A stretch of 64,000 nt of DNA from Paracidovorax cattleyae. GTDB lineage: Bacteria; Pseudomonadota; Gammaproteobacteria; Burkholderiales; Burkholderiaceae_C. The notes under the pieces are model-generated. The model had not been told where the DNA came from. It saw only the letters and a list, made by a program, of their open reading frames with translations, and did not search any database. Shown one piece after another: positions 1 to 64,000 of the stretch; position 1 is the first letter of the stretch, and each line of letters begins with the position of its first letter. The position numbers and the translations under genes were made by a program. The stretch spans positions 124,001-188,000 of the forward strand of contig NZ_FNJL01000008.1 of NCBI RefSeq assembly GCF_900104515.1. Direction: 5' to 3'.

Positions 1-681
1 TTCACGGTGGTCCTGCTCGGGCCGGAACGCTCACGCCGCGCCGACCGCAGTGGCGATGTGCTCGCCACCGCCGGCGTGCACCTGGGCGGCACGGATTTCG
101 ACCAGCGCCTCAGCCGCTCGCACGTGATGCCCCTGCTCGGCCTCGGGCACCACGGGCCATCGGGGCGGGAGGTGCCCAGCCGCATCTTCTTCGACCTCTC
201 GACCTGGCATCTGATCCAGTGGCTTTACAGCCCCAAGGCGCTCGCGGAGGCGAAGGGGCTGCGCCCGGACTACCGCGACGCCCGCCTGCACGACCGGTTG
301 ATGGCCGTGCTCTCGGACCGGTGGGGGCATCGCCTGGCGCAGGCCGTGGAGCAGGCGAAGATCGATGTCTCGAGCACCGGGGCGCCAGCGGCGCTGCCGC
401 TCGGATGGCTGGAGCGGGACCTCGAGGCGACCATCACCCCGGTCTCGCTGGCGGGCACGCTGCAGTTACCGCTGCAGGAGGTGGTGCGGTGCGCTTCGGA
501 GTGCCTTGCCGCGGCCGATCTCGGGGCCCGGGGCGTGGACGCGCTCTACCTCACGGGCGGCTCCTCCGCCCTCAGGCCCTTGCGGGATGCGCTGGCCGTG
601 GCGTTTCCCGGCGTGCCCCAGGTCGAAGGGGACCTGTTCGGCGGCGTGGCCTCCGGGCTGGCCTACACCGTCCGCTCCTGA
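1..681 (+). CDS. yegD: Hsp70-family (YegD-like) chaperone, C-terminal part
   Basis: The frame is open from base 1, so the start lies outside the window and only about the last 226 residues are seen. The actin-like ATPase fold of Hsp70 proteins is recognisable: a phosphate-2-like motif (VHLGGTDFDQRL) near the left end and the adenosine motif (LYLTGGSSALRPLR) near the C-terminus. The protein ends soon after the ATPase domain, with no substrate-binding domain of DnaK type, as in the shorter YegD-like branch. It is convergent with rsmI, with 9 bases between the stop codons. The YegD assignment rests on this domain architecture and is less certain than membership of the Hsp70 superfamily. Confidence 0.8.
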   Translation, partial: FTVVLLGPERSRRADRSGDVLATAGVHLGGTDFDQRLSRSHVMPLLGLGHHGPSGREVPSRIFFDLSTWHLIQWLYSPKALAEAKGLRPDYRDARLHDRLMAVLSDRWGHRLAQAVEQAKIDVSSTGAPAALPLGWLERDLEATITPVSLAGTLQLPLQEVVRCASECLAAADLGARGVDALYLTGGSSALRPLRDALAVAFPGVPQVEGDLFGGVASGLAYTVRS

Positions 682-690
682 GGCGGCCGG

Positions 691-1653
691 TCAGCCGCCC
701 CCGGCGGCGTCTTCCTTCTTCATGGCCAGCGCCGCGTCGTAGAGCGTGTTGCGCGGCGCTCCGCTGATCTCGGCCGCCAGCCGGACGGCGGTCTTGACGG
801 GCAGCTCGGCCAGCAGCTGGCGCAGGATGCGCAGGCCGGCGGTGGTGGCGGGGTGGTCATCGCCTCCGGGCACGGCCGCGGGATGCACGACGATGGCGAA
901 TTCCCCGCGCATGCGCGAGCTTCCTTCTTCTCCCAGCCAGGCGGCGAGGGCCTGTGCGGGCAGGGTGGCGATTTCCTCGAACTGCTTGGTGATCTCCCGT
1001 GCCAGGGTGACCTGCCGGTCACCCAGGGGCGCCAGCGCCGCCGCGAGGTCGGCGATGCGGTGGGGCGCTTCCAGCAGGACGGTGCAGCGGTGTTCGGCCG
1101 CGAGGGCCTGGACGGCGGCCTGGCGCTCCGAGGCGCGCGTGGGCAGGAACCCGGCGAAGAGAAATCCCCCGGCCAGCGGCCGGTGGGAGGCCGCACCGGC
1201 ATCGAGGGCGCCCGCCACGCTGAGAGCGGCCGTCACGCTGCTCGCGCCGGGCAGCGGCAGCGCGCGCAGCCCGGCCGCCTGCACGGCGGCGACGAGCCGG
1301 GCTCCCGGGTCGCTCACGCCCGGGGTGCCGGCGTCGCTCACGTAGGCGACGCGCTCGCCGCGCTGCAGCCGCTGCACGACGGCCTGCGCCGCCTCGGCTT
1401 CGTTATGCTGGTGCACGGCCATCCACTGCGACGGGGCCTTGTCGATGCCGTAGGCGCGCAGCAGGGACTGCGTGTGGCGGGTGTCCTCGCAGGCGACGGC
1501 GTCGGCCAGCTGCAACACGTGCAGGGCGCGCAAGGTGATGTCCGCGAGGTTGCCGATCGGGGTCGCGACGACGTAGAGGGCGCCCTGCGGATAATGCTGC
1601 GCTGCGGCCGCGTCGCGCGCGGCGGACAGGGCGGAGGCGAAAGAGGCGCTCAA
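691..1653 (-). CDS. rsmI: 16S rRNA (cytidine-1402-2'-O)-methyltransferase RsmI
   Basis: SAM-dependent tetrapyrrole-methylase-fold enzyme that 2'-O-methylates C1402 of 16S rRNA in the decoding centre. Family signatures are all present: ATPIGNLADITLRA near residue 30, EDTRHT, and SDAGTPGVSDPG in the first half. Length is 320 residues, slightly longer than typical because of a low-complexity N-terminus. The start is taken as TTG at 1653, giving MSASFASALS; an AAGGA sequence lies 6-7 bases upstream of it on this strand, and no in-frame ATG fits the conserved N-terminus. The start overlaps the ATG of divergent yraN by one base, so both promoters must sit within or beyond the neighbouring gene. Confidence 0.92.
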   Translation of the reverse strand: MSASFASALSAARDAAAAQHYPQGALYVVATPIGNLADITLRALHVLQLADAVACEDTRHTQSLLRAYGIDKAPSQWMAVHQHNEAEAAQAVVQRLQRGERVAYVSDAGTPGVSDPGARLVAAVQAAGLRALPLPGASSVTAALSVAGALDAGAASHRPLAGGFLFAGFLPTRASERQAAVQALAAEHRCTVLLEAPHRIADLAAALAPLGDRQVTLAREITKQFEEIATLPAQALAAWLGEEGSSRMRGEFAIVVHPAAVPGGDDHPATTAGLRILRQLLAELPVKTAVRLAAEISGAPRNTLYDAALAMKKEDAAGGG

Positions 1654-2063
1654 TGGGAATCCTTGAAAAAAAGACCGGCGGCACGGACGGAGCCGCGCGA
1701 AAGACCACGACGACGCGGGCAGCGGGCATGGCCGCGGAGGACCGCGCACTGGACCATCTGCAGGCTGCCGGCCTGCGGCTGCTGGCGCGCAATTATCGGA
1801 CGCCGGGCCGTGGAGGCGGGGAGATCGACCTGATCCTGCGCGACCGCGACGGTACGCTGGTCTTCGTGGAGGTGCGCAGCCGCGCGAGCGATGCCTATGG
1901 CGGCGCGGGCGCCAGCATCGGCGCAGCCAAGCGGCGGCGGATCGTGTTCGCGGCGCGGCACTACCTGCTGCGCTGGCCGTCGCTGCCGCCGTGCCGCTTC
2001 GATGCCGTGCTGGTGAATGGCGACGCGGTGCAGTGGCTGCAGGCCGCGTTCGATGCCGGCTAG
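1653..2063 (+). CDS. yraN: YraN family (UPF0102) endonuclease-like protein
   Basis: A 136-residue protein with the restriction-endonuclease-like core of the UPF0102/YraN family: GGGEIDLILRDRDG followed by LVFVEVRSR, that is the E...D...ExK-like constellation in which the final Lys is Arg. The YGGAGASIGAAKRRRI segment is also typical. The biochemical role of YraN is poorly established. The first 25 residues (Thr/Arg-rich) are not conserved in the family, and an internal ATG at 1728 (MAAEDRALDHL) is a possible alternative start. The position between rsmI and the SIS gene matches the conserved rsmI-yraN-diaA-dolP neighbourhood of proteobacteria. Confidence 0.85.
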   Translation: MGILEKKTGGTDGAARKTTTTRAAGMAAEDRALDHLQAAGLRLLARNYRTPGRGGGEIDLILRDRDGTLVFVEVRSRASDAYGGAGASIGAAKRRRIVFAARHYLLRWPSLPPCRFDAVLVNGDAVQWLQAAFDAG

Positions 2064-2134
2064 CGCGGCGGCCGCAGGCCGCGCCAACGCCTTGCTGCCA
2101 AAGCGATAACACCCGGCGGGTATCATCGGCGTAC

Positions 2135-2737
2135 ATGCTCGAGCAACGCATCCAACAGCATTTCATCGACAGCGCGGATCTCAAGTACCAGGCCGCGCAA
2201 CTCCTCAGTCAACCCATCGGGGCGGCCGTGCAGGCCATTCTGGCGTGCGTCACCAGCGGAGCCAAGGTGCTGGCCTGCGGCAGCGGTGCGGCCTCCGCGC
2301 AGGCACGGCAGTTCGCGGCGCTCTGTGTGGCCGGTTTCGAGAGGGAGCGGCCCGAGCTGGCTGCCGTCGCGCTGGAGCCGGACGCGCTCTGGTCCGCCCC
2401 CGGCATGCCCGGCGGCGACGCGCAGGTGCTGGCGCGACAGGTGAGGGCCCTCGGCCAGGCGGGTGATGTGCTGCTGGCCCTGGCCGACGGCAGCGCGGCC
2501 ACCGATGCCGCGCTGGTGGAGGCCATCCAGTCCGCGCACGAGCGCGACATGACCGTGATCGCCCTCACCGGGCGGAGCGGCGCTGCGCTGGCCGGGTTGC
2601 TGCGCGAGACGGATGTCCTGATCGAGGTGCCTCACGACCGCGCGGCCCGTGTGCGCGAAGTGCATGCGCTGGTGCTGCACTGCCTGTGCGATGGGGTGGA
2701 TGCCCAGTTATTTGGTGAACAGGAGATACCGCTATGA
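2135..2737 (+). CDS. diaA: SIS-domain protein, DiaA/GmhA-like
   Basis: A 200-residue sugar-isomerase (SIS) domain protein starting MLEQRIQQHFIDSADLKYQAA. The family resembles both phosphoheptose isomerase GmhA and DiaA, the DnaA-binding initiator-associating factor of E. coli. The phosphosugar loop is altered here (VLACGSGAASAQARQFAA instead of the usual GNGGSAADAQH), which argues against GmhA catalysis and for a DiaA-like structural role. Operon context agrees: it sits between yraN and a dolP-like BON lipoprotein as diaA does in E. coli, and its stop overlaps the next start in an ATGA junction at 2734. Confidence 0.8.
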   Translation: MLEQRIQQHFIDSADLKYQAAQLLSQPIGAAVQAILACVTSGAKVLACGSGAASAQARQFAALCVAGFERERPELAAVALEPDALWSAPGMPGGDAQVLARQVRALGQAGDVLLALADGSAATDAALVEAIQSAHERDMTVIALTGRSGAALAGLLRETDVLIEVPHDRAARVREVHALVLHCLCDGVDAQLFGEQEIPL

Positions 2738-3390
2738 CCTTGCAGACATTGACCCGAACCACTGGCGCCGTGCTGGCCGCCGTCGCGCTCGGAACCGTGC
2801 TTTCCGCATGCGCCCCGCTGGTGATCGGCGGTGCCGCCGTAGGCACCATGATGGCCGCGGACCGGCGCACCGCCGGCACGCAGGTCGAGGACGAAACCAT
2901 CGAGCTGCGTGCCGGCAACCGCCTGCGCGACACCTTCGGGGAGCGGGTGCACGTGAACGTGACCAGCTACAACCGGCAGGTGTTGCTGACGGGCGAAGTG
3001 CCGTCGCAGCAGGACAAGGAGCGGGTGGAGCAGACGGTGCTGACCGTCGAGAACGTGCGCTCGGTGGTGAACGACCTGGCGGTGATGTCGGCCAGCACGC
3101 TCTCGCAGCGCGCCAACGACACGCTCATCACCGGCAAGGTGCGCGCGAGCCTGGTGGACGCCAAGGACATCTTCGCCACCGCCTTCAAGGTGGTGACGGA
3201 GCGCAACACCGTCTATCTGATGGGCCGCGTGACGCAGCGCGAGGCGGACCGTGCCACGGAGATCGCGCGCGGCGTGAACGACGTGCGCAAGGTGGTGCGT
3301 GTGTTCGAGATCGTCTCGGAGCAGGAACTGGCGCGCGGCTTCTCGCAGCAGCCCCAGGGGCCTGCGCCGGTCACCACGGATTCGAAATAA
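2734..3390 (+). CDS. dolP: BON-domain outer-membrane lipoprotein, DolP/YraP-like
   Basis: A 218-residue lipoprotein with two BON domains. The N-terminus has a hydrophobic signal ending in a lipobox (LSAC, Cys near residue 26). The two BON repeats cover roughly residues 60-130 (VHVNVTSYNRQVLLTGEVPS... VRSVVNDLAV) and 140-205 (FKVVTERNTVYLMGRV... VRKVVRVFEI). DolP maintains outer-membrane integrity and binds anionic phospholipids at division sites in enterobacteria; that function is extrapolated. Translation is probably coupled to diaA through the 4-base overlap. Confidence 0.88.
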   Translation: MTLQTLTRTTGAVLAAVALGTVLSACAPLVIGGAAVGTMMAADRRTAGTQVEDETIELRAGNRLRDTFGERVHVNVTSYNRQVLLTGEVPSQQDKERVEQTVLTVENVRSVVNDLAVMSASTLSQRANDTLITGKVRASLVDAKDIFATAFKVVTERNTVYLMGRVTQREADRATEIARGVNDVRKVVRVFEIVSEQELARGFSQQPQGPAPVTTDSK

Positions 3391-3414
3391 GGGGGACACC
3401 CTCCTGATGCCTCT

Positions 3415-3436
3415 GAGGGCCTGCTCCGCGGCCCTC
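3415..3436. terminator. GC hairpin between convergent dolP and dehydrogenase genes
   Basis: A perfect 7-bp stem (GAGGGCC / GGCCCTC) with loop TGCTCCGC lies 25 bases after the dolP stop. There is no T-run, so it may act only as a 3'-end stabiliser or a weak terminator. Confidence 0.4.
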
Positions 3437-3472
3437 TGACGGGTGAGGCCGTGCGGGTTTCGTGCGCCGTAT

Positions 3473-4411
3473 TCAGCCGTTCCTCGGCTTTTTCACGTCC
3501 AGGCGGGTGATCAGGCTCGACGTGTCCCAGCGTCCGCCGCCGGACTGCTGCACGTCGGCGTAGAACTGGTCCACGAGCGCGGTGAGGGGCAGGCGCGCTC
3601 CGTTGCGGTGGGCCTCGTCCAGCACCAGCCCGAGGTCCTTGCGCATCCAGTCCACGGCGAAGCCGAAGTCGAAGCGGCCTTCCACCATGGTCTTGCCGCG
3701 GTTGTCCATCTGCCAGCTTTGCGCGGCGCCCTTGCCGATCACGTCGAGCACCAGGGGCATGTCCAGCCCGGCGTGCTGGCCGAAGGCGATCGCTTCCGAC
3801 AGGCCCTGGACGATGCCCGCGATGCAGATCTGGTTGACCATCTTGGCGAGCTGCCCGGCGCCGCTGTCGCCGATGCGCGTGAAGGCGCGCGAGAACGCCA
3901 TCGCCACGGGGCGCACGTTGTCGAATGCTTCGGCGTCGCCGCCGCACATGACGGTGAGCTGGCCGTTCTGCGCGCCAGCCTGTCCGCCTGAGACGGGGGC
4001 ATCGATGAAGCGCAGGCCCAGCGTGCGGGCGGCCTGGGCCAGTTCGCGCGCGACCTCGGCGGACGCGGTGGTGTGGTCCACGAAGACCGCGCCCGGCTGC
4101 ATGCCGGCGAAGGCGCCGTCGGCCCCGAGCACGACCGAGCGCAGGTCGTCGTCGTTGCCCACGCAGCAGAACACGATCTCCGCCCCCTGCGCGGCCTCGC
4201 GCGGGGTGGCTGCCTGCCGTGCGCCGGCGGATGCGCGGAATTCCTCGCACCATGCCGCGGCCTTGGCGGGGGTGCGGTTGAAGACAGTCACCTGGTGGCC
4301 GGCGAGGGCCAGGTGGCCCGCCATCGGGTGGCCCATGACGCCCAGTCCCAGGAAGGCGACCCTGCGCGATGGGATGGTGTCGTAGCTGCGCGATGCGGTG
4401 CTGGAGGGCAT
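3473..4411 (-). CDS. NAD(P)-dependent beta-hydroxyacid dehydrogenase (HIBADH / tartronate semialdehyde reductase family)
   Basis: A 312-residue oxidoreductase of the 3-hydroxyisobutyrate dehydrogenase family. It has the N-terminal dinucleotide-binding motif VAFLGLGVMGHPMAGHLA, the substrate-binding motif FIDAPVSGGQAGAQNGQLTV, and the catalytic-Lys region GAGQLAKMVNQI, followed by the all-helical C-terminal domain. Substrate cannot be told from sequence alone: 2-hydroxy-3-oxopropionate, 3-hydroxyisobutyrate or a related short-chain acid are possible. The start at 4411 (MPSSTASRSYD) has AGGAG about 8 bases upstream. It is read on the same strand as pilU but is separated from it by a strong terminator hairpin, so it is likely its own transcription unit. 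Confidence 0.87.
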   Translation of the reverse strand: MPSSTASRSYDTIPSRRVAFLGLGVMGHPMAGHLALAGHQVTVFNRTPAKAAAWCEEFRASAGARQAATPREAAQGAEIVFCCVGNDDDLRSVVLGADGAFAGMQPGAVFVDHTTASAEVARELAQAARTLGLRFIDAPVSGGQAGAQNGQLTVMCGGDAEAFDNVRPVAMAFSRAFTRIGDSGAGQLAKMVNQICIAGIVQGLSEAIAFGQHAGLDMPLVLDVIGKGAAQSWQMDNRGKTMVEGRFDFGFAVDWMRKDLGLVLDEAHRNGARLPLTALVDQFYADVQQSGGGRWDTSSLITRLDVKKPRNG

Positions 4412-4445
4412 GTGGAGGTCTCCTGTCGAGGTTCCGGAAAAGGTG

Positions 4446-4478
4446 GAAAAGACAACGCCCGCCGCGCTGCGGCGGGCG
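4446..4478 (-). terminator. Rho-independent terminator of pilU
   Basis: A perfect 10-bp stem (CGCCCGCCGC / GCGGCGGGCG) with a 3-base loop, followed on the minus strand by the U-rich stretch TTGTCTTTTCC. It begins 16 bases after the pilU stop. Confidence 0.8.
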
Positions 4479-4493
4479 CGGTGCGGGAAGGCG

Positions 4494-5630
4494 TCAGACG
4501 ATGGCGAAATGCTCGGTGCCGGACGACAGGTCGGTGCTGCGGGCACGCTGGCTGCCGAGCTTGATCTGCAGCCGCAGGTCGTTGAGCGAGTCGGCGTTGC
4601 GCAAGGCGTCCTCGTAGCTGATGACGTTGGCCTCGAAGAGGTCGAACAGCGATTGGTCGAAGGTCTGCATGCCGAGGTTGCGGCTCTTCTTCATGATCTC
4701 CTTGATCTCGGCGACCTCGCCCTTGAAGATCAGGTCGGCGATCAGCGGCGTATTGAGCATGACCTCCACCGCCGCGGCGCGGCCCTTGCCGTCCTGCTTG
4801 GGGATGAGCCGCTGGGACACCATGGCCCGGAGGTTGAGCGACAGGTCCATGAGCAGTTGCGCGCGCCGTTCCTCGGGGAAGAAGTTGATGATCCGGTCCA
4901 GCGCCTGGTTGGCGCTGTTGGCGTGCAGCGTGGCGAGGCACAGGTGGCCGGTCTCGGAGAAGGCGATGGCATGGTCCATGGTCTCGCGGTCGCGGATCTC
5001 GCCCATGAGGATCACGTCGGGCGCCTGCCGCAGCGTGTTCTTGAGGGCCGCCTCCCAGCTGTCGGTGTCCAGGCCCACTTCGCGCTGGGTGACGACGCAG
5101 TTCTTGTGCGGGTGTACGAATTCGATCGGGTCTTCCACCGTGATGATGTGGCCGAAGGAGTTCTCGTTGCGCCAGTCCACCATGGCCGCGAGGGTGGTGG
5201 ACTTGCCCGAGCCGGTGGCACCCACGAGGATGCACAGCCCGCGCTTGGACATGGTGACTTCCTTGAGCACCTGCGGAACGCCCAGCCCGTCGATGGTGGG
5301 CAGCGTGAGCGGGATGGTCCGCAGCACCATGCCCACGCGGCCCTGCTGGATGAAGGCGTTCACGCGGAAGCGGCCGATGCCCGCGGGGGAGATGGCGAAG
5401 TTGCACTCCTTGGTGCGCTCGAAGTCCGCGACCTGCTTGTCGCTCATGATGGCGCGCGCGAGGGTGAGGGTGTGCGCCGGCGTGAGCGGTTGGGGGGAGA
5501 CCTTCGTGACCTTTCCGTCCACCTTGATGGCGGGGGGGAATTCCGCCGTGATGAACAGGTCGCTGCCGCCGCGCCCCACCATGAGCTTCAGCAGGTCGTT
5601 GATGAATTTGCTGGCCTGATCGCGTTCCAT
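4494..5630 (-). CDS. pilU: Type IV pilus twitching motility ATPase PilU
   Basis: A 378-residue hexameric secretion-superfamily ATPase, the PilT-dependent accessory retraction motor. It shows Walker A (GATGSGKSTT), the Asp box (VEDPIEFVH), Walker B (VILMGEIRDRETM) and the His box (GHLCLATLHANSANQ). PilU-specific features are the N-terminal segment SDLFITAEFPPAIKVDGKV and the C-terminal extension after LRNADSLNDLRLQIK. It lies last in a pilT / cNMP-binding / pilU cluster, 28 bases after the middle gene and closed by a terminator. Confidence 0.95.
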   Translation of the reverse strand: MERDQASKFINDLLKLMVGRGGSDLFITAEFPPAIKVDGKVTKVSPQPLTPAHTLTLARAIMSDKQVADFERTKECNFAISPAGIGRFRVNAFIQQGRVGMVLRTIPLTLPTIDGLGVPQVLKEVTMSKRGLCILVGATGSGKSTTLAAMVDWRNENSFGHIITVEDPIEFVHPHKNCVVTQREVGLDTDSWEAALKNTLRQAPDVILMGEIRDRETMDHAIAFSETGHLCLATLHANSANQALDRIINFFPEERRAQLLMDLSLNLRAMVSQRLIPKQDGKGRAAAVEVMLNTPLIADLIFKGEVAEIKEIMKKSRNLGMQTFDQSLFDLFEANVISYEDALRNADSLNDLRLQIKLGSQRARSTDLSSGTEHFAIV

Positions 5631-5658
5631 TCAGTGCTCCGGTCGGTGCGCCGCGGCG

Positions 5659-6297
5659 TCAGCGCTGGCTGTCGCTCAGGCGGGCGCTGACGACCCGCAG
5701 GCGCTGCGAGAGCTTGCGCGCGAGCAGGGCGACCAGGCTCGCGGCGAGCTGGGGGTCCTTGGCCATCATGTCGTCCAGGGCTTCGGCGCTGAGCACGGCG
5801 ATCTCGCAGTCGGTCAGCGTGGTGCAGGCGGAGAAGCGGATGCCGCTGTCCAGCAGCGACATCTCGCCCAGGATGTCGCCCGGGCGGGTTTCCGCGAGGC
5901 GCAGGTGCTCGCCCCAGGGCTGGACGCGGTCCACGGCGATGGCGCCGGTGAGCAGCACGACCATGAAGTTGCCGTATTCGTCCTGGCGGATGACGTCGCG
6001 GTCGGCGGGCACGGCCGCGAAATGGAAGAACCGCTCCATGCGCTCGACGGCGGAGGCGTCTAGGTGGGTCATGTAGCGGTCCTTCGACCAGAGCGCCTGC
6101 AGCAGCTTGCCGCCCCGGCTGGCGGGCAGGCGCTGCGCAGCGACCTCCACGGCGCGGGCTTCCCAGGGCACGAGCATGGAGCTGTCCACGCCCTGGCCGG
6201 CGAAGGCCGTGGTGAAGAAGACCGAATCGCTGGCGCCTTCGCCGCCGGACTTGTTGCCGCGGGACTTGGCTTTGAGCAGGCCGAGGATGCCTTTCAT
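5659..6297 (-). CDS. Cyclic-nucleotide-binding (CRP-like effector) domain protein between pilT and pilU
   Basis: A 212-residue protein with one cNMP-binding domain over about residues 80-190 (FFHFAAVPADRDVIRQDEYGNFMVVLLTGAI-type beta roll, then RPGDILGEMSLLDSG as the phosphate-binding cassette). The cassette is GEMSLLDSGIRFSAC, keeping the Glu that contacts ribose and an Arg at the phosphate-contacting position. There is no helix-turn-helix after the domain, so it is not a CRP/FNR transcription factor. The N-terminus (about 70 residues, Lys/Ser/Gly-rich at the start) is not recognised. Its placement between the two pilus retraction ATPases suggests that it tunes PilT/PilU activity in response to a nucleotide second messenger; this is inference. 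Confidence 0.85.
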   Translation of the reverse strand: MKGILGLLKAKSRGNKSGGEGASDSVFFTTAFAGQGVDSSMLVPWEARAVEVAAQRLPASRGGKLLQALWSKDRYMTHLDASAVERMERFFHFAAVPADRDVIRQDEYGNFMVVLLTGAIAVDRVQPWGEHLRLAETRPGDILGEMSLLDSGIRFSACTTLTDCEIAVLSAEALDDMMAKDPQLAASLVALLARKLSQRLRVVSARLSDSQR

Positions 6298-6382
6298 GGA
6301 GATGCTCCGGTGCGCGCGGCGGTGGTGGATGTCTGCCGCGCGGTGTGTTGGGGGATGGGGGTACGGGGCGCCCGCGCCGGTG

Positions 6383-7426
6383 TCAGCCGGGGAAGTTCTC
6401 CGGAATCTTGGCCTTGCCGCGCGCTTCCGCGGGGCTGATGATGTTGCGCCGCACGAGGTCGGTGAGGTTCTGGTCCAGCGTCTGCATGCCGACGCTGCTG
6501 CTGGTCTGGATGGTGGAGTACATCTGCGCCACCTTGGCCTCGCGGATCAGGTTGCGGATCGCGCTGGTGCCCAGCATGATCTCGTGCGCCGCCACGCGGC
6601 CCTGGCCGTCCTTGGTCTTGCACAGCGTCTGCGAGATCACGGCCTGCAGCGACTCCGACAGCATGGCGCGGACCATTTCCTTTTCCTCGGCGGGGAAGAC
6701 GTCGATGATCCGGTCGATGGTCTTGGCGGCGCTGGAGGTGTGCAGGGTGCCGAACACGAGGTGGCCCGTCTCGGCGGCGGTCATGGCCAGGCGGATGGTT
6801 TCGAGGTCGCGCATTTCGCCCACGAGGATGGCGTCCGGGTCTTCGCGCAGCGCGGATTTCAGCGCGGCGGCGAAGGAGAGCGTCATCGGCCCGACCTCGC
6901 GCTGGTTGATCAGGCACTTCTTGGAGTCGTGCACGAACTCGATCGGGTCTTCCACCGTCAGGATGTGCCCGTATTCGGTCTCGTTGAGGTGGTTCACCAT
7001 GGCCGCGAGCGTGGTGGACTTGCCCGAGCCGGTGGGACCGGTGACGAGCACGAGGCCGCGCGGCTTGAGGGCGAGGTCGGCGAAGATGCGCGGAGCGTTG
7101 AGCTGCTCGAGCGTGAGGATCTTGCTCGGGATGGTCCGGAACACGGCGGCCGCGCCGCGGTTCTGGTTGAAGGCGTTGACCCGGAAGCGCGCGAGCCCCT
7201 CGATCTCGAACGAGAAGTCCACTTCCAGGAACTCCTCGTACACCTTGCGCTGGGCGTCGCTCATGATGTCGTACACCATGGCGTGCACGGTCTTGTGGTC
7301 GAGCGCATCGACATTGATGCGGCGCACATCGCCATGCACGCGGATCATCGGAGGCAGGCCCGCGGACAGGTGCAGGTCGGAGGCCTTGTTCTTCACGCTG
7401 AAGGCGAGCAGTTGGGTGATGTCCAC
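6383..7426 (-). CDS. pilT: Type IV pilus retraction ATPase PilT
   Basis: The retraction motor that depolymerises pilin during twitching. At 347 residues it is the standard PilT length when started at GTG 7426 (MDITQLLAFSVKNKASDLHL), which restores the canonical N-terminus; the open frame extends 12 codons further upstream without family similarity. Motifs: Walker A GPTGSGKSTT, Asp box VEDPIEFVH, Walker B AILVGEMRDLETI, His box GHLVFGTLHTSSA and the PilT-specific C-terminal AIRNLIRE. It is divergent from yggS with only 41 bases between start codons, an arrangement common in proteobacteria. Confidence 0.96.
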   Translation of the reverse strand: MDITQLLAFSVKNKASDLHLSAGLPPMIRVHGDVRRINVDALDHKTVHAMVYDIMSDAQRKVYEEFLEVDFSFEIEGLARFRVNAFNQNRGAAAVFRTIPSKILTLEQLNAPRIFADLALKPRGLVLVTGPTGSGKSTTLAAMVNHLNETEYGHILTVEDPIEFVHDSKKCLINQREVGPMTLSFAAALKSALREDPDAILVGEMRDLETIRLAMTAAETGHLVFGTLHTSSAAKTIDRIIDVFPAEEKEMVRAMLSESLQAVISQTLCKTKDGQGRVAAHEIMLGTSAIRNLIREAKVAQMYSTIQTSSSVGMQTLDQNLTDLVRRNIISPAEARGKAKIPENFPG

Positions 7427-7467
7427 GAAAAGCCCTTGGTCGTTTGGTACGCTTGAGAGCAATCATT

Positions 7468-8193
7468 ATGACGACGATTGGTAACAACCTCCAAGGGATC
7501 CTGGACCGCATCGCGCAGGCCTGCGCGGGGGCGGCCCGGGCACCCTCCAGCGTGCGGCTGCTGGCCGTTTCCAAGACCTTCGGCGCCCCCGCCGTGCGCG
7601 AGGCGGCGCTGGCGGGACAGCGGGCGTTCGGCGAGAACTACATCCAGGAAGGCGTCGAGAAGATCGCCGCGCTGGGTGCGCCGGAGTCCGGCCTCGCGCA
7701 TCCGCTCGAGTGGCACTGCATCGGCCCCGTGCAGAGCAACAAGACACGGCTGGTGGCGGAGCATTTCGACTGGGTGCACACGGTGGACCGCCTCAAGACG
7801 GCCGAGCGCCTGTCGCAGCAGCGCCCGGACCACCTGCCGGCGCTGCAGGTGTGCATCCAGGTGAACGTGGACGGCGGCGCGACCAAGGCCGGCCTGGCGC
7901 CGGAGGAGGTGTCCGGCCTGGCGCTGGCCGTGGCGCGGCTGCCACGCCTGAGGCTGCGGGGCCTCATGGCCATCCCCGAGCCGGCGCCGGACTTCGCGGC
8001 GCAGTTCGCGGTGCATGCGCAGGCCAGGGCGCTCTTCGACCGGCTGCGCGCAGCCGGCGCGGCGGGGCTGGAGGACTTCGACACGCTCTCGCTGGGCATG
8101 ACGGCCGACCTGGAGGCTGCCATCCACGCGGGCAGCACCATGGTGCGCGTGGGCAGCGGGATCTTCGGCGCGCGCAGCTACCCGGCGCACTGA
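7468..8193 (+). CDS. yggS: PLP homeostasis protein, YggS/PLPBP family
   Basis: A 241-residue single-domain type III-fold PLP-binding protein that controls free pyridoxal phosphate. The PLP lysine is Lys36 in VRLLAVSKTF, the same position as in E. coli YggS. The GENYIQE, WHCIGPVQSNK and SLGMTADLEAAI...GSTMVRVGSGIFG segments that form the phosphate-binding pocket are intact. The ATG at 7468 is preferred to an in-frame start 24 bases upstream because it gives the family length. Confidence 0.94.
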   Translation: MTTIGNNLQGILDRIAQACAGAARAPSSVRLLAVSKTFGAPAVREAALAGQRAFGENYIQEGVEKIAALGAPESGLAHPLEWHCIGPVQSNKTRLVAEHFDWVHTVDRLKTAERLSQQRPDHLPALQVCIQVNVDGGATKAGLAPEEVSGLALAVARLPRLRLRGLMAIPEPAPDFAAQFAVHAQARALFDRLRAAGAAGLEDFDTLSLGMTADLEAAIHAGSTMVRVGSGIFGARSYPAH

Positions 8194-8235
8194 GGCTCTC
8201 TCCGGGCCTCCTGCAGGGGCCGCCGGGGGGCTCGG

Positions 8236-9300
8236 TCAGCCCCGGAACTCCTCGACGCAGCCCAGGGTGTGCTCGACATCCTGCGGCCCCACGTCCAGGT
8301 GGGTGACCCAGCGCAGGCGGATCTGCCCGCCGCAGAGGCTGCGCGTGACGTAGATGCCGTGCTGGGACAGCCAGGCCATGAGGGCCGGGGCGATGTCGGA
8401 GTGCACGTCGGTGAAGAGGATGTTGGTATGCGTGGAGGCCACGCTCAGGCGCCGGCGCAGTACCGGATGGCTGCGGCCGACCTCCGCCAGGCCCTCGGCC
8501 AGCGAGCGCAGCAGGGTGTGGTCGTCCGCCATGCGGCGCACGTGGTGGTCCAGTGCATAGCGCCCGGCGGCCGCGAGCATGCCGATCTGCCGCATGGCGC
8601 CGCCCAGCATCTTGCGGGTGCGGCGGGCATGCGCGATGAAGTCGTGGGAGCCGAGCAGCAGGGAGCCCACGGGCGCGCCCAGGCCCTTGCTCAGGCAGAT
8701 CGAGGCCGATTCGAAATGCGCGCAGATGGCGCGCGCCTCGTCGTACACGTCCGTGCCGTGGGCCATGGCGTTGGCGGTCGCCGCATTGAAGAGGCGGGCG
8801 CCGTCGAGGTGCATGGACAGCTGGCGGCTGCGCGCGAGGGCGGCCACGTCGGCGATGTAAGGGTTGGGCAGGACCTGGCCGCCGGCCGTGTTTTCCAGCA
8901 CCACCAGGCGGGTGCGGGCGAAATGCGGGTCGTCCGGCTTGATGGCCGAGGCGATGTCGCGCAGGCACAACGTGCCGTCGGCGCGGTTTTCGATGGGCTG
9001 GGGGTGGATGGAGCCCAGAGTGGCCATGCCGCCGCCTTCCCAGCGGTAGGTGTGCCAGCTCTGGCCGACGATGGCTTCGTCTCCCCGCTGGCAGTGTCCC
9101 ATGAGCGCGATGAGGTTGGCCTGAGTGCCGCTGGGGGCGAACAGCGCGGCGTCGAACCCCATCATCTCCGCGGCATGGCTCTGCAGGTCGTTCACGGAAG
9201 GGTCGTCGCCGAAGACGTCGTCGCCCAGGGGAGCTGTCTGCATGGCTTCGCGCATGGCTGCGGTGGGCTGCGTGACGGTATCGCTGCGGAAGTCGTGCAT
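8236..9300 (-). CDS. ltaE: Low-specificity L-threonine aldolase
   Basis: A fold-type I PLP enzyme cleaving L-threonine or L-allo-threonine to glycine and acetaldehyde. The 354-residue protein begins DFRSDTVTQPT, has the glycine-rich site FAPSGTQANLIALM, the HLDGARLFNA segment with the PLP-contacting Asp, and the Schiff-base lysine in ICLSKGLGAPVGS. The GLGAPVGS sequence places it in the low-specificity L-type branch. It stands alone, convergent with yggS. Confidence 0.93.
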   Translation of the reverse strand: MHDFRSDTVTQPTAAMREAMQTAPLGDDVFGDDPSVNDLQSHAAEMMGFDAALFAPSGTQANLIALMGHCQRGDEAIVGQSWHTYRWEGGGMATLGSIHPQPIENRADGTLCLRDIASAIKPDDPHFARTRLVVLENTAGGQVLPNPYIADVAALARSRQLSMHLDGARLFNAATANAMAHGTDVYDEARAICAHFESASICLSKGLGAPVGSLLLGSHDFIAHARRTRKMLGGAMRQIGMLAAAGRYALDHHVRRMADDHTLLRSLAEGLAEVGRSHPVLRRRLSVASTHTNILFTDVHSDIAPALMAWLSQHGIYVTRSLCGGQIRLRWVTHLDVGPQDVEHTLGCVEEFRG

Positions 9301-9531
9301 CGGAACGGGCTCCTGGGGGCGGGAGAAGGGGCGGTGTGCGGCAGAGATAGTAGCTGCGACGACATGCTCCGGGAGCGAAGCGGGGGCAAATCCCCTGGGG
9401 GATGCCTGTGCGTTCGCGCCTGCGGGCGGTGTAAGCTGGGGCGCTTGCGTGCGAAGGCCTGCGTTCCCATCCCGGGACCTGCCCCCTTTTTCCCTTTACC
9501 GCTTTCCCCGTTTTCAAGGAGTTGCCCCGCC

Positions 9532-10671
9532 ATGCCCGGTCTGTTGCCCGATGTCGATCCCGATGGCCTGCTGGAGTTCTCGGTCGTATACACCGACCGG
9601 GCGCTCAACCACATGTCCCGCCGGTTCGCCGGGGTGGTGCAGGACATCCTCGCCACGCTGAAGTCGGTGTATGGCGCCCACACCGCCGTGCTCGTTCCCG
9701 GCAGCGGCACGTTCGGCATGGAGGCCGTGGCCCGCCAGTTCGCCAACCGCGAGAAGGTGCTGATCGTGCGCAACGGCTGGTTCAGCTACCGCTGGAGCCA
9801 GATCTTCGACGCAGGCGGCCTGGGCGGCGGAACGGTGGTCTGCCAGGCGCGCCAACAGGGCGATGGCCCGCAGGCACCGTGGGTGCCGTGCCCGGCCGGC
9901 GAGGTGGCGCAGGCCATCCGCGACGAGCGGCCGAAGGTGGTCTTCGCGCCGCACGTGGAGACGGCCAGCGGCATCCTGCTGCCGGACGACTACCTGCGCA
10001 CCGTTGCGGAGGCCGCGCACGAAGTGGGTGCGCTGTTCGTGCTGGACTGCGTGGCTTCCGGCGCGATGTGGGTGGATATGCGCGCCACCGGCGTGGACGT
10101 GCTCATCTCCGCGCCGCAGAAGGGCTGGAGCGGCTCGCCCTGCTGCGCCATGGCCATGCTCAGCGAGCGCGCGCGCCAGGCGATCGAGGGAACGCAGAGC
10201 TCCAGCTTCTCCTGCGACCTCAAGAAGTGGATGCAGATCGCGGAAGGCTACGAGAAAGGGCAGCATGCCTACCACACGACCATGCCGACCGATGCGCTCG
10301 TGCGGCTGCGGGACGTGATGTTCGAGACCCGCGACGACGGGTTCGAGCGGGTGCGCGAGCGGCAGATCGAACTGGGGGCGAAGGTGCGCGCGCTGCTCGA
10401 GTCGCGCGGCTTCCCGAGCGTGGCCGCCGAAGGCTGGAAGGCGCCGGGCGTGGTGGTGAGCTACACCACGGACCCCGGCATCCAGAGCGGTCGGAAGTTC
10501 CTGGAGGCCGGGCTGCAGACCGCGGCGGGCGTGCCGCTGCAGTGCGGCGAGGGGCCCGACTTCCAGACGTTCCGCATCGGCCTCTTCGGCCTGGACAAGT
10601 GGCGCAACGTGGACCGCACTGTCGGGCACCTGGCCACGGCCCTCGACCAGGTGGCGCCTGCCCGGGCTTGA
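9532..10671 (+). CDS. Class V aminotransferase (serine-pyruvate / alanine-glyoxylate-like)
   Basis: A 379-residue PLP aminotransferase of class V. Visible elements: LVPGSGTFGMEAVARQF near the N-terminus (PLP phosphate loop), VLDCVASGAMWVDM with the PLP-pyridine Asp, and the Schiff-base lysine in ISAPQKGWSGSPC. The start at 9532 is supported by AAGGAG 9 bases upstream. Relatives include serine-glyoxylate and alanine-glyoxylate transaminases and 2-aminoethylphosphonate transaminase; no phosphonate genes are nearby, so the amino donor remains open. Confidence 0.85.
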   Translation: MPGLLPDVDPDGLLEFSVVYTDRALNHMSRRFAGVVQDILATLKSVYGAHTAVLVPGSGTFGMEAVARQFANREKVLIVRNGWFSYRWSQIFDAGGLGGGTVVCQARQQGDGPQAPWVPCPAGEVAQAIRDERPKVVFAPHVETASGILLPDDYLRTVAEAAHEVGALFVLDCVASGAMWVDMRATGVDVLISAPQKGWSGSPCCAMAMLSERARQAIEGTQSSSFSCDLKKWMQIAEGYEKGQHAYHTTMPTDALVRLRDVMFETRDDGFERVRERQIELGAKVRALLESRGFPSVAAEGWKAPGVVVSYTTDPGIQSGRKFLEAGLQTAAGVPLQCGEGPDFQTFRIGLFGLDKWRNVDRTVGHLATALDQVAPARA

Positions 10672-10832
10672 AGCCCGGCGCCGGCAGCCGCCGGCGGCGC
10701 TGAGAGCGGTTGACGCCACCCGTCGAAGCAACGGCACCGGAAGGGGCGCGCCAGTGGCTCTGAACCGCCAAGTCCGTACGGGCAACAGTTCCTTACGCCC
10801 CGCCGGGCCGCCGGCCGGCTATTCTCCCGGAC

Positions 10833-12257
10833 ATGGACAGCAGCAGTCGCAACCGCCATCCCGGCGACGGCGGGCCCGCGCCGGGCGCGCAGGCCCTGGG
10901 CGCCGCGGGCGGCCTCCTGGGCGTTCCCCCCGGGGCCGAGAGCCCTCCGGCGTCGCCGGCCGCCACCGAGCGCGCCCTGGCGCTGGCGCGGTCGAAATGG
11001 CTGGCCACCGGCCTGCTGCTGGCCGTGACGGCGGTGTTCGCCGGCACCTACGCGCTGCCGCCGGTCCTGCTGGTGTCATGTGTTCGCGCGATGGCCGAGG
11101 CGGCGATGGTCGGCGCGCTGGCGGACTGGTTCGCGGTGTCCGCCCTGTTCCGCAGGATTCCGCTGCCCTGGGTGCAGCGCCACACCGACATCATCGCGCG
11201 CAACAAGGAGCGCATCGGCGGCAATCTGGCCGTCTTCGTGCGCGACAAGTTCCTCGACGCCCCCTCGCTGGTCACGCTGATCCGCCGCCACGACCCGGCC
11301 GACATGCTGGCGCAGTGGCTGACGTCGCCGGGCAATGCACGGCTGCTGGGGCGGCAGGTGGCGCGGCTGGCACTCGCGGCGCTGGACGCGGTGGAGGACG
11401 CACGCATCCAGCGCTTCATGAACCAGGCCGCGCGTGCGCTCGTGGGGCAGCTGGACCTGTCGCGCACCATGGCCGCGGCGCTGGGCGCGCTCACGCAGGG
11501 GGGGCGGCACCAGGTGCTGCTGGACGACGTGCTCGCGCGCGTGACCCTGCTGCTGCGGGCGCCCGAGACGCGTACCTTCATCGCCGAAGCGATCGTGCAG
11601 TGGATCAAGCGGGAGCATCCCCTGAAGGAAAAGGTGCTGCCCACCGACTGGCTCAGCGGCAAGGGGGCCGGGGCCATCGCCCAGGCCATCGACAGCCTGC
11701 TGGCCGAGGTGGCGAGCGATCCGGAACACCAGTTGCGCTCGGCGCTCGACGCCGCGTTGCAGCGGCTGATCGAGCGGCTCCAGGCCGATCCCGACTGGGA
11801 GCGGCGCGGACTGGAACTGCGCGAGTACCTGCAGAACGACGAGACCCTGGGCCGCTACGTGCAGGACCTGTGGACGAACCTGCGCGAACGGCTGCAGAAG
11901 GACCTGGCCGACGACAACTCCGAAATCTCCCGCAGGGTGGCTGCCATGGGGCAGTGGCTGGGCATGGCGCTGGCGGGCGATCCCGCGCTGCGCGTGCGGC
12001 TGAACGTGCGCCTGCAGCTCTGGGCGACACAGGTGGCGCCCGACCTGGCGCAGTTCGTGGCCGAGCACATCCGCAACACCGTGGACCGGTGGGATGCCAG
12101 GGAAATGGCGCGGCTCGTCGAGCTGCACATCGGCAGTGACCTGCAGTTCATCCGCATCAACGGCACCGTGGTCGGCGGCCTGATCGGACTCGTGCTGTTC
12201 GCGCTCTCGCACGCGCAGGAAATCGCCCAGCGACTGGGAATCCTCGCAACCGGCTGA
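10833..12257 (+). CDS. DUF445 (YjiN-like) membrane-anchored protein
   Basis: A 474-residue protein of the DUF445 family. After a Gly/Pro-rich N-terminus of about 45 residues there is a membrane helix (LLLAVTAVFAGTYA), then the family hallmark MAEAAMVGALADWFAVSALFRRIPLPW, a long helical region with coiled-coil character, and a C-terminal membrane helix (VVGGLIGLVLFALSHA). The function of the family is not established. No operon partner is visible. Confidence 0.85.
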   Translation: MDSSSRNRHPGDGGPAPGAQALGAAGGLLGVPPGAESPPASPAATERALALARSKWLATGLLLAVTAVFAGTYALPPVLLVSCVRAMAEAAMVGALADWFAVSALFRRIPLPWVQRHTDIIARNKERIGGNLAVFVRDKFLDAPSLVTLIRRHDPADMLAQWLTSPGNARLLGRQVARLALAALDAVEDARIQRFMNQAARALVGQLDLSRTMAAALGALTQGGRHQVLLDDVLARVTLLLRAPETRTFIAEAIVQWIKREHPLKEKVLPTDWLSGKGAGAIAQAIDSLLAEVASDPEHQLRSALDAALQRLIERLQADPDWERRGLELREYLQNDETLGRYVQDLWTNLRERLQKDLADDNSEISRRVAAMGQWLGMALAGDPALRVRLNVRLQLWATQVAPDLAQFVAEHIRNTVDRWDAREMARLVELHIGSDLQFIRINGTVVGGLIGLVLFALSHAQEIAQRLGILATG

Positions 12258-12317
12258 GCCGGCGGCAGCCATCGCAGGCGCGCCCGTGCCGCGACGCGGC
12301 GGTGAGCGCCCTGCCGG

Positions 12318-12746
12318 TCAGGCCTTGTGCTGTTCCTCTCCCGCCGCGTGGGCCCGCGCGATGGCCAGGATGACCTCGCGTGCCAGGCGCCGCTGGGGTA
12401 CCGGCAGCTTGAGATAGATGTCGAAAAGCTCGCGGTCGTCGTAGCCGAGTCCGGCATGCCACTTATGGAGAGGCTCTCCGGCCGCGCGCAGGGCGGCACC
12501 GCCCTCCCCCGCATCGACCAGGTCTTCCATCGGCACGCGCAGCCATTGCGACAGCGTGGTGAGCTTGCGGGGCCCAGGCATCGTTTCCCCGAGCAGCCAA
12601 CGGCGCACGCCGTGGAGCGTCATGGGCTTGCCCCAGTGGCGTGTGTTGAACTCGCGTTCCAGCACCGAGGGTTTGGGCTCGTAGCCTGCCGTTTCCATTG
12701 CCTCCCGCAATTTCCGGGCGAATTTTTGTTTTGCTTGATCCTGCAT
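12318..12746 (-). CDS. Helix-turn-helix regulator, paralogue A of a tandem pair
   Basis: A 142-residue protein. Residues about 8-75 look like a Cro/CI-type DNA-binding domain (FARKLREAMETAGYEPKPSVLEREFNTRHWGKP, then LHGVRRWLLGETMPGPRKLTTLSQWLRV). The conserved C-terminal part (LGYDDRELFDIYLKLPVPQRRLAREVILAIARAHA) is probably a helical oligomerisation segment. It shares most residues with the next gene (12854-13279), including both ends, so the two arose by tandem duplication. The variable part is a linker around residues 80-95. The target is unknown; the shared upstream elements suggest mutual or autoregulation. Confidence 0.75.
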   Translation of the reverse strand: MQDQAKQKFARKLREAMETAGYEPKPSVLEREFNTRHWGKPMTLHGVRRWLLGETMPGPRKLTTLSQWLRVPMEDLVDAGEGGAALRAAGEPLHKWHAGLGYDDRELFDIYLKLPVPQRRLAREVILAIARAHAAGEEQHKA

Positions 12747-12794
12747 GCAGGCACGCTAGGGACCCCTGCGGAGCGTGGCGTGACTAGGAATACG

Positions 12795-12803
12795 GGTTAC
12801 GTC
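12795..12803. promoter_or_regulatory. Shared upstream motif GGTTACGTC, copy 1
   Basis: The nonamer GGTTACGTC, followed by a CGTGTG-like sequence, lies 49 bases upstream of regulator paralogue A and recurs upstream of paralogue B at 13352-13360. Bases just before both start codons (GCATGCAG.CACGCTAGGG on the plus strand) are also shared. This may be a common operator or simply duplication residue. Confidence 0.4.
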
Positions 12804-12853
12804 CGGCGTGTGATCCTTGGTTCAGTGGACTGCGCGGAGCGGGTATCCCTGGG

Positions 12854-13279
12854 TCAGCCGCGGCCCCTGCGCTCCTCTTCGGCGGCATGCGCGCGGGCGA
12901 TGGCGAGGATCACTTCGCGGGCGATGCGACGCTGCGGCACGGGCAGCCGCAGATAGACCTCGAACAGCTGGCGGTCGTCATAGCCCATGCCGGTGTGCCA
13001 GAGGGCGGCGGGTTCGGCGCTGGGGCGCGTGGCCGAAGGCGCCGCCTCATCCAGGAAATCCTGCAGCGGAATCTGCAGCCATTGGGAGAGGGTGACGAGC
13101 TTGCGGTGGTCGGGCAGGGTCTCGCCGCGCAGCCAGCGCCGCACGCCATGCAGGCTCATGGGCTTGCCCCAGTGGCGGGTGTTGAATTCCCGCTCGAGAA
13201 CGGAAGGCCTGGCTTCGTAGCCCGCCTTTTCCATAGCGTTCCGTAACTTCTCGGCAAAATTTTGCTTTGCATCCTGCAT
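12854..13279 (-). CDS. Helix-turn-helix regulator, paralogue B of a tandem pair
   Basis: A 141-residue paralogue of the preceding gene with the same two-part architecture: HTH region (FNTRHWGKPMSLHGVRRWLR, then ETLPDHRKLVTLSQWLQI) and conserved C-terminal helix (YDDRQLFEVYLRLPVPQRR). The linker (EAAPSATRPSAEPAA) differs from paralogue A. It is divergent from an unrecognised 369-residue gene, and the 160 bases between them carry an inverted repeat at 13312-13334, so this protein may control that gene and itself. No phage or plasmid genes accompany the pair. Confidence 0.75.
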   Translation of the reverse strand: MQDAKQNFAEKLRNAMEKAGYEARPSVLEREFNTRHWGKPMSLHGVRRWLRGETLPDHRKLVTLSQWLQIPLQDFLDEAAPSATRPSAEPAALWHTGMGYDDRQLFEVYLRLPVPQRRIAREVILAIARAHAAEEERRGRG

Positions 13280-13311
13280 GCAGTCACGCTAGGGGTCACA
13301 CGTCCGAGTGG

Positions 13312-13334
13312 GGTGATTCGGCGATATAGTCACC
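13312..13334. promoter_or_regulatory. Inverted repeat in divergent intergenic region
   Basis: Arms GGTGA and TCACC separated by 13 bases, 33 bases upstream of regulator paralogue B. The shared GGTTACGTC motif follows at 13352-13360. A candidate operator for the HTH pair; the arms are short, so chance is possible. Confidence 0.4.
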
Positions 13335-13439
13335 AAACCAACGTGATTTGCGGTTACGTCTCGTGTGGCCGGCAGTGTCCTGCAGGGGGGCGCCGGCGTT
13401 TCGCGGGGAACGGATCCACGACAAAGGGAAGGGCAGGCA

Positions 13440-14549
13440 ATGGAGGACGTGGTGGGCATGGCGCTGCTGGCGCCGGGACGGACGCTCTGCGCCGGGGGCT
13501 GGGAAGTGGCCGAGGGCGGGGAGCGTAGCGAAGGGTACATCCCGCGGCCTGCGGGCCGGACGGAGCCGGAGGATCCGATGGAGAGCGCCATTGCCCAGTT
13601 GCGGCTGGCGTGGTGCCTGAAGGATCCCGACACGACGGCGGACCGCTGGATCGCCTCGGCCGAATGGCCCTTCCGGGCGATGGCCCTGGCGCTGGAGGCG
13701 CGCCGGCGCGCGCTCTGGGGCCGGCTGTCGGCCCTGGGGATGGCGCGGCTGCAGGCCCAGGGAGGGGGGCTGGACACGGTGCTGGGCCTGGCGCGGAGGC
13801 TGCCGCGCGGGATGGCGCCGACGCGCGGCGCGGGGCTGGGGGGGGCGCCGGAGCAGGGGGCTCCCCGGCTGGAGGACCTGGCCGGCGTGGTGGGCCGCGC
13901 GGCGGACTTGCGCAGCTACGGCTGGCAGGGGCTGTCCCCCGCCGCCATGGCGGCCTGGGCGCTGGGGCACGGGGCCGGCGCGCTGGGTACCGCCGCAGAG
14001 AACCCGACCGTGGTCTGGCTGAGCGGCAGCCCCGTGGCGGCGGCCACCGCGCAAGGGCCCTGCGTGGTGTTCGGCGGGGTGATCGAGGTGGTGGTGCTGC
14101 GTGCGCTGCGCGCCAGCGCGGACGGCCGGGTGGACGAGGCGCTGGCGATCGCCCGGCTGCACTCCGCACCGCTGCAGGACGCGGCGGAACAGGTGGAGTG
14201 CGCCGCCGCCATGCTGGACGCGATCGACCTGCGCGTGCAGGAGATCACGTGGCTGCTCGGGCGGCTGGAGGCGCGCCTCGGCCCTGCGGCGCACCGGGCC
14301 GAGATCGCTCTGGCGCTGCGGGAAGCGCGCCAGGGGCGCCAGGCGCGCGCCGCATCCGCGGTGCCCGGCCTTGCGCCTGAGCCGTTGCCGGGGGAGCGTG
14401 CGGTGCTGGAAATGCTGACCACGCTGGGCGGAGCGCTGTACCGCACCGCGACGGTGCCGCTGCTGGACGACCTGGGCCGCCTGACACGGCAGAGCGGTGA
14501 AACCGTGGCCCGCATGCGGCGATGGCTGCTGATGACCCCGGCTAATTAG
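13440..14549 (+). CDS. Unrecognised 369-residue protein divergent from HTH regulators
   Basis: I do not recognise this protein. The start chosen is ATG 13440 (MEDVVGMALLAPGRTLC), preceded by a purine-rich AAAGGGAAGGGC; an internal ATG at 13578 (MESAIAQLRLAW) is an alternative that drops a low-complexity Glu/Gly/Arg segment. The middle has Gly/Ala-rich hydrophobic stretches (around VVFGGVIEVVVLRALRA) and the C-terminal 150 residues are predicted largely helical, with alternating acidic/basic positions. There is no clear signal peptide or catalytic motif. Codon use matches the surroundings, so it is probably a real gene. Confidence 0.65.
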   Translation: MEDVVGMALLAPGRTLCAGGWEVAEGGERSEGYIPRPAGRTEPEDPMESAIAQLRLAWCLKDPDTTADRWIASAEWPFRAMALALEARRRALWGRLSALGMARLQAQGGGLDTVLGLARRLPRGMAPTRGAGLGGAPEQGAPRLEDLAGVVGRAADLRSYGWQGLSPAAMAAWALGHGAGALGTAAENPTVVWLSGSPVAAATAQGPCVVFGGVIEVVVLRALRASADGRVDEALAIARLHSAPLQDAAEQVECAAAMLDAIDLRVQEITWLLGRLEARLGPAAHRAEIALALREARQGRQARAASAVPGLAPEPLPGERAVLEMLTTLGGALYRTATVPLLDDLGRLTRQSGETVARMRRWLLMTPAN

Positions 14550-14662
14550 CCGCGGCCGTGGGGCTGCCGGGCACGGTCCCGCTGCGTCCACCGCGGTCCT
14601 GCGGGGAAGCGGTACGGGCATGGCACGGTAGCGCGGGCGGGACACGTCGTGCGCGAGACGTT

Positions 14663-16198
14663 CTAGAACCGGGGCAACTCCGGGTGCGCGATCTGCCCGC
14701 CGCGCACCAGCATCTTTCCGTACTCCGCGCACCGGTTCAATGTGGGGATGACCTTGCCCGGGTTGAGCAGGCCGGCCGGGTCGAACGCGGCCTTGAGGGC
14801 GAACATCTGCGCGTTCTCTTCGGTGGTGAACTGGGTGCACATGCTGTTGAGTTTTTCCACGCCCACGCCGTGCTCGCCCGAGACGGTGCCGCCCATGGCC
14901 ACGCTGGTTTCCAGGATGTCGGCGCCGAAGAGCTCGCAGCGGTGCAGCTCGTCGGCGTCGTTGGCATCGAACAGCACCAGCGGATGCAGATTGCCGTCGC
15001 CGGCATGGAAGACGTTGCAGCAGCGCAGGCCGTATGTCTTCTCCATCTCCTGGATGGCCAGCAGGATGTCGGCCAGGCGCTTGCGCGGGATGGTCGAGTC
15101 CAGGCACATGTAGTCGGGGCTGATGCGGCCGCTCGCGGGGAAGGCGTTCTTGCGGCCGCTCCAGAAGCGCAGGCGCTCGGCCTCGTTTTCGCTCACGGCG
15201 ATGGCGGTGGCGCCGGCGGCGTGCAGCACCTCGCTCATGCGGCCGATCTCTTCCTCGACCTCTTCGGGCGTGCCGTCGCTCTCGCACAGCAGGATGGCTT
15301 CGGCCGCGAGGTCGTAGCCAGCCTGGACGAAGTCCTCGACCGCGGCGGTCATGGGCTTGTCCATCATCTCCAGCCCCGCCGGGATGATGCCGGCCGCGAT
15401 GACGGCGGCCACTGCGTCGCCGGCCTTGCGCACGTCGTCGAAGCTGGCCATGATGCACCGCGCCAGCTGGGGCTTGGGGATCAGGCGCACGGTGGCCTCG
15501 GTGGTCACGGCCAGCATGCCTTCGCTGCCGATCACGGCGGCCAGCAGGTCGTAGCCGGGGGCGTCCAGTGCCTCGCTTCCGAATTCGACCGGATCGCCTT
15601 CGACGGTGAAGCCGCGCACGCGCAGCACGTTGTGGACGGTGAGGCCGTACTTCAGGCAGTGCACGCCGCCCGAGTTCTCGGCGATGTTGCCGCCGATGGT
15701 GCAGGCGATCTGGCTGGACGGGTCGGGCGCGTAGTAGAGCTGCCAGGGCGCCGCGGCCTCGCTGATGGCCAGGTTGCGCACGCCGCACTGCACGCGGGCG
15801 GTGCGCCCGATCGGGTCGATGCCGAGGATGCGGTTGAAGCGTGCCAGCGACAGCGTGACGCCCAGGGCGTGCGGCATGGCGCCGCCCGAGAGGCCCGTGC
15901 CCGCGCCGCGCGCCACCACCGGCACCCCCAGCGCATGGCAGGTGCGCAGCACGGCCTGCACCTGGGCTTCGGTCTCGGGAAGGCACACCACCAGCGGGCG
16001 CTGGCGGTAGGCGGTGAGGCCGTCGCATTCATAGGGCGTGGTGTCTTCCGCATGCCAGAGCAGCATGTGCGCGGGCAGGTGGGCGGACAGGGCCTGCACG
16101 ACCTGCGCCTGCCGGGCAGCGCGCTCGGCGGCACCGGAGGGCGGGCTGGCGGTCGTGGGGCCGTGGGACGCAGCGGGGAGGGGGGCGACGGCGCTCAT
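14663..16198 (-). CDS. glcD: FAD-linked oxidase, glycolate oxidase GlcD-like
   Basis: A 511-residue VAO-family flavoprotein that oxidises 2-hydroxyacids such as glycolate or D-lactate. The FAD-binding PCMH domain occupies about residues 65-245, with VVARGAGTGLSGGAMP, IGGNIAENSGG and LAAVIGSEGMLAVTTEAT. The C-terminal cap ends with FHAGDGNLHP (metal/substrate-binding HxGDGNxH) and SGEHGVGVEK. No glcE or glcF lies next to it, so it may be a stand-alone D-lactate or 2-hydroxyacid dehydrogenase rather than part of a GlcDEF complex. Confidence 0.9.
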   Translation of the reverse strand: MSAVAPLPAASHGPTTASPPSGAAERAARQAQVVQALSAHLPAHMLLWHAEDTTPYECDGLTAYRQRPLVVCLPETEAQVQAVLRTCHALGVPVVARGAGTGLSGGAMPHALGVTLSLARFNRILGIDPIGRTARVQCGVRNLAISEAAAPWQLYYAPDPSSQIACTIGGNIAENSGGVHCLKYGLTVHNVLRVRGFTVEGDPVEFGSEALDAPGYDLLAAVIGSEGMLAVTTEATVRLIPKPQLARCIMASFDDVRKAGDAVAAVIAAGIIPAGLEMMDKPMTAAVEDFVQAGYDLAAEAILLCESDGTPEEVEEEIGRMSEVLHAAGATAIAVSENEAERLRFWSGRKNAFPASGRISPDYMCLDSTIPRKRLADILLAIQEMEKTYGLRCCNVFHAGDGNLHPLVLFDANDADELHRCELFGADILETSVAMGGTVSGEHGVGVEKLNSMCTQFTTEENAQMFALKAAFDPAGLLNPGKVIPTLNRCAEYGKMLVRGGQIAHPELPRF

Positions 16199-16274
16199 GC
16201 CCTTGACTTTAGAGGAATGCGGCCCGCGGGTGCGTGAGTTTTCTTTCAGCGCCGCGTGAATCGGGCGGGGCGGG

Positions 16275-18272
16275 TCACACCGGACCGGGGCTGACGGGGC
16301 GATCGCGTCCTTCCAGCAGCCACAGGCACCGGCTGGCGCGGGTCAGCGCCACGTAGAGCATGTTGCGTTCCCGGTAGGCCTCGTGCCGGGCAGCGGCGCG
16401 GGGAAAACGCCCGCGCTCGACCAGCGGCACGGCGACGTATTCGTACTCGTGCCCCTTGCAGCGTTCCACCGTCATCAGTTGGAGGCTGGGGGCTTCGTTC
16501 TGGCGGTGCTGGCGGATGCCGGACTGCACCATGAGCGCCAGCTGTCCCAGGAATTCATCGACGGTGAGGCCCGCGCAGATGCGTGAGAGCGCCTGCAGGC
16601 TGTCCAGGCACTGGCGGTGTTCATGAGGGCTGATGGGGGCTTGCGCGAAGAAGCGGCGCAGCAGCGGGTGGCGGCAGAGCCGGCCGGCGTCCGCGCACAC
16701 CTCGGGCGGCAGCGCCAGCCAGGCCTCGCAGGCGGCGGAGGCCACGGGCGCGTTCGGATCGAAGCTGGCGCGCAGCAGGAAGTCGCGCATGCGGTCCGGC
16801 TGGTGGACGAGTTCGGCAGCCACGGCGCGGGTGTCCACCTCGGCGGTGGAGTGCTGGGCCAGTGCCTGCAGGTCGAACAGGCCGTTGGCCAGCACGTCGG
16901 CATCGGGCCGGCTGCCACGCCGCACGTAGCGCAGCAGGCCGTCGAGGGCGCTGCTCAGGATGCCCTGCGTGAGCCGCACCTGGCTGCCGCAGCCCGGCAG
17001 CGCCCGCAGGAAAGCCAGCACCAGGGCGATCTCGGGGCGCTGGTAGAACCGCTTCAGGCCCTTGCAGGCGTAATGGATGCCTTCGTGGGCGAAGCGCCAT
17101 TCCAGCAGCACGGAGTCCTCGGGCGAGCGCAGCACCACGGTCAGGCAGGGCGCGGCGCCGTTCGCGGGGGGCGGGGCGCTCTGCACGCGCTGGTGGATGG
17201 CCAGCAGTTGCGCGGCGCAGTCCTCGTCGCTGTCATAGGCGAGCCGCTCGAAGCGGGCGGTCTTGGTGGGGTAGTGCGTCTCGAACTGCACGCCGAAGAG
17301 CGGGTTCAGTCCTTCGCAGATGGCCTTGCCGAAACGGTAGGTGGTGTTGAGCGTGAGCACTTCGGGCGGCTCGGGCAGTTCCTGGCGGATGCGTTCCAGC
17401 CCGTTGCCGAAGACGGAGAACGCGCCGGGCAGGATGTGTTGGTTGAAGTCGCCAGCACCCACGAACACGCCGTTGCCGCCGGCCACCAGGTGGCGCAGCA
17501 CCAGCATGGCGGCCTCGTCCAGGTCCTGCAGCTCGTCGAACAGCACCGCGTCGTGGCGGCCCTGCAGCCATGGACAGGGGTCGCCGAAGTCCAGCGCGCA
17601 GAGCTGCCGGGCGATTTCGTAGGTGCAGTCGCCCGTGGCGTAGAACTGCGGCTCGTCGTCCGGCCCCCGGCGCAGGCGCTCGTACCGGCCCAGCATCAGG
17701 TAGAGCCCGTAGTCCAGCGCGTGGTCCCGGCAGTAGGTGGCGGCATCGATGCCTTCGCGGGCGATGTCGCGGTGCAGCAGCCGCTGCTTGGCCAGGGCCT
17801 CGAAGTCGGCGAAGGCCTGTACGTCGAGTTCGCGGGCCAGGAAGTCGGCGGCTTCGGGTGGAGCCCCGTGCCGCAGCTCCTGCAGCAGCGCGGCGTGGGC
17901 CTGGCGGATCAGCAGCTGGCGCTCCAGCGGCTCGGCCAGGGTGTTCACGGGCAGGCCCTGGGCCTTCAGCAGGTTGGCGCAGAGTTGCTCCACGGTCATG
18001 ATCCGCACCTCGCGCGCATCGGCCGGCATGTAGCGGCCCAGCCGGTCGTGGAGGGCGGCCAGGCCCGCGTCGGAGTAGGCCAGCATGAGCACGCGGCGCG
18101 CACCGCGCATCTGGACCAGGTCCGCCGCCCTGGTCGCCAGGGTGGTGGTCTTGCCCGTGCCTGCCAGCGCGTTGATGAGCACTGCCTTCGCCGCGGTGTT
18201 GAGGACGGCCTTCTGCTCGTCGTTCGGGCGGCGCTGGATGAAGCGGGTGGAGGGGGAGGGGGGCTGGGCCAT
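16275..18272 (-). CDS. UvrD/Rep-like superfamily 1 DNA helicase
   Basis: A 665-residue SF1A helicase. Motifs in order: Q-motif-like RRPNDEQKAVL, Walker A (LAGTGKTTTL) near residue 37, Ia (VLMLAYSDAGLAAL), Walker B written DELQDLDE, motif III (GAGDFNQHI), motif IV (LNTTYRFGKAI), and in the C-terminal part VERCKGHEYEYV (motif V) and NMLYVALTRASRCLWLL (motif VI). It is close to minimal length for UvrD-like helicases and lacks the C-terminal Tudor region of UvrD and PcrA. The ATG at 18272 gives MAQPPSPSTRF; a TTG nine bases upstream is possible. Likely role is DNA repair or processing; no nuclease partner is adjacent. Confidence 0.85.
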   Translation of the reverse strand: MAQPPSPSTRFIQRRPNDEQKAVLNTAAKAVLINALAGTGKTTTLATRAADLVQMRGARRVLMLAYSDAGLAALHDRLGRYMPADAREVRIMTVEQLCANLLKAQGLPVNTLAEPLERQLLIRQAHAALLQELRHGAPPEAADFLARELDVQAFADFEALAKQRLLHRDIAREGIDAATYCRDHALDYGLYLMLGRYERLRRGPDDEPQFYATGDCTYEIARQLCALDFGDPCPWLQGRHDAVLFDELQDLDEAAMLVLRHLVAGGNGVFVGAGDFNQHILPGAFSVFGNGLERIRQELPEPPEVLTLNTTYRFGKAICEGLNPLFGVQFETHYPTKTARFERLAYDSDEDCAAQLLAIHQRVQSAPPPANGAAPCLTVVLRSPEDSVLLEWRFAHEGIHYACKGLKRFYQRPEIALVLAFLRALPGCGSQVRLTQGILSSALDGLLRYVRRGSRPDADVLANGLFDLQALAQHSTAEVDTRAVAAELVHQPDRMRDFLLRASFDPNAPVASAACEAWLALPPEVCADAGRLCRHPLLRRFFAQAPISPHEHRQCLDSLQALSRICAGLTVDEFLGQLALMVQSGIRQHRQNEAPSLQLMTVERCKGHEYEYVAVPLVERGRFPRAAARHEAYRERNMLYVALTRASRCLWLLEGRDRPVSPGPV

Positions 18273-18316
18273 TGGATCCAATGCAGGAGGCCCGCAGGGC
18301 CTCGGGGGGAATGTTG

Positions 18317-19222
18317 TCAAGTCACCCGGCGCAGCCATTCGGCGAAGGCGGCGCACTCCCAGCGGTCCATGGTGCCGGTGCGCCAGCAGAGGTAGTGGGC
18401 ATGGGGGCTGGGCGCATCGAGCGGGAACAGCCGCACGAGCGTGCCGTTCTCCAGCCACGATGCGCCGAGCTTGAGCCGCACCAGCGCCACGCCCATGCCG
18501 GCGGCCGCGGCGTCGCACATCAGGCCGACGTCGTTGAACTGCGAACCCTCCGAGGGCTCGGGCCAGCCGAGCCCGGCGGCGGTGAACCAGGTGCGCCATG
18601 GTTCCAGGGGGCTGCGCAGCAGGGGCGTGCCTTCGAGGTCCGCGGGGCGCTCGAAGGGGCCGTGCTCGCGCAGGAAGCCGGGCGAGGCCAGGGGCGTGAC
18701 GACGTCGCGCGCCAGCTCCACGTGCTCCATGTCGGCGTAGTGCCCCGGGCCGAAGCGCACCACGAGATCCGCATCCTCCGCGACGACGTCGAGCAGGGGG
18801 ATGGAGACGTGCAGGGCCAGGTCGATCTCCGGGTAGGCCTCGGTGAACTGGCGCAGCCGCGGGATGAGGATGGCCCGCGCGAAGGTGGGGGTGACGGCGA
18901 TCTTGAGCCGGCGCTTGCCCGGCGCGGCCGCCGCGCCCGGAAAGCGCTGCAGCGCGCCCAGGCCCTCGCGCACGTGGGCCAGGTAGGAACTGCCTTCGCT
19001 GGTGAGCGAGAAATCCGCCCGCCCGAACAGCCGCGCGCCCAGGATCTGCTCCAGCTGGCGCACACGGTGGCTCACCGCGCTGGGCGTCACGCACAGCTCG
19101 TCGGCCGTCTGCGTCACGCTGCGCAGCCGCGCCAGCGCCTCGAAGGTCAGCAGGCACTGGATGGGCGGGATGCGCTGGGCAGCGTTTCTGGAAGACGGCG
19201 AAGCGGGGCTTACGGAGGCCAT
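18317..19222 (-). CDS. LysR-family transcriptional regulator, GcvA-like
   Basis: A 301-residue LysR regulator. The winged HTH is at about residues 20-80 (LLTFEALARLRSVTQTADELCVTPSAVSHRVRQLE), and the effector-binding domain follows from KIAVTPTFARAILIPRL. ADLVVRFGPG and the overall pattern resemble the GcvA/AmpR-type branch, which often acts on a neighbouring gene. No divergent partner starts close by: upstream lies a 250-base repeat-rich region and then purU on the same strand. The target is therefore unknown. Confidence 0.88.
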   Translation of the reverse strand: MASVSPASPSSRNAAQRIPPIQCLLTFEALARLRSVTQTADELCVTPSAVSHRVRQLEQILGARLFGRADFSLTSEGSSYLAHVREGLGALQRFPGAAAAPGKRRLKIAVTPTFARAILIPRLRQFTEAYPEIDLALHVSIPLLDVVAEDADLVVRFGPGHYADMEHVELARDVVTPLASPGFLREHGPFERPADLEGTPLLRSPLEPWRTWFTAAGLGWPEPSEGSQFNDVGLMCDAAAAGMGVALVRLKLGASWLENGTLVRLFPLDAPSPHAHYLCWRTGTMDRWECAAFAEWLRRVT

Positions 19223-19257
19223 CCCATGGATTCCATCAGAAACGCTGGCAAGGGCCG

Positions 19258-19470
19258 CTGCGCGTGCCACTGGCGCGGCCCAAGCCAGGGCCGCCTTGCA
19301 AGGGCCGCCCCGCCGCACTGGCGGCGTCCCCTTGCCCACGGTGCGCAGCACCGCGAGAGCAGGGGCTGAGTGCCGCGGCTCCAAACCTGCCTGCGCAGGT
19401 TTGGACGTGCACGAAGAGCGACCGCCCCTGGCGGCGGCACGGAGGCGCGTAGCGCCTCAGGGGGGTGTTG
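19258..19470. repeat. GC-rich intergenic repeat region with hairpins
   Basis: This gene-free stretch between purU and the LysR gene holds a perfect 10-bp hairpin (CCAAACCTGC at 19381-19390 and GCAGGTTTGG at 19395-19404) and a second 7-bp hairpin (GAGGCGC/GCGCCTC, 19442-19458) followed by CAGGGGGG. The second element sits right after the purU stop. Composition and motif type (CCCCTGAGGCGC...GCGCCTC) match intergenic repeats known from Comamonadaceae genomes, and a related element occurs at 29812-29990. Confidence 0.6.
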
Positions 19471-19476
19471 CATGGG

Positions 19477-20325
19477 TCATTTGAAGATCACCGTCTTGTG
19501 GCCGTTGAGCACCACGCGGTGCTCGGTGTGCCACTTCACGGCGCGGGCCAGCACCTGGCTCTCGGTGTCGCGGCCGCGGGCCGTCAGGTCTTCCACGGTG
19601 TCGGTGTGGTCGGCGCGGGCTACGTCCTGCTCGATGATCGGGCCTTCGTCCAGGTCGGCGGTCACGTAGTGGGCGGTGGCTCCGATCAGCTTCACGCCGC
19701 GGTCGTGGGCCTGGTAGTAGGGCTTGGCGCCCTTGAAGCTGGGCAGGAAGCTGTGGTGGATGTTGATGGCCCGGCCCTCCAGCTTGCGGCACAGGTCGTC
19801 CGACAGCACCTGCATGTAGCGGGCCAGCACGACCAGCTCGGCGCCTTCCTGCTGGATGATCTCGTACTGTCGCGCCTCGGCCTGGGGCTTGTTGTCCTTC
19901 GTGACCGGGATGTGGTGGAAGGGCACGTTGTAGCTGGCCGCGAGCTGGTAGAAGTCGCGGTGGTTGCTGATGATGGCGCAGATGTGCACCGGCAGCAGGC
20001 CGGATTTCCAGCGGAACAGCAGGTCGTTGAGGCAGTGGCCTTCTCGGCTGACCATGATGGCGGTCTTCATGGGCTCGCTGGCGGCATGCAGGCTCCAGTG
20101 CATGCGGTGCGGCTCGGCGAACTCGGTGAGGCGCGCGCGCAGCGCGGCCTGGTCGTGGGTGTCGCAGGCGAAGCGCACGCGCATGAAGAACAGGCCGGTG
20201 GCGTGGTCGTTGTACTGGGCGGCTTCCTCGATGTTGCCGCCATGCTCGAGCAGGAATCCGGAGACCGCATGCACCAGCCCGAGCTTGTCCGGGCAGGAGA
20301 GGGTGAGAATATAGGCTTGGGTCAT
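19477..20325 (-). CDS. purU: Formyltetrahydrofolate deformylase
   Basis: A 282-residue enzyme hydrolysing 10-formyl-THF to THF and formate, balancing the one-carbon pool. The N-terminal ACT domain covers residues 1-85 (ILTLSCPDKLGLVHAVSGFL). The formyltransferase-like catalytic domain has ISNHRDFYQLA, then the catalytic triad region INIHHSFLPSFKGAKPY and GATAHYVTADLDEGPII, providing the conserved Asn, His and Asp. Full length and intact. It is divergent from the GGDEF-EAL gene with 51 bases between starts. Confidence 0.95.
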   Translation of the reverse strand: MTQAYILTLSCPDKLGLVHAVSGFLLEHGGNIEEAAQYNDHATGLFFMRVRFACDTHDQAALRARLTEFAEPHRMHWSLHAASEPMKTAIMVSREGHCLNDLLFRWKSGLLPVHICAIISNHRDFYQLAASYNVPFHHIPVTKDNKPQAEARQYEIIQQEGAELVVLARYMQVLSDDLCRKLEGRAINIHHSFLPSFKGAKPYYQAHDRGVKLIGATAHYVTADLDEGPIIEQDVARADHTDTVEDLTARGRDTESQVLARAVKWHTEHRVVLNGHKTVIFK

Positions 20326-20376
20326 AGCGGGGCGATTGTCGCAGCACGGCCCGCAGCAACGCGGAGCAAGGAATTG

Positions 20377-22350
20377 ATGCATGAGCAGGAGGGGGGCGTC
20401 CCCCGCAACGCTCCCGGGAGAATGGCAGGCTGGTGGGTACCCGCCGCCCTGCTTTTGTACGCTGCCGCCGGGCTGGCCTGGGTGGCCGGCGCGGAGGCGC
20501 TTTTGCCGGCCGGCAGCGCGCTGCGTGCGGCGCTGCAGGCGGCCTTCGTGCTGGCGCCGGCGGGCTGCGGCGTATGGGCGCTGCGGCGCTGGCGCGCGCG
20601 CGGCCGGGAGATCGCGGTGCTGGCCCGTGGCGCCGTGCAGGCCGACGAGCGCCAGCGGCTCGCGGCCACGGTGGTGGACAACGCGGCCGAGGGCATGGTG
20701 GTGACCGATGCCGAGAGCCGCATCCTGTCGGTGAATGCGGCCTTCACGCGGCTCATGGGCTACGGAGAGGCGGAACTGCTGGGCCGCACGCCGCGGCTGT
20801 TCAAGTCGGGCCGCCACGGCCGGGCGTTCTACGAGGCCATGTGGGAGGAGCTGGGCCGCACCGGGCACTGGCAGGGCGAGATCTGGAACCGCCGCAAGAA
20901 CGGCGAAGTGTTCCCCGAGCGCATGTCGCTCTCCAGCGTGCGCAATGCGCGCGGCGAGGTGACGCACTACGTGTGCCTGTTCACCGACATTTCCCAGGAG
21001 CACGAGCAGCGGCGCCGGCTGGAGGTCATGGCCCACACCGACCCGCTCACCGGCCTGCCCAACCGCACGTTCTTCGCGCAGCAGCTCGAGGAGGCGATGG
21101 CGGACGCGCGCGCCCGCGGCGAGCCCCTGGCGGTGCTGCTGGTCAACCTGGACCGCTTCAAGGATGTGAACGACAGCTACGGCCATGCGGTGGGCGACCA
21201 GGTGCTGCGCCACATCGCCGCCCGCGTGCAGGCTGCGCTGCGGCCGGGCGACCTCGCGGGGCGGCTGGCGGGCGACGAGATCGGCGTGATCGCCCGCCGG
21301 GTGGATGGCGCGCAGGGCGCGGTGGGGGCCGCCCGCGCCCTGCTGGCGGCGCTGGCCGAGCCCTGGCGCTCGCCCGACGGCTTCGAGGTGGTGGCCTCGG
21401 CCAGCGTGGGCATCTGCCTGTTCCCGGACCATGGCGACACCGCCGATACGCTGCTGCAGGGCGCCCATGCGGCGGTGTACGGCGCGCGCGAGCACGGGCA
21501 GGGCGCCTGGCATTTCTTCGACGAGAGTCTCACCCAGGCCGCGCGCGAGCGGCTCGCCCTGGAGGCGCGGCTGCGCTCGGTGCTGGCCCAGGGGCACCTG
21601 CAGCTGCACTACCAGCCGCAGGTGGACATCGCCTCCGGGTGCATCGTGGGCGCGGAGGCGCTGGTGCGCTGGATCGACCCGGTGGAGGGCCCCATCGCGC
21701 CCGACCGCTTCATCCCGGTGGCCGAGCGCACGGGCATGATCGGCCCGCTGGGCGTCTGGGTGATGCAGGAGGCCTGCCGCCAGGCCCAGGGCTGGCGCGA
21801 GGCCGGGTTGCCCGAGGTGACGATGGCGGTGAACGTCTCCCCGCGCCAGTTCCACCTGACCGACCTGGCCGGCTGCGCGGCCCTCGCGCTGGCGGATTCC
21901 GGCCTGCCGTCCACGCTGCTGGAGCTGGAGCTCACGGAGGGCGCGCTGGCGGAGCGCCCCGAGGAGGCGCGGCAGGTGCTGCTGCGGCTGCGCGGCCTGG
22001 GCCTGCGGCTGGCGATCGATGATTTCGGCACGGGCTACTCGTCGCTGGCGCACCTCAAGCGCTTCCCGATCGATGTGCTGAAGATCGACAAGGGGTTCAT
22101 CCGCGACCTGCCGCAGAGCGCTGATGATACGGCGATCTGCGCGGCCATCATTGCCATGGGGCACAGCCTGGGCCTGGCAGTGCTGGCCGAGGGCGTGGAG
22201 ACGCCGGAGCAGCTGGCGTTCCTGCGCAGCCTGGGCTGCGACCGCTACCAGGGCTACCTGTGCCGCCGGCCGGTGCCCGCGGCGGAGTTCGCCGCGCTGC
22301 TGGCGCAGCAGGCCGCGGGAGTTGACGCGCCTTGGCCGGCCCGGCAATAA
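20377..22350 (+). CDS. PAS-GGDEF-EAL cyclic-di-GMP signalling protein
   Basis: A 657-residue protein with two N-terminal membrane helices (residues about 15-35 and 45-63), a PAS domain (about 95-210, AAEGMVVTDAESRILSVNAAF), a GGDEF domain (about 220-385) and an EAL domain (about 395-650). The cyclase signature is degenerate: RLAGDEIGVI replaces GGDEF, so synthesis is doubtful and the domain may bind GTP allosterically. The EAL domain keeps EALVRW, the DDFGTGYSSL loop and the later catalytic KIDKGFI and ETPEQL motifs, so phosphodiesterase activity is likely. ATG 20377 has AAGGA only 4 bases upstream; ATG 20422 is an alternative start. Confidence 0.9.
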   Translation: MHEQEGGVPRNAPGRMAGWWVPAALLLYAAAGLAWVAGAEALLPAGSALRAALQAAFVLAPAGCGVWALRRWRARGREIAVLARGAVQADERQRLAATVVDNAAEGMVVTDAESRILSVNAAFTRLMGYGEAELLGRTPRLFKSGRHGRAFYEAMWEELGRTGHWQGEIWNRRKNGEVFPERMSLSSVRNARGEVTHYVCLFTDISQEHEQRRRLEVMAHTDPLTGLPNRTFFAQQLEEAMADARARGEPLAVLLVNLDRFKDVNDSYGHAVGDQVLRHIAARVQAALRPGDLAGRLAGDEIGVIARRVDGAQGAVGAARALLAALAEPWRSPDGFEVVASASVGICLFPDHGDTADTLLQGAHAAVYGAREHGQGAWHFFDESLTQAARERLALEARLRSVLAQGHLQLHYQPQVDIASGCIVGAEALVRWIDPVEGPIAPDRFIPVAERTGMIGPLGVWVMQEACRQAQGWREAGLPEVTMAVNVSPRQFHLTDLAGCAALALADSGLPSTLLELELTEGALAERPEEARQVLLRLRGLGLRLAIDDFGTGYSSLAHLKRFPIDVLKIDKGFIRDLPQSADDTAICAAIIAMGHSLGLAVLAEGVETPEQLAFLRSLGCDRYQGYLCRRPVPAAEFAALLAQQAAGVDAPWPARQ

Positions 22351-22470
22351 TCCGCCCGCTTTTTCCGCGGGCCGCCCGGCCTGCAGCCTTCCGGCTACCT
22401 CTGCCGGCTTCTTCCCGCGCCCCCGCGCGCGGGCCCATCCACCGGAGCGCGTGAGCGCGGAGAGAACGCC

Positions 22471-22602
22471 ATGGACCCCTACCCTAGACGGCCTTCCTCC
22501 GCCATGCCCCCGGTGTGCCCGATGGCCGCCCCTGCAACTCGCATTTCCCTTGCCGCATCCGGCGCGCGCCCGGACGCCGCCTGCCGTCCGCCCTGCCGTT
22601 GA
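22471..22602 (+). CDS. Proline-rich 43-residue leader ORF upstream of the MgtC operon
   Basis: A short ORF not found by length-filtered gene callers. It starts at ATG 22471 behind a good ribosome-binding site (GGAGAG, 22459-22464) and encodes MDPYPRRPSSAMPPVCP and a further 26 residues, with ten prolines in total. The N-terminus (acidic residue, then Pro at every second position, then Arg-Arg) closely resembles E. coli/Salmonella MgtL (MEPDPTPLPRRR), the leader whose translation destabilises ribosomes at low Mg2+ and so derepresses mgtA. It lies 43 bases upstream of a small MgtE_N-like gene and the MgtC-family gene. The role as a magnesium-sensing leader peptide is inferred from position and sequence pattern. 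Confidence 0.6.
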   Translation: MDPYPRRPSSAMPPVCPMAAPATRISLAASGARPDAACRPPCR

Positions 22603-22645
22603 CGGCACGGAGGCTCCCCGCGCGGCTGGCGCGGATGGAGCCCCC

Positions 22646-23017
22646 ATGTTCTTCTTCCGTTCTTTTCTTCCTGCTTCTTTCCAGAGGGACGAGCTGGTCG
22701 CACTGGTGCTGCGCGACGCGCTCGCCCGCCGCCGCCCGCAGGCACTGTGCGGCCTGCTGCAGAGCCACGGACGCGGCGCCGTGGCGGCGTGCCTGTCCCG
22801 GGAGCCGGGCGCGGTGATCGCCGATGCGCTGTCCATGCTGCCCGCGGACCAGCGCCGTGCGGTCTTCCAGCGCCTGAGCCGGCCCGCGCGCGAGCGGGCC
22901 CGGCGCATCGGCGGCCGGGCGTTCGACGCCTTCGGGCCTTCCGTTCCGGCAGGTGCCTGGCGCCGCGCCCGGGCCTGGTGGGTGCGCCGCTGCCGGCGTT
23001 CCGGCGCGCCGGTCTAG
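22646..23017 (+). CDS. Small MgtE N-domain-like protein upstream of mgtC
   Basis: A 123-residue protein starting MFFFRSFLPASFQRDELVAL behind GGAG at 22637-22640. The middle (LCGLLQSHGRGAVAACL, then VIADALSMLPADQRRAVFQR) has the helical-repeat pattern of the MgtE N-terminal intracellular domain, which in full MgtE channels closes the pore when Mg2+ is high. Here there is no CBS pair and no transmembrane part; the C-terminus is Arg/Trp-rich. It could act as a cytosolic Mg2+ sensor or modulator of the neighbouring MgtC protein. The match is weak, so the domain call is tentative. Confidence 0.55.
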   Translation: MFFFRSFLPASFQRDELVALVLRDALARRRPQALCGLLQSHGRGAVAACLSREPGAVIADALSMLPADQRRAVFQRLSRPARERARRIGGRAFDAFGPSVPAGAWRRARAWWVRRCRRSGAPV

Positions 23018-23098
23018 CGCGGCCCCGCGGCCATTCACCAGCCCGTTCCCAGTCGTCTTCCGCCCCCTGCCCGTCAGGCCACGCACCCGGACCGCACC

Positions 23099-23815
23099 AT
23101 GCAATTTCTTCGCCACTTCCACCTGTTTCCCTTCCTCGACACCCTGGTCAGCCTGCTCACCGCCTTCGGGCTGGGCGCGGCGATCGGGCTGGAGCGGCAG
23201 ATCCGCCAGCGGACCGCGGGGCTGCGCACCAATACGCTCGTGGCCGTGGGCGCGGCGGCTTTCGTGGTGCTGGCCGACCGGCTCGAGGGGCCGTCCGGCG
23301 CGGTGCGGGTGATTGCCTACGTGGTGTCGGGCGTGGGCTTCCTGGGCGCGGGGGCGATCATGAAGGAGGGCGCGAACATCACCGGGCTCAATACGGCGGC
23401 GACGCTCTGGGGCTCCGCGGCGGTGGGCGCCTGCGCGGGCTCGCACCTGGTGGCCGAGGCGGTGCTGGCCGCGCTGTTCGTGCTGGCGAGCAATACGCTG
23501 CTGCGCCCCGTGGCCAACCGCATCAACCGGCGTCCGGTGCAGGAAGCCACCAGCGAGGCCATCTATACCGTCTATGTGCTGTGCGAGCGCGGCGTCCACG
23601 GCGAGGTGCGCGAGCGCATGGTGGAGTTGCTGGAGGGCGCGAACTACCCGGTGCGCGGCGTGGGCCAGCATGCCTTCGGGCGCACGGAAACCGAGATCGA
23701 GGCCACGCTCTACGCGACGGCGGTGGAGGCCGACGAACTGGATGCCGTGATGCGCGCGATCGAGGAACTGCCGGGGGTGCTGCAGGCGTTCTGGAACGCC
23801 GGTTCGGAGGAATAG
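23099..23815 (+). CDS. mgtC: MgtC/SapB-family membrane protein
   Basis: A 238-residue protein of the MgtC/SapB family. Four to five membrane helices occupy residues about 10-140, with the signature LGAAIGLERQIRQRTAGLRTN, VSGVGFLGAGAIMKEG and GLNTAATLWGSAAVGA. A soluble C-terminal domain of about 85 residues (ACT-like) follows. MgtC proteins act in growth at low Mg2+ and, in Salmonella, inhibit the F1Fo ATP synthase and promote survival in host cells. It is the third cistron behind the proline-rich leader ORF and ends 3 bases from the convergent ChaN-like gene. Confidence 0.9.
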   Translation: MQFLRHFHLFPFLDTLVSLLTAFGLGAAIGLERQIRQRTAGLRTNTLVAVGAAAFVVLADRLEGPSGAVRVIAYVVSGVGFLGAGAIMKEGANITGLNTAATLWGSAAVGACAGSHLVAEAVLAALFVLASNTLLRPVANRINRRPVQEATSEAIYTVYVLCERGVHGEVRERMVELLEGANYPVRGVGQHAFGRTETEIEATLYATAVEADELDAVMRAIEELPGVLQAFWNAGSEE

Positions 23816-23818
23816 GCC

Positions 23819-24643
23819 TTATCGCCTGATTGCGGCGCAATGGTCCGTGGGCGGCAGGGCAGGAGTAGGCAGGACCGTGTCGGCGGCGCCTCCGGGCAGC
23901 GGATCGGTGGCGGATTGCGCCCGTGCGATCGCGACGCGGGCCTGCACGCCCGCGTCCCAGTGCAGCGGCACGCCGAGGTCGCGGCGCGCGTGGCCCGCGC
24001 CCGTGACCAGCAGTACCGTCTGCCCGGGCCGTCGCGCGCCGGCCGCCGTCCTCGCCAGGCTGTCGTCCCGCGCGATCTGGATGCGGGCCATGCCGGGCAG
24101 CTGCGACGCAGGCAGCAGGCCACAGTGGCCGGCCTCCATGGCTTCGACCTGCCGGCGCAGTACGGGGGCCGGCACACGGGGATCCCAGGCCGCATCCTGC
24201 ATGGCCTCGCGCATGCGCGCGCGGGGCAGGTTGCCGCCGAGCACCGGCACGCCGGCATGCACGGCTTCCATCACCACCGGGCCGTAATGCGTCCAGGGCC
24301 AGGCCGCATCGTTCCATGCGAGCGCTTCGCGCACGGCGGATTCGGCGGCATCGCGCGGCAGGCCGGCCGTACCGTGGCCGGCCTCGGCCATCTCCACCAC
24401 CAGCGCCGCCAGCTGCCCGCGGACTGCCAGCGAGGCGACGGCCTCGCGTTCCAGCCGCTGGTGTTCGGGCGCGTCGTGCTGCTCGCCCAGGAGCAGGATC
24501 TCGGTGGGCAGCAGCGCCTGCCAGGGGTCGCCGCCGGACGGGGCTGCAGGCGGCACGGTGCTGGCGCACGCCGCGGCCAGGGCCAGCAGGGCCAGGGAGG
24601 CGGCGCGTTCCGCGGAGCGCCGCATGCGGATGGACAGATGCAT
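23819..24643 (-). CDS. ChaN-family haem-binding lipoprotein
   Basis: A 274-residue protein of the ChaN/Tiki-like family, linked to iron (haem) uptake in Campylobacter. A signal sequence ends in a lipobox (LALAAACAS, Cys near residue 27). The family core is visible: EILLLGEQHDAPEHQRLEREAV, LAALVVEMAE and the C-terminal GAGHARRDLGVPLHW. The ATG at 24643 is preferred over upstream candidates because it has AAGGTG in front and places the signal peptide correctly. The FNR-type box at 24693-24706 lies between this gene and narX and could also influence it, though its spacing to a -10 element fits the narX direction better. Confidence 0.85.
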   Translation of the reverse strand: MHLSIRMRRSAERAASLALLALAAACASTVPPAAPSGGDPWQALLPTEILLLGEQHDAPEHQRLEREAVASLAVRGQLAALVVEMAEAGHGTAGLPRDAAESAVREALAWNDAAWPWTHYGPVVMEAVHAGVPVLGGNLPRARMREAMQDAAWDPRVPAPVLRRQVEAMEAGHCGLLPASQLPGMARIQIARDDSLARTAAGARRPGQTVLLVTGAGHARRDLGVPLHWDAGVQARVAIARAQSATDPLPGGAADTVLPTPALPPTDHCAAIRR

Positions 24644-24692
24644 GGCCGGCACCTTACCCCATCGCGGCAAGTCGGTCCGGAAGGTTTCTGGC

Positions 24693-24741
24693 TTGACTTG
24701 CATCAAGGGCTGCGGCATTGCCCGTTCCTACACTGCCGGCC
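24693..24741 (+). promoter_or_regulatory. FNR/ANR-type box and class II promoter for narX
   Basis: TTGAC-TTGC-ATCAA at 24693-24706 fits the FNR/ANR consensus TTGAT-N4-ATCAA with one change. A -10-like hexamer TACACT lies at 24729-24734. If the transcript starts at 24741, seven bases after that hexamer, the box is centred at exactly -41.5, the class II activator position. The narX ATG is at 24742, so the mRNA would be essentially leaderless, consistent with the absence of a Shine-Dalgarno sequence there. Confidence 0.75.
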
Positions 24742-26622
24742 ATGCGCAGGCCCCTTACCCTGACCACCCGGCTGCTCGCCATCGGCAGCGGCTTTCTTGC
24801 CGTCGCCCTGCTGTCCATCGCCGTCACGCTATGGATCACCTGGAAGCTCGAAGGCGGCGCTGCGGCCGTGAACGAGGCGGGCCGCCTGCGCATGACGATG
24901 ATGCGCATGGCGCTGGCGGGGCGGGCCGAGGCCCCGGAGGCGCTGGCGCCGCTGTCCGGCCGGTTCGATGCCAGCCTGGATCTGCTGCGCCAGGGAGACC
25001 CCGCCCGGCCCCTGTTCGTGCCCTGGAACGAGGACACGGGGACACGCTTCGCGCGCATCGTCGAGGATTGGGGTCGGCTGCGCGATGGCCGCGCCGCGCC
25101 GGACGTCACCCGGGCGGACGCGTTCGCGGCGGGGGTGGATGGCTTCGTGGATGCGATCGAGCGCCAGATGGCGCGGTGGACCACGGCGCTGCACCTGTTC
25201 CAGCTCGCGCTGATGGCCGTGGCCATCGCTGCGGCGGTGGCGTTCATGGCGGTGAGCCACTGGCTGGTGCTCGCGCCGGTGGCGCGGCTGCAGCAGGCAT
25301 TGGCCCGCATGCGGCAGGGCGACCTGCGCACACGGCTGCCGGTGGAGTCGCGGGACGAGTTCGGCCAGCTCGCCACGGGATTCAACCTGATGGCGCATGC
25401 GCTGCAGTCGGCCCACCAGGACCTGGAGCGCAAGGTGGCCGAGAAGACTTCGCGCCTGGAAGAGCGCAACGCGTGGCTGACGGCGCTCTACGAGGTGAGC
25501 GCCCAGGTGTCCGGGGCCGGGAGCCTGGACGCGCTGGCGCGCGGCTTCGTGCGGCAGGTGCGCGAGATCGCGCGGGCGGATGCCGCCGCCATGTGCTGGT
25601 CGGACGAGGCCAACGAGCGCTACATGCTGCTGGCCGGCGACGGGCTGCCCGAGAGCCTGGCGCAGGGCGAACACTGCCTTCCCACCGGAAGCTGCCATTG
25701 CGGCCAGCCGCAGGACGCCGCGCGCCTGCGCGTCATTCCGATGCTCACCGGCGAGGCCGGCTACCAGACCCTGGTGCTGGTGCCGGTGCGCACGCAGCAG
25801 CGCGTGCTGGGCGAGGTGAACCTGTTTTTCCGCTCGGCGACCGGGATCGAGCCCGGCATGCAGGAAATGCTGGAGGCCATGGCGAGCCATCTCGCGACGG
25901 CGATGGAGGGGCTGCGCGCCACTGCGCTGGATCGCGAGGCTGCCGTGGCGCAGGAGCGCTCCTTCATTGCGCGGGAGCTGCACGATTCCATCGCGCAGTC
26001 GCTGGCCTTCCTGAAAATCCAGACGCAACTGCTGCGCGACGCGGTGGGCCGGGGCGACCATGCGGCGCGGGACCGCAGCATGGGCGAGCTGGACGTGGGC
26101 GTGCGCGGCTGCTATGCCGACGTGCGCGAGCTGCTGGCGCACTTCCGCACCCGCACGAGCGAGGAGGACATCGAAGGAGCGCTGCGCGCCACGCTGTCGA
26201 AGTTCGGGCACCAGACCGGCATCGCGCACGGGCTGTCGATGGCCGGCCACGGCCTGCCGCTCGCGCCCGACGTGCAGGTGCAGGTGCTGCACATGGTGCA
26301 GGAGGCCCTGTCCAACGTGCGCAAGCACTCGGGCGCACGCCGCGTGGAAGTGCGCGTGCAGCGCGAGCCGCACTGGCGCTTCGAGGTGGAGGACGACGGC
26401 TGCGGGTTCGACGCGGCCGCCGTGCCGTCCGATTCCATGCACGTGGGCCTGGCCATCATGCGCGAGCGGGCCGAGCGCGTGGGCGCGCAGGTCAGCATCG
26501 AGGCGGCACCCGGGCGGGGTACGCGGGTGCGCATCGACCTGCCGGCGGCCGGGGAGCCGGGCGCCCCCGCCGCCGCGACGGCGGGTTTTTCCATTTCGGA
26601 TTTCGCGCCGCTGGCGTCCTGA
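24742..26622 (+). CDS. narX: NarX-type nitrate/nitrite sensor histidine kinase (no NarL partner nearby)
   Basis: A 626-residue membrane kinase of the NarX/NarQ family. TM1 is residues about 10-32. A periplasmic sensor begins with a P-box-like helix at residues 44-57 (NEAGRLRMTMMRMA) that in NarX binds nitrate. TM2 is near residues 155-180 and is followed by HAMP. The central module has a Cys cluster (Cys285, 312, 318, 320). The HisKA_3 phospho-acceptor is His414 (ARELHDSIAQSL), and the HATPase has EALSNVRKHSGA and DDGCGFD. All catalytic parts look intact. No narL response regulator or nar reductase gene is in the window; the next gene ends convergently 1 base away. Confidence 0.9.
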   Translation: MRRPLTLTTRLLAIGSGFLAVALLSIAVTLWITWKLEGGAAAVNEAGRLRMTMMRMALAGRAEAPEALAPLSGRFDASLDLLRQGDPARPLFVPWNEDTGTRFARIVEDWGRLRDGRAAPDVTRADAFAAGVDGFVDAIERQMARWTTALHLFQLALMAVAIAAAVAFMAVSHWLVLAPVARLQQALARMRQGDLRTRLPVESRDEFGQLATGFNLMAHALQSAHQDLERKVAEKTSRLEERNAWLTALYEVSAQVSGAGSLDALARGFVRQVREIARADAAAMCWSDEANERYMLLAGDGLPESLAQGEHCLPTGSCHCGQPQDAARLRVIPMLTGEAGYQTLVLVPVRTQQRVLGEVNLFFRSATGIEPGMQEMLEAMASHLATAMEGLRATALDREAAVAQERSFIARELHDSIAQSLAFLKIQTQLLRDAVGRGDHAARDRSMGELDVGVRGCYADVRELLAHFRTRTSEEDIEGALRATLSKFGHQTGIAHGLSMAGHGLPLAPDVQVQVLHMVQEALSNVRKHSGARRVEVRVQREPHWRFEVEDDGCGFDAAAVPSDSMHVGLAIMRERAERVGAQVSIEAAPGRGTRVRIDLPAAGEPGAPAAATAGFSISDFAPLAS

Positions 26623-26623
26623 G

Positions 26624-27310
26624 TCAGTGTGCCAGTGCGCGCGGGCGTGCCGCGGCCCGTGCGCCGAGGTCCAGCGCGCTGCACACGAGCCAGTAGAGCA
26701 GTGCGACGAAGCCGAACACTTCGGCAGGGGCGGTCATGACCCGGGCGTTCACCTGGGTGGCCAGGAACGAGAGTTCGTTGACGCCCACGATGTAGGCGAG
26801 CGAGCTGTCCTTCACGAGGGTGACCCACTGGTTGACGAAAGACGGCAGCATCATCCGCAGCGCTTGCGGCAGCACCACGTGGCGCAGCGCGCTCCAGCGG
26901 GTGAAGCCCATCGCGAGCCCGGCCGCCCATTGCCCGGCGCCCACGCCCCGGATGCCGGCGGCCACGCCATGTGCCAGGTAGGCCCCGCCCACCAGCGCCA
27001 GCGCCGCCATCACCGACAACGTGCCGGGCACGTCGATGCCCAGCCACAGCGGCAGCAGGAAGTACGTCCAGAAGATCAGCATCAGCACGGGAATGGCGCG
27101 CAGGAAGTCCAGCACCGCCGCGAGGGCGCCCAGCGCAGGGCCGCGCAGCAGGACCAGCAGGATGCCCAGGCCCAGGCCGAGCGCGGCCGAGGCGATGCCG
27201 GAGCCCGCGCTCAGCAGCAGCGTGAGCAGTGCGCCGCCCGGCGGGCCTTCAGGGAAGGTACCCCACAGCAGATAGCCCAGGTCGCTCTGAAGAAAGGACA
27301 GGTCCATCAT
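26624..27310 (-). CDS. Polar amino-acid ABC transporter permease (second subunit)
   Basis: A 228-residue inner-membrane permease with five or six helices and the HisM/GltK-type EAA loop (GLAMGFTRWSALRHVVLPQALRMMLP). It overlaps the upstream permease gene by 4 bases (ATGA), so the two are translationally coupled and probably form the heterodimeric channel. No ATP-binding subunit gene follows; the next gene is narX on the other strand. Substrate is probably an acidic or neutral amino acid, judged only from family membership. Confidence 0.88.
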   Translation of the reverse strand: MMDLSFLQSDLGYLLWGTFPEGPPGGALLTLLLSAGSGIASAALGLGLGILLVLLRGPALGALAAVLDFLRAIPVLMLIFWTYFLLPLWLGIDVPGTLSVMAALALVGGAYLAHGVAAGIRGVGAGQWAAGLAMGFTRWSALRHVVLPQALRMMLPSFVNQWVTLVKDSSLAYIVGVNELSFLATQVNARVMTAPAEVFGFVALLYWLVCSALDLGARAAARPRALAH

Positions 27311-28071
27311 GCATCCCGTGGCGCCGGCGCCAGGCTGCGGGCGTGCGGCGGACTGCGCCATGCCCGGCGGAGGATCGCGGCCAGCAGCGCGATGGCGGCG
27401 ATGTAGAGCACCGTTGCGACGCCGTAGATCTGGAAGGTCTTCCAGGTCTCCGCCTCCGCCTGGCGTGCGCGGTAGGACAGTTCCGCCAGCCCGATGGCCA
27501 TGCCCACCGAGGTGTTCTTGAGAATGTTCATGGCCTGGCCGAGCAGGGGCGGCCTGGCGATGCGCAGTGCCTGCGGAAGCACCACGTGGCGCATCGCCTG
27601 GGCCGGTGTGAACCCCAGGGCCGCTGCCGCCGCGCGCTGCCCGGGCGGGACACCGCGCAGGCCCGAGCGGATGTCCTCGCCCACGTAGGCGGCCGAATAC
27701 ACGGCCAGGCCGGCGAAGGCCGCGAGGAACTCGAAGGAGGGCCAGCGCACGATCACCCAGCCGCCCACGGAGAGCGCGTGCCCGCCGTTGAGCCACCCGA
27801 GCATGCCGTCGGGCAGCAGGGAGGGCAGGCCGAAATACCAGAACAGCAATTGCACGAGGAGCGGCGTGTTGCGCACCAGCGAGAGATAGGCAGCGGCCGC
27901 GCGCTGGCTGGCAGGGCCGCCTGCCTCGCGTACGGCGGCGTACAGGGCCCCCAGGGCGGACGCGGCCGCGATGACGAGGATGGCGGTCCAGAGCGTCATC
28001 AGCCAGCCGTCGAGCAGCCAGCCCAGGTAGCGCGGTGCGGGGAGCAGGTCCTGGAGCAGCGCGGGCGGCAT
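27307..28071 (-). CDS. Polar amino-acid ABC transporter permease (first subunit)
   Basis: A 254-residue permease of the GltJ/HisQ type. It has a longer periplasmic loop between the first and second helices (about residues 70-105), as in GltJ-like subunits, and the EAA motif AAAALGFTPAQAMRHVVLPQ followed by GLAELSYRARQAE. The start at 28071 lies 7 bases after the binding-protein stop, consistent with one operon (binding protein, permease, permease). Confidence 0.88.
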   Translation of the reverse strand: MPPALLQDLLPAPRYLGWLLDGWLMTLWTAILVIAAASALGALYAAVREAGGPASQRAAAAYLSLVRNTPLLVQLLFWYFGLPSLLPDGMLGWLNGGHALSVGGWVIVRWPSFEFLAAFAGLAVYSAAYVGEDIRSGLRGVPPGQRAAAAALGFTPAQAMRHVVLPQALRIARPPLLGQAMNILKNTSVGMAIGLAELSYRARQAEAETWKTFQIYGVATVLYIAAIALLAAILRRAWRSPPHARSLAPAPRDA

Positions 28072-28078
28072 GGACGCT

Positions 28079-28909
28079 TCAGGCCGGATCGCCGATCTTG
28101 AAAAGGCGGGGCAGCGGTGTCCTGGTGTTCGGGCCGAACCACGCATCGTGGATCTTCTGGGCCCTGCCGTCCGCTTCCAGCGTGCGCAGGGCCGTGTTCA
28201 CGGCGTCGGTGAGGGCCGTCTCGCCCCGCGGGATGCCCACGCCGATGAAGTCCTGCGAGATCGCGAAGGGAGGAATCTCGTACTTGTCCCGGTCCGGCAC
28301 CTGGGCCAGCAGGCCGATGAGCTTCGGGCCGTCCTGGGAGATGGCCTGGACGTTGCCATTGCGCAGCGCCGCGAAGGCGAAGGGCGTGTCGTCATAGGCG
28401 ACGAGGGTTGCCTGCGGGTACTTCTGCCGCAGCTGGATCTCGTTGGTGGTGCCCTTGTCCACACCGATCCGCAGGGCGTTCAACTGGTCGGGCGATTTCA
28501 GCGTTCCCTTCCTGGCGATGAACTGGGTGCCGGATGCGAAGTAGGGCGTGCTGAAGTTGACGACCTTGGCGCGCTCTTCCGTGATGGTGAAGTTGGCCAG
28601 CACGAGGTCCACCTTACCGGCGACGAGCAGCGGGATGCGGTTGGCAGGGTTGGTGGGTACCACCTCCAGCTTCACCCCCAGGGCCTTGGCCAGCTCGCCA
28701 GCCACATCCACGTCCAGTCCGACGATTTTCCTGGTCCTGGGATCGACCTGACCGAAGGGCGGGTTGGCATCGAATGCCGCCACCCGCACGACGCCGGCCC
28801 GGCGGATGTCGTCCAGGCGATCGGCGCGGGCGATCGCGGGTATCGCGGCGAGGACCATGCACAGCAGCATGGCGCCGGTACGAAGTGGCTGAGTCTGGTA
28901 TAGAGTCAT
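28079..28909 (-). CDS. Polar amino-acid ABC transporter periplasmic binding protein
   Basis: A 276-residue type II periplasmic binding protein with a signal peptide (residues 1-29, AIPAIARA). The SBP_bac_3 fold is clear: VVRVAAFDANPPFG, GLDVDVAGELAKALGVKLE, VDLVLANFTITEERAKVVNFS and the hinge NALRIGVDKGTTNE. The start at 28909 has GGAGG upstream. It is the first gene of an operon with the two permeases. A 7-bp inverted repeat (CATGCGC at 28992-28998, GCGCATG at 29005-29011) lies about 85 bases upstream and could be an operator. Confidence 0.9.
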   Translation of the reverse strand: MTLYQTQPLRTGAMLLCMVLAAIPAIARADRLDDIRRAGVVRVAAFDANPPFGQVDPRTRKIVGLDVDVAGELAKALGVKLEVVPTNPANRIPLLVAGKVDLVLANFTITEERAKVVNFSTPYFASGTQFIARKGTLKSPDQLNALRIGVDKGTTNEIQLRQKYPQATLVAYDDTPFAFAALRNGNVQAISQDGPKLIGLLAQVPDRDKYEIPPFAISQDFIGVGIPRGETALTDAVNTALRTLEADGRAQKIHDAWFGPNTRTPLPRLFKIGDPA

Positions 28910-29128
28910 TCAGGAGTCCTCCCGGTGGTGTTGCGTGGCTCCCATGTTAGGAAGCGCGCGCCGCCGTGGATTGGAGGAATCCGGATAAGGACATGCGCCC
29001 CGGCGCGCATGCGATCTGGTAGGGCGGCTGCATAGTTCTTCCGGAGGATGGGCAAGCCGGCCCGTTCGCGCGACGATCGCTTCCGGGCCCTGCGGATTGA
29101 CCACGGGGCCATCCCGAGGACGAATGCC

Positions 29129-29811
29129 ATGGCCCATGCAAGCGCCGTGGGCGAGTACGGGCTGGACATCCGCGTGCCCTGGATCGCGCTCGCGTCGCTG
29201 GCCGCCATCTTCCGCCGCAAGCACAACTGGATCATGTGCGTGCTGTACCTCGGCACCTTCGGCTCGTTCATCGGGTTTTCCGCGGGCTTCCCGCTGCTCA
29301 TCAAGAGCCAGTTCCCCGATGGGGCGGCGCGCAGGTCACGCTGTGGAACTTCGCGGTGATGGCGCTGGCCGTGGTGGGTGTGCTGCCCTTCCTGCCCGAG
29401 GGAACGGGCAACTACGCGCTCGCCTTCGGGCCGGCCCAGGGCAGCTTCGCGGGCTTCTTCGCGATGTTCATGGTGCTGTCCCTGACGACCGGCATCGGCA
29501 ACGGATCGACCTTCCGGATGATCCCCGTGATCTTCCTGAACCTGCGCTTCGCCAAAGTGCGCACGGGCAGCGCCGAGGCCCGCGCCCAGGCCACCCGCGA
29601 GGGCAACACCGAAGGCGCCGCGGCACTGGGCTTCGCGGGTGCGCTGGGGGCCTATGGCGGCTTCTTCATTCCCAGGAGCTACGGCAGTTCCATCGCCGCG
29701 ACGGGCGGGCCGGAGCTGGCACTGTGGGCGTTCGCTGCGTTCTACGCGCCGTGCATCGGCATCACCTGGTGGTACTGCGCGCGCCGTCATGCAGAGATGC
29801 CGTGCTGGTGA
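29129..29811 (+). pseudogene. narK: Broken narK (MFS nitrate/nitrite transporter) remnant
   Basis: Two frames together give C-terminal-half NarK sequence. Frame 2 (to about 29322) has NWIMCVLYLGTFGSFIGFSA and FPLLIKSQFPD; from 29326 frame 1 continues GAQVTLWNFAVMALAVVG, then LTTGIGNGSTFRMIPVIFLN and ATREGNTEGAAALGFAGALG. In intact NarK proteins about 30 residues (a membrane segment) separate the two blocks, so there is a deletion of roughly 100 bases plus a frameshift. The N-terminal half of the protein is absent. Together with narX it suggests that a nitrate-respiration locus once stood here. Confidence 0.85.
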
Positions 29812-29990
29812 CCTACCCCCTGTGCGGCTGCGCCGCTTTCCCCTTCTCTCTCGCTGCGCGTGGGAAGGGGGGCCACACCGGTGGCCCGGCAAAGACGCCG
29901 CCGTGGCGATGGCCATGGGCCACGTGATCCTCGAGGAGTTCTATTTCCGAGCACGGCGGGCAAGTCCTTTGCGCCGACGTTGACATAGCC
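29812..29990. repeat. Comamonadaceae-type GC-rich intergenic repeat upstream of nrdJ
   Basis: Contains CCCCCTGTGCGGCTGCGCCGC (21-base element with a GCGGC/GCCGC hairpin around 29817-29840), then a TTTCCCCTTCTCTCTCGCTGCGC-like tract and a GGTGGCCCGGCAAAGACGCCG-like segment. This organisation recurs at many intergenic sites in Acidovorax-like genomes and is related to the region at 19258-19470. I see no gene in it and no cobalamin riboswitch before nrdJ. Confidence 0.5.
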
Positions 29991-30051
29991 CAGTGCGAAG
30001 GCCCGGCGCAGGAGTAGAAAGACGGTTTGGCCGTTCAGGAAACTGGAACCC

Positions 30052-33000
30052 ATGCAACGCGATCCGATCGACTCCCTCGCGCCCGATGCGCCCCGCCTGC
30101 CCGAGCAGCCCATCAGCCTCGACGTGCTGCGCGAAAAGTACCTCAAGCCCGGCGAGGCCGATGCCGAGACGCTCTACCGGCGCGTGGCCCGCGCCCTCGC
30201 CTCGGTCGAGGCGCCGGAGGTGCGCGAGGCGATCGAGGCGCGCTTCCTCTCCAACCTGCGGGCCGGTGCGATCGGCGCGGGGCGCATCATGAGCGCGGCG
30301 GGCACCGACATCCAGGCCACGCTCATCAACTGCTTCGTGCAGCCCGTGGGCGACTGCATCCAGGGCATGGACGAAGGCGGCTATCCCGGCATCTACGAAG
30401 CGCTGCGCGAAGCCGCGGAAACCATGCGGCGCGGCGGCGGCGTGGGCTACGACTTCTCGCGCATCCGCCCGCGCGGCGCCGAAGTGAAGGGCACGGCCTC
30501 GATGGCCTCGGGGCCGTGCAGCTACATCAACGTCTTCGACCAGTCCTGCGCCACCGTGGAGAGCGCGGGCGCGCGCCGCGGCGCGCAGATGGGCGTGCTG
30601 CGCATCGACCACCCGGACGTGCTGGACTTCATCACCGCCAAGCGCACGCCCGGCCGCTGGAACAACTTCAACGTCTCCGTCGGCGTGCCCGATGCCTTCG
30701 TGCAGGCCGTGCTGGACGATGCGCCGTGGGAGCTGGTGCATCCGGCCCGCCCCGGCGCCGCATTGCGCGAAGAGGGCGCCCGCCAGCGTGCCGACGGCCA
30801 GTGGGTCTATCGCACGCTGCCCGCGCGGGAGCTGTGGGACACGATCATGCGCTCGGCCTACGACTTCGCCGAGCCGGGCATCCTCTTCCTCGACCGCGTC
30901 AACACCGACAACAATCTGGCCTACTGTGAAAGCATCGCGGCCACGAATCCCTGCGTGACGGCGGACACCTGGGTGATGACGGATGCCGGCCCCGCGCAGG
31001 TGGCCGAGCTCGTCGGCAGGCCGTTCAATGCTGTCGTGGACGGGCGCTCCTTCCCCACGGTGAGCGCCGGCTTCTTCGCCACCGGCCACAAGCCCGTGCT
31101 GCGGCTGCGCACCCGCCAGGGCCACGCGCTGCGGCTGACGGAAGACCACCCGGTGCGGCGCGTGGCGAAGCAGACCCGCTACGTGCGCGAGGTGGAGTGG
31201 ATCGCCGCGGGCGCGCTGCAGCCCGGCGACGACATCGTGCTGAACGACCACCGCGCCCTGCCGGGCTGGAAGGGCGAGGGCACCGAGGCCGAAGGCTACC
31301 TGCTGGGCCTGCTGATCGGCGACGGCACCTTGAAGGCCGACAAGGCGGTGATCTCCGTCTGGCTGGCGCAAGAGGAAGAGAACGATGCGCGGCTCGTCGC
31401 CAATGGCGCGCCCGCGCCCTCCAGCGGCGCGCACGGCATCCTGAGGGCCGCCGAGGCTGCCGCAGCGACGCTGTCGCACCGGGCGGATTTCCGCGGATTC
31501 CAGCGCACGGTGGCGCGCAGCGGCGGGGCCTGCGCGGAGCGGCGCATGGCCAGCGGCGCCGTGCGTGCACTGGCGCTGCGCATGGGCATGCGCCCCGGCG
31601 CGAAAACCATCACCCCCGCCATGGAGCGTGCATCGTCCGCGTTCTCGGTGGGCCTGCTGCGCGGCCTCTTCGATACCGATGGCTCGGTGCAGGGCCGCCA
31701 GGAGAAGGGCGTGAGTGTGCGGCTCGCGCAGAGCGACCAGGAGTTGCTGCAGACCGTGCAGCGCATGCTGCTGCGCCTGGGCATCGCCTCCACGCTGTAC
31801 CCGGACCGGCGCACGGCCGGGTTGCGCCTGCTGCCCGATGGGCGCGGCGGGCGGCAGCCCTGCGCCACACGGGCGCAGCACGAGCTCGTCGTGAGCGGCG
31901 ACAACCTGCGCGTTTTCGCCGAACGCATCGGCTTCGAAGACGCGGGCAAGGCCGAGCGGCTGGCAACGGCGCTCTCCAGCTATCGGCGTGCGTTGAACCG
32001 TGAGCCGTTCACTGCCACCGTGCAGGACGTGCTGCCGGACGGGCACGAGGACGTCTACGACGTCACCGTGGCCGACTGCCATGCCTTCGACGCCAACGGC
32101 CTCTACGTGCACAACTGCGGCGAGCAGCCGCTCCCCTCCTACGGCTGCTGCGACCTCGGCCCCATCATCCTGCCGCGCTTCGTGCGCCATCCCTTCGGGT
32201 TCACCGGCGAGCCGGCCTTCGATTTCGAGGCGTTCGCGGCCAGTGTGGCCACGCAGGTGCGCGCACTCGACAACGTGCTGGACGTCACCTTCTGGCCGCT
32301 GCCGCAGCAGCGGTCCGAGTCCGCGGCCAAGCGGCGCATCGGCGTGGGATTCACAGGCCTGGGCAACGCCCTCGCCATGCTGCGGCTGCGCTACGACACC
32401 GACGCAGGCCGCGCCATGGCCACGCGCATCGCCGAATGCATGCGCGATGCGGCCTATGCCGCCTCCGTGGAGCTGGCGAAGGAAAAAGGCGTGTTCCCGA
32501 TGTTCGACGCCGCGGGCTATCTCGCCCCCGGCACCTTCGCGAGCCGCCTGCCCGCCGCGCTGCGGGAGTCCATCCGCACCCACGGCATCCGCAACAGTCA
32601 CCTGCTGTCGATCGCGCCCACGGGCACCGTGAGCCTGGCCTTTGCCGACAACGCCTCCAACGGCATCGAGCCGCCGTTCTCGTGGACGTACACGCGCCGC
32701 AAGCGCGAGGCCGACGGCAGCACCAGCGAATACGCGGTGGAAGACCACGCCTGGCGGCTTTACCGCGCGCTGGGTGGCGACGTGAACGCGCTGCCCGGCT
32801 ACTTCGTGAGCGCGCTGCAGATGCCCGCCGCCGGGCACATCGCGATGATGGAGGCGGTGCAGCCCTTCATCGACACGGCCATCTCCAAGACCGTGAACGT
32901 GCCGGCCGACTACCCCTGCGAGGATTTCAAGAACCTCTACCTGCACGCCTGGCGCGCGCGGCTCAAGGGCCTGGCCACCTACCGGCCCAACGCCATCCTC

Positions 33001-33687
33001 GGGGCCGTGCTGGAGGCGCCGGCTGTCGCGCCGCAGGCAGTCGATGCAGCCGCCCCTGCGGCACCGGCGATGCCCGCCGCCGCGCCCGCGGACCCGATGC
33101 GCGCCGTGATCGAAAGCCGCCCCAAGGGCGCGCTCTCCGCCGTGGCCGAGAAGGTGGAGTACTGGACGCAGGAGGGCCGCAAGACGCTCTACCTGCTCGT
33201 CTCCTTCCTGCCCGTGCCCGACGGCCACGGCGGCACGCTGGACCGCGCGATCGAGTTCTTCATGCCGGTGGGGCAAAGCGGCGAGTCGCAGCAGTGGATC
33301 ACCTCCAGCATGCGCCTGCTCTCGCTGGCCGCGCGCGGCGGCTTCCTGGAGCGCGCGCTCAGCGACATGCGCAAGGTCGCCTGGGACCGCGGCCCCGTGC
33401 GCCTGGGCACCCACGCCCGGGCCGATGGCGCCCGCGTGCCGCTCTGGCACGACTCCGAAGTGGCCGCCATCGCCTACGCCATCCAGAACATCCTTGCCCA
33501 GCGCGCCGCAGCGCCCGCCGGGCCCATGCGCCAGCAGGAGCTGCCGCTGGACGCTCCTGCCGCACCCACCGGGCTGCCGCCCGCGATGGCCGGCCGCAAG
33601 TGCCCCGAGTGCGGCGCGCACGCCGTCATCCGCAAGGATGGATGCGACTACTGCACGCAATGCGGGCACCTGGGCAGCTGCGGATGA
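30052..33687 (+). CDS. nrdJ: Adenosylcobalamin-dependent ribonucleotide reductase with intein
   Basis: Class II RNR reducing ribonucleotides with or without oxygen, using B12. The 1211-residue precursor contains a 388-residue intein at residues 301-688, leaving an 823-residue mature enzyme. Extein features: ATP-cone-free N-terminus with RRGGGVGYDFSRIRP, ARRGAQMGVLRIDHPD and FNVSVGVPDAF; the NPCGEQPLPSYGCCDLG loop bearing the thiyl-radical cysteine (Cys689 of the precursor); LLSIAPTGTVSLAFADNASN; and a C-terminal Zn-ribbon-like CPECG...CTQCG region for re-reduction. The N-extein ends ...ATNP and the C-extein begins CGEQPLP. The gene stands alone; no class I nrdAB or nrdR box was seen here. Confidence 0.95.
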   Translation: MQRDPIDSLAPDAPRLPEQPISLDVLREKYLKPGEADAETLYRRVARALASVEAPEVREAIEARFLSNLRAGAIGAGRIMSAAGTDIQATLINCFVQPVGDCIQGMDEGGYPGIYEALREAAETMRRGGGVGYDFSRIRPRGAEVKGTASMASGPCSYINVFDQSCATVESAGARRGAQMGVLRIDHPDVLDFITAKRTPGRWNNFNVSVGVPDAFVQAVLDDAPWELVHPARPGAALREEGARQRADGQWVYRTLPARELWDTIMRSAYDFAEPGILFLDRVNTDNNLAYCESIAATNPCVTADTWVMTDAGPAQVAELVGRPFNAVVDGRSFPTVSAGFFATGHKPVLRLRTRQGHALRLTEDHPVRRVAKQTRYVREVEWIAAGALQPGDDIVLNDHRALPGWKGEGTEAEGYLLGLLIGDGTLKADKAVISVWLAQEEENDARLVANGAPAPSSGAHGILRAAEAAAATLSHRADFRGFQRTVARSGGACAERRMASGAVRALALRMGMRPGAKTITPAMERASSAFSVGLLRGLFDTDGSVQGRQEKGVSVRLAQSDQELLQTVQRMLLRLGIASTLYPDRRTAGLRLLPDGRGGRQPCATRAQHELVVSGDNLRVFAERIGFEDAGKAERLATALSSYRRALNREPFTATVQDVLPDGHEDVYDVTVADCHAFDANGLYVHNCGEQPLPSYGCCDLGPIILPRFVRHPFGFTGEPAFDFEAFAASVATQVRALDNVLDVTFWPLPQQRSESAAKRRIGVGFTGLGNALAMLRLRYDTDAGRAMATRIAECMRDAAYAASVELAKEKGVFPMFDAAGYLAPGTFASRLPAALRESIRTHGIRNSHLLSIAPTGTVSLAFADNASNGIEPPFSWTYTRRKREADGSTSEYAVEDHAWRLYRALGGDVNALPGYFVSALQMPAAGHIAMMEAVQPFIDTAISKTVNVPADYPCEDFKNLYLHAWRARLKGLATYRPNAILGAVLEAPAVAPQAVDAAAPAAPAMPAAAPADPMRAVIESRPKGALSAVAEKVEYWTQEGRKTLYLLVSFLPVPDGHGGTLDRAIEFFMPVGQSGESQQWITSSMRLLSLAARGGFLERALSDMRKVAWDRGPVRLGTHARADGARVPLWHDSEVAAIAYAIQNILAQRAAAPAGPMRQQELPLDAPAAPTGLPPAMAGRKCPECGAHAVIRKDGCDYCTQCGHLGSCG
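30952..32115 (+). mobile_element. NrdJ intein with LAGLIDADG homing endonuclease domain
   Basis: An in-frame 388-residue insertion with all splicing residues. Block A begins with Cys301 (CVTADTWVMTDAGP). Block B has the TxxH motif (Thr363 and His366, RLTEDHPV). Block F is VYDVTVADCHAFDANG. Block G ends YVHN with penultimate His687 and terminal Asn688, followed by extein Cys689 as the +1 nucleophile. Two dodecapeptide motifs, YLLGLLIGDGTL (about 416-427) and VGLLRGLFDTDGSV (about 533-546), each keep the catalytic Asp, so the homing endonuclease may be active. GC and codon use match the host gene, which suggests long residence. Confidence 0.95.
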
Positions 33688-33749
33688 GATCCGGTTCCAT
33701 GGGGCCGGCGGCGCGTGGGGGTATCGACGGCGGTATCCGGCGTCCCTGG

Positions 33750-33840
33750 AATCGCGTCTCCCTTGGGGAGCAGCCTGCCTCCGGTCCTGGAGGCGCCTGC
33801 GTCAACACACTCGGCATCCCGCATGCCGTGGCGCAGGCAT
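33750..33840 (+). promoter_or_regulatory. Relic of a yybP-ykoY (Mn2+) riboswitch
   Basis: CCTTGGGGAGCAGCC (33761-33775) matches the yybP-ykoY L1 element GGGGAGUAG with one change, and GTCAACACACTCGG (33801-33814) matches the L3 element CAACAUACUCG with one change. Between them is a perfect hairpin (GCCTCC 33777-33782 / GGAGGC 33789-33794), and a second 7-bp helix (GCCTGCG 33795-33801 / CGCAGGC 33832-33838) encloses the second element. This class senses Mn2+ and commonly precedes mntP, whose remnant follows directly here. Confidence 0.8.
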
Positions 33841-34124
33841 CCGCTCCGGCGGTTGGCGGGATCGCCTTTGTGCTGCTGCTGTGCCTGGGCGACCACATGG
33901 TGTTCGCTGCCTGGAAGAACGCTGGTGGCGAGGTGGAAAAGCCCGTGCGCCACGGATGCTGGCTGCTGGCCATGACGGGGTTCGCCACCAGCACCGATGC
34001 GATGGCAGTGGCGGGCCGCCGGGCCGAAGGGCTGGGCGGGCTGCTGCTGATCGGAATCGGCGCCCTGATCCTGTACGGGCACCTCCACGCGGCGGGCCAG
34101 GTGGCGGCCGCGGCCCTCAGGTGA
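33841..34124 (+). pseudogene. mntP: Truncated and internally deleted mntP (Mn2+ efflux pump)
   Basis: An open frame without a plausible start carries MntP-like sequence: GGIAFVLLLCLGDHMVFAAW (MntP: IAFxLLxxLGxxMI), then RHGCWLLAMTGFATSTDAMAV and, directly joined, RRAEGLGGLLLIGIGALILY. In intact MntP about 40 residues separate the ATSxDAMAV helix from the final AEILGGLVLIGIG helix, so an in-frame internal deletion is likely. The N-terminal 70 residues and the ribosome-binding site are missing, apparently removed by a deletion that fused the riboswitch to mid-gene. The 3' end overlaps the convergent bestrophin gene by 8 bases. Confidence 0.8.
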
Positions 34125-35028
34125 GCCAGTCGGGCTGCGGGCCGTCCTGCCGCGGGGGCAGCGCTTCGCCCGCCATTTCGCGCAGCGAGGCCTCGATCAT
34201 GGCGCACATCGCGTCCAGCGCGAGATCGTTGGGCGCCGTGCCGAAAGGCTCCTCGATCTCGGAGCCCAGGGCCTCCAGCGCGAAGAAGGTGTAGGCGATG
34301 AAGGCGACGATCACCGGCGTCATGAACCCGATGGCATCGACCAGCCCGAACGGCAGCAGCAGGCAGTAGAAATAGATCGTCCGGTGGATCAGCACCGAAT
34401 AGGTGAACGGGATCGGCGTGGAGGCGATGCGCTCGCAGCCGCCCAGCGCCTCGCTGAGCCGCATGAGCGGCGCCTCCATGGCAGGCACGAGCACGGCCTC
34501 GATGCGGCCTTCGCGCCGGCGCTCGGCGATCCATTCGCCGGCCATCAGCAGCAACATGGCCGGCTGGTAGCGCGCCGCGGCCACCCGGGCGCATTCATGC
34601 GGCGCAAGCAGCCGGCGCAGGTCCTCCCCGCTGTCGCTCCCGCGCAGCTGGTGCCGCAGCGCATGGGCGAACGCCGCCACGCGCAGGGCGAAGGGGCGGG
34701 CCTGTTGCGGCGCGTCCGCCAGCGTCAGCGCCTGGCGCACCAGCGAGCGCGACTCGTTCAGCACCGTGCCCCACAGCGTGCGGGCCTCCCAGTACCGGGC
34801 GTAGCTCGTGCTGTTGCGGAAGCCGAGGAAGATCGCCAGGGTGAGCCCCATGAGCGAGAACGGCACGAAATTGAGTGGCACCTTCCATTGGAACAGCCGG
34901 CCGTGCAGCACGGTGACCAGTACCGCGAACCCGGTCGCGGCGGCGAGCTGGGGGAGGATGTCCGGCAGGACCGAGCCGCGAACGACGAACAGCATGCGCA
35001 GCCAGTGGGGGCGGGGGCGGATGATCAT
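34117..35028 (-). CDS. Bestrophin-family (YneE/UPF0187) membrane protein
   Basis: A 303-residue bestrophin-like ion channel protein. It begins IIRPRPHWLRMLFVVRGSVLPDILPQ and contains VPFSLMGLTLAIFLGFRNSTSYARYWEAR, the family signature including the neck-region FRxxxxYxRxWEAR. A C-terminal segment has PIPFTYSVLIHRTIYFYCL and GLVDAIGFMTPVIVAFIAYTFFALEALGSEIEEPFG. Four membrane helices are expected and pentameric channels are known from related bacterial proteins. It ends inside the mntP relic. Confidence 0.9.
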   Translation of the reverse strand: MIIRPRPHWLRMLFVVRGSVLPDILPQLAAATGFAVLVTVLHGRLFQWKVPLNFVPFSLMGLTLAIFLGFRNSTSYARYWEARTLWGTVLNESRSLVRQALTLADAPQQARPFALRVAAFAHALRHQLRGSDSGEDLRRLLAPHECARVAAARYQPAMLLLMAGEWIAERRREGRIEAVLVPAMEAPLMRLSEALGGCERIASTPIPFTYSVLIHRTIYFYCLLLPFGLVDAIGFMTPVIVAFIAYTFFALEALGSEIEEPFGTAPNDLALDAMCAMIEASLREMAGEALPPRQDGPQPDWLT

Positions 35029-35070
35029 GCCGTGCTGGTGGGGCGGATGGAGCTTGCACGCATTCCCCGG

Positions 35071-35460
35071 TCAGCTCTGCGGTGCGTGGCAGACCGCCTC
35101 GATGTTGTGGCCGTCCGGGTCGCGCACGAAGGCGCCGTAGTAGTTCGGATGGTAGTGGGGCCGCAGGCCCGGGGCTCCGTTGTCGGCGCCGCCGGCCGCC
35201 AGGGCCGCGGCATGAAAGGCATCCACCGCCGCACGCGTGGCGGCGCGGAAGGCCACGTGGATGGCCGGCCGGTTGGGGCCGCCGCTGCTGATCCAGAAAT
35301 CGGTCTTCGGCGGCTCGCCGAAGCCGGCCATGTCCGTGCTGCCCGTCAGTTCCGCGCTCACTTCCATGAGCAACTGGTAGCCCAGGGGCGCGAGCGCCCG
35401 GGTGTAGAACGCCTTGCTTTTCTCGTAGTCGGTGACGGCGATGCCGGTGTGGTCGATCAT
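35071..35460 (-). CDS. VOC-family (glyoxalase/dioxygenase superfamily) protein
   Basis: A 129-residue protein with the beta-alpha-beta-beta-beta repeats of the vicinal oxygen chelate superfamily: IDHTGIAVTDYEKSKAFYTRAL at the N-terminus and YYGAFVRDPDGHNIEAVCH at the C-terminus. His3 and the C-terminal Glu (NIEAV) are typical metal ligands, with IHVAF in the middle supplying another His. The substrate cannot be predicted. It lies 42 bases upstream of the bestrophin gene on the same strand and may be co-transcribed. Confidence 0.87.
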   Translation of the reverse strand: MIDHTGIAVTDYEKSKAFYTRALAPLGYQLLMEVSAELTGSTDMAGFGEPPKTDFWISSGGPNRPAIHVAFRAATRAAVDAFHAAALAAGGADNGAPGLRPHYHPNYYGAFVRDPDGHNIEAVCHAPQS

Positions 35461-35619
35461 GTCTGCTGCCTCTGCCTTTCCTTCTGTGTCAGGAACTCCT
35501 GCCCGGGCGAAAGTTTATGCCTTCTGCCTGTCGTGGCAAGCTCTCCGGCCATGGTGATCGCTCTTTGCCTGGACGCCGCAGGTCTTGCCGTTGCGCGGCC
35601 TGTTGTCACCACATGATGC

Positions 35620-36213
35620 ATGTCCATGATCCGTTTGTCCGTCCCCTTCCCGACCCGCCCTCCATCCGGCCCGGATGCCGCCGTCCCCGGCCTGCGCAGC
35701 CCCGCCGCCGGATTCGATCAGCCCTTCGAGATGCTGCACGCCTGCCACGAGCGCGTGCAGCGCACGCTGGGGCTGCTGGAGCGACTGCGCACCCACCTGC
35801 GCGCGCAGGGCTGCGACGCGCAGGCCCGCGAGGCCGCGCGCGACGTGCTGCGCTATTTCGATATCGCCGCGCCGCTGCACCACGAGGACGAGGAACTGCA
35901 CGTGTTTCCGCCGCTGCTGGCACAGGGAGCTGCCCCCGTGGTGGAACTCGTGCGGGAACTGCAGCGTGAGCATGCCGCCATGGCCATGCTGTGGCCACGG
36001 GCGCGCGTGCCGCTGGCTGCCGTGGCCGGTGGCGAGCCCGGCGCGGCGCCCTTGTCGCGTGAGCAGGAGCGGGCGCTGGACGATTTCGCCGCCCTGTATG
36101 CCGGGCATATCGACCGCGAGGAAGCAGTGGCCTATCCGGAGGCGCTGGGGCTGCTGCCGGAGGCTGCGCTGGGTGGCATGGGGCAGGAGATGGCGCGGCG
36201 GCGGGGCGGCTGA
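35620..36213 (+). CDS. Hemerythrin-domain protein
   Basis: A 197-residue protein with a four-helix hemerythrin/HHE domain. Candidate diiron ligands are in FEMLHACHERVQ (His), LHHEDEELHVFPPL (His/Glu), LQREHAAM (His) and YAGHIDREEAVAYPEAL (His/Glu). The first 30 residues are Pro-rich and not part of the domain. Such proteins sense or store oxygen, NO or iron. The ATG at 35620 was chosen as the longest; an ATG at 35626 is equally possible. Confidence 0.87.
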   Translation: MSMIRLSVPFPTRPPSGPDAAVPGLRSPAAGFDQPFEMLHACHERVQRTLGLLERLRTHLRAQGCDAQAREAARDVLRYFDIAAPLHHEDEELHVFPPLLAQGAAPVVELVRELQREHAAMAMLWPRARVPLAAVAGGEPGAAPLSREQERALDDFAALYAGHIDREEAVAYPEALGLLPEAALGGMGQEMARRRGG

Positions 36214-36449
36214 GGCTGGAAACGCGAGACGGGCGGGCTGGCAAAGTGGGTGATGCCCTGCTGGAGCGATCGTCAGCACGGACGGCGTGTTTCGGTCAAG
36301 CGTTGAATGGCTGTGTTCCGCATTCCAGAAGGCCTACGCCTGGAGGTTCCTATCTGCTGGCCACTTGTGCAAAGTCCACCAGGCATTCGACCGACTGTGG
36401 CTCATGCAAGGTGCGATGGGCCATTCTGAAGCTGGGAGCAACGCTGAAC
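36214..36449. other. Gene-free, lower-GC stretch before the amidase gene
   Basis: About 240 bases with GC clearly below that of the flanks and no convincing coding or RNA element. The reading frame of the amidase is open through it, but the sequence is unlike the conserved amidase fold, so it is taken as 5' flanking DNA of a probably acquired two-gene cassette. Confidence 0.4.
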
Positions 36450-37046
36450 ATGAATATCGTCAACGGGATCGTCTGTGGAACCCGCGTGTTGAACTACAGG
36501 TATCCCAACCTGGAGCATGGGGAGCTGAGGAGGGTGAACGCCATCGTGCTTCACCAGACAAACAGCAGCAGTGCTGTCCCCACGCTGATCGCTTACCTGT
36601 GGCGTGGCGTCGGCGCGCACTTTCTCATCTCGCCAGCAGGTTTGATCTACCAGGCCGCGAGGCTGGACCGGGTTTGTCATCATGTCGGCATGATCCGCTC
36701 ACGTTGCTTCGAAAGCCATTCCTGTGCTCCATCCAATGAGCACGAGATAAAGCAAATCATCTCTGGCAGCGGCTCGCAGGCCGAGAAGCGCTTGAAGATT
36801 CATCAAATGGAGATGGCAAAGCTATCCGGTTCACGCTTCCCCACCAACCTGGATTCGATTGGCATCGAACTCTCCGGTGCATCCAAGGACGGCGTTTACG
36901 GCGCTCCCACCAGTGCGCAGAACGCGGCGTCGGTATGGCTGGTCAACGAACTGCTCAAAAGCCTCGGTCTGGTCAGGGCGGATGTCTATCGCCATCCCAA
37001 CATTGCATACAAACAGCCCTCCGAGGCAGCGCAGGTCGCTTACTGA
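36450..37046 (+). CDS. N-acetylmuramoyl-L-alanine amidase / PGRP-like, probable antibacterial effector
   Basis: A 198-residue Amidase_2/PGRP-fold protein. Characteristic segments: NAIVLHQTNSSS with His35, a likely zinc ligand; VGAHFLISPAGLIYQAARLDR, the core strand; CHHVG at residues 76-80; SIGIELSGA; and the C-terminal VYRHPNIAYKQPSEA with His182 and Lys188. The third zinc ligand of classic amidases (Cys or Asp after the Lys) is not obvious, a feature shared with divergent secreted amidase toxins. There is no signal peptide, so export would need a dedicated system such as T6SS. The next gene encodes a probable periplasmic immunity protein. The ATG at 36450 starts the conserved region. Confidence 0.75.
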   Translation: MNIVNGIVCGTRVLNYRYPNLEHGELRRVNAIVLHQTNSSSAVPTLIAYLWRGVGAHFLISPAGLIYQAARLDRVCHHVGMIRSRCFESHSCAPSNEHEIKQIISGSGSQAEKRLKIHQMEMAKLSGSRFPTNLDSIGIELSGASKDGVYGAPTSAQNAASVWLVNELLKSLGLVRADVYRHPNIAYKQPSEAAQVAY

Positions 37047-37097
37047 TGTGGGGGGCGCATCGACAGGCATCCCTGCACAGGAACTGGAGAAACTACA

Positions 37098-37460
37098 TTG
37101 CAAAAGTCGCGCATCTTTTTCGGATTGGCATCCGCAGGTACTTTGTTGGCCTTGGCCACGGCCTGGATGCACTCCGCCCTGGATGTGACGGCAACCCAGG
37201 CAGACAAGGTCATGGAGCCCACGGAGCAGGAGACATCGAAAAGCCTCTGCGGACAGTTCCACCTGGACCTGGAGCAGTTCAACCGGAAGCTCCGCGGCTC
37301 GACGTCCATTCCCATCAAGCGCTGGAGTGAATACCCGTGGTTGCCGTGCTACTACGCCGCGCGCGTGGACGGGATCGAGTACCGGCTCAGGCTGGGAGGG
37401 CTCGTGGAGATCCGGGGCACGGATGACCATGTCAGGGAGTACCGGCACTGGCAGGACTGA
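37098..37460 (+). CDS. Small membrane-anchored or periplasmic protein, candidate immunity to the amidase
   Basis: A 120-residue protein starting at TTG 37098 with TGGAG 9 bases upstream. Residues 7-24 are a hydrophobic signal or anchor (FFGLASAGTLLALATAW); the remainder is hydrophilic, with two cysteines (about residues 51 and 83) that could form a disulphide, so it is probably periplasmic. I recognise no family. It lies 51 bases after the amidase, in the same lower-GC island. A cytosolic cell-wall hydrolase followed by a small exported protein is the usual layout of a peptidoglycan-targeting effector and its immunity protein. Confidence 0.65.
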   Translation: MQKSRIFFGLASAGTLLALATAWMHSALDVTATQADKVMEPTEQETSKSLCGQFHLDLEQFNRKLRGSTSIPIKRWSEYPWLPCYYAARVDGIEYRLRLGGLVEIRGTDDHVREYRHWQD

Positions 37461-37469
37461 TGCCCCATG

Positions 37470-37492
37470 AAAAAAGCACCCGGCAAGGGTGC
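37470..37492 (-). terminator. Rho-independent terminator of the DUF3567 gene
   Basis: On the minus strand: stem GCACCC, loop TTGCC, stem GGGTGC, followed by six T. It lies 28 bases after the DUF3567 stop and also just after the immunity gene on the other strand, so it may act in both directions. Confidence 0.88.
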
Positions 37493-37519
37493 TCGATTCA
37501 TTCAGGACGGTGGCCTGCG

Positions 37520-37807
37520 TCAGTGCACCACCACCGGATTCTGCGCCAGCCCCACATACCCGTCGAGCGTGTCGTCCACCTCTTCCTGGGTGGGCGTGTC
37601 GCGTTGCCATGCCAGGATCTGCTGCTGGAACATCTCGGCCCAGGATCCGTCGAGGTACACCTCCTTGCCGGAGCGCTTGTCCACGATCTCGAAGCCGTGG
37701 CGCACCAGCTGGTGTACCGGCGGCACGCCCGCGGGGGCCTCGGCCTCGTCGGTGTCGGGCTGCATGTGGACCACCACGAAGGAGTCGGAGTCGTAGAGCA
37801 TGTGCAT
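37520..37807 (-). CDS. DUF3567 protein
   Basis: A 95-residue protein of a family found mainly in Burkholderiales. It begins MHMLYDSDSFVVVHMQ and contains RHGFEIVDKRSGKEVYLDG, then the highly conserved WAEMFQQQILAWQRDTPTQE near the middle and a C-terminal ...GLAQNPVVVH. The ATG at 37807 has GGGGA about 6 bases upstream; an open frame continues 8 codons further. Its function is unknown. It is monocistronic with a strong terminator, suggesting a well-expressed housekeeping gene. Confidence 0.9.
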   Translation of the reverse strand: MHMLYDSDSFVVVHMQPDTDEAEAPAGVPPVHQLVRHGFEIVDKRSGKEVYLDGSWAEMFQQQILAWQRDTPTQEEVDDTLDGYVGLAQNPVVVH

Positions 37808-38094
37808 GGTGTTCCCCTGTCGGTCAAACAATCGTTTACTTGGGTCAGATGGCCACCCGGGTGCCGAAGTTCAAGACCCTCGGAAACCCGTCCTTGCATA
37901 CGCCGTGCCAGCCCTCCCGGAACGGAGTCCAGGTGGCGCGCCCGAAAGCGGATGCGTGAACCCAGTATTTCATGAAAAGCCCGGCCGTGCAGGCCGCGGG
38001 GCGAAGTCACGCCACCGTCCCACGAAGCTGTGGGTGAAACCGCACACCGCCCTGGCATGGCGGCCTGCCCGCGTGCGGGGGGCGGCCCGCCCGT
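37808..38094. other. Intergenic region between DUF3567 and DUF3108 genes
   Basis: About 290 bases. The right part holds GC palindromes (around 37981-38000 and 38062-38095). A 36-codon open frame on the plus strand (37849-37959) has no ribosome-binding site or recognisable product. The DUF3567 promoter must lie near the left edge. Confidence 0.5.
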
Positions 38095-39333
38095 TCAGGG
38101 GCTGCTGCGGCCCGACAGCTGCAGGTCGGCAAAATCGCCGTTGCCCTGCGTGAGGCGGATGCGGGCAGGCAGGAATCCCAGCGACGGCGCCAGCCACAGC
38201 TCCGCCTTCTGGTCGCCGTCGCGGCGCGGCAGGCGTTCGAGCTTCAGCGCCGGGGTGGGGCCGACGGGCAGGTCCAGCGTCTCGGTGCCTTCGATGGTGA
38301 AGGTCCAGCGGTCGGCATTGCGCGGCCCCACGGTGGTGAAGGTGATGCGGGTGCCGTCCGGGTAGCGCTCGGGCGCAGCCGCCAGCAGGGCGCCGAGCTG
38401 AATGAACACGCTCATGCGGTCCTGCGCGCCCGCGGCGATGGCGGACGGGGCCGCGCCGGTGCTGAAGGTGGCGCGGCCCGCGCCGAAGTCGAAATCCGCC
38501 GTCTGCTCCCGGCGGGCCTGGTCGGCGAAGCGTCTGGGCTGCAGGCCCGCGGGCGTGACCAGGCCGCTGCTGGCCTGCGACCGGGATCCGAGCAGGAAGG
38601 CCTTGATCTCCTGCCGGGCTTCGTAGCCCGCATCGTCGTGGCGCCACGCGAGCGTGGCGTTGGCCCGGTAGGCGAATTTCTTCACCTCCCCGCTCACGTC
38701 GAACACGAGGCGCAGCGAGGGGGGCAGGCGCACGGGCGGCGGCTTGGCGCTGGCATCGATGGCGGGCCCGTTCGGGGGGCGGATCTCCACGCCCGCATTG
38801 CGGGTGTCGGCGGGATCGCTGGCATCCGGGGCGGGTGCCGGGGCTGCGGCCACCGCGCCGGAGGCAGCGGAAGCGGGCGCGCTGGACAGGGCCGCGGGGG
38901 CCTGCGCAGCGTTCCGAGCCGCCTGGGCCGCATCCGCTGCCGTGTCTGCGAACGAGAGGGCTGGCGCCTCCGGCATGGGAGATGCGGGCGATGCCTCTCC
39001 TGGACCGGCAGCAGGGGCGGGGGTTTCTTCCCCGGCTGGCGAGGGCACCGGTGCAGCGGCTGGCGCCGGCGGGGGGGCGGGGCGCGGCTTGCGGACCTTC
39101 GCCGGCCTGGGCGGTGGTGGCGGCGCGGCCGGTTGGGCCGCAGGCGGTTCGGGCGCGGCGGCGGGCGCCGGTGCCGGCGGGGCTGGTGGCGGCGCCAGCA
39201 TGCGCGTGTGGAAGGCCAGCTCTTCCGGCCGGCGGGCGTCCGCGCCGCCCGTCCAGCGCGGCAGGCCGAACAGCACCAGCGCATGCAGCGCGGCCACCAG
39301 GGCGGTGAGCGCCGCCAGGACACGGCGTGGCAT
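38095..39333 (-). CDS. DUF3108 protein with N-terminal anchor and Pro/Ala-rich linker
   Basis: A 412-residue protein. Residues about 5-25 form a signal anchor (LAALTALVAALHALVLFGL). Residues about 50-205 are a low-complexity Pro/Ala spacer resembling the periplasm-spanning region of TonB. The C-terminal domain (from VRLPPSLRLVFDVSGEVKKF) matches the DUF3108 family: ATLAWRHDDAGYEARQEIKA, VTPAGLQPRRFADQARREQ and LWLAPSLGFLPARIRLTQ. DUF3108 proteins are periplasmic or envelope proteins of unknown function. It is followed by the IclR gene on the same strand, 37 bases away. Confidence 0.85.
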   Translation of the reverse strand: MPRRVLAALTALVAALHALVLFGLPRWTGGADARRPEELAFHTRMLAPPPAPPAPAPAAAPEPPAAQPAAPPPPPRPAKVRKPRPAPPPAPAAAPVPSPAGEETPAPAAGPGEASPASPMPEAPALSFADTAADAAQAARNAAQAPAALSSAPASAASGAVAAAPAPAPDASDPADTRNAGVEIRPPNGPAIDASAKPPPVRLPPSLRLVFDVSGEVKKFAYRANATLAWRHDDAGYEARQEIKAFLLGSRSQASSGLVTPAGLQPRRFADQARREQTADFDFGAGRATFSTGAAPSAIAAGAQDRMSVFIQLGALLAAAPERYPDGTRITFTTVGPRNADRWTFTIEGTETLDLPVGPTPALKLERLPRRDGDQKAELWLAPSLGFLPARIRLTQGNGDFADLQLSGRSSP

Positions 39334-39370
39334 CAGCAGCGGCCCCCGCGGCGGCAGTCAGCGGCCACGC

Positions 39371-40159
39371 TCATGGCTGCCCGTAGCCCAGGTCGGCCGA
39401 GAGCCGGTCCGCCATGGCGCGCAGCGGCGCGTCGATGGCGCCGCCCCATTGCGGATCGAACGTGGCGATGGAGCCCAGCGTGGTGATGCCCAGGGACAGG
39501 TGGCCGTCCGCATCGAACACCGGCGCGCAGAAGGCCACGATGCCCGGCAGCAGCGTGTCCACCACGCGCGCGGAGCCGCGCTGGCGCACTTCCTCCAGCA
39601 TGGGCTGCAGGGCCTCCGGCGTAGCGGGGATGTCCTTGCGGCCGCGCCGGGCGGCCTCGGCCAGCTCCTCGGCGATCAGCCCGGCCGTCACGTCGGGTGC
39701 CAGGTGCGCGGCGAAGCAGCGGCCGGTGGCCGAGGACAGCAGCGGCATCACGTCACCCAGCCGCAGGTTGGCGGTGACGGACTGGTGCGATTCCTCCCAG
39801 TGGACGATGGTCGGGCCCCGGTTGCCCCAGACGGCCAGGGCCAGCGTCTGCTGGATGTCGTCCATGAGGGCCGGCAGGCGCTCGCGGGCGAGCCGCACCG
39901 GATCCAGCCGGGCGAGGGACGCCAGCCCGAGCTTGAGGGCCGCGGGGCCCAGGTCGTAGCGGGCGGTGCGAGGGTCCTGGGCCACGAGGCCCATGCGCTG
40001 GAAGCTCACCAGATAGCGGTGCGCCTTGGCGGCGCTCATGCCGGCAGCGGCGGCGAGGTCCTTGAGCATCAGCGGGCCCCGGCTGCGCGTCAGGCCCTCC
40101 AGCAGCGAGAAGCCGACCTCCACCGATTGAATGCCCGCCCTTTCCTTGTCCATCTGCAA
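39371..40159 (-). CDS. IclR-family transcriptional regulator
   Basis: A 262-residue regulator. The N-terminal winged HTH (LTRSRGPLMLKDLAAAAGMSAAKAHRYLVSFQRMGLV) spans residues about 22-65; the C-terminal ligand-binding domain includes LLSSATGRCFAAHL and the late segment GHLSLGITTLGS. The start is uncertain: TTG 40159 has AGGA at good spacing, while ATG 40153 is two codons inside. It is divergent from the FAH hydrolase gene, with a 16-bp inverted repeat 24 bases before its start, so it most likely controls the FAH-TraB-Bug genes and itself. Confidence 0.9.
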   Translation of the reverse strand: MQMDKERAGIQSVEVGFSLLEGLTRSRGPLMLKDLAAAAGMSAAKAHRYLVSFQRMGLVAQDPRTARYDLGPAALKLGLASLARLDPVRLARERLPALMDDIQQTLALAVWGNRGPTIVHWEESHQSVTANLRLGDVMPLLSSATGRCFAAHLAPDVTAGLIAEELAEAARRGRKDIPATPEALQPMLEEVRQRGSARVVDTLLPGIVAFCAPVFDADGHLSLGITTLGSIATFDPQWGGAIDAPLRAMADRLSADLGYGQP

Positions 40160-40182
40160 TAGAATTCCTGGAGTTTTGTTTA

Positions 40183-40198
40183 GTTAAATCAATTTAAC
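40183..40198. promoter_or_regulatory. Probable IclR operator
   Basis: GTTAAAT-CA-ATTTAAC: perfect 7-bp arms with a 2-base spacer, strikingly AT-rich for this genome, in the 101-base divergent region between the iclR-like gene and the FAH gene. The size and symmetry fit IclR-family operators. Confidence 0.75.
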
Positions 40199-40260
40199 CA
40201 TTCGTAATTCGTGTCAGGCAGCGTACCGGCTTGCTGCGGAGACAACAAGGTCTGAGCCCC

Positions 40261-41271
40261 ATGAAACTCGCCACCTACAAAGATGGTTCCCGCGACGGCC
40301 AGCTGGTCGTCGTCTCCCGCGACCTGGGCACGGCCCATTATGCGACCGGCATCGCGAGCCGCCTGCAGCAGGTGCTCGACGACTGGGGCTTCCTCGCCCC
40401 CCAGCTGCAGGACCTCTACGAGCAGCTCAACGCCGGCCGCGCGCCGCATGCCTTCCCCTTCGAGCCCGGGCGCTGCATGGCCCCGCTGCCGCGCGCCTGC
40501 CAGTGGGCGGACGGCTCCGCCTACATCAACCACGTCGAGCTGGTGCGAAAGGCGCGCAATGCCGAGGTGCCCGAGAGTTTCTATACCGATCCGCTCATGT
40601 ACCAGGGCGGCAGCGACGACTTCCTGGGCTCCTGCGACGACGTGGTGGTGCCGAGCGAAGCCATGGGCATCGATTTCGAGGCCGAGATCGCCGTGGTGAC
40701 CGGCGACGTGAAGATGGGCGCCACGCCCGAGCAGGCGCTCGACGGCATCCGGCTGGTGATGCTGGCCAACGACGTTTCCCTGCGCAACCTGATCCCGGCC
40801 GAGCTGGCCAAGGGCTTCGGCTTCTTCCAGTCCAAGCCCGCCACCGCCTTCAGCCCCGTGGCCGTCACGCTGGACGAACTGGGCGACGCCTGGGAAGGCG
40901 GCCGCCTGCACCTCACGCTGCAGTCCACCTGGAACGGCCGCAAGGTCGGCATGTGCGACGCCGGGCCCGAGATGACCTTCCATTTCGGGCAGTTGATCGC
41001 CCACATCTGCAAGACCCGCAACGTGCGCGCCGGCTCCATCGTGGGCAGCGGCACGGTCAGCAACCGTGGCGTGGAGCAGAACGGCCGCATGGAGTGGCCC
41101 AAGGGCTACAGCTGCATCGCCGAGAAGCGCTGCATCGAGACCATCCAGGACGGCAAGCCCTCCACCGAGTTCATGCAATTCGGCGACACCATCCGCATCG
41201 AGATGAAGAACAAGGCCGGCCAGAGCCTGTTCGGCGCCATCGACCAGGCGATCGCCAGCCCCGCCGCCTGA
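40261..41271 (+). CDS. Fumarylacetoacetate hydrolase (FAH) family protein
   Basis: A 336-residue FAH-fold hydrolase. The metal site is in DFEAEIAVVTGDV (ExE) and an upstream Glu, and the late signature is GSIVGSGTVSNRGVEQNG. Together with the N-terminal subdomain (MKLATYKDGSRDGQLVVVSRD), this resembles the aromatic-degradation FAH branch that cleaves fumarylpyruvate or fumarylacetoacetate analogues. Its neighbour on the other strand is an IclR regulator, a common partner in aromatic or dicarboxylate catabolism. The next gene starts 4 bases after its stop. Confidence 0.88.
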   Translation: MKLATYKDGSRDGQLVVVSRDLGTAHYATGIASRLQQVLDDWGFLAPQLQDLYEQLNAGRAPHAFPFEPGRCMAPLPRACQWADGSAYINHVELVRKARNAEVPESFYTDPLMYQGGSDDFLGSCDDVVVPSEAMGIDFEAEIAVVTGDVKMGATPEQALDGIRLVMLANDVSLRNLIPAELAKGFGFFQSKPATAFSPVAVTLDELGDAWEGGRLHLTLQSTWNGRKVGMCDAGPEMTFHFGQLIAHICKTRNVRAGSIVGSGTVSNRGVEQNGRMEWPKGYSCIAEKRCIETIQDGKPSTEFMQFGDTIRIEMKNKAGQSLFGAIDQAIASPAA

Positions 41272-41275
41272 CGCC

Positions 41276-42358
41276 ATGACCCTGCCCGCCGCCTTGCGCC
41301 GGCTGGCCGCCGCCGGGCTCCTCTGCCTGGCGTGGCCGTCCGTGGTCCCGGCACAGCCTGCCCTGGCGCCCGTGCCCGCCGCCGTGCCGGCGTCCGCGCC
41401 CGCTTCCGCATCGGCCTCCGCTGCCCGCCCCGCGGCCCCGGTGCCCGCACCGGCCCGTGCGGCCCGGCGCGCCGACTGCCCCCCGTTGCCGAAGCCGCTC
41501 GATCCCGCCGGCATTCCCCAGGCGCTGCAGAAGGCCCGCGACCGCGGTCTGCTGTGGCGCGTGGAAAAAGACGGGCGCACCAGCTGGCTCTACGGCACGG
41601 TGCATGCCGCCCGGCGCGGCTGGATGCTGCCCGGTCCCACGGTGATGGCCGCCGTCCGTGCCAGCGACCGCGTGGCGCTGGAGATGGACCTGCTGGACCC
41701 CACGGTGATGCAGAAGCTGCAGGCCGCCCTGCGCAAACCGGCGGACGCCCCGCCGCTGCCGCCCGACCTGGAACGCCGCCTGGCCGCGCAGCGCGATGCC
41801 GCCTGCGCCGACCCCTCCATGCTGGAGATGCGGCCCGAGCTGCAGGTGTCGTCGCTGGTGGTGATGTCCGCGCGGCGCGAGGGATTCGATCCGGCCTATG
41901 GCATCGACTTCGTGCTGGCCGGGCTGGCCCGCGGGCTGCACAAGCCCGTGGTGTCGCTGGAGTCGGTCGATCTGCAGGTGCAGGTGCTGGCGTCCGACGA
42001 TCCGAAGGAAACCGCTGCCGCCGTCGCCTCGGGGCTCGACCAGCTGGAAAACCATTCCGCGCGCGACACCCTCACCACGCTCGCCACGGCCTGGTCCGAC
42101 GGCCGCGCCAACCTGCTGGAAACCTACGGCCAGTGGTGCGACTGCCAGCGCACCCCCGAGGAGCGCCAGTCCTTCGAACAGCTGGTGGTGGCGCGCAACC
42201 CGGGCATGGCGCGCGCCATCGTGGCCGAGCATCGCGCGGGCCACAGCTTGTTCGCGGCCGTGGGCGCGCTGCACATGGTGGGCCCCCAGGGCCTGCCGAT
42301 CATGCTGGCCCGCGAGGGCTTCCGGGTTGAGCGCGTGGAATGGCCCGCCCAGCCCTGA
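41276..42358 (+). CDS. TraB/GumN-family protein
   Basis: A 360-residue protein with a signal peptide (cleavage near residue 27, VVPAQP) and a Pro/Ala-rich stretch to residue 65. The TraB/GumN domain follows: LWRVEKDGRTSWLYGTVHAAR with the conserved GT(x)H, ALEMDLLDP, and the C-terminal segment HSLFAAVGALHMVGPQGLPIML with a second GxxH. These His/Glu residues are thought to bind metal, and relatives are metalloprotease-like. The start overlaps the FAH operon (4-base gap), so it is transcribed with it. Confidence 0.87.
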   Translation: MTLPAALRRLAAAGLLCLAWPSVVPAQPALAPVPAAVPASAPASASASAARPAAPVPAPARAARRADCPPLPKPLDPAGIPQALQKARDRGLLWRVEKDGRTSWLYGTVHAARRGWMLPGPTVMAAVRASDRVALEMDLLDPTVMQKLQAALRKPADAPPLPPDLERRLAAQRDAACADPSMLEMRPELQVSSLVVMSARREGFDPAYGIDFVLAGLARGLHKPVVSLESVDLQVQVLASDDPKETAAAVASGLDQLENHSARDTLTTLATAWSDGRANLLETYGQWCDCQRTPEERQSFEQLVVARNPGMARAIVAEHRAGHSLFAAVGALHMVGPQGLPIMLAREGFRVERVEWPAQP

Positions 42359-42386
42359 ATTTTCACGACGACAACAGGAGACAACC

Positions 42387-43364
42387 ATGCACCGCAGAAC
42401 CCTGCTGGGGAGCGCCGCCGCCGCGGCCGCCCTGGCCGTCCAGCCCTGGGCGCGCGCCCAGTCCGACTACCCCGGCCAGCCCATCCGCTGGGTGGTGCCG
42501 TACCCGCCCGGCGGCGGCACCGACGTGCTCGCCCGCACCGTGGCCGAGGCGCTGCGCACCCCGCTGGGCCAGCAGATCGTGGTGGACAACCGCCCCGGCG
42601 CCTCCACCAACATCGGCGCGCAGATCGTCGCCACCGCCAGGCCGGACGGCTACACGCTGATGTCGGCCGACAACGCCCTGCTGGCCTACAACGAACACTT
42701 GTTCAGCAAGCTGCCGTTCAGCCCGGAAAAGGACTTCACCTACATCGGCGGCCTCTCGCGCTTCCCGCTCGCGCTGGTGGTGCACCCGGGCTTCGAGGCA
42801 CGCACCTTCCAGGAATTCATCGCGTATGCGCGCGCCAACCCCGGCAAGCTGAACTACGCGTCGCCGGGCAACGGATCGCCCCACCACCTGGCGATGGAGA
42901 TGTTCAAGAACCGCACCAAGACCTTCCTGACCCACATCCCCTACCGCGGCGCGGCCCCGGCGCTGCAGGACGTGATGGGCGGGCAGGTGCCGTGCATGTT
43001 TCTGGACCTGGCCGCCGGCCTGCCGGTGATCCAGTCGGGCAAGGTGCGCGCGCTCGCCATCGGCTCGGGCCGCCGCGCAGCGCGCCTGCCCCAGGTGCCC
43101 ACGCTGGCCGAAGTGGGCGTGCCCGATGCCGAGGTCTATGCCTTCCAGGGCGTGCTCGGCCCGGCGGGCCTGCCGCCGGCCATCGTCGGCCGCCTGAACG
43201 GCGAGATCAACAAGGCCCTGGCCACGCCCACCGTCGTCCAGCGCATGCAGGATTTCGGGATGGAGGCGCTGCCCGGCGCGCCCGAGCAGTTCCGCGCGAT
43301 GGCGCGCGCCGAGGCGAAGCGCTGGGGGCCGATCATCCAGGCGGCCGGCGTGAAGCTGGACTGA
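42387..43364 (+). CDS. Bug/TctC-type periplasmic binding protein
   Basis: A 325-residue extracytoplasmic receptor of the Bug family, abundant in Burkholderiales. It has a signal peptide (to ARAQ, residue 25), the N-terminal motif YPGQPIRWVVPYPPGGGTDVLAR, and VVDNRPGASTNIGAQIVATA, the loop that binds carboxylated ligands through bridging waters. No TctA/TctB membrane genes are nearby, as is usual for orphan Bug genes. It lies 28 bases after the TraB/GumN gene with AGGAG in front, so it is the last gene of the IclR-controlled set. Confidence 0.9.
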   Translation: MHRRTLLGSAAAAAALAVQPWARAQSDYPGQPIRWVVPYPPGGGTDVLARTVAEALRTPLGQQIVVDNRPGASTNIGAQIVATARPDGYTLMSADNALLAYNEHLFSKLPFSPEKDFTYIGGLSRFPLALVVHPGFEARTFQEFIAYARANPGKLNYASPGNGSPHHLAMEMFKNRTKTFLTHIPYRGAAPALQDVMGGQVPCMFLDLAAGLPVIQSGKVRALAIGSGRRAARLPQVPTLAEVGVPDAEVYAFQGVLGPAGLPPAIVGRLNGEINKALATPTVVQRMQDFGMEALPGAPEQFRAMARAEAKRWGPIIQAAGVKLD

Positions 43365-43477
43365 CGATTCCCACCCTGTAGGCCGGCGCCGCGAACCCGG
43401 CGCCCTGGCCGCGCGGCCCGGGGGAATTGCGCTACGGTGGAGTGTTGTCCGACCGACTCCACGAAAGCACATTCCCC

Positions 43478-44173
43478 ATGGCAAGCACGCGCATCCTGAT
43501 GGTTCTCACGTCCCATGACCGCCTCGGCGACACCGGCAAGAAAACCGGATTCTGGCTCGAAGAATTCGCCGCACCGTACTACGTGTTCAAGGACGCGGGC
43601 GCTGAGATCACCCTCGCATCCCCGGAAGGCGGCCAGCCGCCGCTCGACCCCAAGAGCGACGACGAGAGCGCCCAGACCGACGCCACGCGCCGATTCAAGG
43701 CCGATGCCGACGCGCAGCAGCAGCTCGCCACCACCGTGCCCCTCGCCAGCGTGCGCGCCGGAGATTTCGACGCCGTGTTCTATCCCGGCGGCCACGGCCC
43801 GCTGTGGGACCTGGCCCAAGACGCGCAATCCATCGCGCTGATCGAAAAAACGTTTGCGGCGAAGAAGCCGCTGGCCCTGGTCTGCCACGCCCCCGGCGTG
43901 CTGCGCCACGCCAAGGCACCGGACGGCCAGCCGCTGGTCAAGGGCCGCAAGGTCACGGGCTTCACCAACAGCGAGGAAGAGGGCGTGCAGCTCACGCAGG
44001 TGGTGCCGTTCCTGGTGGAAGACATGCTCAAAGCCAACGGCGGCGAGTACGCCAAGGGCGCGGACTGGGCGCCGTTCGTGCTGACGGATGGGATGCTGGT
44101 GACGGGGCAGAATCCGGCGTCGTCGGAGGGGGCGGCGAAGGCGTTGTTGCAACTGCTGGGGTGGTGCTGTTGA
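43478..44173 (+). CDS. DJ-1/PfpI-family protein (Hsp31-like class I glutamine amidotransferase fold), complete copy
   Basis: A 231-residue protein. The nucleophile elbow is LALVCHAPGVLR with the reactive Cys and following His; AVFYPGGHGPLWDLAQD supplies the other active-site residues, and FWLEEFAAPYYVFKDAG is the typical N-terminal segment with the acidic residue that tunes the Cys. It resembles Hsp31/YajL-type chaperones and glyoxalase III enzymes. About 500 bases of its 3' part are duplicated at 44981-45476 with 10 differences in roughly 163 residues. The C-terminus ends WCC where the duplicate ends after LLG. Confidence 0.9.
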   Translation: MASTRILMVLTSHDRLGDTGKKTGFWLEEFAAPYYVFKDAGAEITLASPEGGQPPLDPKSDDESAQTDATRRFKADADAQQQLATTVPLASVRAGDFDAVFYPGGHGPLWDLAQDAQSIALIEKTFAAKKPLALVCHAPGVLRHAKAPDGQPLVKGRKVTGFTNSEEEGVQLTQVVPFLVEDMLKANGGEYAKGADWAPFVLTDGMLVTGQNPASSEGAAKALLQLLGWCC

Positions 44174-44265
44174 ATCGCCCCGGATTTCGAGGAGGCTCAA
44201 CACTCTCGGAGGAATGAGCTATGAGCAAGTCGAACGGGCCGCTTTGCAGAGTCCTCAGCACGCGG

Positions 44266-44928
44266 TCAGGCCACGACGTTGACCACCGCTGCATAGTGGC
44301 TCGCCGTTCCACCCAGCACGAACAGGTGCCAGACCCCATGCGCGTGGCGATAGCCGGCGCGATTGACGTAGAAGACCGTGCCCACCGTGTAGAGGGCTGC
44401 GCCGGCGAGCAGCCACCGCAGCCCTCCGGCGTCGATCCGGGCAAGCAGTGGCACGGCAGCGACCACCATGGCCCAGCCCATGCCCATGTAGAGCGGCAGG
44501 GGTGGTGCCGGAGAAGCGACGCCCAGTTCGCGCACCATGCCCAGCAAGGCGATGCTCCACACCGCCACCAGGACGGCCCAGTCCCAGGGACCTCGCGCCG
44601 CGACCAGGGCGAAGGGGGTGTAGCTGCCGGCAATGAGCAGGTAGATGGCGCAGTGGTCCGCCCGTTGCCACCACAGCTTCGCCTGCCCATGCGCGCTGTG
44701 GAAAAAGGTGGATGCGGCATACAGTGCCACGCAGGACAGCGCAAAAACCAGCCCACCCGCGATCTTGCCCACGTCCCCGCTGGGCAGGCTGACGATGAGC
44801 ATGAGGGGAACGCCTGGAACAGCCAGCGCGAACCCCAGCAAATGGGTGCAGGTGTTGAAGCGTTCGCCGGGGCGTATTTCCATGGAGCAGCGGTGAATTG
44901 GCGCCAGTGAATCAGCCGGGCGTGACAT
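44266..44928 (-). CDS. Hemolysin III / YqfA-like (PAQR-type) membrane protein
   Basis: A 220-residue seven-helix protein of the HlyIII/PAQR superfamily. It has ERFNTCTHLLGFAL in the first helix, STFFHSAHGQAKLWWQRADHCAIYLLIAGSYTP with the conserved Ser, His and Asp, and a C-terminal HGVWHLFVLGGTASHY carrying the two zinc-ligand His residues. Start is taken as 44928; ATG 44883 (MEIRPGERFN) is closer to the family start and is a real alternative. The gene is embedded between two copies of the pfpI sequence. Confidence 0.85.
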   Translation of the reverse strand: MSRPADSLAPIHRCSMEIRPGERFNTCTHLLGFALAVPGVPLMLIVSLPSGDVGKIAGGLVFALSCVALYAASTFFHSAHGQAKLWWQRADHCAIYLLIAGSYTPFALVAARGPWDWAVLVAVWSIALLGMVRELGVASPAPPLPLYMGMGWAMVVAAVPLLARIDAGGLRWLLAGAALYTVGTVFYVNRAGYRHAHGVWHLFVLGGTASHYAAVVNVVA

Positions 44929-44980
44929 GGGGATGAAGAAAAGGGTCAGTCCATGCGGTATCCGCCAGACGGGATTGGCG

Positions 44981-45476
44981 CGCCCAGACCGATGCCACGG
45001 GCCGCTTCAAGGCCGATGCCGATGCACAGCAGCAGCTCGCCACCACCGTACCGCTCGCCAGCGTGCGCGCCGGAGACTTCGACGCCGTGTTCTACCCCGG
45101 CGGCCACGGCCCGCTGTGGGACCTGGCCGAAGACGCGCAATCCATCGCGCTGATCGAAAAGACGTTCGCTGCCAAGAAGCCGCCGGCCCTGGTCTGCCAC
45201 GCCCCCGGCGTGCTGCGCCACGCCAAGGCGCCGGGCGGCGAGCCGCTGGTGAAGGGACGCAAAGTGACGGGCTTCACCAACAGCGAGGAAGAGGGCGTGC
45301 AGCTCACGCAGGTGGTGCCGTTCCTGGTGGAGGACATGCTCAAGACCAACGGCGGCGAATACCCCAAGGGCGCGGACTGGGCGCCGTTCGTGCTGACGGA
45401 TGGGGCGTTGGTGACGGGGCAGAATCCGGCGTCGTCGGAGCCGGCGGCGAAGGCGATGTTGCAGTTGTTGGGGTGA
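44981..45476 (+). pseudogene. 5'-truncated duplicate of the DJ-1/PfpI gene
   Basis: From 44981 the sequence matches the complete copy from about 43669 to its end: AQTDAT.RFKADADAQQQL, then the PGGHGPLWDL, VCHAPGV and FTNSEEEGVQLTQVV segments. The first 64 codons are missing. Upstream the frame closes at a TGA (44934-44936), and there is no ATG before the conserved part; the first in-frame start is GTG 45063. About 94% protein identity over the shared part points to a recent duplication. Unlikely to give an active protein. Confidence 0.85.
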
Positions 45477-45530
45477 GGCTGCCGGGGCCGAGAACAGGAT
45501 TGCTGCTTGGTCCTGTAAACTCATCACAGC

Positions 45531-45872
45531 ATGTATCACGGCACCGGTATCTACTCGGTTTCTGAGGCTTCACGGCTCATCGCCGTGGACAATCGGGACA
45601 TCCGCCGCTGGCTCTTCGGTTACCACTACCGCAAGACTGCCGGCGACGCCTCGTCGCGCGTGGACATTCCCCCGCTATGGACGACTCAGCTCGTAGATGA
45701 GCACTTCGACGAAGACGTCATCGGTTTCCATGACCTGCTGGAACTGCGCTTCATTCGCGAGTTCATGCGCAATGGCGTATCGTTGAGTGTGGTGCGTCGC
45801 TGTCTTGCCAGTGCTCGCGATCTATACGGCGTATCTCACCCTGAGGAAAGCCTCAAGCGGACCGTGCATTGA
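45531..45872 (+). CDS. Shortened MerR-like/DUF433-type antitoxin protein
   Basis: A 113-residue protein. GIYSVSEASRLIAVDNRDIRRWLFG is a MerR-like HTH, and IGFHDLLELRFIREFMRNGVSLSVVRRCL is the segment typical of antitoxins paired with PIN-like toxins (DUF433-containing, usually about 200-230 residues). The frame stops early after HPEESLKRTVH, where relatives continue into the DUF433 domain, so a deletion is likely. The stop overlaps a TTG start of the next gene (TTGA, 45869-45872), preserving translational coupling. GC is lower than in the flanks. Confidence 0.6.
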   Translation: MYHGTGIYSVSEASRLIAVDNRDIRRWLFGYHYRKTAGDASSRVDIPPLWTTQLVDEHFDEDVIGFHDLLELRFIREFMRNGVSLSVVRRCLASARDLYGVSHPEESLKRTVH

Positions 45873-46114
45873 ACTTCCTGTTCGACAACAACATGCCGCC
45901 CGGCAAGTGGGTGGCCGGCATCGCATCCATCAGCAATGCCCGGTTCGCAGATAACCAAATGGGAGAAATCGTTCACCTGTCAGAAAGGTTCAAGCCGAAT
46001 ACGCCAGATGTGGAGCGGCTGGAAGTTCTGGGGCAGGAGCGTGGGCAGTGGACGATCATTTCGCAAGATGCTTTCCGCAAGCGCAATGGGACCGGCAAAT
46101 TCAAGCAGATCTAG
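45869..46114 (+). pseudogene. Shortened PIN-like toxin gene of a toxin-antitoxin pair
   Basis: An 81-residue frame starting at TTG 45869. MNFLFDNNMPPGKWVAGIA, EIVHLSERFKPNTPDVERLE and WTIISQDAFRKRNG follow the N-terminal half of PIN-like toxins of the DUF5615 type, including the first conserved Asp and the ISxD motif. The typical second half (a GLSVFxL.KGW region and WWP) is absent; the sequence jumps to TGKFKQI, which resembles the family C-terminus. An in-frame internal deletion of about 60-70 codons is the simplest reading. A functional toxin is unlikely. Confidence 0.55.
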
Positions 46115-46256
46115 CTTGTGCAGCAGCACAGTCAGCGGCGCCTGGTCAGTCAACCGGTAGCCACCGCCCAATCCAGCCGCTGCCGCGGCCACTTCAACAT
46201 CTCCTGCTCACCACGGTGGTGCGCTCTATGCAATGAAGAGCCAGAAGGGTTGTGTG

Positions 46257-46566
46257 ATCCGCGCTCATCCGTACAACAACCTCGCCGGCCACGTCACCAG
46301 CACCGGAAACGCCACCATCAAAAACATCATCGCGAACTTCGCCAGCATGAACGGCCAGACGCCGCGGGACCATCACCAGCGAGTCGCCGCGCAGCTGGCC
46401 GCTCAGCACGCGCCAGAGGTCGTAGAGCAGGAAGGCCGCGGCCGATGCCGGTGTTGAAGGCGTAGCGCAGCACGACGTTGCCGAACACCATCGCCACCAT
46501 CACCGCCAGCGCGCCGGCCATGAGGAAATCCAGCAGCCGGCAATAGCGGTCCATCCATCGTTCCAT
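46257..46566 (-). pseudogene. Fused remnants of TRAP transporter genes dctQ and dctM
   Basis: On the minus strand, MERWMDRYCRLLDFLMAGAL, AVMVAMVFGNVVLRYAFNTG from 46566 is a DctQ (small permease) N-terminus. A change of frame near 46440 leads to AAFLLYDLWRVLSGQLRGDSL, a DctQ C-terminal helix. Then in yet another frame GVWPFMLAKFAMMFLMVAF and PVLVTWPARLLYG, stop at 46265, is the C-terminal end of DctM (large permease). The middle of dctQ and nearly all of dctM (about 400 residues) are gone. This was the membrane part of a sugar-acid or dicarboxylate TRAP uptake system. Confidence 0.75.
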
Positions 46567-46593
46567 GGTTGTGTCTCCTGAGGGGCGTGTGCG

Positions 46594-47781
46594 TCAGAGG
46601 CTGGGGCCGTCCAGCAGGCCGCGCGCGGCCAGGTGGTTGATGAAGGCACGCATGCCGAACTGCCAGGGCGGCGCGGTCTCGCTGTGGGTGACGCGGTTGC
46701 GCAGCACGCCCAGGCGGGCGCTGCGGATGGTGACCTCGTCGCCCAGTTGGTGGGTGAAGCCGGCGCCGGGTTCGCCCCGGTCTTCGATGGGCGCGAAGAG
46801 CGTGCCGAGGAACAGCATGAAGCCGTCCGGGTACTGGTGCGCGGCCAGGGTCTGGGCGACGATGTCCGCCGGATCGCGGCTGATGCTGGCCATGGTGTTG
46901 ATGCCGCGCATGGTGAAGCCGTCGGTGCCGCGCACCTCCAGGTGAACGGTCTCGCGGCGCACGTCGTCCATGCCGAAGCTGCCGTCGAACAGCCGGATGA
47001 AGGGGCCGATGGCGCAGGAGGCGTTGTTGTCCTTGGCCTTGCCGAGCAGCAGGGCGCTGCGGCCCTCGATGTCGCGCAGGTTGACGTCGTTGCCGAGCGT
47101 GGCGCCCACGATGTCGCCGCGGCCGTTCACGGCCAGCACCACCTCGGGCTCGGGGTTGTTCCAGGCCGAATCGGCGCGGATGCCGATCTCCTGCCCGGTG
47201 CCGACGGAGGCCAGGACGGGGGCCTTGGTGAACACTTCGGCATCGGGGCCGATGCCGACTTCCAGGTACTGGGACCACAGGCCCTGCTGCTGCAACAGGG
47301 TCTTCAGCGCCATGGCCTTGTCGGAGCCGGGGCGGATGTCCGCGAGGTTCTCGCCGATCAGCGCCTGCACCTTGCCGCGCAGCTCCTGGGCGCGCGATGC
47401 GTCGCCGTGCGCCTGTTCCTCGATCACGCGCTCGACCATGCTGGCGGCGAACGTGACGCCCGCGGCCTTCACCACCTGCAGGTCGCAGGGCGCGAGCAGG
47501 AAGGGGCGCGCAGCATCGCGGGTGCCGAGCCGGCTGTTGCCCAGCAAGTCTTCCACCGCGCACAGGCGTTCGCCGATGACCTGGCGCGCCGCCTCGGCGG
47601 GCCGTTCCGCGTCGAGCAGGGTGCTCATGGTGGGGAAGGTGCGGCTGATGTCGAACACGCCTTCGGGGCGCAGTGCCACCACCGCCGGGCCGCCCTGCGG
47701 GCCGTCCGTCCAGGCCCGGGCCACCAGCGTGCCGGCCAGGCCGTCGTCGGGCAGCAGGTGGTTCTTGTCGTCGTCGTTCAT
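46594..47781 (-). CDS. Fumarylacetoacetate hydrolase family protein in a decayed sugar-acid locus
   Basis: A 395-residue FAH-fold protein, longer than the usual 280-330. The start at 47781 gives MNDDDKNHLLPDDGL. The hydrolase core has NNPEPEVVLAVNGRGDIVG (metal-binding ExE), GFTMRGINTMASISRDP and TLFAPIEDRGEPGAGFTHQLGDEVTI. It is the only intact gene between TRAP remnants (dctQ/dctM) and ilvD/edd and dctP remnants, so it once acted with a sugar-acid dehydratase, presumably on a 2-keto-3-deoxy or 2,4-diketo intermediate. Whether it still has a substrate in this strain is open. Confidence 0.85.
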   Translation of the reverse strand: MNDDDKNHLLPDDGLAGTLVARAWTDGPQGGPAVVALRPEGVFDISRTFPTMSTLLDAERPAEAARQVIGERLCAVEDLLGNSRLGTRDAARPFLLAPCDLQVVKAAGVTFAASMVERVIEEQAHGDASRAQELRGKVQALIGENLADIRPGSDKAMALKTLLQQQGLWSQYLEVGIGPDAEVFTKAPVLASVGTGQEIGIRADSAWNNPEPEVVLAVNGRGDIVGATLGNDVNLRDIEGRSALLLGKAKDNNASCAIGPFIRLFDGSFGMDDVRRETVHLEVRGTDGFTMRGINTMASISRDPADIVAQTLAAHQYPDGFMLFLGTLFAPIEDRGEPGAGFTHQLGDEVTIRSARLGVLRNRVTHSETAPPWQFGMRAFINHLAARGLLDGPSL

Positions 47782-47833
47782 GCTTCTCGTCCTCGAAATG
47801 GGGGGATGCATCGGGGCGCAGCGGCCCCGGCGC

Positions 47834-48295
47834 TCAGTGGTTGTGGCGGGGCGTCTGCCCGGCGATGCGGCGGAACTGCAGCGCGAAATCCAGCGTGGCG
47901 CCGTCGGCGAGCTGGCCCGTCTTCTCGCGGTAGAGCGCCTCCCTGGGCGAGCGGCTGGCGGGCACGGGCGGCGGCGGCGGGCGATTTCGTCTTCGGGCAG
48001 CAGCGCGTTGCAGGAATTCTTCCTCGTTGATCTCGCCGGCCGCCAGCATGCGGCGGCTGCGCCAGATCACGGTGCCCGAGCCCACCAGTTCGTTGTCGTG
48101 CCAGCCGTCGAGCATCGTCCCGCCCGAGAGCACGATGGCGGGGATGTCGGCGGTGGAGGCGGCCATGATGCCGGCCGGCGTGGTTTTGTCGCTGCCGGTG
48201 GTCAGCACCACCGCGTCGATGGGGTAGCCGTAGGGGATCTCGGCCAGGCCCAGGCAGGAGAGGTTGCGGTCCAGCGCGGCGGCTTGGCGCGCATC
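47834..48295 (-). pseudogene. IlvD/Edd-family sugar-acid dehydratase remnant
   Basis: LDRNLSCLGLAEIPYGYPID, AVVLTTGSDKTTPAGIMAAS and ADIPAIVLSGGTMLDGWHDN with INEEEFLQRAA belong to the N-terminal third of L-arabonate-type dehydratases. It then breaks into a Pro/Arg-rich stretch and resumes with ALYREKTGQLADGATLDFAL and QFRRIAGQTPRHNH, the C-terminal end (family: PRxNH). More than 300 residues are missing. The Fe-S ligand Cys in the family motif TTGCDKTTP is Ser here. The 5' end is fused out of frame to the dctP start. Confidence 0.8.
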
Positions 48296-48483
48296 TTGCC
48301 GCCGCTCCTGGCTGCGAGGACCTCGTCGAGGTGCCGCGAAGCCCGGGCCTGCGGATGGTCTTCGGTGATGCCGGTGCCGATCTTGAAAGTGCGCTCGCGC
48401 ACCTGCGCCATGGCGGGCGTGGCCAGCACGGCCGCCAGGGCGGTGGCCAGCGCGAACGTCTTGAAGGCTGCGTGGAATTGCAT
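48290..48483 (-). pseudogene. dctP (TRAP binding protein) 5' remnant
   Basis: The first 65 codons of a TRAP periplasmic receptor remain: signal peptide ending TPAMAQ, then TFKIGTGITEDHPQARASRH and LDEVLAARSGGKMRA. A good ribosome-binding site (AGGAGAC) precedes the ATG at 48483, so the start and probably the promoter are still present. The coding sequence then runs out of frame into the dehydratase remnant near 48290. It is divergent from an intact LysR regulator. Confidence 0.8.
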
Positions 48484-48604
48484 GGTGTCTTGTCTCCTGT
48501 GGATGTTCTTGGGTGTCGCGGGGTGCAGACTAGGGGGCGGTGCCCGTGGCGTCCAATCAGTGTTTTTCCACGGGGCATTCCTTCCAGTTATCGGTCACCC
48601 CAAA

Positions 48605-49570
48605 ATGCCGGGAAAACCCTTATCCATCGCCATCGCCTGCAGCCGCCTGCGCTCCAGGCACCTGCAGTTCCTCGACATCCTGGGGCGGACGCGCAACCTG
48701 CGGCTCACGGCCGAGCAGATGCACGTGACGCAGCCGGCCGCCACCAAGATCCTGCTGGACCTGGAGGAAATCTTCGATGCGCGCCTGTTCGAGCGCCTGC
48801 CGCGCGAGATGCGGCCCACCGAGCTGGGCCTGTTCGCGCTGGGCTATGCCGCCTCCGCGCTGGCGGGCCAGGCGAAGTTCGTGGACGAATTCAATGCGCT
48901 CAAGCAGGGCGGCCACGGCCAGCTGTCCATCGGGGCGATTTCCGGCTCGGCCGCGCGGCTGCTGACCACGGCCATCGCCGAGATGCAGCGGCGCCGGCCG
49001 CTGCTGGTGCTGAAGGTGCGCGAGCAGAGCAGCGACCAGCTCATCGCCTGGCTGGGCGAGCGCAGGATCGATCTGATGATCGGCCGCTTCACCGACGAGG
49101 CGCAGCAGGCGGACTTCCAGTACGAGCGTCTTTCCGGCGAGACGCTGCAGGTGGTGGGCGGGCCGCACCATCCGCTGCGCGGCATCCAGGACCTGGAGGT
49201 GGGCCGCCTCGCGCACTGGCCCTGGCTGCTCTACCCGGAATCGACGGCGCTGCGCAAGGTGTCCGACGACATCTTCCGCGCCATCGGCATGACGCCGGCC
49301 TCGGGCGTGATGGAGACGCAGTCGTTCCTGTTCGCGCTGGAGTCGCTGCGCATCACCGACATGCTGTCGCTGCAGCCCAGCGCGCTGGCCGACCGGTACA
49401 TCGCCAAGGGCCTGCTCGCCCCCATCCACGTGAACGTGCCGCGGGCGATGCCCGACTACGGCATGCTGGTGCGCCAGGGCGAGGCACCGACGCCGGCGGC
49501 GCAGGCCTTCATGGCAGTGCTGCGCGACGTGGCCAGCGGCCAGGTGGTGGTGGCCGGGCGGCAGGGGTGA
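48605..49570 (+). CDS. LysR-family regulator of the decayed TRAP/sugar-acid locus
   Basis: A 321-residue LysR regulator. The winged HTH is RHLQFLDILGRTRNLRLTAEQMHVTQPAATKILLDLEEI (about residues 18-75; split here in two overlapping parts as RHLQFLDILGRTRNLRL and TAEQMHVTQPAATKIL), and the effector domain starts LSIGAISGSAARLLTTA. It resembles GbpR/CbbR-like regulators of sugar-acid catabolism. Its divergent partner is the dctP remnant, so its original target operon is largely destroyed while the regulator itself is intact. No frameshift is seen. Confidence 0.88.
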   Translation: MPGKPLSIAIACSRLRSRHLQFLDILGRTRNLRLTAEQMHVTQPAATKILLDLEEIFDARLFERLPREMRPTELGLFALGYAASALAGQAKFVDEFNALKQGGHGQLSIGAISGSAARLLTTAIAEMQRRRPLLVLKVREQSSDQLIAWLGERRIDLMIGRFTDEAQQADFQYERLSGETLQVVGGPHHPLRGIQDLEVGRLAHWPWLLYPESTALRKVSDDIFRAIGMTPASGVMETQSFLFALESLRITDMLSLQPSALADRYIAKGLLAPIHVNVPRAMPDYGMLVRQGEAPTPAAQAFMAVLRDVASGQVVVAGRQG

Positions 49571-49594
49571 ACGGCAGCCGCCGGGCGCAGGCCC

Positions 49595-50557
49595 TCAGCC
49601 GCCTTGGCCGGCGGGCTGGCCGGCGGGCTGGCCGGCGGCGCGGCGCAGGCACTGCACCAGCATCGCCGCCGCGGGCGTGAGGCGCGCGCCGCGGCGGGTG
49701 ACGATGCCGAAGGCCTCGTGGCGCGAGCCGATCTTCAGCGGAAGCCGCCGCGCGATGCCGTGCTCTTCGCAGAACTCCATGGTCGCCGACGACATCAGCG
49801 CCACCAGCTGCGGGTCTTCCTTGAGCATCAGCATGGTGGCCAGCGACGACGAGGTTTCGATCGGGTAGGGCGGCAGCTCCAGCCCGGCCTCGCGGAATTC
49901 GCGTTCCAGCAGCTTGCGCAGCGGCATGTTGCCCGGATAGAACACCCAGCGGCAGCGGGCCAGTTGCGTGAGCGTCACGCGCCGCGACTTCGCCAGTGCA
50001 TGCTGCGGGCCCACGGCGACGGCCACCGCCTCGTCCATCAGTTCTTCGTAGTCGAACTGCTCCACGTTGCTGGACACGGTGGTGCGGCCGACGGCCAGGT
50101 CGAGCCGGCCTTCGTTGATCGCATCGAGCAGCTCCAGGCTGGTGCTTTCCCGGATCTCGATGGAGAGCGCGGGCTGCGTGCGCCGCAGCTCGGACACCGC
50201 CGCGATCAGCACCGAATGCAGCGCGCCGGTGATGGCGCCCACCGCCACCCGGCCGCCGCTACCGCGCAGCACGCCGTTCATTTCCTCGCGCAGGTGCTCC
50301 AGGTCGGCACCCACCAGCCGCGCATGGCGGATGAGGCACAGGCCCAGTTCGTTCGGCCGCACGCCTTGCTTCGTGCGCACGAAAAGTTCGGCCCCGAAGG
50401 TGGATTCGACCTCGCGCAGCGCCTTGGTGAGGCCGGGCTGCGTCATGCCCAGGCGTTCGGCCGCGCGGTGCAGGCTGCCGCATTCTTCCAGCGCCACCAG
50501 CAGGCCCAGGTGGCGGAATCGCAGGCGCGACGTGATCGAGGAGAGGCTGGGTATCAC
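49595..50557 (-). CDS. LysR-family regulator of the FAH-SDR-Bug-SDR operon
   Basis: A 320-residue LysR regulator. The HTH is at about residues 15-70 (GLLVALEECGSLHRAAERL then GMTQPGLTKALREVESTFG), and the ligand-binding domain starts VAVGAITGALHSVLIAAV. The C-terminus ends in a small tandem repeat (GQPA units). It is divergent from the FAH-SDR-Bug-SDR operon. A LysR box with perfect 6-bp arms lies immediately upstream of its start codon at 50558-50580. It is convergent with the 48605-49570 LysR gene, leaving 24 bases between them. Confidence 0.9.
   Translation of the reverse strand: MIPSLSSITSRLRFRHLGLLVALEECGSLHRAAERLGMTQPGLTKALREVESTFGAELFVRTKQGVRPNELGLCLIRHARLVGADLEHLREEMNGVLRGSGGRVAVGAITGALHSVLIAAVSELRRTQPALSIEIRESTSLELLDAINEGRLDLAVGRTTVSSNVEQFDYEELMDEAVAVAVGPQHALAKSRRVTLTQLARCRWVFYPGNMPLRKLLEREFREAGLELPPYPIETSSSLATMLMLKEDPQLVALMSSATMEFCEEHGIARRLPLKIGSRHEAFGIVTRRGARLTPAAAMLVQCLRRAAGQPAGQPAGQGG
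49605..49640. repeat. 12-bp tandem repeat in the 3' end of a LysR gene
   Basis: Three near-identical copies of TGGCCGGCGGGC at 49605-49640, in frame with the lysR gene on the minus strand, encoding repeated Gly-Gln-Pro-Ala. Copy number may vary between strains without breaking the frame. Confidence 0.75.
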
Positions 50558-50580
50558 GGTGATTCCTCGGGGCTATCACC
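50558..50580. promoter_or_regulatory. LysR-type operator (T-N11-A box)
   Basis: GGTGAT and ATCACC are perfect 6-bp arms separated by 11 bases, giving the T-N11-A core of LysR sites. It directly abuts the lysR start codon (50557) and lies 71 bases before the operon's first ATG at 50651. Confidence 0.7.
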
Positions 50581-50650
50581 CCATGCGAAGCTTTCACTAT
50601 GCAGCAGTCCGGCCGGGCCGGAGAATCCGCGGCACACAAGGAGACATGCG

Positions 50651-51496
50651 ATGAAGTTGCTGCGTTTCGGCCCCCCGGGCCAGGAAAAGCCCGGCCTGCT
50701 CGACGCCCAGGGCGTGGTCCGCGATCTGTCCGCCCATGTGCGCGACATCGACGGCGATGCGATCGGGCCGGATGCATTGGCCCGGCTGCGGGCCCTCGAC
50801 CCGGCCACGCTGCCGGCCGTGCCCGGCACCCCCCGCATCGGCGCGTGCGTGGGGCGCATCGGCAAGTTCGTCTGCATCGGCCTCAACTACGCCGACCACG
50901 CCGCCGAATCCAACATGCCGATCCCGGCCGAGCCCATCGTCTTCAACAAGTGGACGTCCGCCGTGGTCGGCCCCAACGACGACGTGAAGATTCCGCGCGG
51001 CTCGGAGAAGACCGACTGGGAGGTCGAGCTGGGCGTGGTGATCGGCACGGCCGCGAGCTATGTGGAAGAGGCCGATGCCCTGGCGCATGTCGCCGGCTAC
51101 TGCGTGGTCAACGACGTGTCCGAGCGCAATTACCAGCTCGAGCGCGGCGGCACCTGGGACAAGGGCAAGGGCTGCGACACCTTCGGCCCCACCGGCCCCT
51201 GGCTGGTGACGGCCGACGAGGTGCCCGATCCGCATGCGCTCGACATGTGGCTGGAAGTGGATGGCCGCCGCTACCAGAACGGCAACACGCGCACCATGAT
51301 CTTCAACGTGCCGCAACTCGTGTCCTACCTCAGCCGTTTCATGACGCTGCAGCCCGGCGACGTGATCTCCACCGGCACGCCGCCCGGCGTGGGCATGGGC
51401 ATCAAGCCGCAGCCGGTGTACCTGCGCCCGGGCCAGACCCTGCGGCTGGGGATCGAGGGGCTGGGCGAGCAGTGCCAGAAGACCGTCGCAGCCTGA
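50651..51496 (+). CDS. FAH-family hydrolase (2,4-diketo-3-deoxy-L-fuconate hydrolase or ureidoglycolate lyase-like)
   Basis: A 281-residue FAH-fold enzyme. It has KFVCIGLNYADHAAESNMPI, PIVFNKWTSAVVGPNDDV, the metal-binding TDWEVELGVVIG and the final STGTPPGVGMGIKP. This subfamily includes 2,4-diketo-3-deoxy-L-fuconate hydrolase, which yields pyruvate plus L-lactate, and proteins often annotated as ureidoglycolate lyase. The company of two SDR dehydrogenases, one of the 2-keto-3-deoxy-L-fuconate dehydrogenase type, favours the sugar-acid role. It is the first gene of the operon, with AAGGAGAC-like ribosome-binding sequence. Confidence 0.85.
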   Translation: MKLLRFGPPGQEKPGLLDAQGVVRDLSAHVRDIDGDAIGPDALARLRALDPATLPAVPGTPRIGACVGRIGKFVCIGLNYADHAAESNMPIPAEPIVFNKWTSAVVGPNDDVKIPRGSEKTDWEVELGVVIGTAASYVEEADALAHVAGYCVVNDVSERNYQLERGGTWDKGKGCDTFGPTGPWLVTADEVPDPHALDMWLEVDGRRYQNGNTRTMIFNVPQLVSYLSRFMTLQPGDVISTGTPPGVGMGIKPQPVYLRPGQTLRLGIEGLGEQCQKTVAA

Positions 51497-51509
51497 CGGG
51501 AGCATCGCC

Positions 51510-52271
51510 ATGGTCCAGTACGACTACGACGGCCGCACCGCGGTCGTGACGGGCGGTGCCCAGGGCATCGGCTTGGCCATCGCCCGGCGCCTGCTGGCGG
51601 GCCACGCGAAGGTCTGCCTGTGGGACCGGGACGCCGAGGCCATCGCCGCCGCGCGGCAGGCACTGGCCGGTGCCGGTGCCGAGGGGGCGTTGAGCGGTGT
51701 GACGGTGGACGTGACCGACTTCGCACAGGTAGAAGCCGCGGTCTCCCGCACCGAGAGCCTTTCGGGCCCCATCGCCATGCTGGTGCACAGCGCCGGCATC
51801 GCGGGCGCCAACCTGCCGCTGGGCGAATATCCGATCGAGGAATGGCGCAAGGTGCTCTCGATCAACCTCGACGGCGCCTTCCACGTCAACAAGGCGGTGG
51901 TGCCGGGCATGGTGGCGCGCGACTACGGGCGGGTGGTCAACATCGCGTCCATCGCGGGCAAGGAAGGCAACCCCAACGCCTCGGCCTACAGCGCCTCCAA
52001 GGCCGGCGTGATCGCGCTCACCAAGAGCCTGGGCAAGGAGACGGCGGCCCGCAACGTCGCCGTGAACGCGATCACCCCGGCGGCAGCGCGCACCCGGATC
52101 TTCGAGCAGATGTCGCAGCAGCACATCGACTACATGCTCTCGAAGATTCCGCGCGCGCGCTTCGTCGAGGTGGACGAGGTGGCGGCCATGGTCGCCTGGC
52201 TGGTGTCCGAAGAGAACTCGTTCACCACCGGCGCGGTGTTCGACCTCTCGGGAGGGCGGGCCACCTACTGA
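51510..52271 (+). CDS. Short-chain dehydrogenase/reductase (SDR), second gene of the operon
   Basis: A 253-residue classical SDR. It has the TGGAQGIG cofactor loop (residues 12-19), the structural SAGIAG (in place of NNAG), the catalytic Ser in NIASIAGKEG, and YSASK with Tyr and Lys. The first Asp after strand 2 (LWDRDAE) suggests NAD preference. It starts 13 bases after the FAH gene. The probable substrate is a sugar, sugar acid or its keto derivative, judged from context. Confidence 0.9.
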   Translation: MVQYDYDGRTAVVTGGAQGIGLAIARRLLAGHAKVCLWDRDAEAIAAARQALAGAGAEGALSGVTVDVTDFAQVEAAVSRTESLSGPIAMLVHSAGIAGANLPLGEYPIEEWRKVLSINLDGAFHVNKAVVPGMVARDYGRVVNIASIAGKEGNPNASAYSASKAGVIALTKSLGKETAARNVAVNAITPAAARTRIFEQMSQQHIDYMLSKIPRARFVEVDEVAAMVAWLVSEENSFTTGAVFDLSGGRATY

Positions 52272-52340
52272 AAGCCGGACCGCCACCGCGGCTGCAGCGC
52301 ATCCACAAGAAGAGACCACAGAGCACAGGAGACAAAGAAC

Positions 52341-53318
52341 ATGCATCCCTATCCCGACAGACGCCAGGTCCTCGCCTCGGCCTGCGCGTTGGCGTTCGGC
52401 GGCACGTCCGCCCTCGCGTGGGCGAGCGACTATCCGAGCAAGCCCATCGAGCTGATCGTGCCGGTGGCGGCAGGCGGCGGCACCGACATCGTCGGGCGGG
52501 CCTTCTCCGAGGTGGGCAAGAAGTACCTGCCGCAGCAGCCGATGATCGTGGTCAACAAGCCCGGCGCGAGCGGCGCCATCGGCACGGCGGAGCTGATCAA
52601 CGCCAAACCCGACGGCTACAAGATCGGCATCGTGATCTGCGAGCTCACGATCATTCCGAACCTGGGCATCACCAAGTACACCGCGGCCGACCTGCGCCCC
52701 ATCGCGCGGCTCAACGCCGATCCGTCGGCCATCACGGTGCGGGCCGATGCGCCCTGGCAGACGATCGAGGAATTCATCGCCGACGCGCGCAAGCGCAAGG
52801 ACCCGGTGTCCATCGCCAACGCGGGCGTGGGCTCCATCTGGCACATGGCGGCGGCGGCGTTCTCTGAAAAGCTCTCGCTGCCCGTGAACCACGTGCCTTT
52901 CCTGGGCGCGGCGCCGGCGGCGGTGGCGCTGCTGGGCGGGCACGTGGATGCCCTCGCGGTGAGCCCGGGCGAGGTGGCGCCGCACGTCGCCGCCGGCAAG
53001 ATGCGCACCCTGGCCGTGATGGCGGACCAGCGGGTGGGCGGGCTGTTCGAGAAGGTACCGACTCTCAAGGAACGCGGCATCGATCTCTCCATCGGGGTGT
53101 GGCGCGGCCTGGCGGTGCCCAAGGCGACGCCGCCGGACATCGTGGCGACGCTCGGCACCGTGGCGGCCAAAACGGCCGACGACGCGGCGTTCCGCGAGGT
53201 GCTGGCCAAGTCCAACCTGGGCTGGGCCTATACCGATGCGGCGGCGTTCCAGAAGGTGATCGACAAAGACCGCGCCTTCTACGCCGAGCTGGTGCCCCGG
53301 CTGGGGCTGCAGAAATGA
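52341..53318 (+). CDS. Bug/TctC-type periplasmic binding protein of the sugar-acid operon
   Basis: A 325-residue Bug receptor with a signal peptide ending ALAWA (about residue 28). YPSKPIELIVPVAAGGGTDI and VVNKPGASGAIGTAELINAK are the ligand-binding loops, and FLGAAPAAVALLGGHVDALA is a later family signature. The receptor presumably binds the carboxylated substrate of the flanking dehydrogenases. Its stop overlaps the next SDR start by 4 bases (ATGA), tying it to the operon. No tctAB membrane genes are nearby. Confidence 0.9.
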   Translation: MHPYPDRRQVLASACALAFGGTSALAWASDYPSKPIELIVPVAAGGGTDIVGRAFSEVGKKYLPQQPMIVVNKPGASGAIGTAELINAKPDGYKIGIVICELTIIPNLGITKYTAADLRPIARLNADPSAITVRADAPWQTIEEFIADARKRKDPVSIANAGVGSIWHMAAAAFSEKLSLPVNHVPFLGAAPAAVALLGGHVDALAVSPGEVAPHVAAGKMRTLAVMADQRVGGLFEKVPTLKERGIDLSIGVWRGLAVPKATPPDIVATLGTVAAKTADDAAFREVLAKSNLGWAYTDAAAFQKVIDKDRAFYAELVPRLGLQK

Positions 53319-54052
53319 AGCGGCTCGCCGGAAAGACCGCGGTGGTCACCGCGGCGGGGCAGGGCATCGGCCGGGCCACCGCGCTGGCCATGGCCCGCGA
53401 GGGCGCCCAGGTGTGGGCCACCGACATCCGGACCGACCTGCTGGCCTCGCTGGACGGCACGGACGGCATCCGCACCGCGGTGCTCGACGTGCTCGACCGG
53501 GCCGCCATCGACGCCTTCTTCGCCACGCTGGAGCGGATCGACGTGCTGTTCAACTGCGCGGGCACGGTGCATGCCGGGACCGTGCTGCAGGCGAGCGATG
53601 ACGACTGGACGCTGGCGATGGACCTGAACGTGCGCTCGCAGTTCTGGACGATGCGGGCCGTGCTGCCCCGCATGGTGCAGGCGGGCTGCGGCAGCATCGT
53701 CAACATGGCGAGCGTGGCCAGCTCGCTCAAGGGGCTGCCCGGGCGCTGCGTCTACGGCGCGAGCAAGGCCGCAGTGATCGGGTTGACCAAGTCGGTCGCG
53801 GCGGATTTCGTGGGCGCGGGCGTGCGGTGCAACAGCGTGTCCCCCGGCACGGTGGACACGCCCTCGCTGGCCGATCGCATCGCCGCCACGGGCGATGCCG
53901 AGAACGCCCGCCGGGCGTTCGTGGCGCGGCAGCCCATGGGCCGGCTGGCGACGGCCGAAGAGATCGCGCCGCTGGTGGTGTTTCTGGCCAGCGACGAATC
54001 CTCGTTCGTTACGGGCCAGAATTACGCCATCGACGGCGGCATCACGCTCTGA
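53315..54052 (+). CDS. SDR dehydrogenase, 2-keto-3-deoxy-L-fuconate dehydrogenase / BDH2-like
   Basis: A 245-residue SDR. The cofactor loop is TAAGQGIGRATALAMAREGA, followed by ATDIR (NAD-specific Asp). The YGASKAAVIGLTKSVAADF motif carries the catalytic Tyr/Lys, and CNSVSPGTVDTPSLADRIAA follows. These blocks are very close to the 2-keto-3-deoxy-L-fuconate dehydrogenase and animal BDH2/DHRS6 branch, including the RCVYxASK and VDTPSL segments. The next step in that pathway is a FAH-type hydrolase, encoded by the first gene of this operon. Start ATG 53315 overlaps the preceding stop. Confidence 0.88.
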   Translation: MKRLAGKTAVVTAAGQGIGRATALAMAREGAQVWATDIRTDLLASLDGTDGIRTAVLDVLDRAAIDAFFATLERIDVLFNCAGTVHAGTVLQASDDDWTLAMDLNVRSQFWTMRAVLPRMVQAGCGSIVNMASVASSLKGLPGRCVYGASKAAVIGLTKSVAADFVGAGVRCNSVSPGTVDTPSLADRIAATGDAENARRAFVARQPMGRLATAEEIAPLVVFLASDESSFVTGQNYAIDGGITL

Positions 54053-54074
54053 AAGCGCACGGCGGAACCCGCCG

Positions 54075-54977
54075 TCAAACCGCCAGTATCCCCGGCAGCA
54101 GGCCCCGGTCCAGCCGCTGCCGCCACCACTTGAGCGCCTCCCCCATGTGGTCCGGCCACCAGGCGAGCCAGAAGGTTTCGTCGGGCCGGGGCTCCTCCAC
54201 CTGCAGCTCCACCAGCACGCCGGTCTCCAATTCCACCCGCACGCAGGCGCGCGGCACGAAGCCGTGGCCGAGGCCAGCGGCCTGGGCGGCTATCTTGGCC
54301 TGCATGTTCGGCACGGTGATGCGCCGCTGGCCCGAGAGCAGGCCGACGGTGCGGTCGGTCAACTGCCGCGCGCCGTCGCCCACCACGATGGCGGTGTGTT
54401 CCAGCAGGTCGGCGCGGGTGAGCGGGCGCCGCAGTTGCGCCAGCGGGTGGGTGGCCGTGGTGCAGAACGCGAAGGCCAGGCTGCCGACGGCCACGGCCTT
54501 GTAGCCGCCGCCGGCCGGGCCTTCGCCGGCGGCCACGATGATGTCGGCGCGGCCTTCGCGCAGGGCCTCCCAGGTGCCGGTCAGCGCTTCGCTGGCGATG
54601 CGCAGGCGCGTGCCGCAGTCCAGGTCTTCGAAGGCGCAGATGTCGGGGTTGAAGGCTGCGGTGGGAATCAGCGAGTCGTGCACCAGCCGCACTTCCGATT
54701 CGAAGCCGGTGGCGATCTGGCGCATGCGCGATTCCAGTTGCCGGGCCGATGACAGCAGCCACCGGCCTTCGCGGATCATTTCCTGGCCGGCGGGCGTGAG
54801 CGCGATGCGCGGGCCGTTGCGGGTGAAGAGCGCGAAGCCCAGCTGCTCTTCCAGCTTGGCGACGGCGTACGAGATGGTGGAGGGCACCTTGTGCAGCCGC
54901 TCCGACGCGCCCGCGAACGAGCCGTGGCGCGCGATGGCGTCCACCAGTTCGATGGCTTCCAGGGTGAGTTTCAGCAT
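54075..54977 (-). CDS. LysR-family regulator divergent from pirin
   Basis: A 300-residue LysR regulator. The HTH spans about residues 5-62 (LVDAIARHGSFAGASERLHKVPSTISYAVAKLE), and the ligand domain begins near VRLVHDSLIPTAAF. It is divergent from the pirin gene; a 23-bp palindrome at 54998-55020 lies 20 bases before its start. It is convergent with the SDR operon (22 bases between stops), so it belongs to the pirin side. Confidence 0.9.
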   Translation of the reverse strand: MLKLTLEAIELVDAIARHGSFAGASERLHKVPSTISYAVAKLEEQLGFALFTRNGPRIALTPAGQEMIREGRWLLSSARQLESRMRQIATGFESEVRLVHDSLIPTAAFNPDICAFEDLDCGTRLRIASEALTGTWEALREGRADIIVAAGEGPAGGGYKAVAVGSLAFAFCTTATHPLAQLRRPLTRADLLEHTAIVVGDGARQLTDRTVGLLSGQRRITVPNMQAKIAAQAAGLGHGFVPRACVRVELETGVLVELQVEEPRPDETFWLAWWPDHMGEALKWWRQRLDRGLLPGILAV

Positions 54978-54997
54978 GGCCAGGCCCGGGTGGTTTG

Positions 54998-55020
54998 CAT
55001 CATCGAAATTATCGATGATG
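54998..55020. promoter_or_regulatory. LysR-type palindromic operator before pirin
   Basis: Perfect 9-bp arms CATCATCGA and TCGATGATG separated by AATTA. The core fits T-N11-A. It sits 20 bases from the lysR start and 140 bases from the pirin start. Confidence 0.75.
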
Positions 55021-55160
55021 AATGGCCAAACGTTTCAACCTGCGGGGACTTCTGGCGCGGGATACTTCTTCCATCGCAGTACGCAACGCCAGGGAGCAGC
55101 GATCAGAAAGGCTCCCGGCGTGCAGTGTGAATTCCATCGAATCAGCAAAGGAGAAATGAC

Positions 55161-55886
55161 ATGCTCGACATCCGCAAGGCCCAACACCGCGGCACCGCCA
55201 ACCACGGCTGGCTGCAGTCCCGCCACACGTTCTCGTTCGGCCACTACCGCGACGCGAACCAGCAGGGCTTCTCCGATCTGCTGGTGATCAACGACGACCG
55301 GGTGACGCCGTCCAACGGCTTCGGCACGCACGGCCACCGCGACATGGAGATCTTCTCGTACGTGCTGGAAGGCGCGCTGGAGCACAAGGATTCGATGGGC
55401 ACGGGCTCGGTGATCCGCCCGGGCGACGTGCAGATGATGAGCGCCGGCAGCGGCGTGCAGCACAGCGAGTTCAACCATTCGGCCAACGCGCCGGTGCACT
55501 TTCTGCAGATCTGGATCGTGCCGAACGAGCGCGGTGCCCAGCCGCGCTATCAGCAGGTGCATTTCACCGAGGCGGACAAGCGCGGGCGGCTGCGCCGGAT
55601 CATCTCGCCGGAAGGGGCCGACGGCTCGCTGGCGGTGCGGCAGGATGCACGGGTATATGCCGGGCTGTTCGACGGTGACGAATCCGCCGAGCTGGCGGTG
55701 GGCCCGAACCGCCATGTGTACGTGCATGTGGCACGCGGCAGCATGGAGGTGAACGGCGAGCGCCTGGACGCTGGCGACGGCGCCCGCATCCGCAACGCCG
55801 GGCCGCTGCACTTCGCCCGGGGCGAGGACGCTGAGGTGCTGGTGTTCGACCTGCGGCCGAACGAGCTGCCGACGATGCCGTACTGA
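55161..55886 (+). CDS. Pirin-family (YhaK-like) bicupin protein
   Basis: A 241-residue bicupin. HTFSFGHYRDA and GFGTHGHRDMEIFSYVLEGAL contain the metal-binding His and Glu of the first cupin, and VQHSEFNHS the next His. Relatives have quercetin 2,3-dioxygenase activity or act as redox sensors. The first cupin looks metal-competent. Start ATG 55161 follows AAGGAG. Controlled most likely by the divergent LysR regulator through the palindrome at 54998-55020. Confidence 0.9.
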   Translation: MLDIRKAQHRGTANHGWLQSRHTFSFGHYRDANQQGFSDLLVINDDRVTPSNGFGTHGHRDMEIFSYVLEGALEHKDSMGTGSVIRPGDVQMMSAGSGVQHSEFNHSANAPVHFLQIWIVPNERGAQPRYQQVHFTEADKRGRLRRIISPEGADGSLAVRQDARVYAGLFDGDESAELAVGPNRHVYVHVARGSMEVNGERLDAGDGARIRNAGPLHFARGEDAEVLVFDLRPNELPTMPY

Positions 55887-55962
55887 GGGACAACGTGCAG
55901 GCGGGTCGGCTGCATCCCGCCTCAGGATGAGGGCGCCGCAGGCGACTCCAGCGGAGCCGTAT

Positions 55963-58041
55963 TCAGGGAGAAGCCAACGTCTCGACTTCCACCGCGCAGT
56001 CGTAGAACGTCGGCGCCGCCCCCAGGTCCGTCAGCGCCTGCCCCGTCACCTCGTTCACGTTCGTGCCCTGCAGGCCGAACTTCCGCCACCAGATGCCCAG
56101 GCCGTGCACCACGCCCGAACGCGCGCGGCCGTTGAGCGCCACGCGGCAGGCGTAGCTGCCGCGGTCGTTGAACACGCGCACGGAGGTGCCGTCGGCGATG
56201 CCGCGCGCGGCGGCGTCGTCCGGGTGCATCTCCAGCAGCGGCTCGGTTTCGATGTTGCGCAGGCTCGTGACGTTCACGAAGGTGGAGTTCAGGAAGTTGC
56301 GCGCGGGCGGCGAGATCATCGCGAGCGGATAGCGCCCGCCCGGCTGCGCGGGCTCGCGGTTGGGCAGGTAGTCGGGCAGCGGATCGAACCCCTGCGCGGC
56401 CAGCCGCTCGCTGTGGAATTCGCAGCGGCCCGATGCCGTCGGGAAGCCGCCTTCCGCGAACGGCGCATCGGGAATCGCCAGCGTGGCGAAACCCGTATCC
56501 AGCAACCGCTGGAAGTCCACATGGCCGCCGTAGGCCTGTCGGCAGAGGTCTTCGTCGCTATCGGCGAAGCACGGCTCGGTGAAGCCCATGCGCGCGGCCA
56601 GTTCGCGGAACACCTGGGTGTTGGGCCTGGCCTGGCCGAGCGGCGCCACGGCCGGCCGGTTCAGCAGCACGTCGGTGTGGCCGTACGCCACCTGGATGTC
56701 CCAGTGCTCCAGCTGCGTGGTGGCGGGCAGCACGTAATCGGCGTAGTCGGCCGTGTCGGTCTGGAAGTGCTCCAGCACCACGGTGAACAGGTCGTCCCGC
56801 GCGAAGCCGCGCACCACCTTGGCGGATTCCGGCGCCACGGCCACCGGGTTGCTGTTGTAGACCACCACGGCCTCGACGCGCGGGCCGAACTCCGGGGATG
56901 CGGCGCGCAGCAGGTCGTCGCCGATGGTGGACATGTTGATGGTGCGCGGCCGCACGCCCGCGGGGATCAGGTCGGGCCGGTGCAGCGCCGGCCGCTGCAC
57001 GGGGAACTGTCCCGAGCTGGAGAGCAGCAGCCCGCCCGCACGGTGCCGCCAGGCGCCCACGAGCGCGGGCAGGCAGGCCACGGCGCGCGTGGCATTGCCG
57101 CCGCCGCGCGCGCGCTGCATGCCGTAGTTGAGGCGGATGGCGGCCGGCCGCGTGGTGCCATAGTCGCGCGCCAGTTGCCGGATCTGCTCCACCGGCAGCC
57201 CGCAGACCGCCGCGGCGCGCTCGGGCGGCCAGGCCAGCGCGCGCTCGCGCAGGCCGTCCCAGCCCACGGTGTGGCGCGCGATGTAGTCGTGGTCCAGCCA
57301 GTCGTTCGTGATCAGTTCGTGCATCAGCGCCAGCGCCAGCGCGGCGTCGGTGCCGGGCAGCAGTTGCAGGTGCTCGTGGCACTTGTCGGCTGTCTCGGTC
57401 TTGCGCGGGTCGATGCACACCAGCCGGGCGCCCGCGCGCTTGGCCTGCTGCGCATAGCGCCAGAAATGCAGGTTGCTGCCGATGGAGTTGCTGCCCCAGA
57501 TGAGGATGAGTTGCGACTCCGCGAAATGCTCCACCTTCATGCCCACCTTGCCGCCCAGCGTCTGGTTCAGCCCTTCGCCGCCCGCGGCAGCGCAGATGGT
57601 GCGCCCCAGCAGCGAGGCGCCCAGGCGGTGGAAGAACCGCCGGTCCATGCTCTCGCCCTGCACCAGGCCCATGGTGCCGGCGTAGCTGTAGGGCAGGATG
57701 GCCTGCGGGTCGCGCGCCGCGATGGCCGAGAGGCGCGACGCGATATCCGAAAGCGCCTCGCCCCAGCCCACGGGCTCGAATTGCCCGCTGCCCTTGGGGC
57801 CGACGCGGCGCAGCGGCGTCAGGATGCGGTCGGGGTGGTTGGTGCGCTCGGCATAGCGCGACACCTTGGCGCAGAGCACGCCGTCGGTGTGGCCATGGGC
57901 CGGGTTGCCCTGCACCCTCACGGCCACGCCGTTCTCCACGGTGGTGACCAGGGCGCAGGTATCGGGGCAGTCGTGGGGGCAGGCGCCGCGCACCTGCAGG
58001 AGCGCGCCGGACGGCGCTGGAGTGTGCGAAATGGTTTCCAT
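55963..58041 (-). CDS. Molybdopterin-dependent oxidoreductase with N-terminal Fe4S4 site
   Basis: A 692-residue enzyme of the DMSO-reductase/formate-dehydrogenase superfamily. The N-terminal cluster motif is CPHDCPDTC...VLCAKV (four Cys), followed by TPLRRVGPKGSGQFEPVGW, the molybdopterin domain with WGSNSIGSNLHFWRYA and VVYNSNPVAVAP, and a C-terminal molydopterin-dinucleotide-binding domain starting PLAMISPP. There is no Tat signal, so it is cytoplasmic. Start ATG 58041 (METISH) or 58050 (MPTMET) cannot be decided. Partner subunits are absent; the substrate is unknown. It is divergent from a LivK-type binding protein. Confidence 0.88.
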   Translation of the reverse strand: METISHTPAPSGALLQVRGACPHDCPDTCALVTTVENGVAVRVQGNPAHGHTDGVLCAKVSRYAERTNHPDRILTPLRRVGPKGSGQFEPVGWGEALSDIASRLSAIAARDPQAILPYSYAGTMGLVQGESMDRRFFHRLGASLLGRTICAAAGGEGLNQTLGGKVGMKVEHFAESQLILIWGSNSIGSNLHFWRYAQQAKRAGARLVCIDPRKTETADKCHEHLQLLPGTDAALALALMHELITNDWLDHDYIARHTVGWDGLRERALAWPPERAAAVCGLPVEQIRQLARDYGTTRPAAIRLNYGMQRARGGGNATRAVACLPALVGAWRHRAGGLLLSSSGQFPVQRPALHRPDLIPAGVRPRTINMSTIGDDLLRAASPEFGPRVEAVVVYNSNPVAVAPESAKVVRGFARDDLFTVVLEHFQTDTADYADYVLPATTQLEHWDIQVAYGHTDVLLNRPAVAPLGQARPNTQVFRELAARMGFTEPCFADSDEDLCRQAYGGHVDFQRLLDTGFATLAIPDAPFAEGGFPTASGRCEFHSERLAAQGFDPLPDYLPNREPAQPGGRYPLAMISPPARNFLNSTFVNVTSLRNIETEPLLEMHPDDAAARGIADGTSVRVFNDRGSYACRVALNGRARSGVVHGLGIWWRKFGLQGTNVNEVTGQALTDLGAAPTFYDCAVEVETLASP

Positions 58042-58183
58042 CGTGGGCATCGGGCGGGACGGGGCGATACACTGCGCGCGCAGGCGGACTGGGCAGGTAC
58101 TGCGCGGTCTTTCCAGGGTTTCAACAACACCGGGGCCGGATCTGCCGCAAGCCGGCTGTCGAGCCCCAAGGGGGGATTTCACC

Positions 58184-59326
58184 ATGAAGCAGGCAGTTCT
58201 GGGGCGCAGGCGGTTTTCCATCGGCCTGGGGATGGCCGCGGTCGCGGGGCTCGGGCCGGCGCGCGCGCAGTCCGAAGGGCCCATCGTGCTCGGCCAGTCG
58301 GCGCCGTTCTCCGGGCCGTCCGCCCAGTTGGGCGTGCAGTTCCACGCGGGCGCGAAACTGTATTTCGACGCCCTCAACGCCCAGGGCGGCATCGGCCGGC
58401 GGCCGGTGGAGCTGCGCACCCTGGATGACGGCTACGAGCCCGACCGGTGCGCGGACAACACCCGCAAGTTCATCGAGCAGGACGTGCTGGCCCTCTTCGG
58501 CTACGTGGGCACGCCCACCAGCCTCGCGGCGCTGCCGCTGTTCAACCAGGCCAGGGTGCCCTTCTTCGCGCCCTTCACCGGAGCGGAGGCGCTGCGCCAG
58601 CCGTTCAACCGCCTGATCTTCCACGTGCGCGCGTCCTACAACGACGAGACGGCCGTGATCGTGCGGCAGCTCACCCATCTGGGGCTGCGCAGGATCGCGG
58701 TGTTCCACCAGGACGACGCCTACGGCAAGGCGGGCCTGGACGGCGTCACCCTGGTCCTGGCGCAGGACCAGCTCAAGCCGCACGCCACGGCGACCGTGCC
58801 CCGCAATTCGGTGGACGTCGCCCCGGCCGTCGGCAAGCTCGTGGCCGCCCGCCCGGAGTCCATCGTGATGGTCACCACCTACGCGGCGAGCGCGGCCTTC
58901 GTGCGCGCGGCGCGCAAGGCGGGTTACGGCGGCACCTTCTACAACCTCTCCTTCGTGGGCACGCAGGCCCTGGCCGACGCGCTGGGCCGGGACGGCGCGG
59001 GCGTGGTCGTCTCGCAGGTGATGCCCTCGCCCTACCAGACCACGCGGCAGATCGCCCGGGAGTTCCAGGACGCGATCAAGAAGGGCGGCGACAAGGTGCA
59101 GGCCAACTATTCGAGCATGGAAGGCTTCGTGGCCGCCCGGGTGTTCGCCGAAGGCCTGCGGCAGGGCGGCGGCAGGCCCACGCGCGAGTCGCTCGTCGCC
59201 GGCCTGGAAGCCATCGGCACCGCGACGGTCTCAGGCTACCCGATCAGCCTCAGCAGCAGCAGCCACGCGGGCTCGCGCTTCGTCGAGATGTCGATGCTGA
59301 CCGGGGATGGCCGGGTGATGGTCTAG
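58184..59326 (+). CDS. LivK-type ABC transporter substrate-binding protein
   Basis: A 380-residue type I periplasmic binding protein (Peripla_BP_6). The N-terminus RRRFSIGLGMAAVAGLGPARA has a twin-arginine pattern and a cleavable signal. The binding-protein core shows IVLGQSAPFSGPSAQLGVQF, GGIGRRPVELRTLDDGYEPD, and IAVFHQDDAYGKAGLDGV. The ribosome-binding site AAGGGGGGA precedes the ATG. No LivHMGF membrane or ATPase genes are adjacent, so it is an orphan receptor for a branched-chain amino acid, amide or aromatic acid. Confidence 0.9.
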   Translation: MKQAVLGRRRFSIGLGMAAVAGLGPARAQSEGPIVLGQSAPFSGPSAQLGVQFHAGAKLYFDALNAQGGIGRRPVELRTLDDGYEPDRCADNTRKFIEQDVLALFGYVGTPTSLAALPLFNQARVPFFAPFTGAEALRQPFNRLIFHVRASYNDETAVIVRQLTHLGLRRIAVFHQDDAYGKAGLDGVTLVLAQDQLKPHATATVPRNSVDVAPAVGKLVAARPESIVMVTTYAASAAFVRAARKAGYGGTFYNLSFVGTQALADALGRDGAGVVVSQVMPSPYQTTRQIAREFQDAIKKGGDKVQANYSSMEGFVAARVFAEGLRQGGGRPTRESLVAGLEAIGTATVSGYPISLSSSSHAGSRFVEMSMLTGDGRVMV

Positions 59327-59342
59327 GGCCTGCGGAAAGGCC

Positions 59343-60503
59343 CTAGGCCTCGAACTCCCGCGTCTGTGCCAGGCCACGCATGAAGGCCTCGCAGCGGGCG
59401 AGCTGCTTCAGGCTCACGTATTCGTCGGGCTGGTGGGCCTGCCGGATGCTGCCCGGGCCGCAGACCACGGTGGAGATGCCGGCGTCCTTGAAGAGGCCGG
59501 CCTCTGTGCCGAAGGCGACCAGCGTGGTGCCGGCCTCGCCCGCGAGGCGTTGCGCCAGGCGCGTGACGGGGTCCTGCGCGCTGCCCAGGAAGCTCGGGAT
59601 CTCGCAGATGGTGTCGAAGGTGATGCCCGTCTGCGGTGCCACGGCCTGCATCGCGGGCTCCAGCGAGCGCGCATAGGCCACCACCTCGGCCTGCATGCGG
59701 GCCGCGTCGGCCGTGGGCAGGTCGCGGAACTCGTAGCGGAACTCCGCATCGCGCGGCACCACGTTGTCGGCGATGCCGCCGTGGAACTGGCCCACGCTGG
59801 CAGTGGAGAACGGCACGTCGAAGCCATCGAAGCGCGGCTCCTCGCGCTCGAAGCCCTCGGCCATGTCGCGCACGCGGCCCACCACGCGCGCGGCCATCTC
59901 GATCGCGTTCACCGAATGCGGCGTGAGCGAGGAGTGCGCCTCCTTGCCGCGCACGCAGCAGCGGTAGCGGTACACCCCCTTGTGCGCGATGGCCGGCACC
60001 ATGTCGGTGGGCTCGCCCACGATGCAGGCGAGGGGCCGCACGCCGGCCTCGCGCAGGTCGGCGATGAGCTCGCGCGCGCCGAAGCAGCCCACTTCCTCGT
60101 CGTAGCTGAAGGCGTAATGGAGGGCGAAGGGCGCATCGCTTTCCAGGAACTGGCGCGCCTGCGACAGCGCGATGGCGATGAAGGCCTTCATGTCGGCGCT
60201 GCCCCGGCCGTAGAGCCGGCCGTCCTGCACGGTGGCCGAGAGCGGGTCCACGCTCCAGTCCTGGCCGTCCCAGGGCACGGTGTCGGTGTGGCCCGAGAGG
60301 ATGATGCCTGCGGGCTTGCCCTCGCCCAGGGTGGCGAACAGATTGGCCTTGGTCTTGCTTGCGTCGTGCGTCAGCCGGCATTTCACGCCCAGCCGGCCCA
60401 GTTCGGACTGGATGAAATCGATGAGCTCCAGGTTGGACCGGTGGCTCACGGTGTTCATGCGCACCAGGGCCTGGGCGAGCGAGAGAGCGTGTTCGGACAG
60501 CAT
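59343..60503 (-). CDS. argE: Acetylornithine deacetylase (M20 family)
   Basis: A 386-residue M20 metallohydrolase. The catalytic blocks are ILSGHTDTVPWDGQDW (first zinc His and catalytic Asp), YGRGSADMKAFIA (bridging Asp), SYDEEVGCFGARELI (catalytic Glu and zinc Glu), and the late Zn-His in GPGSIRQAHQPDEYV. This pattern is that of ArgE, which removes acetyl from N-acetylornithine; related N-acyl amino acid deacylases are possible. It is divergent from a second M20 hydrolase at 60582. Confidence 0.92.
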   Translation of the reverse strand: MLSEHALSLAQALVRMNTVSHRSNLELIDFIQSELGRLGVKCRLTHDASKTKANLFATLGEGKPAGIILSGHTDTVPWDGQDWSVDPLSATVQDGRLYGRGSADMKAFIAIALSQARQFLESDAPFALHYAFSYDEEVGCFGARELIADLREAGVRPLACIVGEPTDMVPAIAHKGVYRYRCCVRGKEAHSSLTPHSVNAIEMAARVVGRVRDMAEGFEREEPRFDGFDVPFSTASVGQFHGGIADNVVPRDAEFRYEFRDLPTADAARMQAEVVAYARSLEPAMQAVAPQTGITFDTICEIPSFLGSAQDPVTRLAQRLAGEAGTTLVAFGTEAGLFKDAGISTVVCGPGSIRQAHQPDEYVSLKQLARCEAFMRGLAQTREFEA

Positions 60504-60581
60504 CGCGGGAGTGTGGAATAACCCTGTCTGGTGCGCGTGCGGAGGCAGGGCTAGACTCTCCGGACCAAGGAAGTACCCATT

Positions 60582-61799
60582 ATGAAACTCATCGACTCCA
60601 TCGTCACCGAGGCGGCATCCATCGCCGCCGTGCGCCGCGACATCCATGCGCATCCCGAGTTGTGCTTCGAGGAAGTGCGCACGGCCGACATCGTGGCCGC
60701 CAAGCTCGCCGAATGGGGCATCCCCATCCACCGCGGGCTGGGCAAGACGGGCGTCGTGGGCATCGTGCACGGCCGCGACGGCGGCGCCTCGGGCCGCGCG
60801 GTGGGCCTGCGCGCCGACATGGACGCGCTGCCCATCACCGAGTTCAACACCTTCTCGCACGCCAGCACCCACCCCGGCAAGATGCACGCCTGCGGCCACG
60901 ACGGCCACACGGCCATGCTGCTCGGCGCGGCCCAGCATTTCGCGAAGCACCGCGATTTCGACGGTACCGTGTACCTGGTCTTCCAGCCGGCGGAAGAGGG
61001 TGGCGGCGGCGCGCGCGTGATGATCGAAGACGGCCTGTTCACCCAGTTTCCGATGGAGGCCGTGTTCGGCATGCACAACTGGCCCGGCATGCGGGCCGGC
61101 CAGTTCGCGGTCAGCCCCGGCCCGGTCATGGCCTCGTCCAACGAATTCAGGATCGTCATCCGCGGCAAGGGCAGCCACGCCGCCATGCCGCACATGGGCA
61201 TCGACCCCGTGCCCGTGGCCTGTCAGATGGTGCAGGCCTTCCAGAACATCATCAGCCGCAACAAGAAGCCGGTCGATGCCGGCGTGATCTCGGTCACCAT
61301 GATCCACACGGGCGAGGCCACCAACGTCGTGCCCGACAGCTGCGAGCTGCAGGGCACGGTGCGCACCTTCACGCTGGAGGTGCTCGACATGATCGAGCAG
61401 CGCATGAAGCAGGTGGCCGAGCACACCTGCGCCGCGCACGAAGCCACCTGCGAGTTCGAGTTCCACCGCAACTACCCGCCCACCGTGAACGCGCCGGCCG
61501 AGGCCGCCTTCGCGCGCCGCGTGATGGAGGGCATCGTGGGCGCGGGCAACGTGTCGCCGCAGGAGCCCACCATGGGGGCGGAGGATTTCGCGTTCATGCT
61601 GCAGGCCAGGCCCGGCGCCTACTGCTTCATCGGCAACGGCGAAGGCGCGCACCGCGAGATGGGCCATGGCGGCGGCCCCTGCACGCTGCACAACCCGAGC
61701 TACGACTTCAACGACGACCTGCTCCCGCTGGGTGCCACCTACTGGGTGGAACTGGCCCGGCAGTGGCTGTCGTCGCCGCGCCCCGCCACGGCGGCCTGA
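60582..61799 (+). CDS. M20 amidohydrolase (hippurate hydrolase / IAA-amino acid hydrolase-like)
   Basis: A 405-residue M20D amidohydrolase. DIHAHPELCFEE, GLRADMDALPITE, MHACGHDGHTAMLLGAA (Cys/His zinc site) and VFQPAEEGGGGARVMIEDGL (Glu pair) are all intact, with the lid motif GSHAAMPHMGIDPV and the C-terminal MGAEDFAFML. Members cleave N-acyl amino acids such as hippurate or indole-acetyl-amino acids. It is divergent from argE across 78 bases. Confidence 0.92.
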   Translation: MKLIDSIVTEAASIAAVRRDIHAHPELCFEEVRTADIVAAKLAEWGIPIHRGLGKTGVVGIVHGRDGGASGRAVGLRADMDALPITEFNTFSHASTHPGKMHACGHDGHTAMLLGAAQHFAKHRDFDGTVYLVFQPAEEGGGGARVMIEDGLFTQFPMEAVFGMHNWPGMRAGQFAVSPGPVMASSNEFRIVIRGKGSHAAMPHMGIDPVPVACQMVQAFQNIISRNKKPVDAGVISVTMIHTGEATNVVPDSCELQGTVRTFTLEVLDMIEQRMKQVAEHTCAAHEATCEFEFHRNYPPTVNAPAEAAFARRVMEGIVGAGNVSPQEPTMGAEDFAFMLQARPGAYCFIGNGEGAHREMGHGGGPCTLHNPSYDFNDDLLPLGATYWVELARQWLSSPRPATAA

Positions 61800-61940
61800 C
61801 GCCCGGGCCCTGCCGCCGCCGGCCTGACGGGCCGGCCCGCGGCATGCCTCCGCACTGCACCCCGCCCCGGCAGCGGCGGCGGGCGCAGGCGCGGGCGGGC
61901 ATGCCCACCCTGTACGCCTTTCCCCCAGGAACCTTCCAGG

Positions 61941-63044
61941 ATGATCGACACCGCGCACGCGTTTTCCCCCACCTATGCGCAGGCCCGCGCGCAGTTCCTC
62001 GGCGCGGCGGCTGCGGCCGGCCTCGCGGTGGAGTCGCATCCCCATCCGCTGCCAGGCCGCGAAGGCGAGGCACTGGCGATGGACGTGGTGCGCGACGGCC
62101 CTGCCGATGCGCGCCGGCTGCTCGTCCTGAGCAGCGCCTGCCACGGCGTGGAAGGCCACTGCGGCAGCGGGGTGCAGGTGTTCGCGCTGCACGACGCGGC
62201 CTGGCGCGCGCGGGCCCGGGATGCGGGGCTGGCGGTGCTCTACATCCACGGGCTGAACCCGCACGGCTTCTCGCACACGCGCCGCGCCACGCACGAGAAC
62301 GTGGACCTGAACCGCAATTTCCAGGATTTCAGCCGGCCCCTGCCGGTCAACGCGGCCTACCGCGATGTCGCGCCGCTGCTGCTGCCGGCGCAATGGCCCC
62401 CGTCTCCGGAGAACGAGCGCACCGTGGCCGCGTTCATCGCCGAGCGCGGCGAGGCGGCATGGCAGGCGGCCATCACCGGGGGGCAGCACGAGTTCCCCCA
62501 GGGGATGTTCTTCGGCGGCACCGGACCCACCTGGAGCAACCTCACCCTGCGGCGCGTGCTGCGCGCGCACGGCGCTGCCGCGCGGCACATCGCCTGGATC
62601 GACCTGCACACCGGCCTGGGGCCGAGCGGCCATGGCGAGCGCATCTACGCGGGCCGCAACGATGCCGCCGCCATCGCGCGCGCGCGGGCCTGGTGGGACG
62701 GGGGCGGCGCGACGCCGGTCACGTCGATCTACGACGGATCGGCAAGCTCCGCCTTCCTCACCGGGCTCATGTGGAACAGCGTGTACGACGAGTGCCCGCA
62801 GGCCGAAATGACCGGCATCGCGCTCGAATACGGCACCGTGCCCATCCTGGAGGTGCTGCACGCCCTGCGCGCCGACCACTGGCGGCACCTGCATCCCGAG
62901 GTACCTGACGGCCCGGCGGAAGCCATCCGGCAGCAGGTGCTGGCCGCGTTCTACACCGACACGCCGGCGTGGAAGGCACGTATTGTCGAGCAGGCGCGCG
63001 AGGCGCTGCTGCAGGCGGCCGACGGCCTGGCCGGCCGCCCCTGA
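61941..63044 (+). CDS. DUF2817 (M14-like carboxypeptidase) protein
   Basis: A 367-residue protein of the DUF2817 family, related to zinc carboxypeptidases. LLVLSSACHGVEGHCGSGVQV supplies the HxxE metal pair, ENVDLNRNFQDFS the substrate-binding Asn-Arg, IAWIDLHTGLGPSGHGERIY the third zinc His, and TGIALEYGTVPILEVL the catalytic Glu. It follows the M20 gene by 141 bases and may be part of the same peptide or acyl-amino-acid salvage group, though a promoter could lie in between. Confidence 0.87.
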   Translation: MIDTAHAFSPTYAQARAQFLGAAAAAGLAVESHPHPLPGREGEALAMDVVRDGPADARRLLVLSSACHGVEGHCGSGVQVFALHDAAWRARARDAGLAVLYIHGLNPHGFSHTRRATHENVDLNRNFQDFSRPLPVNAAYRDVAPLLLPAQWPPSPENERTVAAFIAERGEAAWQAAITGGQHEFPQGMFFGGTGPTWSNLTLRRVLRAHGAAARHIAWIDLHTGLGPSGHGERIYAGRNDAAAIARARAWWDGGGATPVTSIYDGSASSAFLTGLMWNSVYDECPQAEMTGIALEYGTVPILEVLHALRADHWRHLHPEVPDGPAEAIRQQVLAAFYTDTPAWKARIVEQAREALLQAADGLAGRP

Positions 63045-63255
63045 CGGCTGCCCGGCCCCATCCCGCCGGAGGGGTGCAAGGCACGGCCTACAGCGATTTT
63101 CGTGATGCGCCTGCCGCCATGGCGCGCGTGCCCCCTGGTTTTTTCGTGAATTCCTGCAAACAATGTCGAGACACCAACCACATCGGCAGTGACCGGGGCG
63201 GGAGAGGGCGCTCCGGAACACCACACGGCCGTTCACCGTGAAGGGAGGAGCACCC

Positions 63256-64000
63256 ATGCAAGGGCAAGCAACAGGCCGCTGGACCATGGCGCGGCGTTTG
63301 ATGGCGATCAACACGCTCATCTTCGCTCTGCTGGCGGTCGTGGCCGTCTCGATCTGGACCATGATGGAGCAGCTCAGCCACGATGCCGAGATCGTCCGCG
63401 CCTACAACGTTCCCCAGCTGCAGCGCATTGCCGAGCTGGAGCTGAACGTCACGCGGGTCTCGCTGCAGCTGCGGCACGCCATCCTCTCGCGCACTCCCGA
63501 GGAGCTCAACGCCACCCTGGCGGACATCGCGGAAAAGCGCGTCCTGCTGCAGAGGACGCTGAAGGACTTCGGGGACAACATGCTCTCCGACGACGGCCGC
63601 CAGGCCTACGCCCCGATCCCGGCGCTCATGGACGAGTTCTGGGCCACCGGCACGGACAACATCCAGCTCATCCAGGCCGGCCGCAGGCAGGAAGCGTTCG
63701 CCATGCTCGTGGACCGTACCATTCCCACGCGCAACCGCCTGCTGGCGCCGCTCGGGAAGGAAAAGGAGCGCCAGGGCGAACGCCTTTCCGCCCGCATCAA
63801 CGACGTCCAGGCCCTGGCCAAGACCGACCGCAACCTCGCCACGATCGCGGTGCTGGTCGTGGCGGCCTGCCTCGCCGGGCTGAGCTGGTACCTGCGGTCC
63901 GTGGTGCGCCAGCTGGGTGCGGACCCGCCCGACCTCAAGCGGGTGGCGCTCTCCGTGGCGGGCGGCAACCTGGCCGTGGACGTTCCGGTGCGTGCGCGGG
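63256..64000 (+). CDS. Methyl-accepting chemotaxis protein, N-terminal part
   Basis: The gene runs off the window; 248 residues are visible. The start at ATG 63256 follows GGGAGGAG. TM1 (LMAINTLIFALLAVVAVSIW, residues 15-34), a four-helix-bundle ligand domain (residues about 35-190, including ELNVTRVSLQLRHAILSRT), TM2 (IAVLVVAACLAGLSWYL, about 197-215) and the start of HAMP (AGGNLAVDVPVRAR) are seen. The signalling domain lies beyond the edge. The ligand cannot be predicted. The 210-base upstream region shows no clear regulatory element. Confidence 0.88.
   Translation, partial: MQGQATGRWTMARRLMAINTLIFALLAVVAVSIWTMMEQLSHDAEIVRAYNVPQLQRIAELELNVTRVSLQLRHAILSRTPEELNATLADIAEKRVLLQRTLKDFGDNMLSDDGRQAYAPIPALMDEFWATGTDNIQLIQAGRRQEAFAMLVDRTIPTRNRLLAPLGKEKERQGERLSARINDVQALAKTDRNLATIAVLVVAACLAGLSWYLRSVVRQLGADPPDLKRVALSVAGGNLAVDVPVRAR

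Follow-up and report, generated by a model that had tools for sequence, protein, structure and literature searches.

The short ORF at positions 22471-22602 (+) of the analysed window, the 64,000-nucleotide stretch of Paracidovorax cattleyae contig NZ_FNJL01000008.1 studied here, is probably a cis-acting regulatory leader of a Mg2+-transport operon that would function as an MgtL-like ribosome drop-off switch with a translational output and would belong to a family-wide set. The probability given to this reading is roughly 0.6. Comparison of the leaders supports the peptide start, the association with Mg2+-transport genes and the hairpin masking the next Shine-Dalgarno (SD) sequence, and suggests a shared ribosome-based magnesium switch ahead of several different magnesium-transport operons in one bacterial family. 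The mechanism that we infer covers the drop-off, Mg2+ as its signal, an exchange between two pairings and the direction of the response. Ribosomes would initiate on the leader and at codons 2-5 meet Asp-Pro-x-Pro (mostly Asp-Pro-Asp-Pro), an MgtL-like start that destabilises the ribosome. When Mg2+ is sufficient, ribosomes would reach the leader stop and occupy the last codons (segment A), while segment B pairs with segment C, shutting the SD of the next gene and turning its translation off. At low Mg2+, drop-off at the Asp-Pro start would leave segment A free to pair with segment B; this would expose the SD of a small MgtE_N-like gene and with it open the operon.

The leader ORF encodes 43 amino acids (MDPYPRRPSSAMPPVCPMAAPATRISLAASGARPDAACRPPCR) and begins MDPYPRRPSSAMPPV (MDPYP). 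It is an SD-equipped short ORF in the 5' region of a Mg2+-transport operon, and its SD and spacer occupy 22459-22470 (+), with GGAG at 22459-22462, 8 nt 5' of the ATG. One of the 15 positions in the stretch 22456-22470 is variable across five near-identical genomes. A hairpin (B:C) is predicted 3' of the leader stop at 22609-22645 (+), and its 3' arm contains the SD of the next ORF (GGAG, 22637-22640). The anti-SD arm B is also predicted to pair with segment A at the 3' end of the leader ORF (22563-22591, +). The next gene (22646-23017, +) encodes a putative MgtE_N/FliG_M-like helical protein of 123 aa, and behind it lies an mgtC-family gene (23099-23815, +) whose 238 aa product matches PF02308 (E=1.5e-34), with the MgtC and MgtC_SapB_C domains both above cut-off. 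The preliminary description of this DNA had reported a 43-codon ORF with a ribosome-binding site before a small protein gene and mgtC, and all of these parts are present. A PAS-GGDEF-EAL gene lies upstream and a ChaN-like gene lies downstream on the opposite strand. A candidate sigma-70-like promoter, TTGACG-18-AATAAT, was identified by pattern scan at 22322-22351 (+). It is the single promoter-like site in 21500-24500, compared to a mean of 0.1 in shuffles, and its counterparts, TTGAC[G/T]-18-xATAAT, precede the leader in four near relatives and in genome G002. Rfam covariance models, Mg2+ riboswitches included, gave no match at gathering score in the window, and no terminator-like site was identified in 21500-24500 by a scan for intrinsic terminators, which says nothing on Rho.

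The leader of four near relatives (G008, G009, G013 and G015) also has 43 codons and starts MDPYPRRPS. Across these four genomes and the window, leader codons 1-7 and 24-41 are invariant, the latter block (54 nt, 22540-22593) holding nearly all of segment A, while 12 of 48 positions in codons 8-23 and 62 of 238 third positions in mgtC are variable. The leader of G002, MDPAPIRPSPGLPPV, which is the same in an uncultured Acidovorax (L040), starts MDPAP and uses the synonymous codons CCT/CCC for Pro3/Pro5 in place of the CCC/CCT of the window. The Asp-Pro-x-Pro start is conserved with codon drift, which supports the preliminary description on this point. The pattern GGAG-N4-9-RTG-Asp-Pro-x-Pro occurs once in the organism's own genome, at the window leader, and 13 times in the genus, in 8 of 17 genomes. 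In seven of these 13, the site belongs to a leader of the small MgtE_N-like gene, and mgtC follows that gene in six. A leader starting MDPDPCMRPGG is also found ahead of the small protein in G014 (locus L082), where a histidine kinase and a response regulator follow in place of mgtC or any transporter.

A profile of the small protein matched at least 22 of 299 family genomes, and 17 matches were accepted, 15 of them outside the genus; the profile searches scored at most 14 and at most 11 candidates per genome, so these counts are lower bounds. Profile matches at L059-L064, L065 and L066 were judged unrelated and dropped. In a separate scan for the small protein, which may leave out near genomes, Paracidovorax oryzae (Comamonadaceae) is the closest of three named genomes among the matches listed. 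Together with Alcaligenes faecalis L041, which belongs to another family, the profile loci give 16 loci outside the genus, of which 11 have a leader of the kind M-D/G-P/S-x-P. The start is MDPDP in seven (L044, L045, L049, L050, L056, L057, L058), MDPVP in two (L054, L055), MDSDP in L053, seen only in a second search with a looser pattern, and a TTG-started MGPDP in L041, identified by eye. The small protein is present with no such leader in the other five (L046, L047, L048, L051, L052). Based on a reading of translations, with examples confirmed by HMM, the genes behind the small protein encode MgtC, MgtA then MgtC, MgtE then MgtC, CorA (L041) or an RND pair (L068, L076). The small-protein frame is broken in L046, and no such transporter is seen behind it.

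A search of the same 299 family genomes for SD-spaced RTG-Asp-Pro-Asp-Pro found 23 sites in 21 genomes, and at 19 of the 23 the reading frame that starts there spans 19-57 codons and is followed on its own strand by a metal-transport gene. The transporter is MgtA at eight of these sites, MgtE at five, a CzcA-type RND protein at three, NRAMP at two and MgtC at one. It is backed by an HMM match at 16 sites and by tblastn alone at three (L086, L088, L095); transporter fragments ending at a locus edge score below curated cut-offs. The other four sites (L091, L094, L097, L106) look like chance. A permuted MPDPD control gave three sites in 140 genomes, none of them near such transport genes. The pattern read backward gave 21 sites in the 299 genomes against 23; the enrichment therefore lies in the gene context and not in the site count. 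The link between the leader and Mg2+ genes put forward in the preliminary description extends to Mg2+-transport operons across the family.

The choice of mgtC as the output gene fared less well. In a survey centred on MgtC, matches were found in 96 of 150 genomes, and the 85 that scored from about 91 bits upward were used. A short ORF starting M[D/E]PxP lies up to 1.5 kb upstream of four of these 85 genes, one of them (L079) inside an MgtA gene, leaving 3/85 in a survey blind to leaders more than 1.5 kb away. The antisense control gave 2/85, one of which (L138) is the true leader of an adjacent MgtE operon, and a looser leader pattern gave 5/85 in sense and none in antisense. MgtC is therefore not the typical output, and the MgtA, MgtE, NRAMP and RND operons also have the leader. 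Beyond the family, SD-spaced MDPDP occurred in 4 of 250 genomes of the order, one being the family genome G273; the sites outside the family (L107-L109) have no downstream Mg2+ gene. The pattern M[D/E]P[D/E]P gave 2 of 185 in the class, both unrelated, and the order and class patterns would miss TTG-started leaders such as that of Alcaligenes. L108, which comes from a different family of the order, has an MDPDP short ORF located after a same-strand NRAMP gene and before a porin-like reading frame.

Across the 28 leaders collected, which are 16-57 codons long, proline is found at codon 3 in 27 and at codon 5 in all 28. Asp occupies codon 2 in 27, the exception being Alcaligenes with Gly. Among the 14 leaders that came from the small protein, the window included, 10 have Asp at codon 4; the other 14 were selected for Asp at codons 2 and 4. 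The Pro5 codon is CCT in 15 leaders, CCC in six, CCG in six and CCA in one, and the peptide past the first residues differs from genus to genus. Leader codon 6 is AGT in 10 of 28, AGA in two (22486-22488 in the window, and L085) and ATA in one (G002), all of which are codons expected to be rare in such G+C-rich genomes.

Several further observations concern the genes around these leaders. CzcA/CusA-type RND genes are headed by a leader in L087 and L104 and lie behind the small protein in L068 and L076; an RND gene follows mgtC with no such leader in L075, and an MgtC gene is also present upstream of the leader in L104. The NRAMP protein of L093, read from its translation, carries Thr-x-x-Ala-Pro in helix 6. 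In this it is like the NRAMP-related Mg2+ transporters that have Ala in place of the conserved Met in the helix 6 motif, as given in the available part of PMC8806188. Between the leader and the NRAMP gene, L089 and L093 contain short ORFs (44-45 codons) whose ends are alike (AY..LVD...GR); these ORFs start 37-42 nt past the leader stop and own the masked SD. A protein of approximately 230-260 aa with a DDAAILxPGQCQxETW-like motif lies between the MDPDP leader and MgtA/MgtE in L092 (1649-2329), L085, L096, L102 and L103; the L092 protein, the one scanned by HMM, gave no match above cut-off. A second conserved small ORF, ending in ELDxxTxWPTHRIRSFLxxQ or similar, is found at L071 (6326-6622), and similar ORFs are found in L072, L074 and L077-L081. 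It lies a few hundred nt ahead of the small MgtE_N-like gene, and the L071 copy, the one scanned, has no Pfam or NCBIfam match.

The region from leader stop to next start was folded for all 28 leaders, and L098 and L104, which show no clear masking hairpin, were omitted, leaving 26 loci. The starts of L050 and L058 were shifted to upstream in-frame ATGs, and for L084, L089 and L093 a short ORF supplied the start, in both cases after the hairpin had been seen; the 26 loci are not all independent, near pairs including L049/L050, L054/L055, L056/L058 and L102/L103. With these choices, the distance from leader stop to next start is 37-60 nt in 25 of 26 loci (70 in L044), and the arm pairing with the SD region starts 7-19 nt past the leader stop in 25 of 26 (54 in L044). 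The mean folding z is -2.27 against mononucleotide shuffles, and 20 of 26 loci fall below -1. All four bases of the SD core are paired in 19 loci and at least three-quarters of them in 23, while two at most are paired in L045, L096 and L101. The pairs flanking the core vary by locus (G-C, U-A, A-U, C-G); at the first position past it there are 10 G-C, six U-A, two G-U and one A-U pair, with seven loci unpaired. In the window, the RNA of 22603-22646 folds into a hairpin that masks the SD. This speaks for translational control, and nothing specific to Rho was found in the segment. Within the five near genomes, the hairpin (22610-22645) is no better conserved than its surroundings, with 10 of 36 positions variable.

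We judge the A:B/B:C switch to be likely, although the controls of the pairing models point both ways. In the window, the predicted pairing energy is -37.1 kcal/mol for the A:B stretch and -27.2 kcal/mol for the B:C stretch, two stretches of unequal length. When the SD arm is removed, the strongest pairing of the masking arm falls within the final 30 nt of the leader at 20 of 26 loci, compared to 23% in dinucleotide shuffles. The mean z of A:B pairing is 0.94 +- 0.25 with dinucleotide shuffles (positive in 19 of 26) and 1.06 +- 0.26 with mononucleotide shuffles; a reversed-arm control is also positive (0.76 +- 0.28), so the signal is partly composition. A ribosome at the leader stop would, on the footprint that we assume, cover segment A and end approximately where the masking arm begins. 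The modelled cost of opening the SD in the window is 5.7 kcal/mol on the naked RNA and 9.2 kcal/mol with a ribosome at the leader stop. At only 11 of 26 loci does such a ribosome add more than 0.5 kcal/mol to the cost, and at some (G002, L093, L101, L102) it lowers the cost somewhat. Relative to shuffled segments, the rise in opening cost has a z of 0.95 +- 0.22. Equilibrium folding of the whole leader gave no consistent gain in SD accessibility without ribosomes, with means of 0.18-0.22 over five states at 24 loci.

The small protein had been labelled MgtE_N-like in the preliminary description, a label backed by weak matches in both sequence and predicted fold. Its best Pfam match is FliG_M at E=0.13, with no MgtE_N match at E <= 1, nor does the 123 aa protein match the MgtE membrane domain or CBS domains. 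Three relatives were scanned, and MgtE_N gave E=0.0015, E=0.15 and no match, all below the Pfam cut-off; the best of these scored 19.5 bits against a cut-off of 25.9. An AF2 model built from four sequences is all-helical (pLDDT 71, pTM 0.58), and Foldseek placed FliG and MgtE cytosolic domains at the top of its matches, at E values of 0.56-0.72, with none at E <= 0.001. The weak MgtE_N match and the Foldseek ranking fit an MgtE_N/FliG_M-like fold, which is plausible but weak by sequence. The protein is comparable to the MgtE N-terminal domain (PF03448) as a small helical protein, one relative of which matches MgtE_N below cut-off; unlike MgtE, it stands alone at approximately 107-157 aa with no CBS or membrane domain. 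A role as a partner that binds Mg2+ for the transporters of the operon is a guess.

The closest published parallel is MgtL, the leader peptide of enterobacterial mgtA, a short ORF that precedes a Mg2+ transporter gene and has acidic-Pro residues at codons 2-5 (PMC11282234, PMC6460261, each consulted in part, as are the other sources in this paragraph). The EPDP start of MgtL causes ribosome drop-off at low Mg2+ (PMC11282234), and translation of the leader selects between alternative stem-loops (PMC11282234, PMC6460261). The present leaders differ in that the SD of the next ORF is masked, 37-60 nt past the leader stop, and in their outputs, which are MgtA, MgtE, MgtC, NRAMP and RND, plus CorA in Alcaligenes. 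The window peptide was first described as a near copy of MgtL, which overstates the likeness: it carries DPYP at codons 2-5, with Tyr at codon 4 where MgtL has its second acidic residue, and its prolines at 3, 5 and 8 depart from the Salmonella mgtL pattern (Pro 3, 5, 7, 9). The likeness is one of pattern. The leader set would work like MgtL by analogy, and membership in the MgtL class is not claimed because the window leader has no second acidic residue. In mgtQ, an 8-codon ORF before Salmonella mgtB, Asp2 and Glu5 destabilise the ribosome and govern a stem-loop that masks the SD (PMC8092293), a coupling of acidic-residue destabilisation to SD masking like that proposed here. mgtQ lies inside its operon after mgtC, whereas the present leaders stand ahead of the first gene, have 16-57 codons and carry Pro at 5 and, in all but one, at 3. 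The Salmonella mgtCBR leader mgtP is similar in that one alternative stem-loop takes an arm from its last four codons and another stem masks the mgtC RBS; it has three consecutive Pro codons and a proline response, and the part of PMC3641672 at hand describes no Asp-Pro start. The CruR (DUF2946) uORF of Bordetella pertussis is also a metal-responsive upstream ORF in a betaproteobacterium, but it senses copper via CXXC, lifts an arrest at the RAPP motif of its C-terminus and has a Rho output, and its peptide is unrelated (PMC9426467).

The same leader and signal could instead have a transcriptional output, in which a Rho-dependent terminator stays open when the leader is translated in full, as described in E. 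coli mgtA, with only a secondary part for the hairpin. The composition of the leaders is consistent with this, as all 28 ORFs are richer in C than in G (C/G 1.10 to 2.64), and the gap ahead of mgtC (23018-23098, +) is C-rich and G-poor, making it a candidate Rho loading site by base composition. The GC skew is -0.32 for 23000-23099 and -0.47 for 23050-23149, a rut-like stretch before and into mgtC. MgtL itself acts via Rho, according to the available part of PMC11282234. The narrow range of distances from leader stop to next start and the SD-masking hairpin with its changing pairs are what translational control needs, and a Rho-based output is considered unlikely, though the most credible of the alternatives. 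Less probable again is a leader that responds to charged tRNA-Pro, or to generally slow decoding of Pro and acidic codons (the state of EF-P or EttA), and not to Mg2+. The L054 leader does start MDPVPPPPP, a polyproline stretch, and mgtL and mgtP are described in the accessible parts of PMC3641672 and PMC6460261 as responding to proline supply and EF-P. Such a sensor is at odds with the retention of Asp at codon 2, in 27 of the 28 leaders, and at codon 4, in 10 of the 14 small-protein leaders, and with downstream genes that are mainly Mg2+ genes.

It would be very surprising if the ORF were no regulator, but a short coding stretch kept through its overlap with RNA signals for the small protein gene. 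The nucleotide-level conservation of segment A in the five near genomes and the divergence of the peptide past its first residues among genera would both fit such an overlap. The Asp-Pro-x-Pro start, by contrast, is retained across genera through different codons, four of them at Pro5, and leaders on unrelated RNAs stand ahead of unrelated Mg2+ genes. The translational, Mg2+-responsive leader is preferred.

A broader proposal, held tentatively and at slightly less than even odds, is that one design, a DPDP peptide followed by an SD-masking hairpin at a nearly fixed distance, serves as the common Mg2+ switch of the family. It would head no fewer than five unrelated gene types (MgtA, MgtE, MgtC, NRAMP and RND), with CorA a sixth in Alcaligenes, and would have arisen or been re-used separately, as the stem sequences and the downstream genes are unrelated. 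The RND pumps and the stand-alone MgtE_N-like protein would then be new parts of Mg2+ homeostasis, two components not usually linked to Mg2+ for which the leader set predicts such roles. If so, the CzcA-type RND pump may act in Mg2+ or polyamine-like balance, and the small protein may be a soluble Mg2+ sensor. Sensing of Mg2+ by nascent-chain destabilisation is already known from enterobacterial mgtL and mgtQ, and the present set combines the DPDP start with SD masking over a narrow range of distances across unrelated genes. Among the titles and abstract openings listed by the literature search, which covered neither bioRxiv nor most subscription papers, none dealt with leaders of this kind in the group. 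Apart from the first five residues and the geometry of the hairpin, the leaders have little in common, which would make a five-residue peptide a portable ion sensor, and the set would give a simple route to Mg2+ genes in genomes. The DPYP variant of the window would be a natural test of the acidity that the sensor needs. Upstream of the leader, L053 and L013 both contain the palindrome TATACCTTGGTATA, which is a candidate regulator site.
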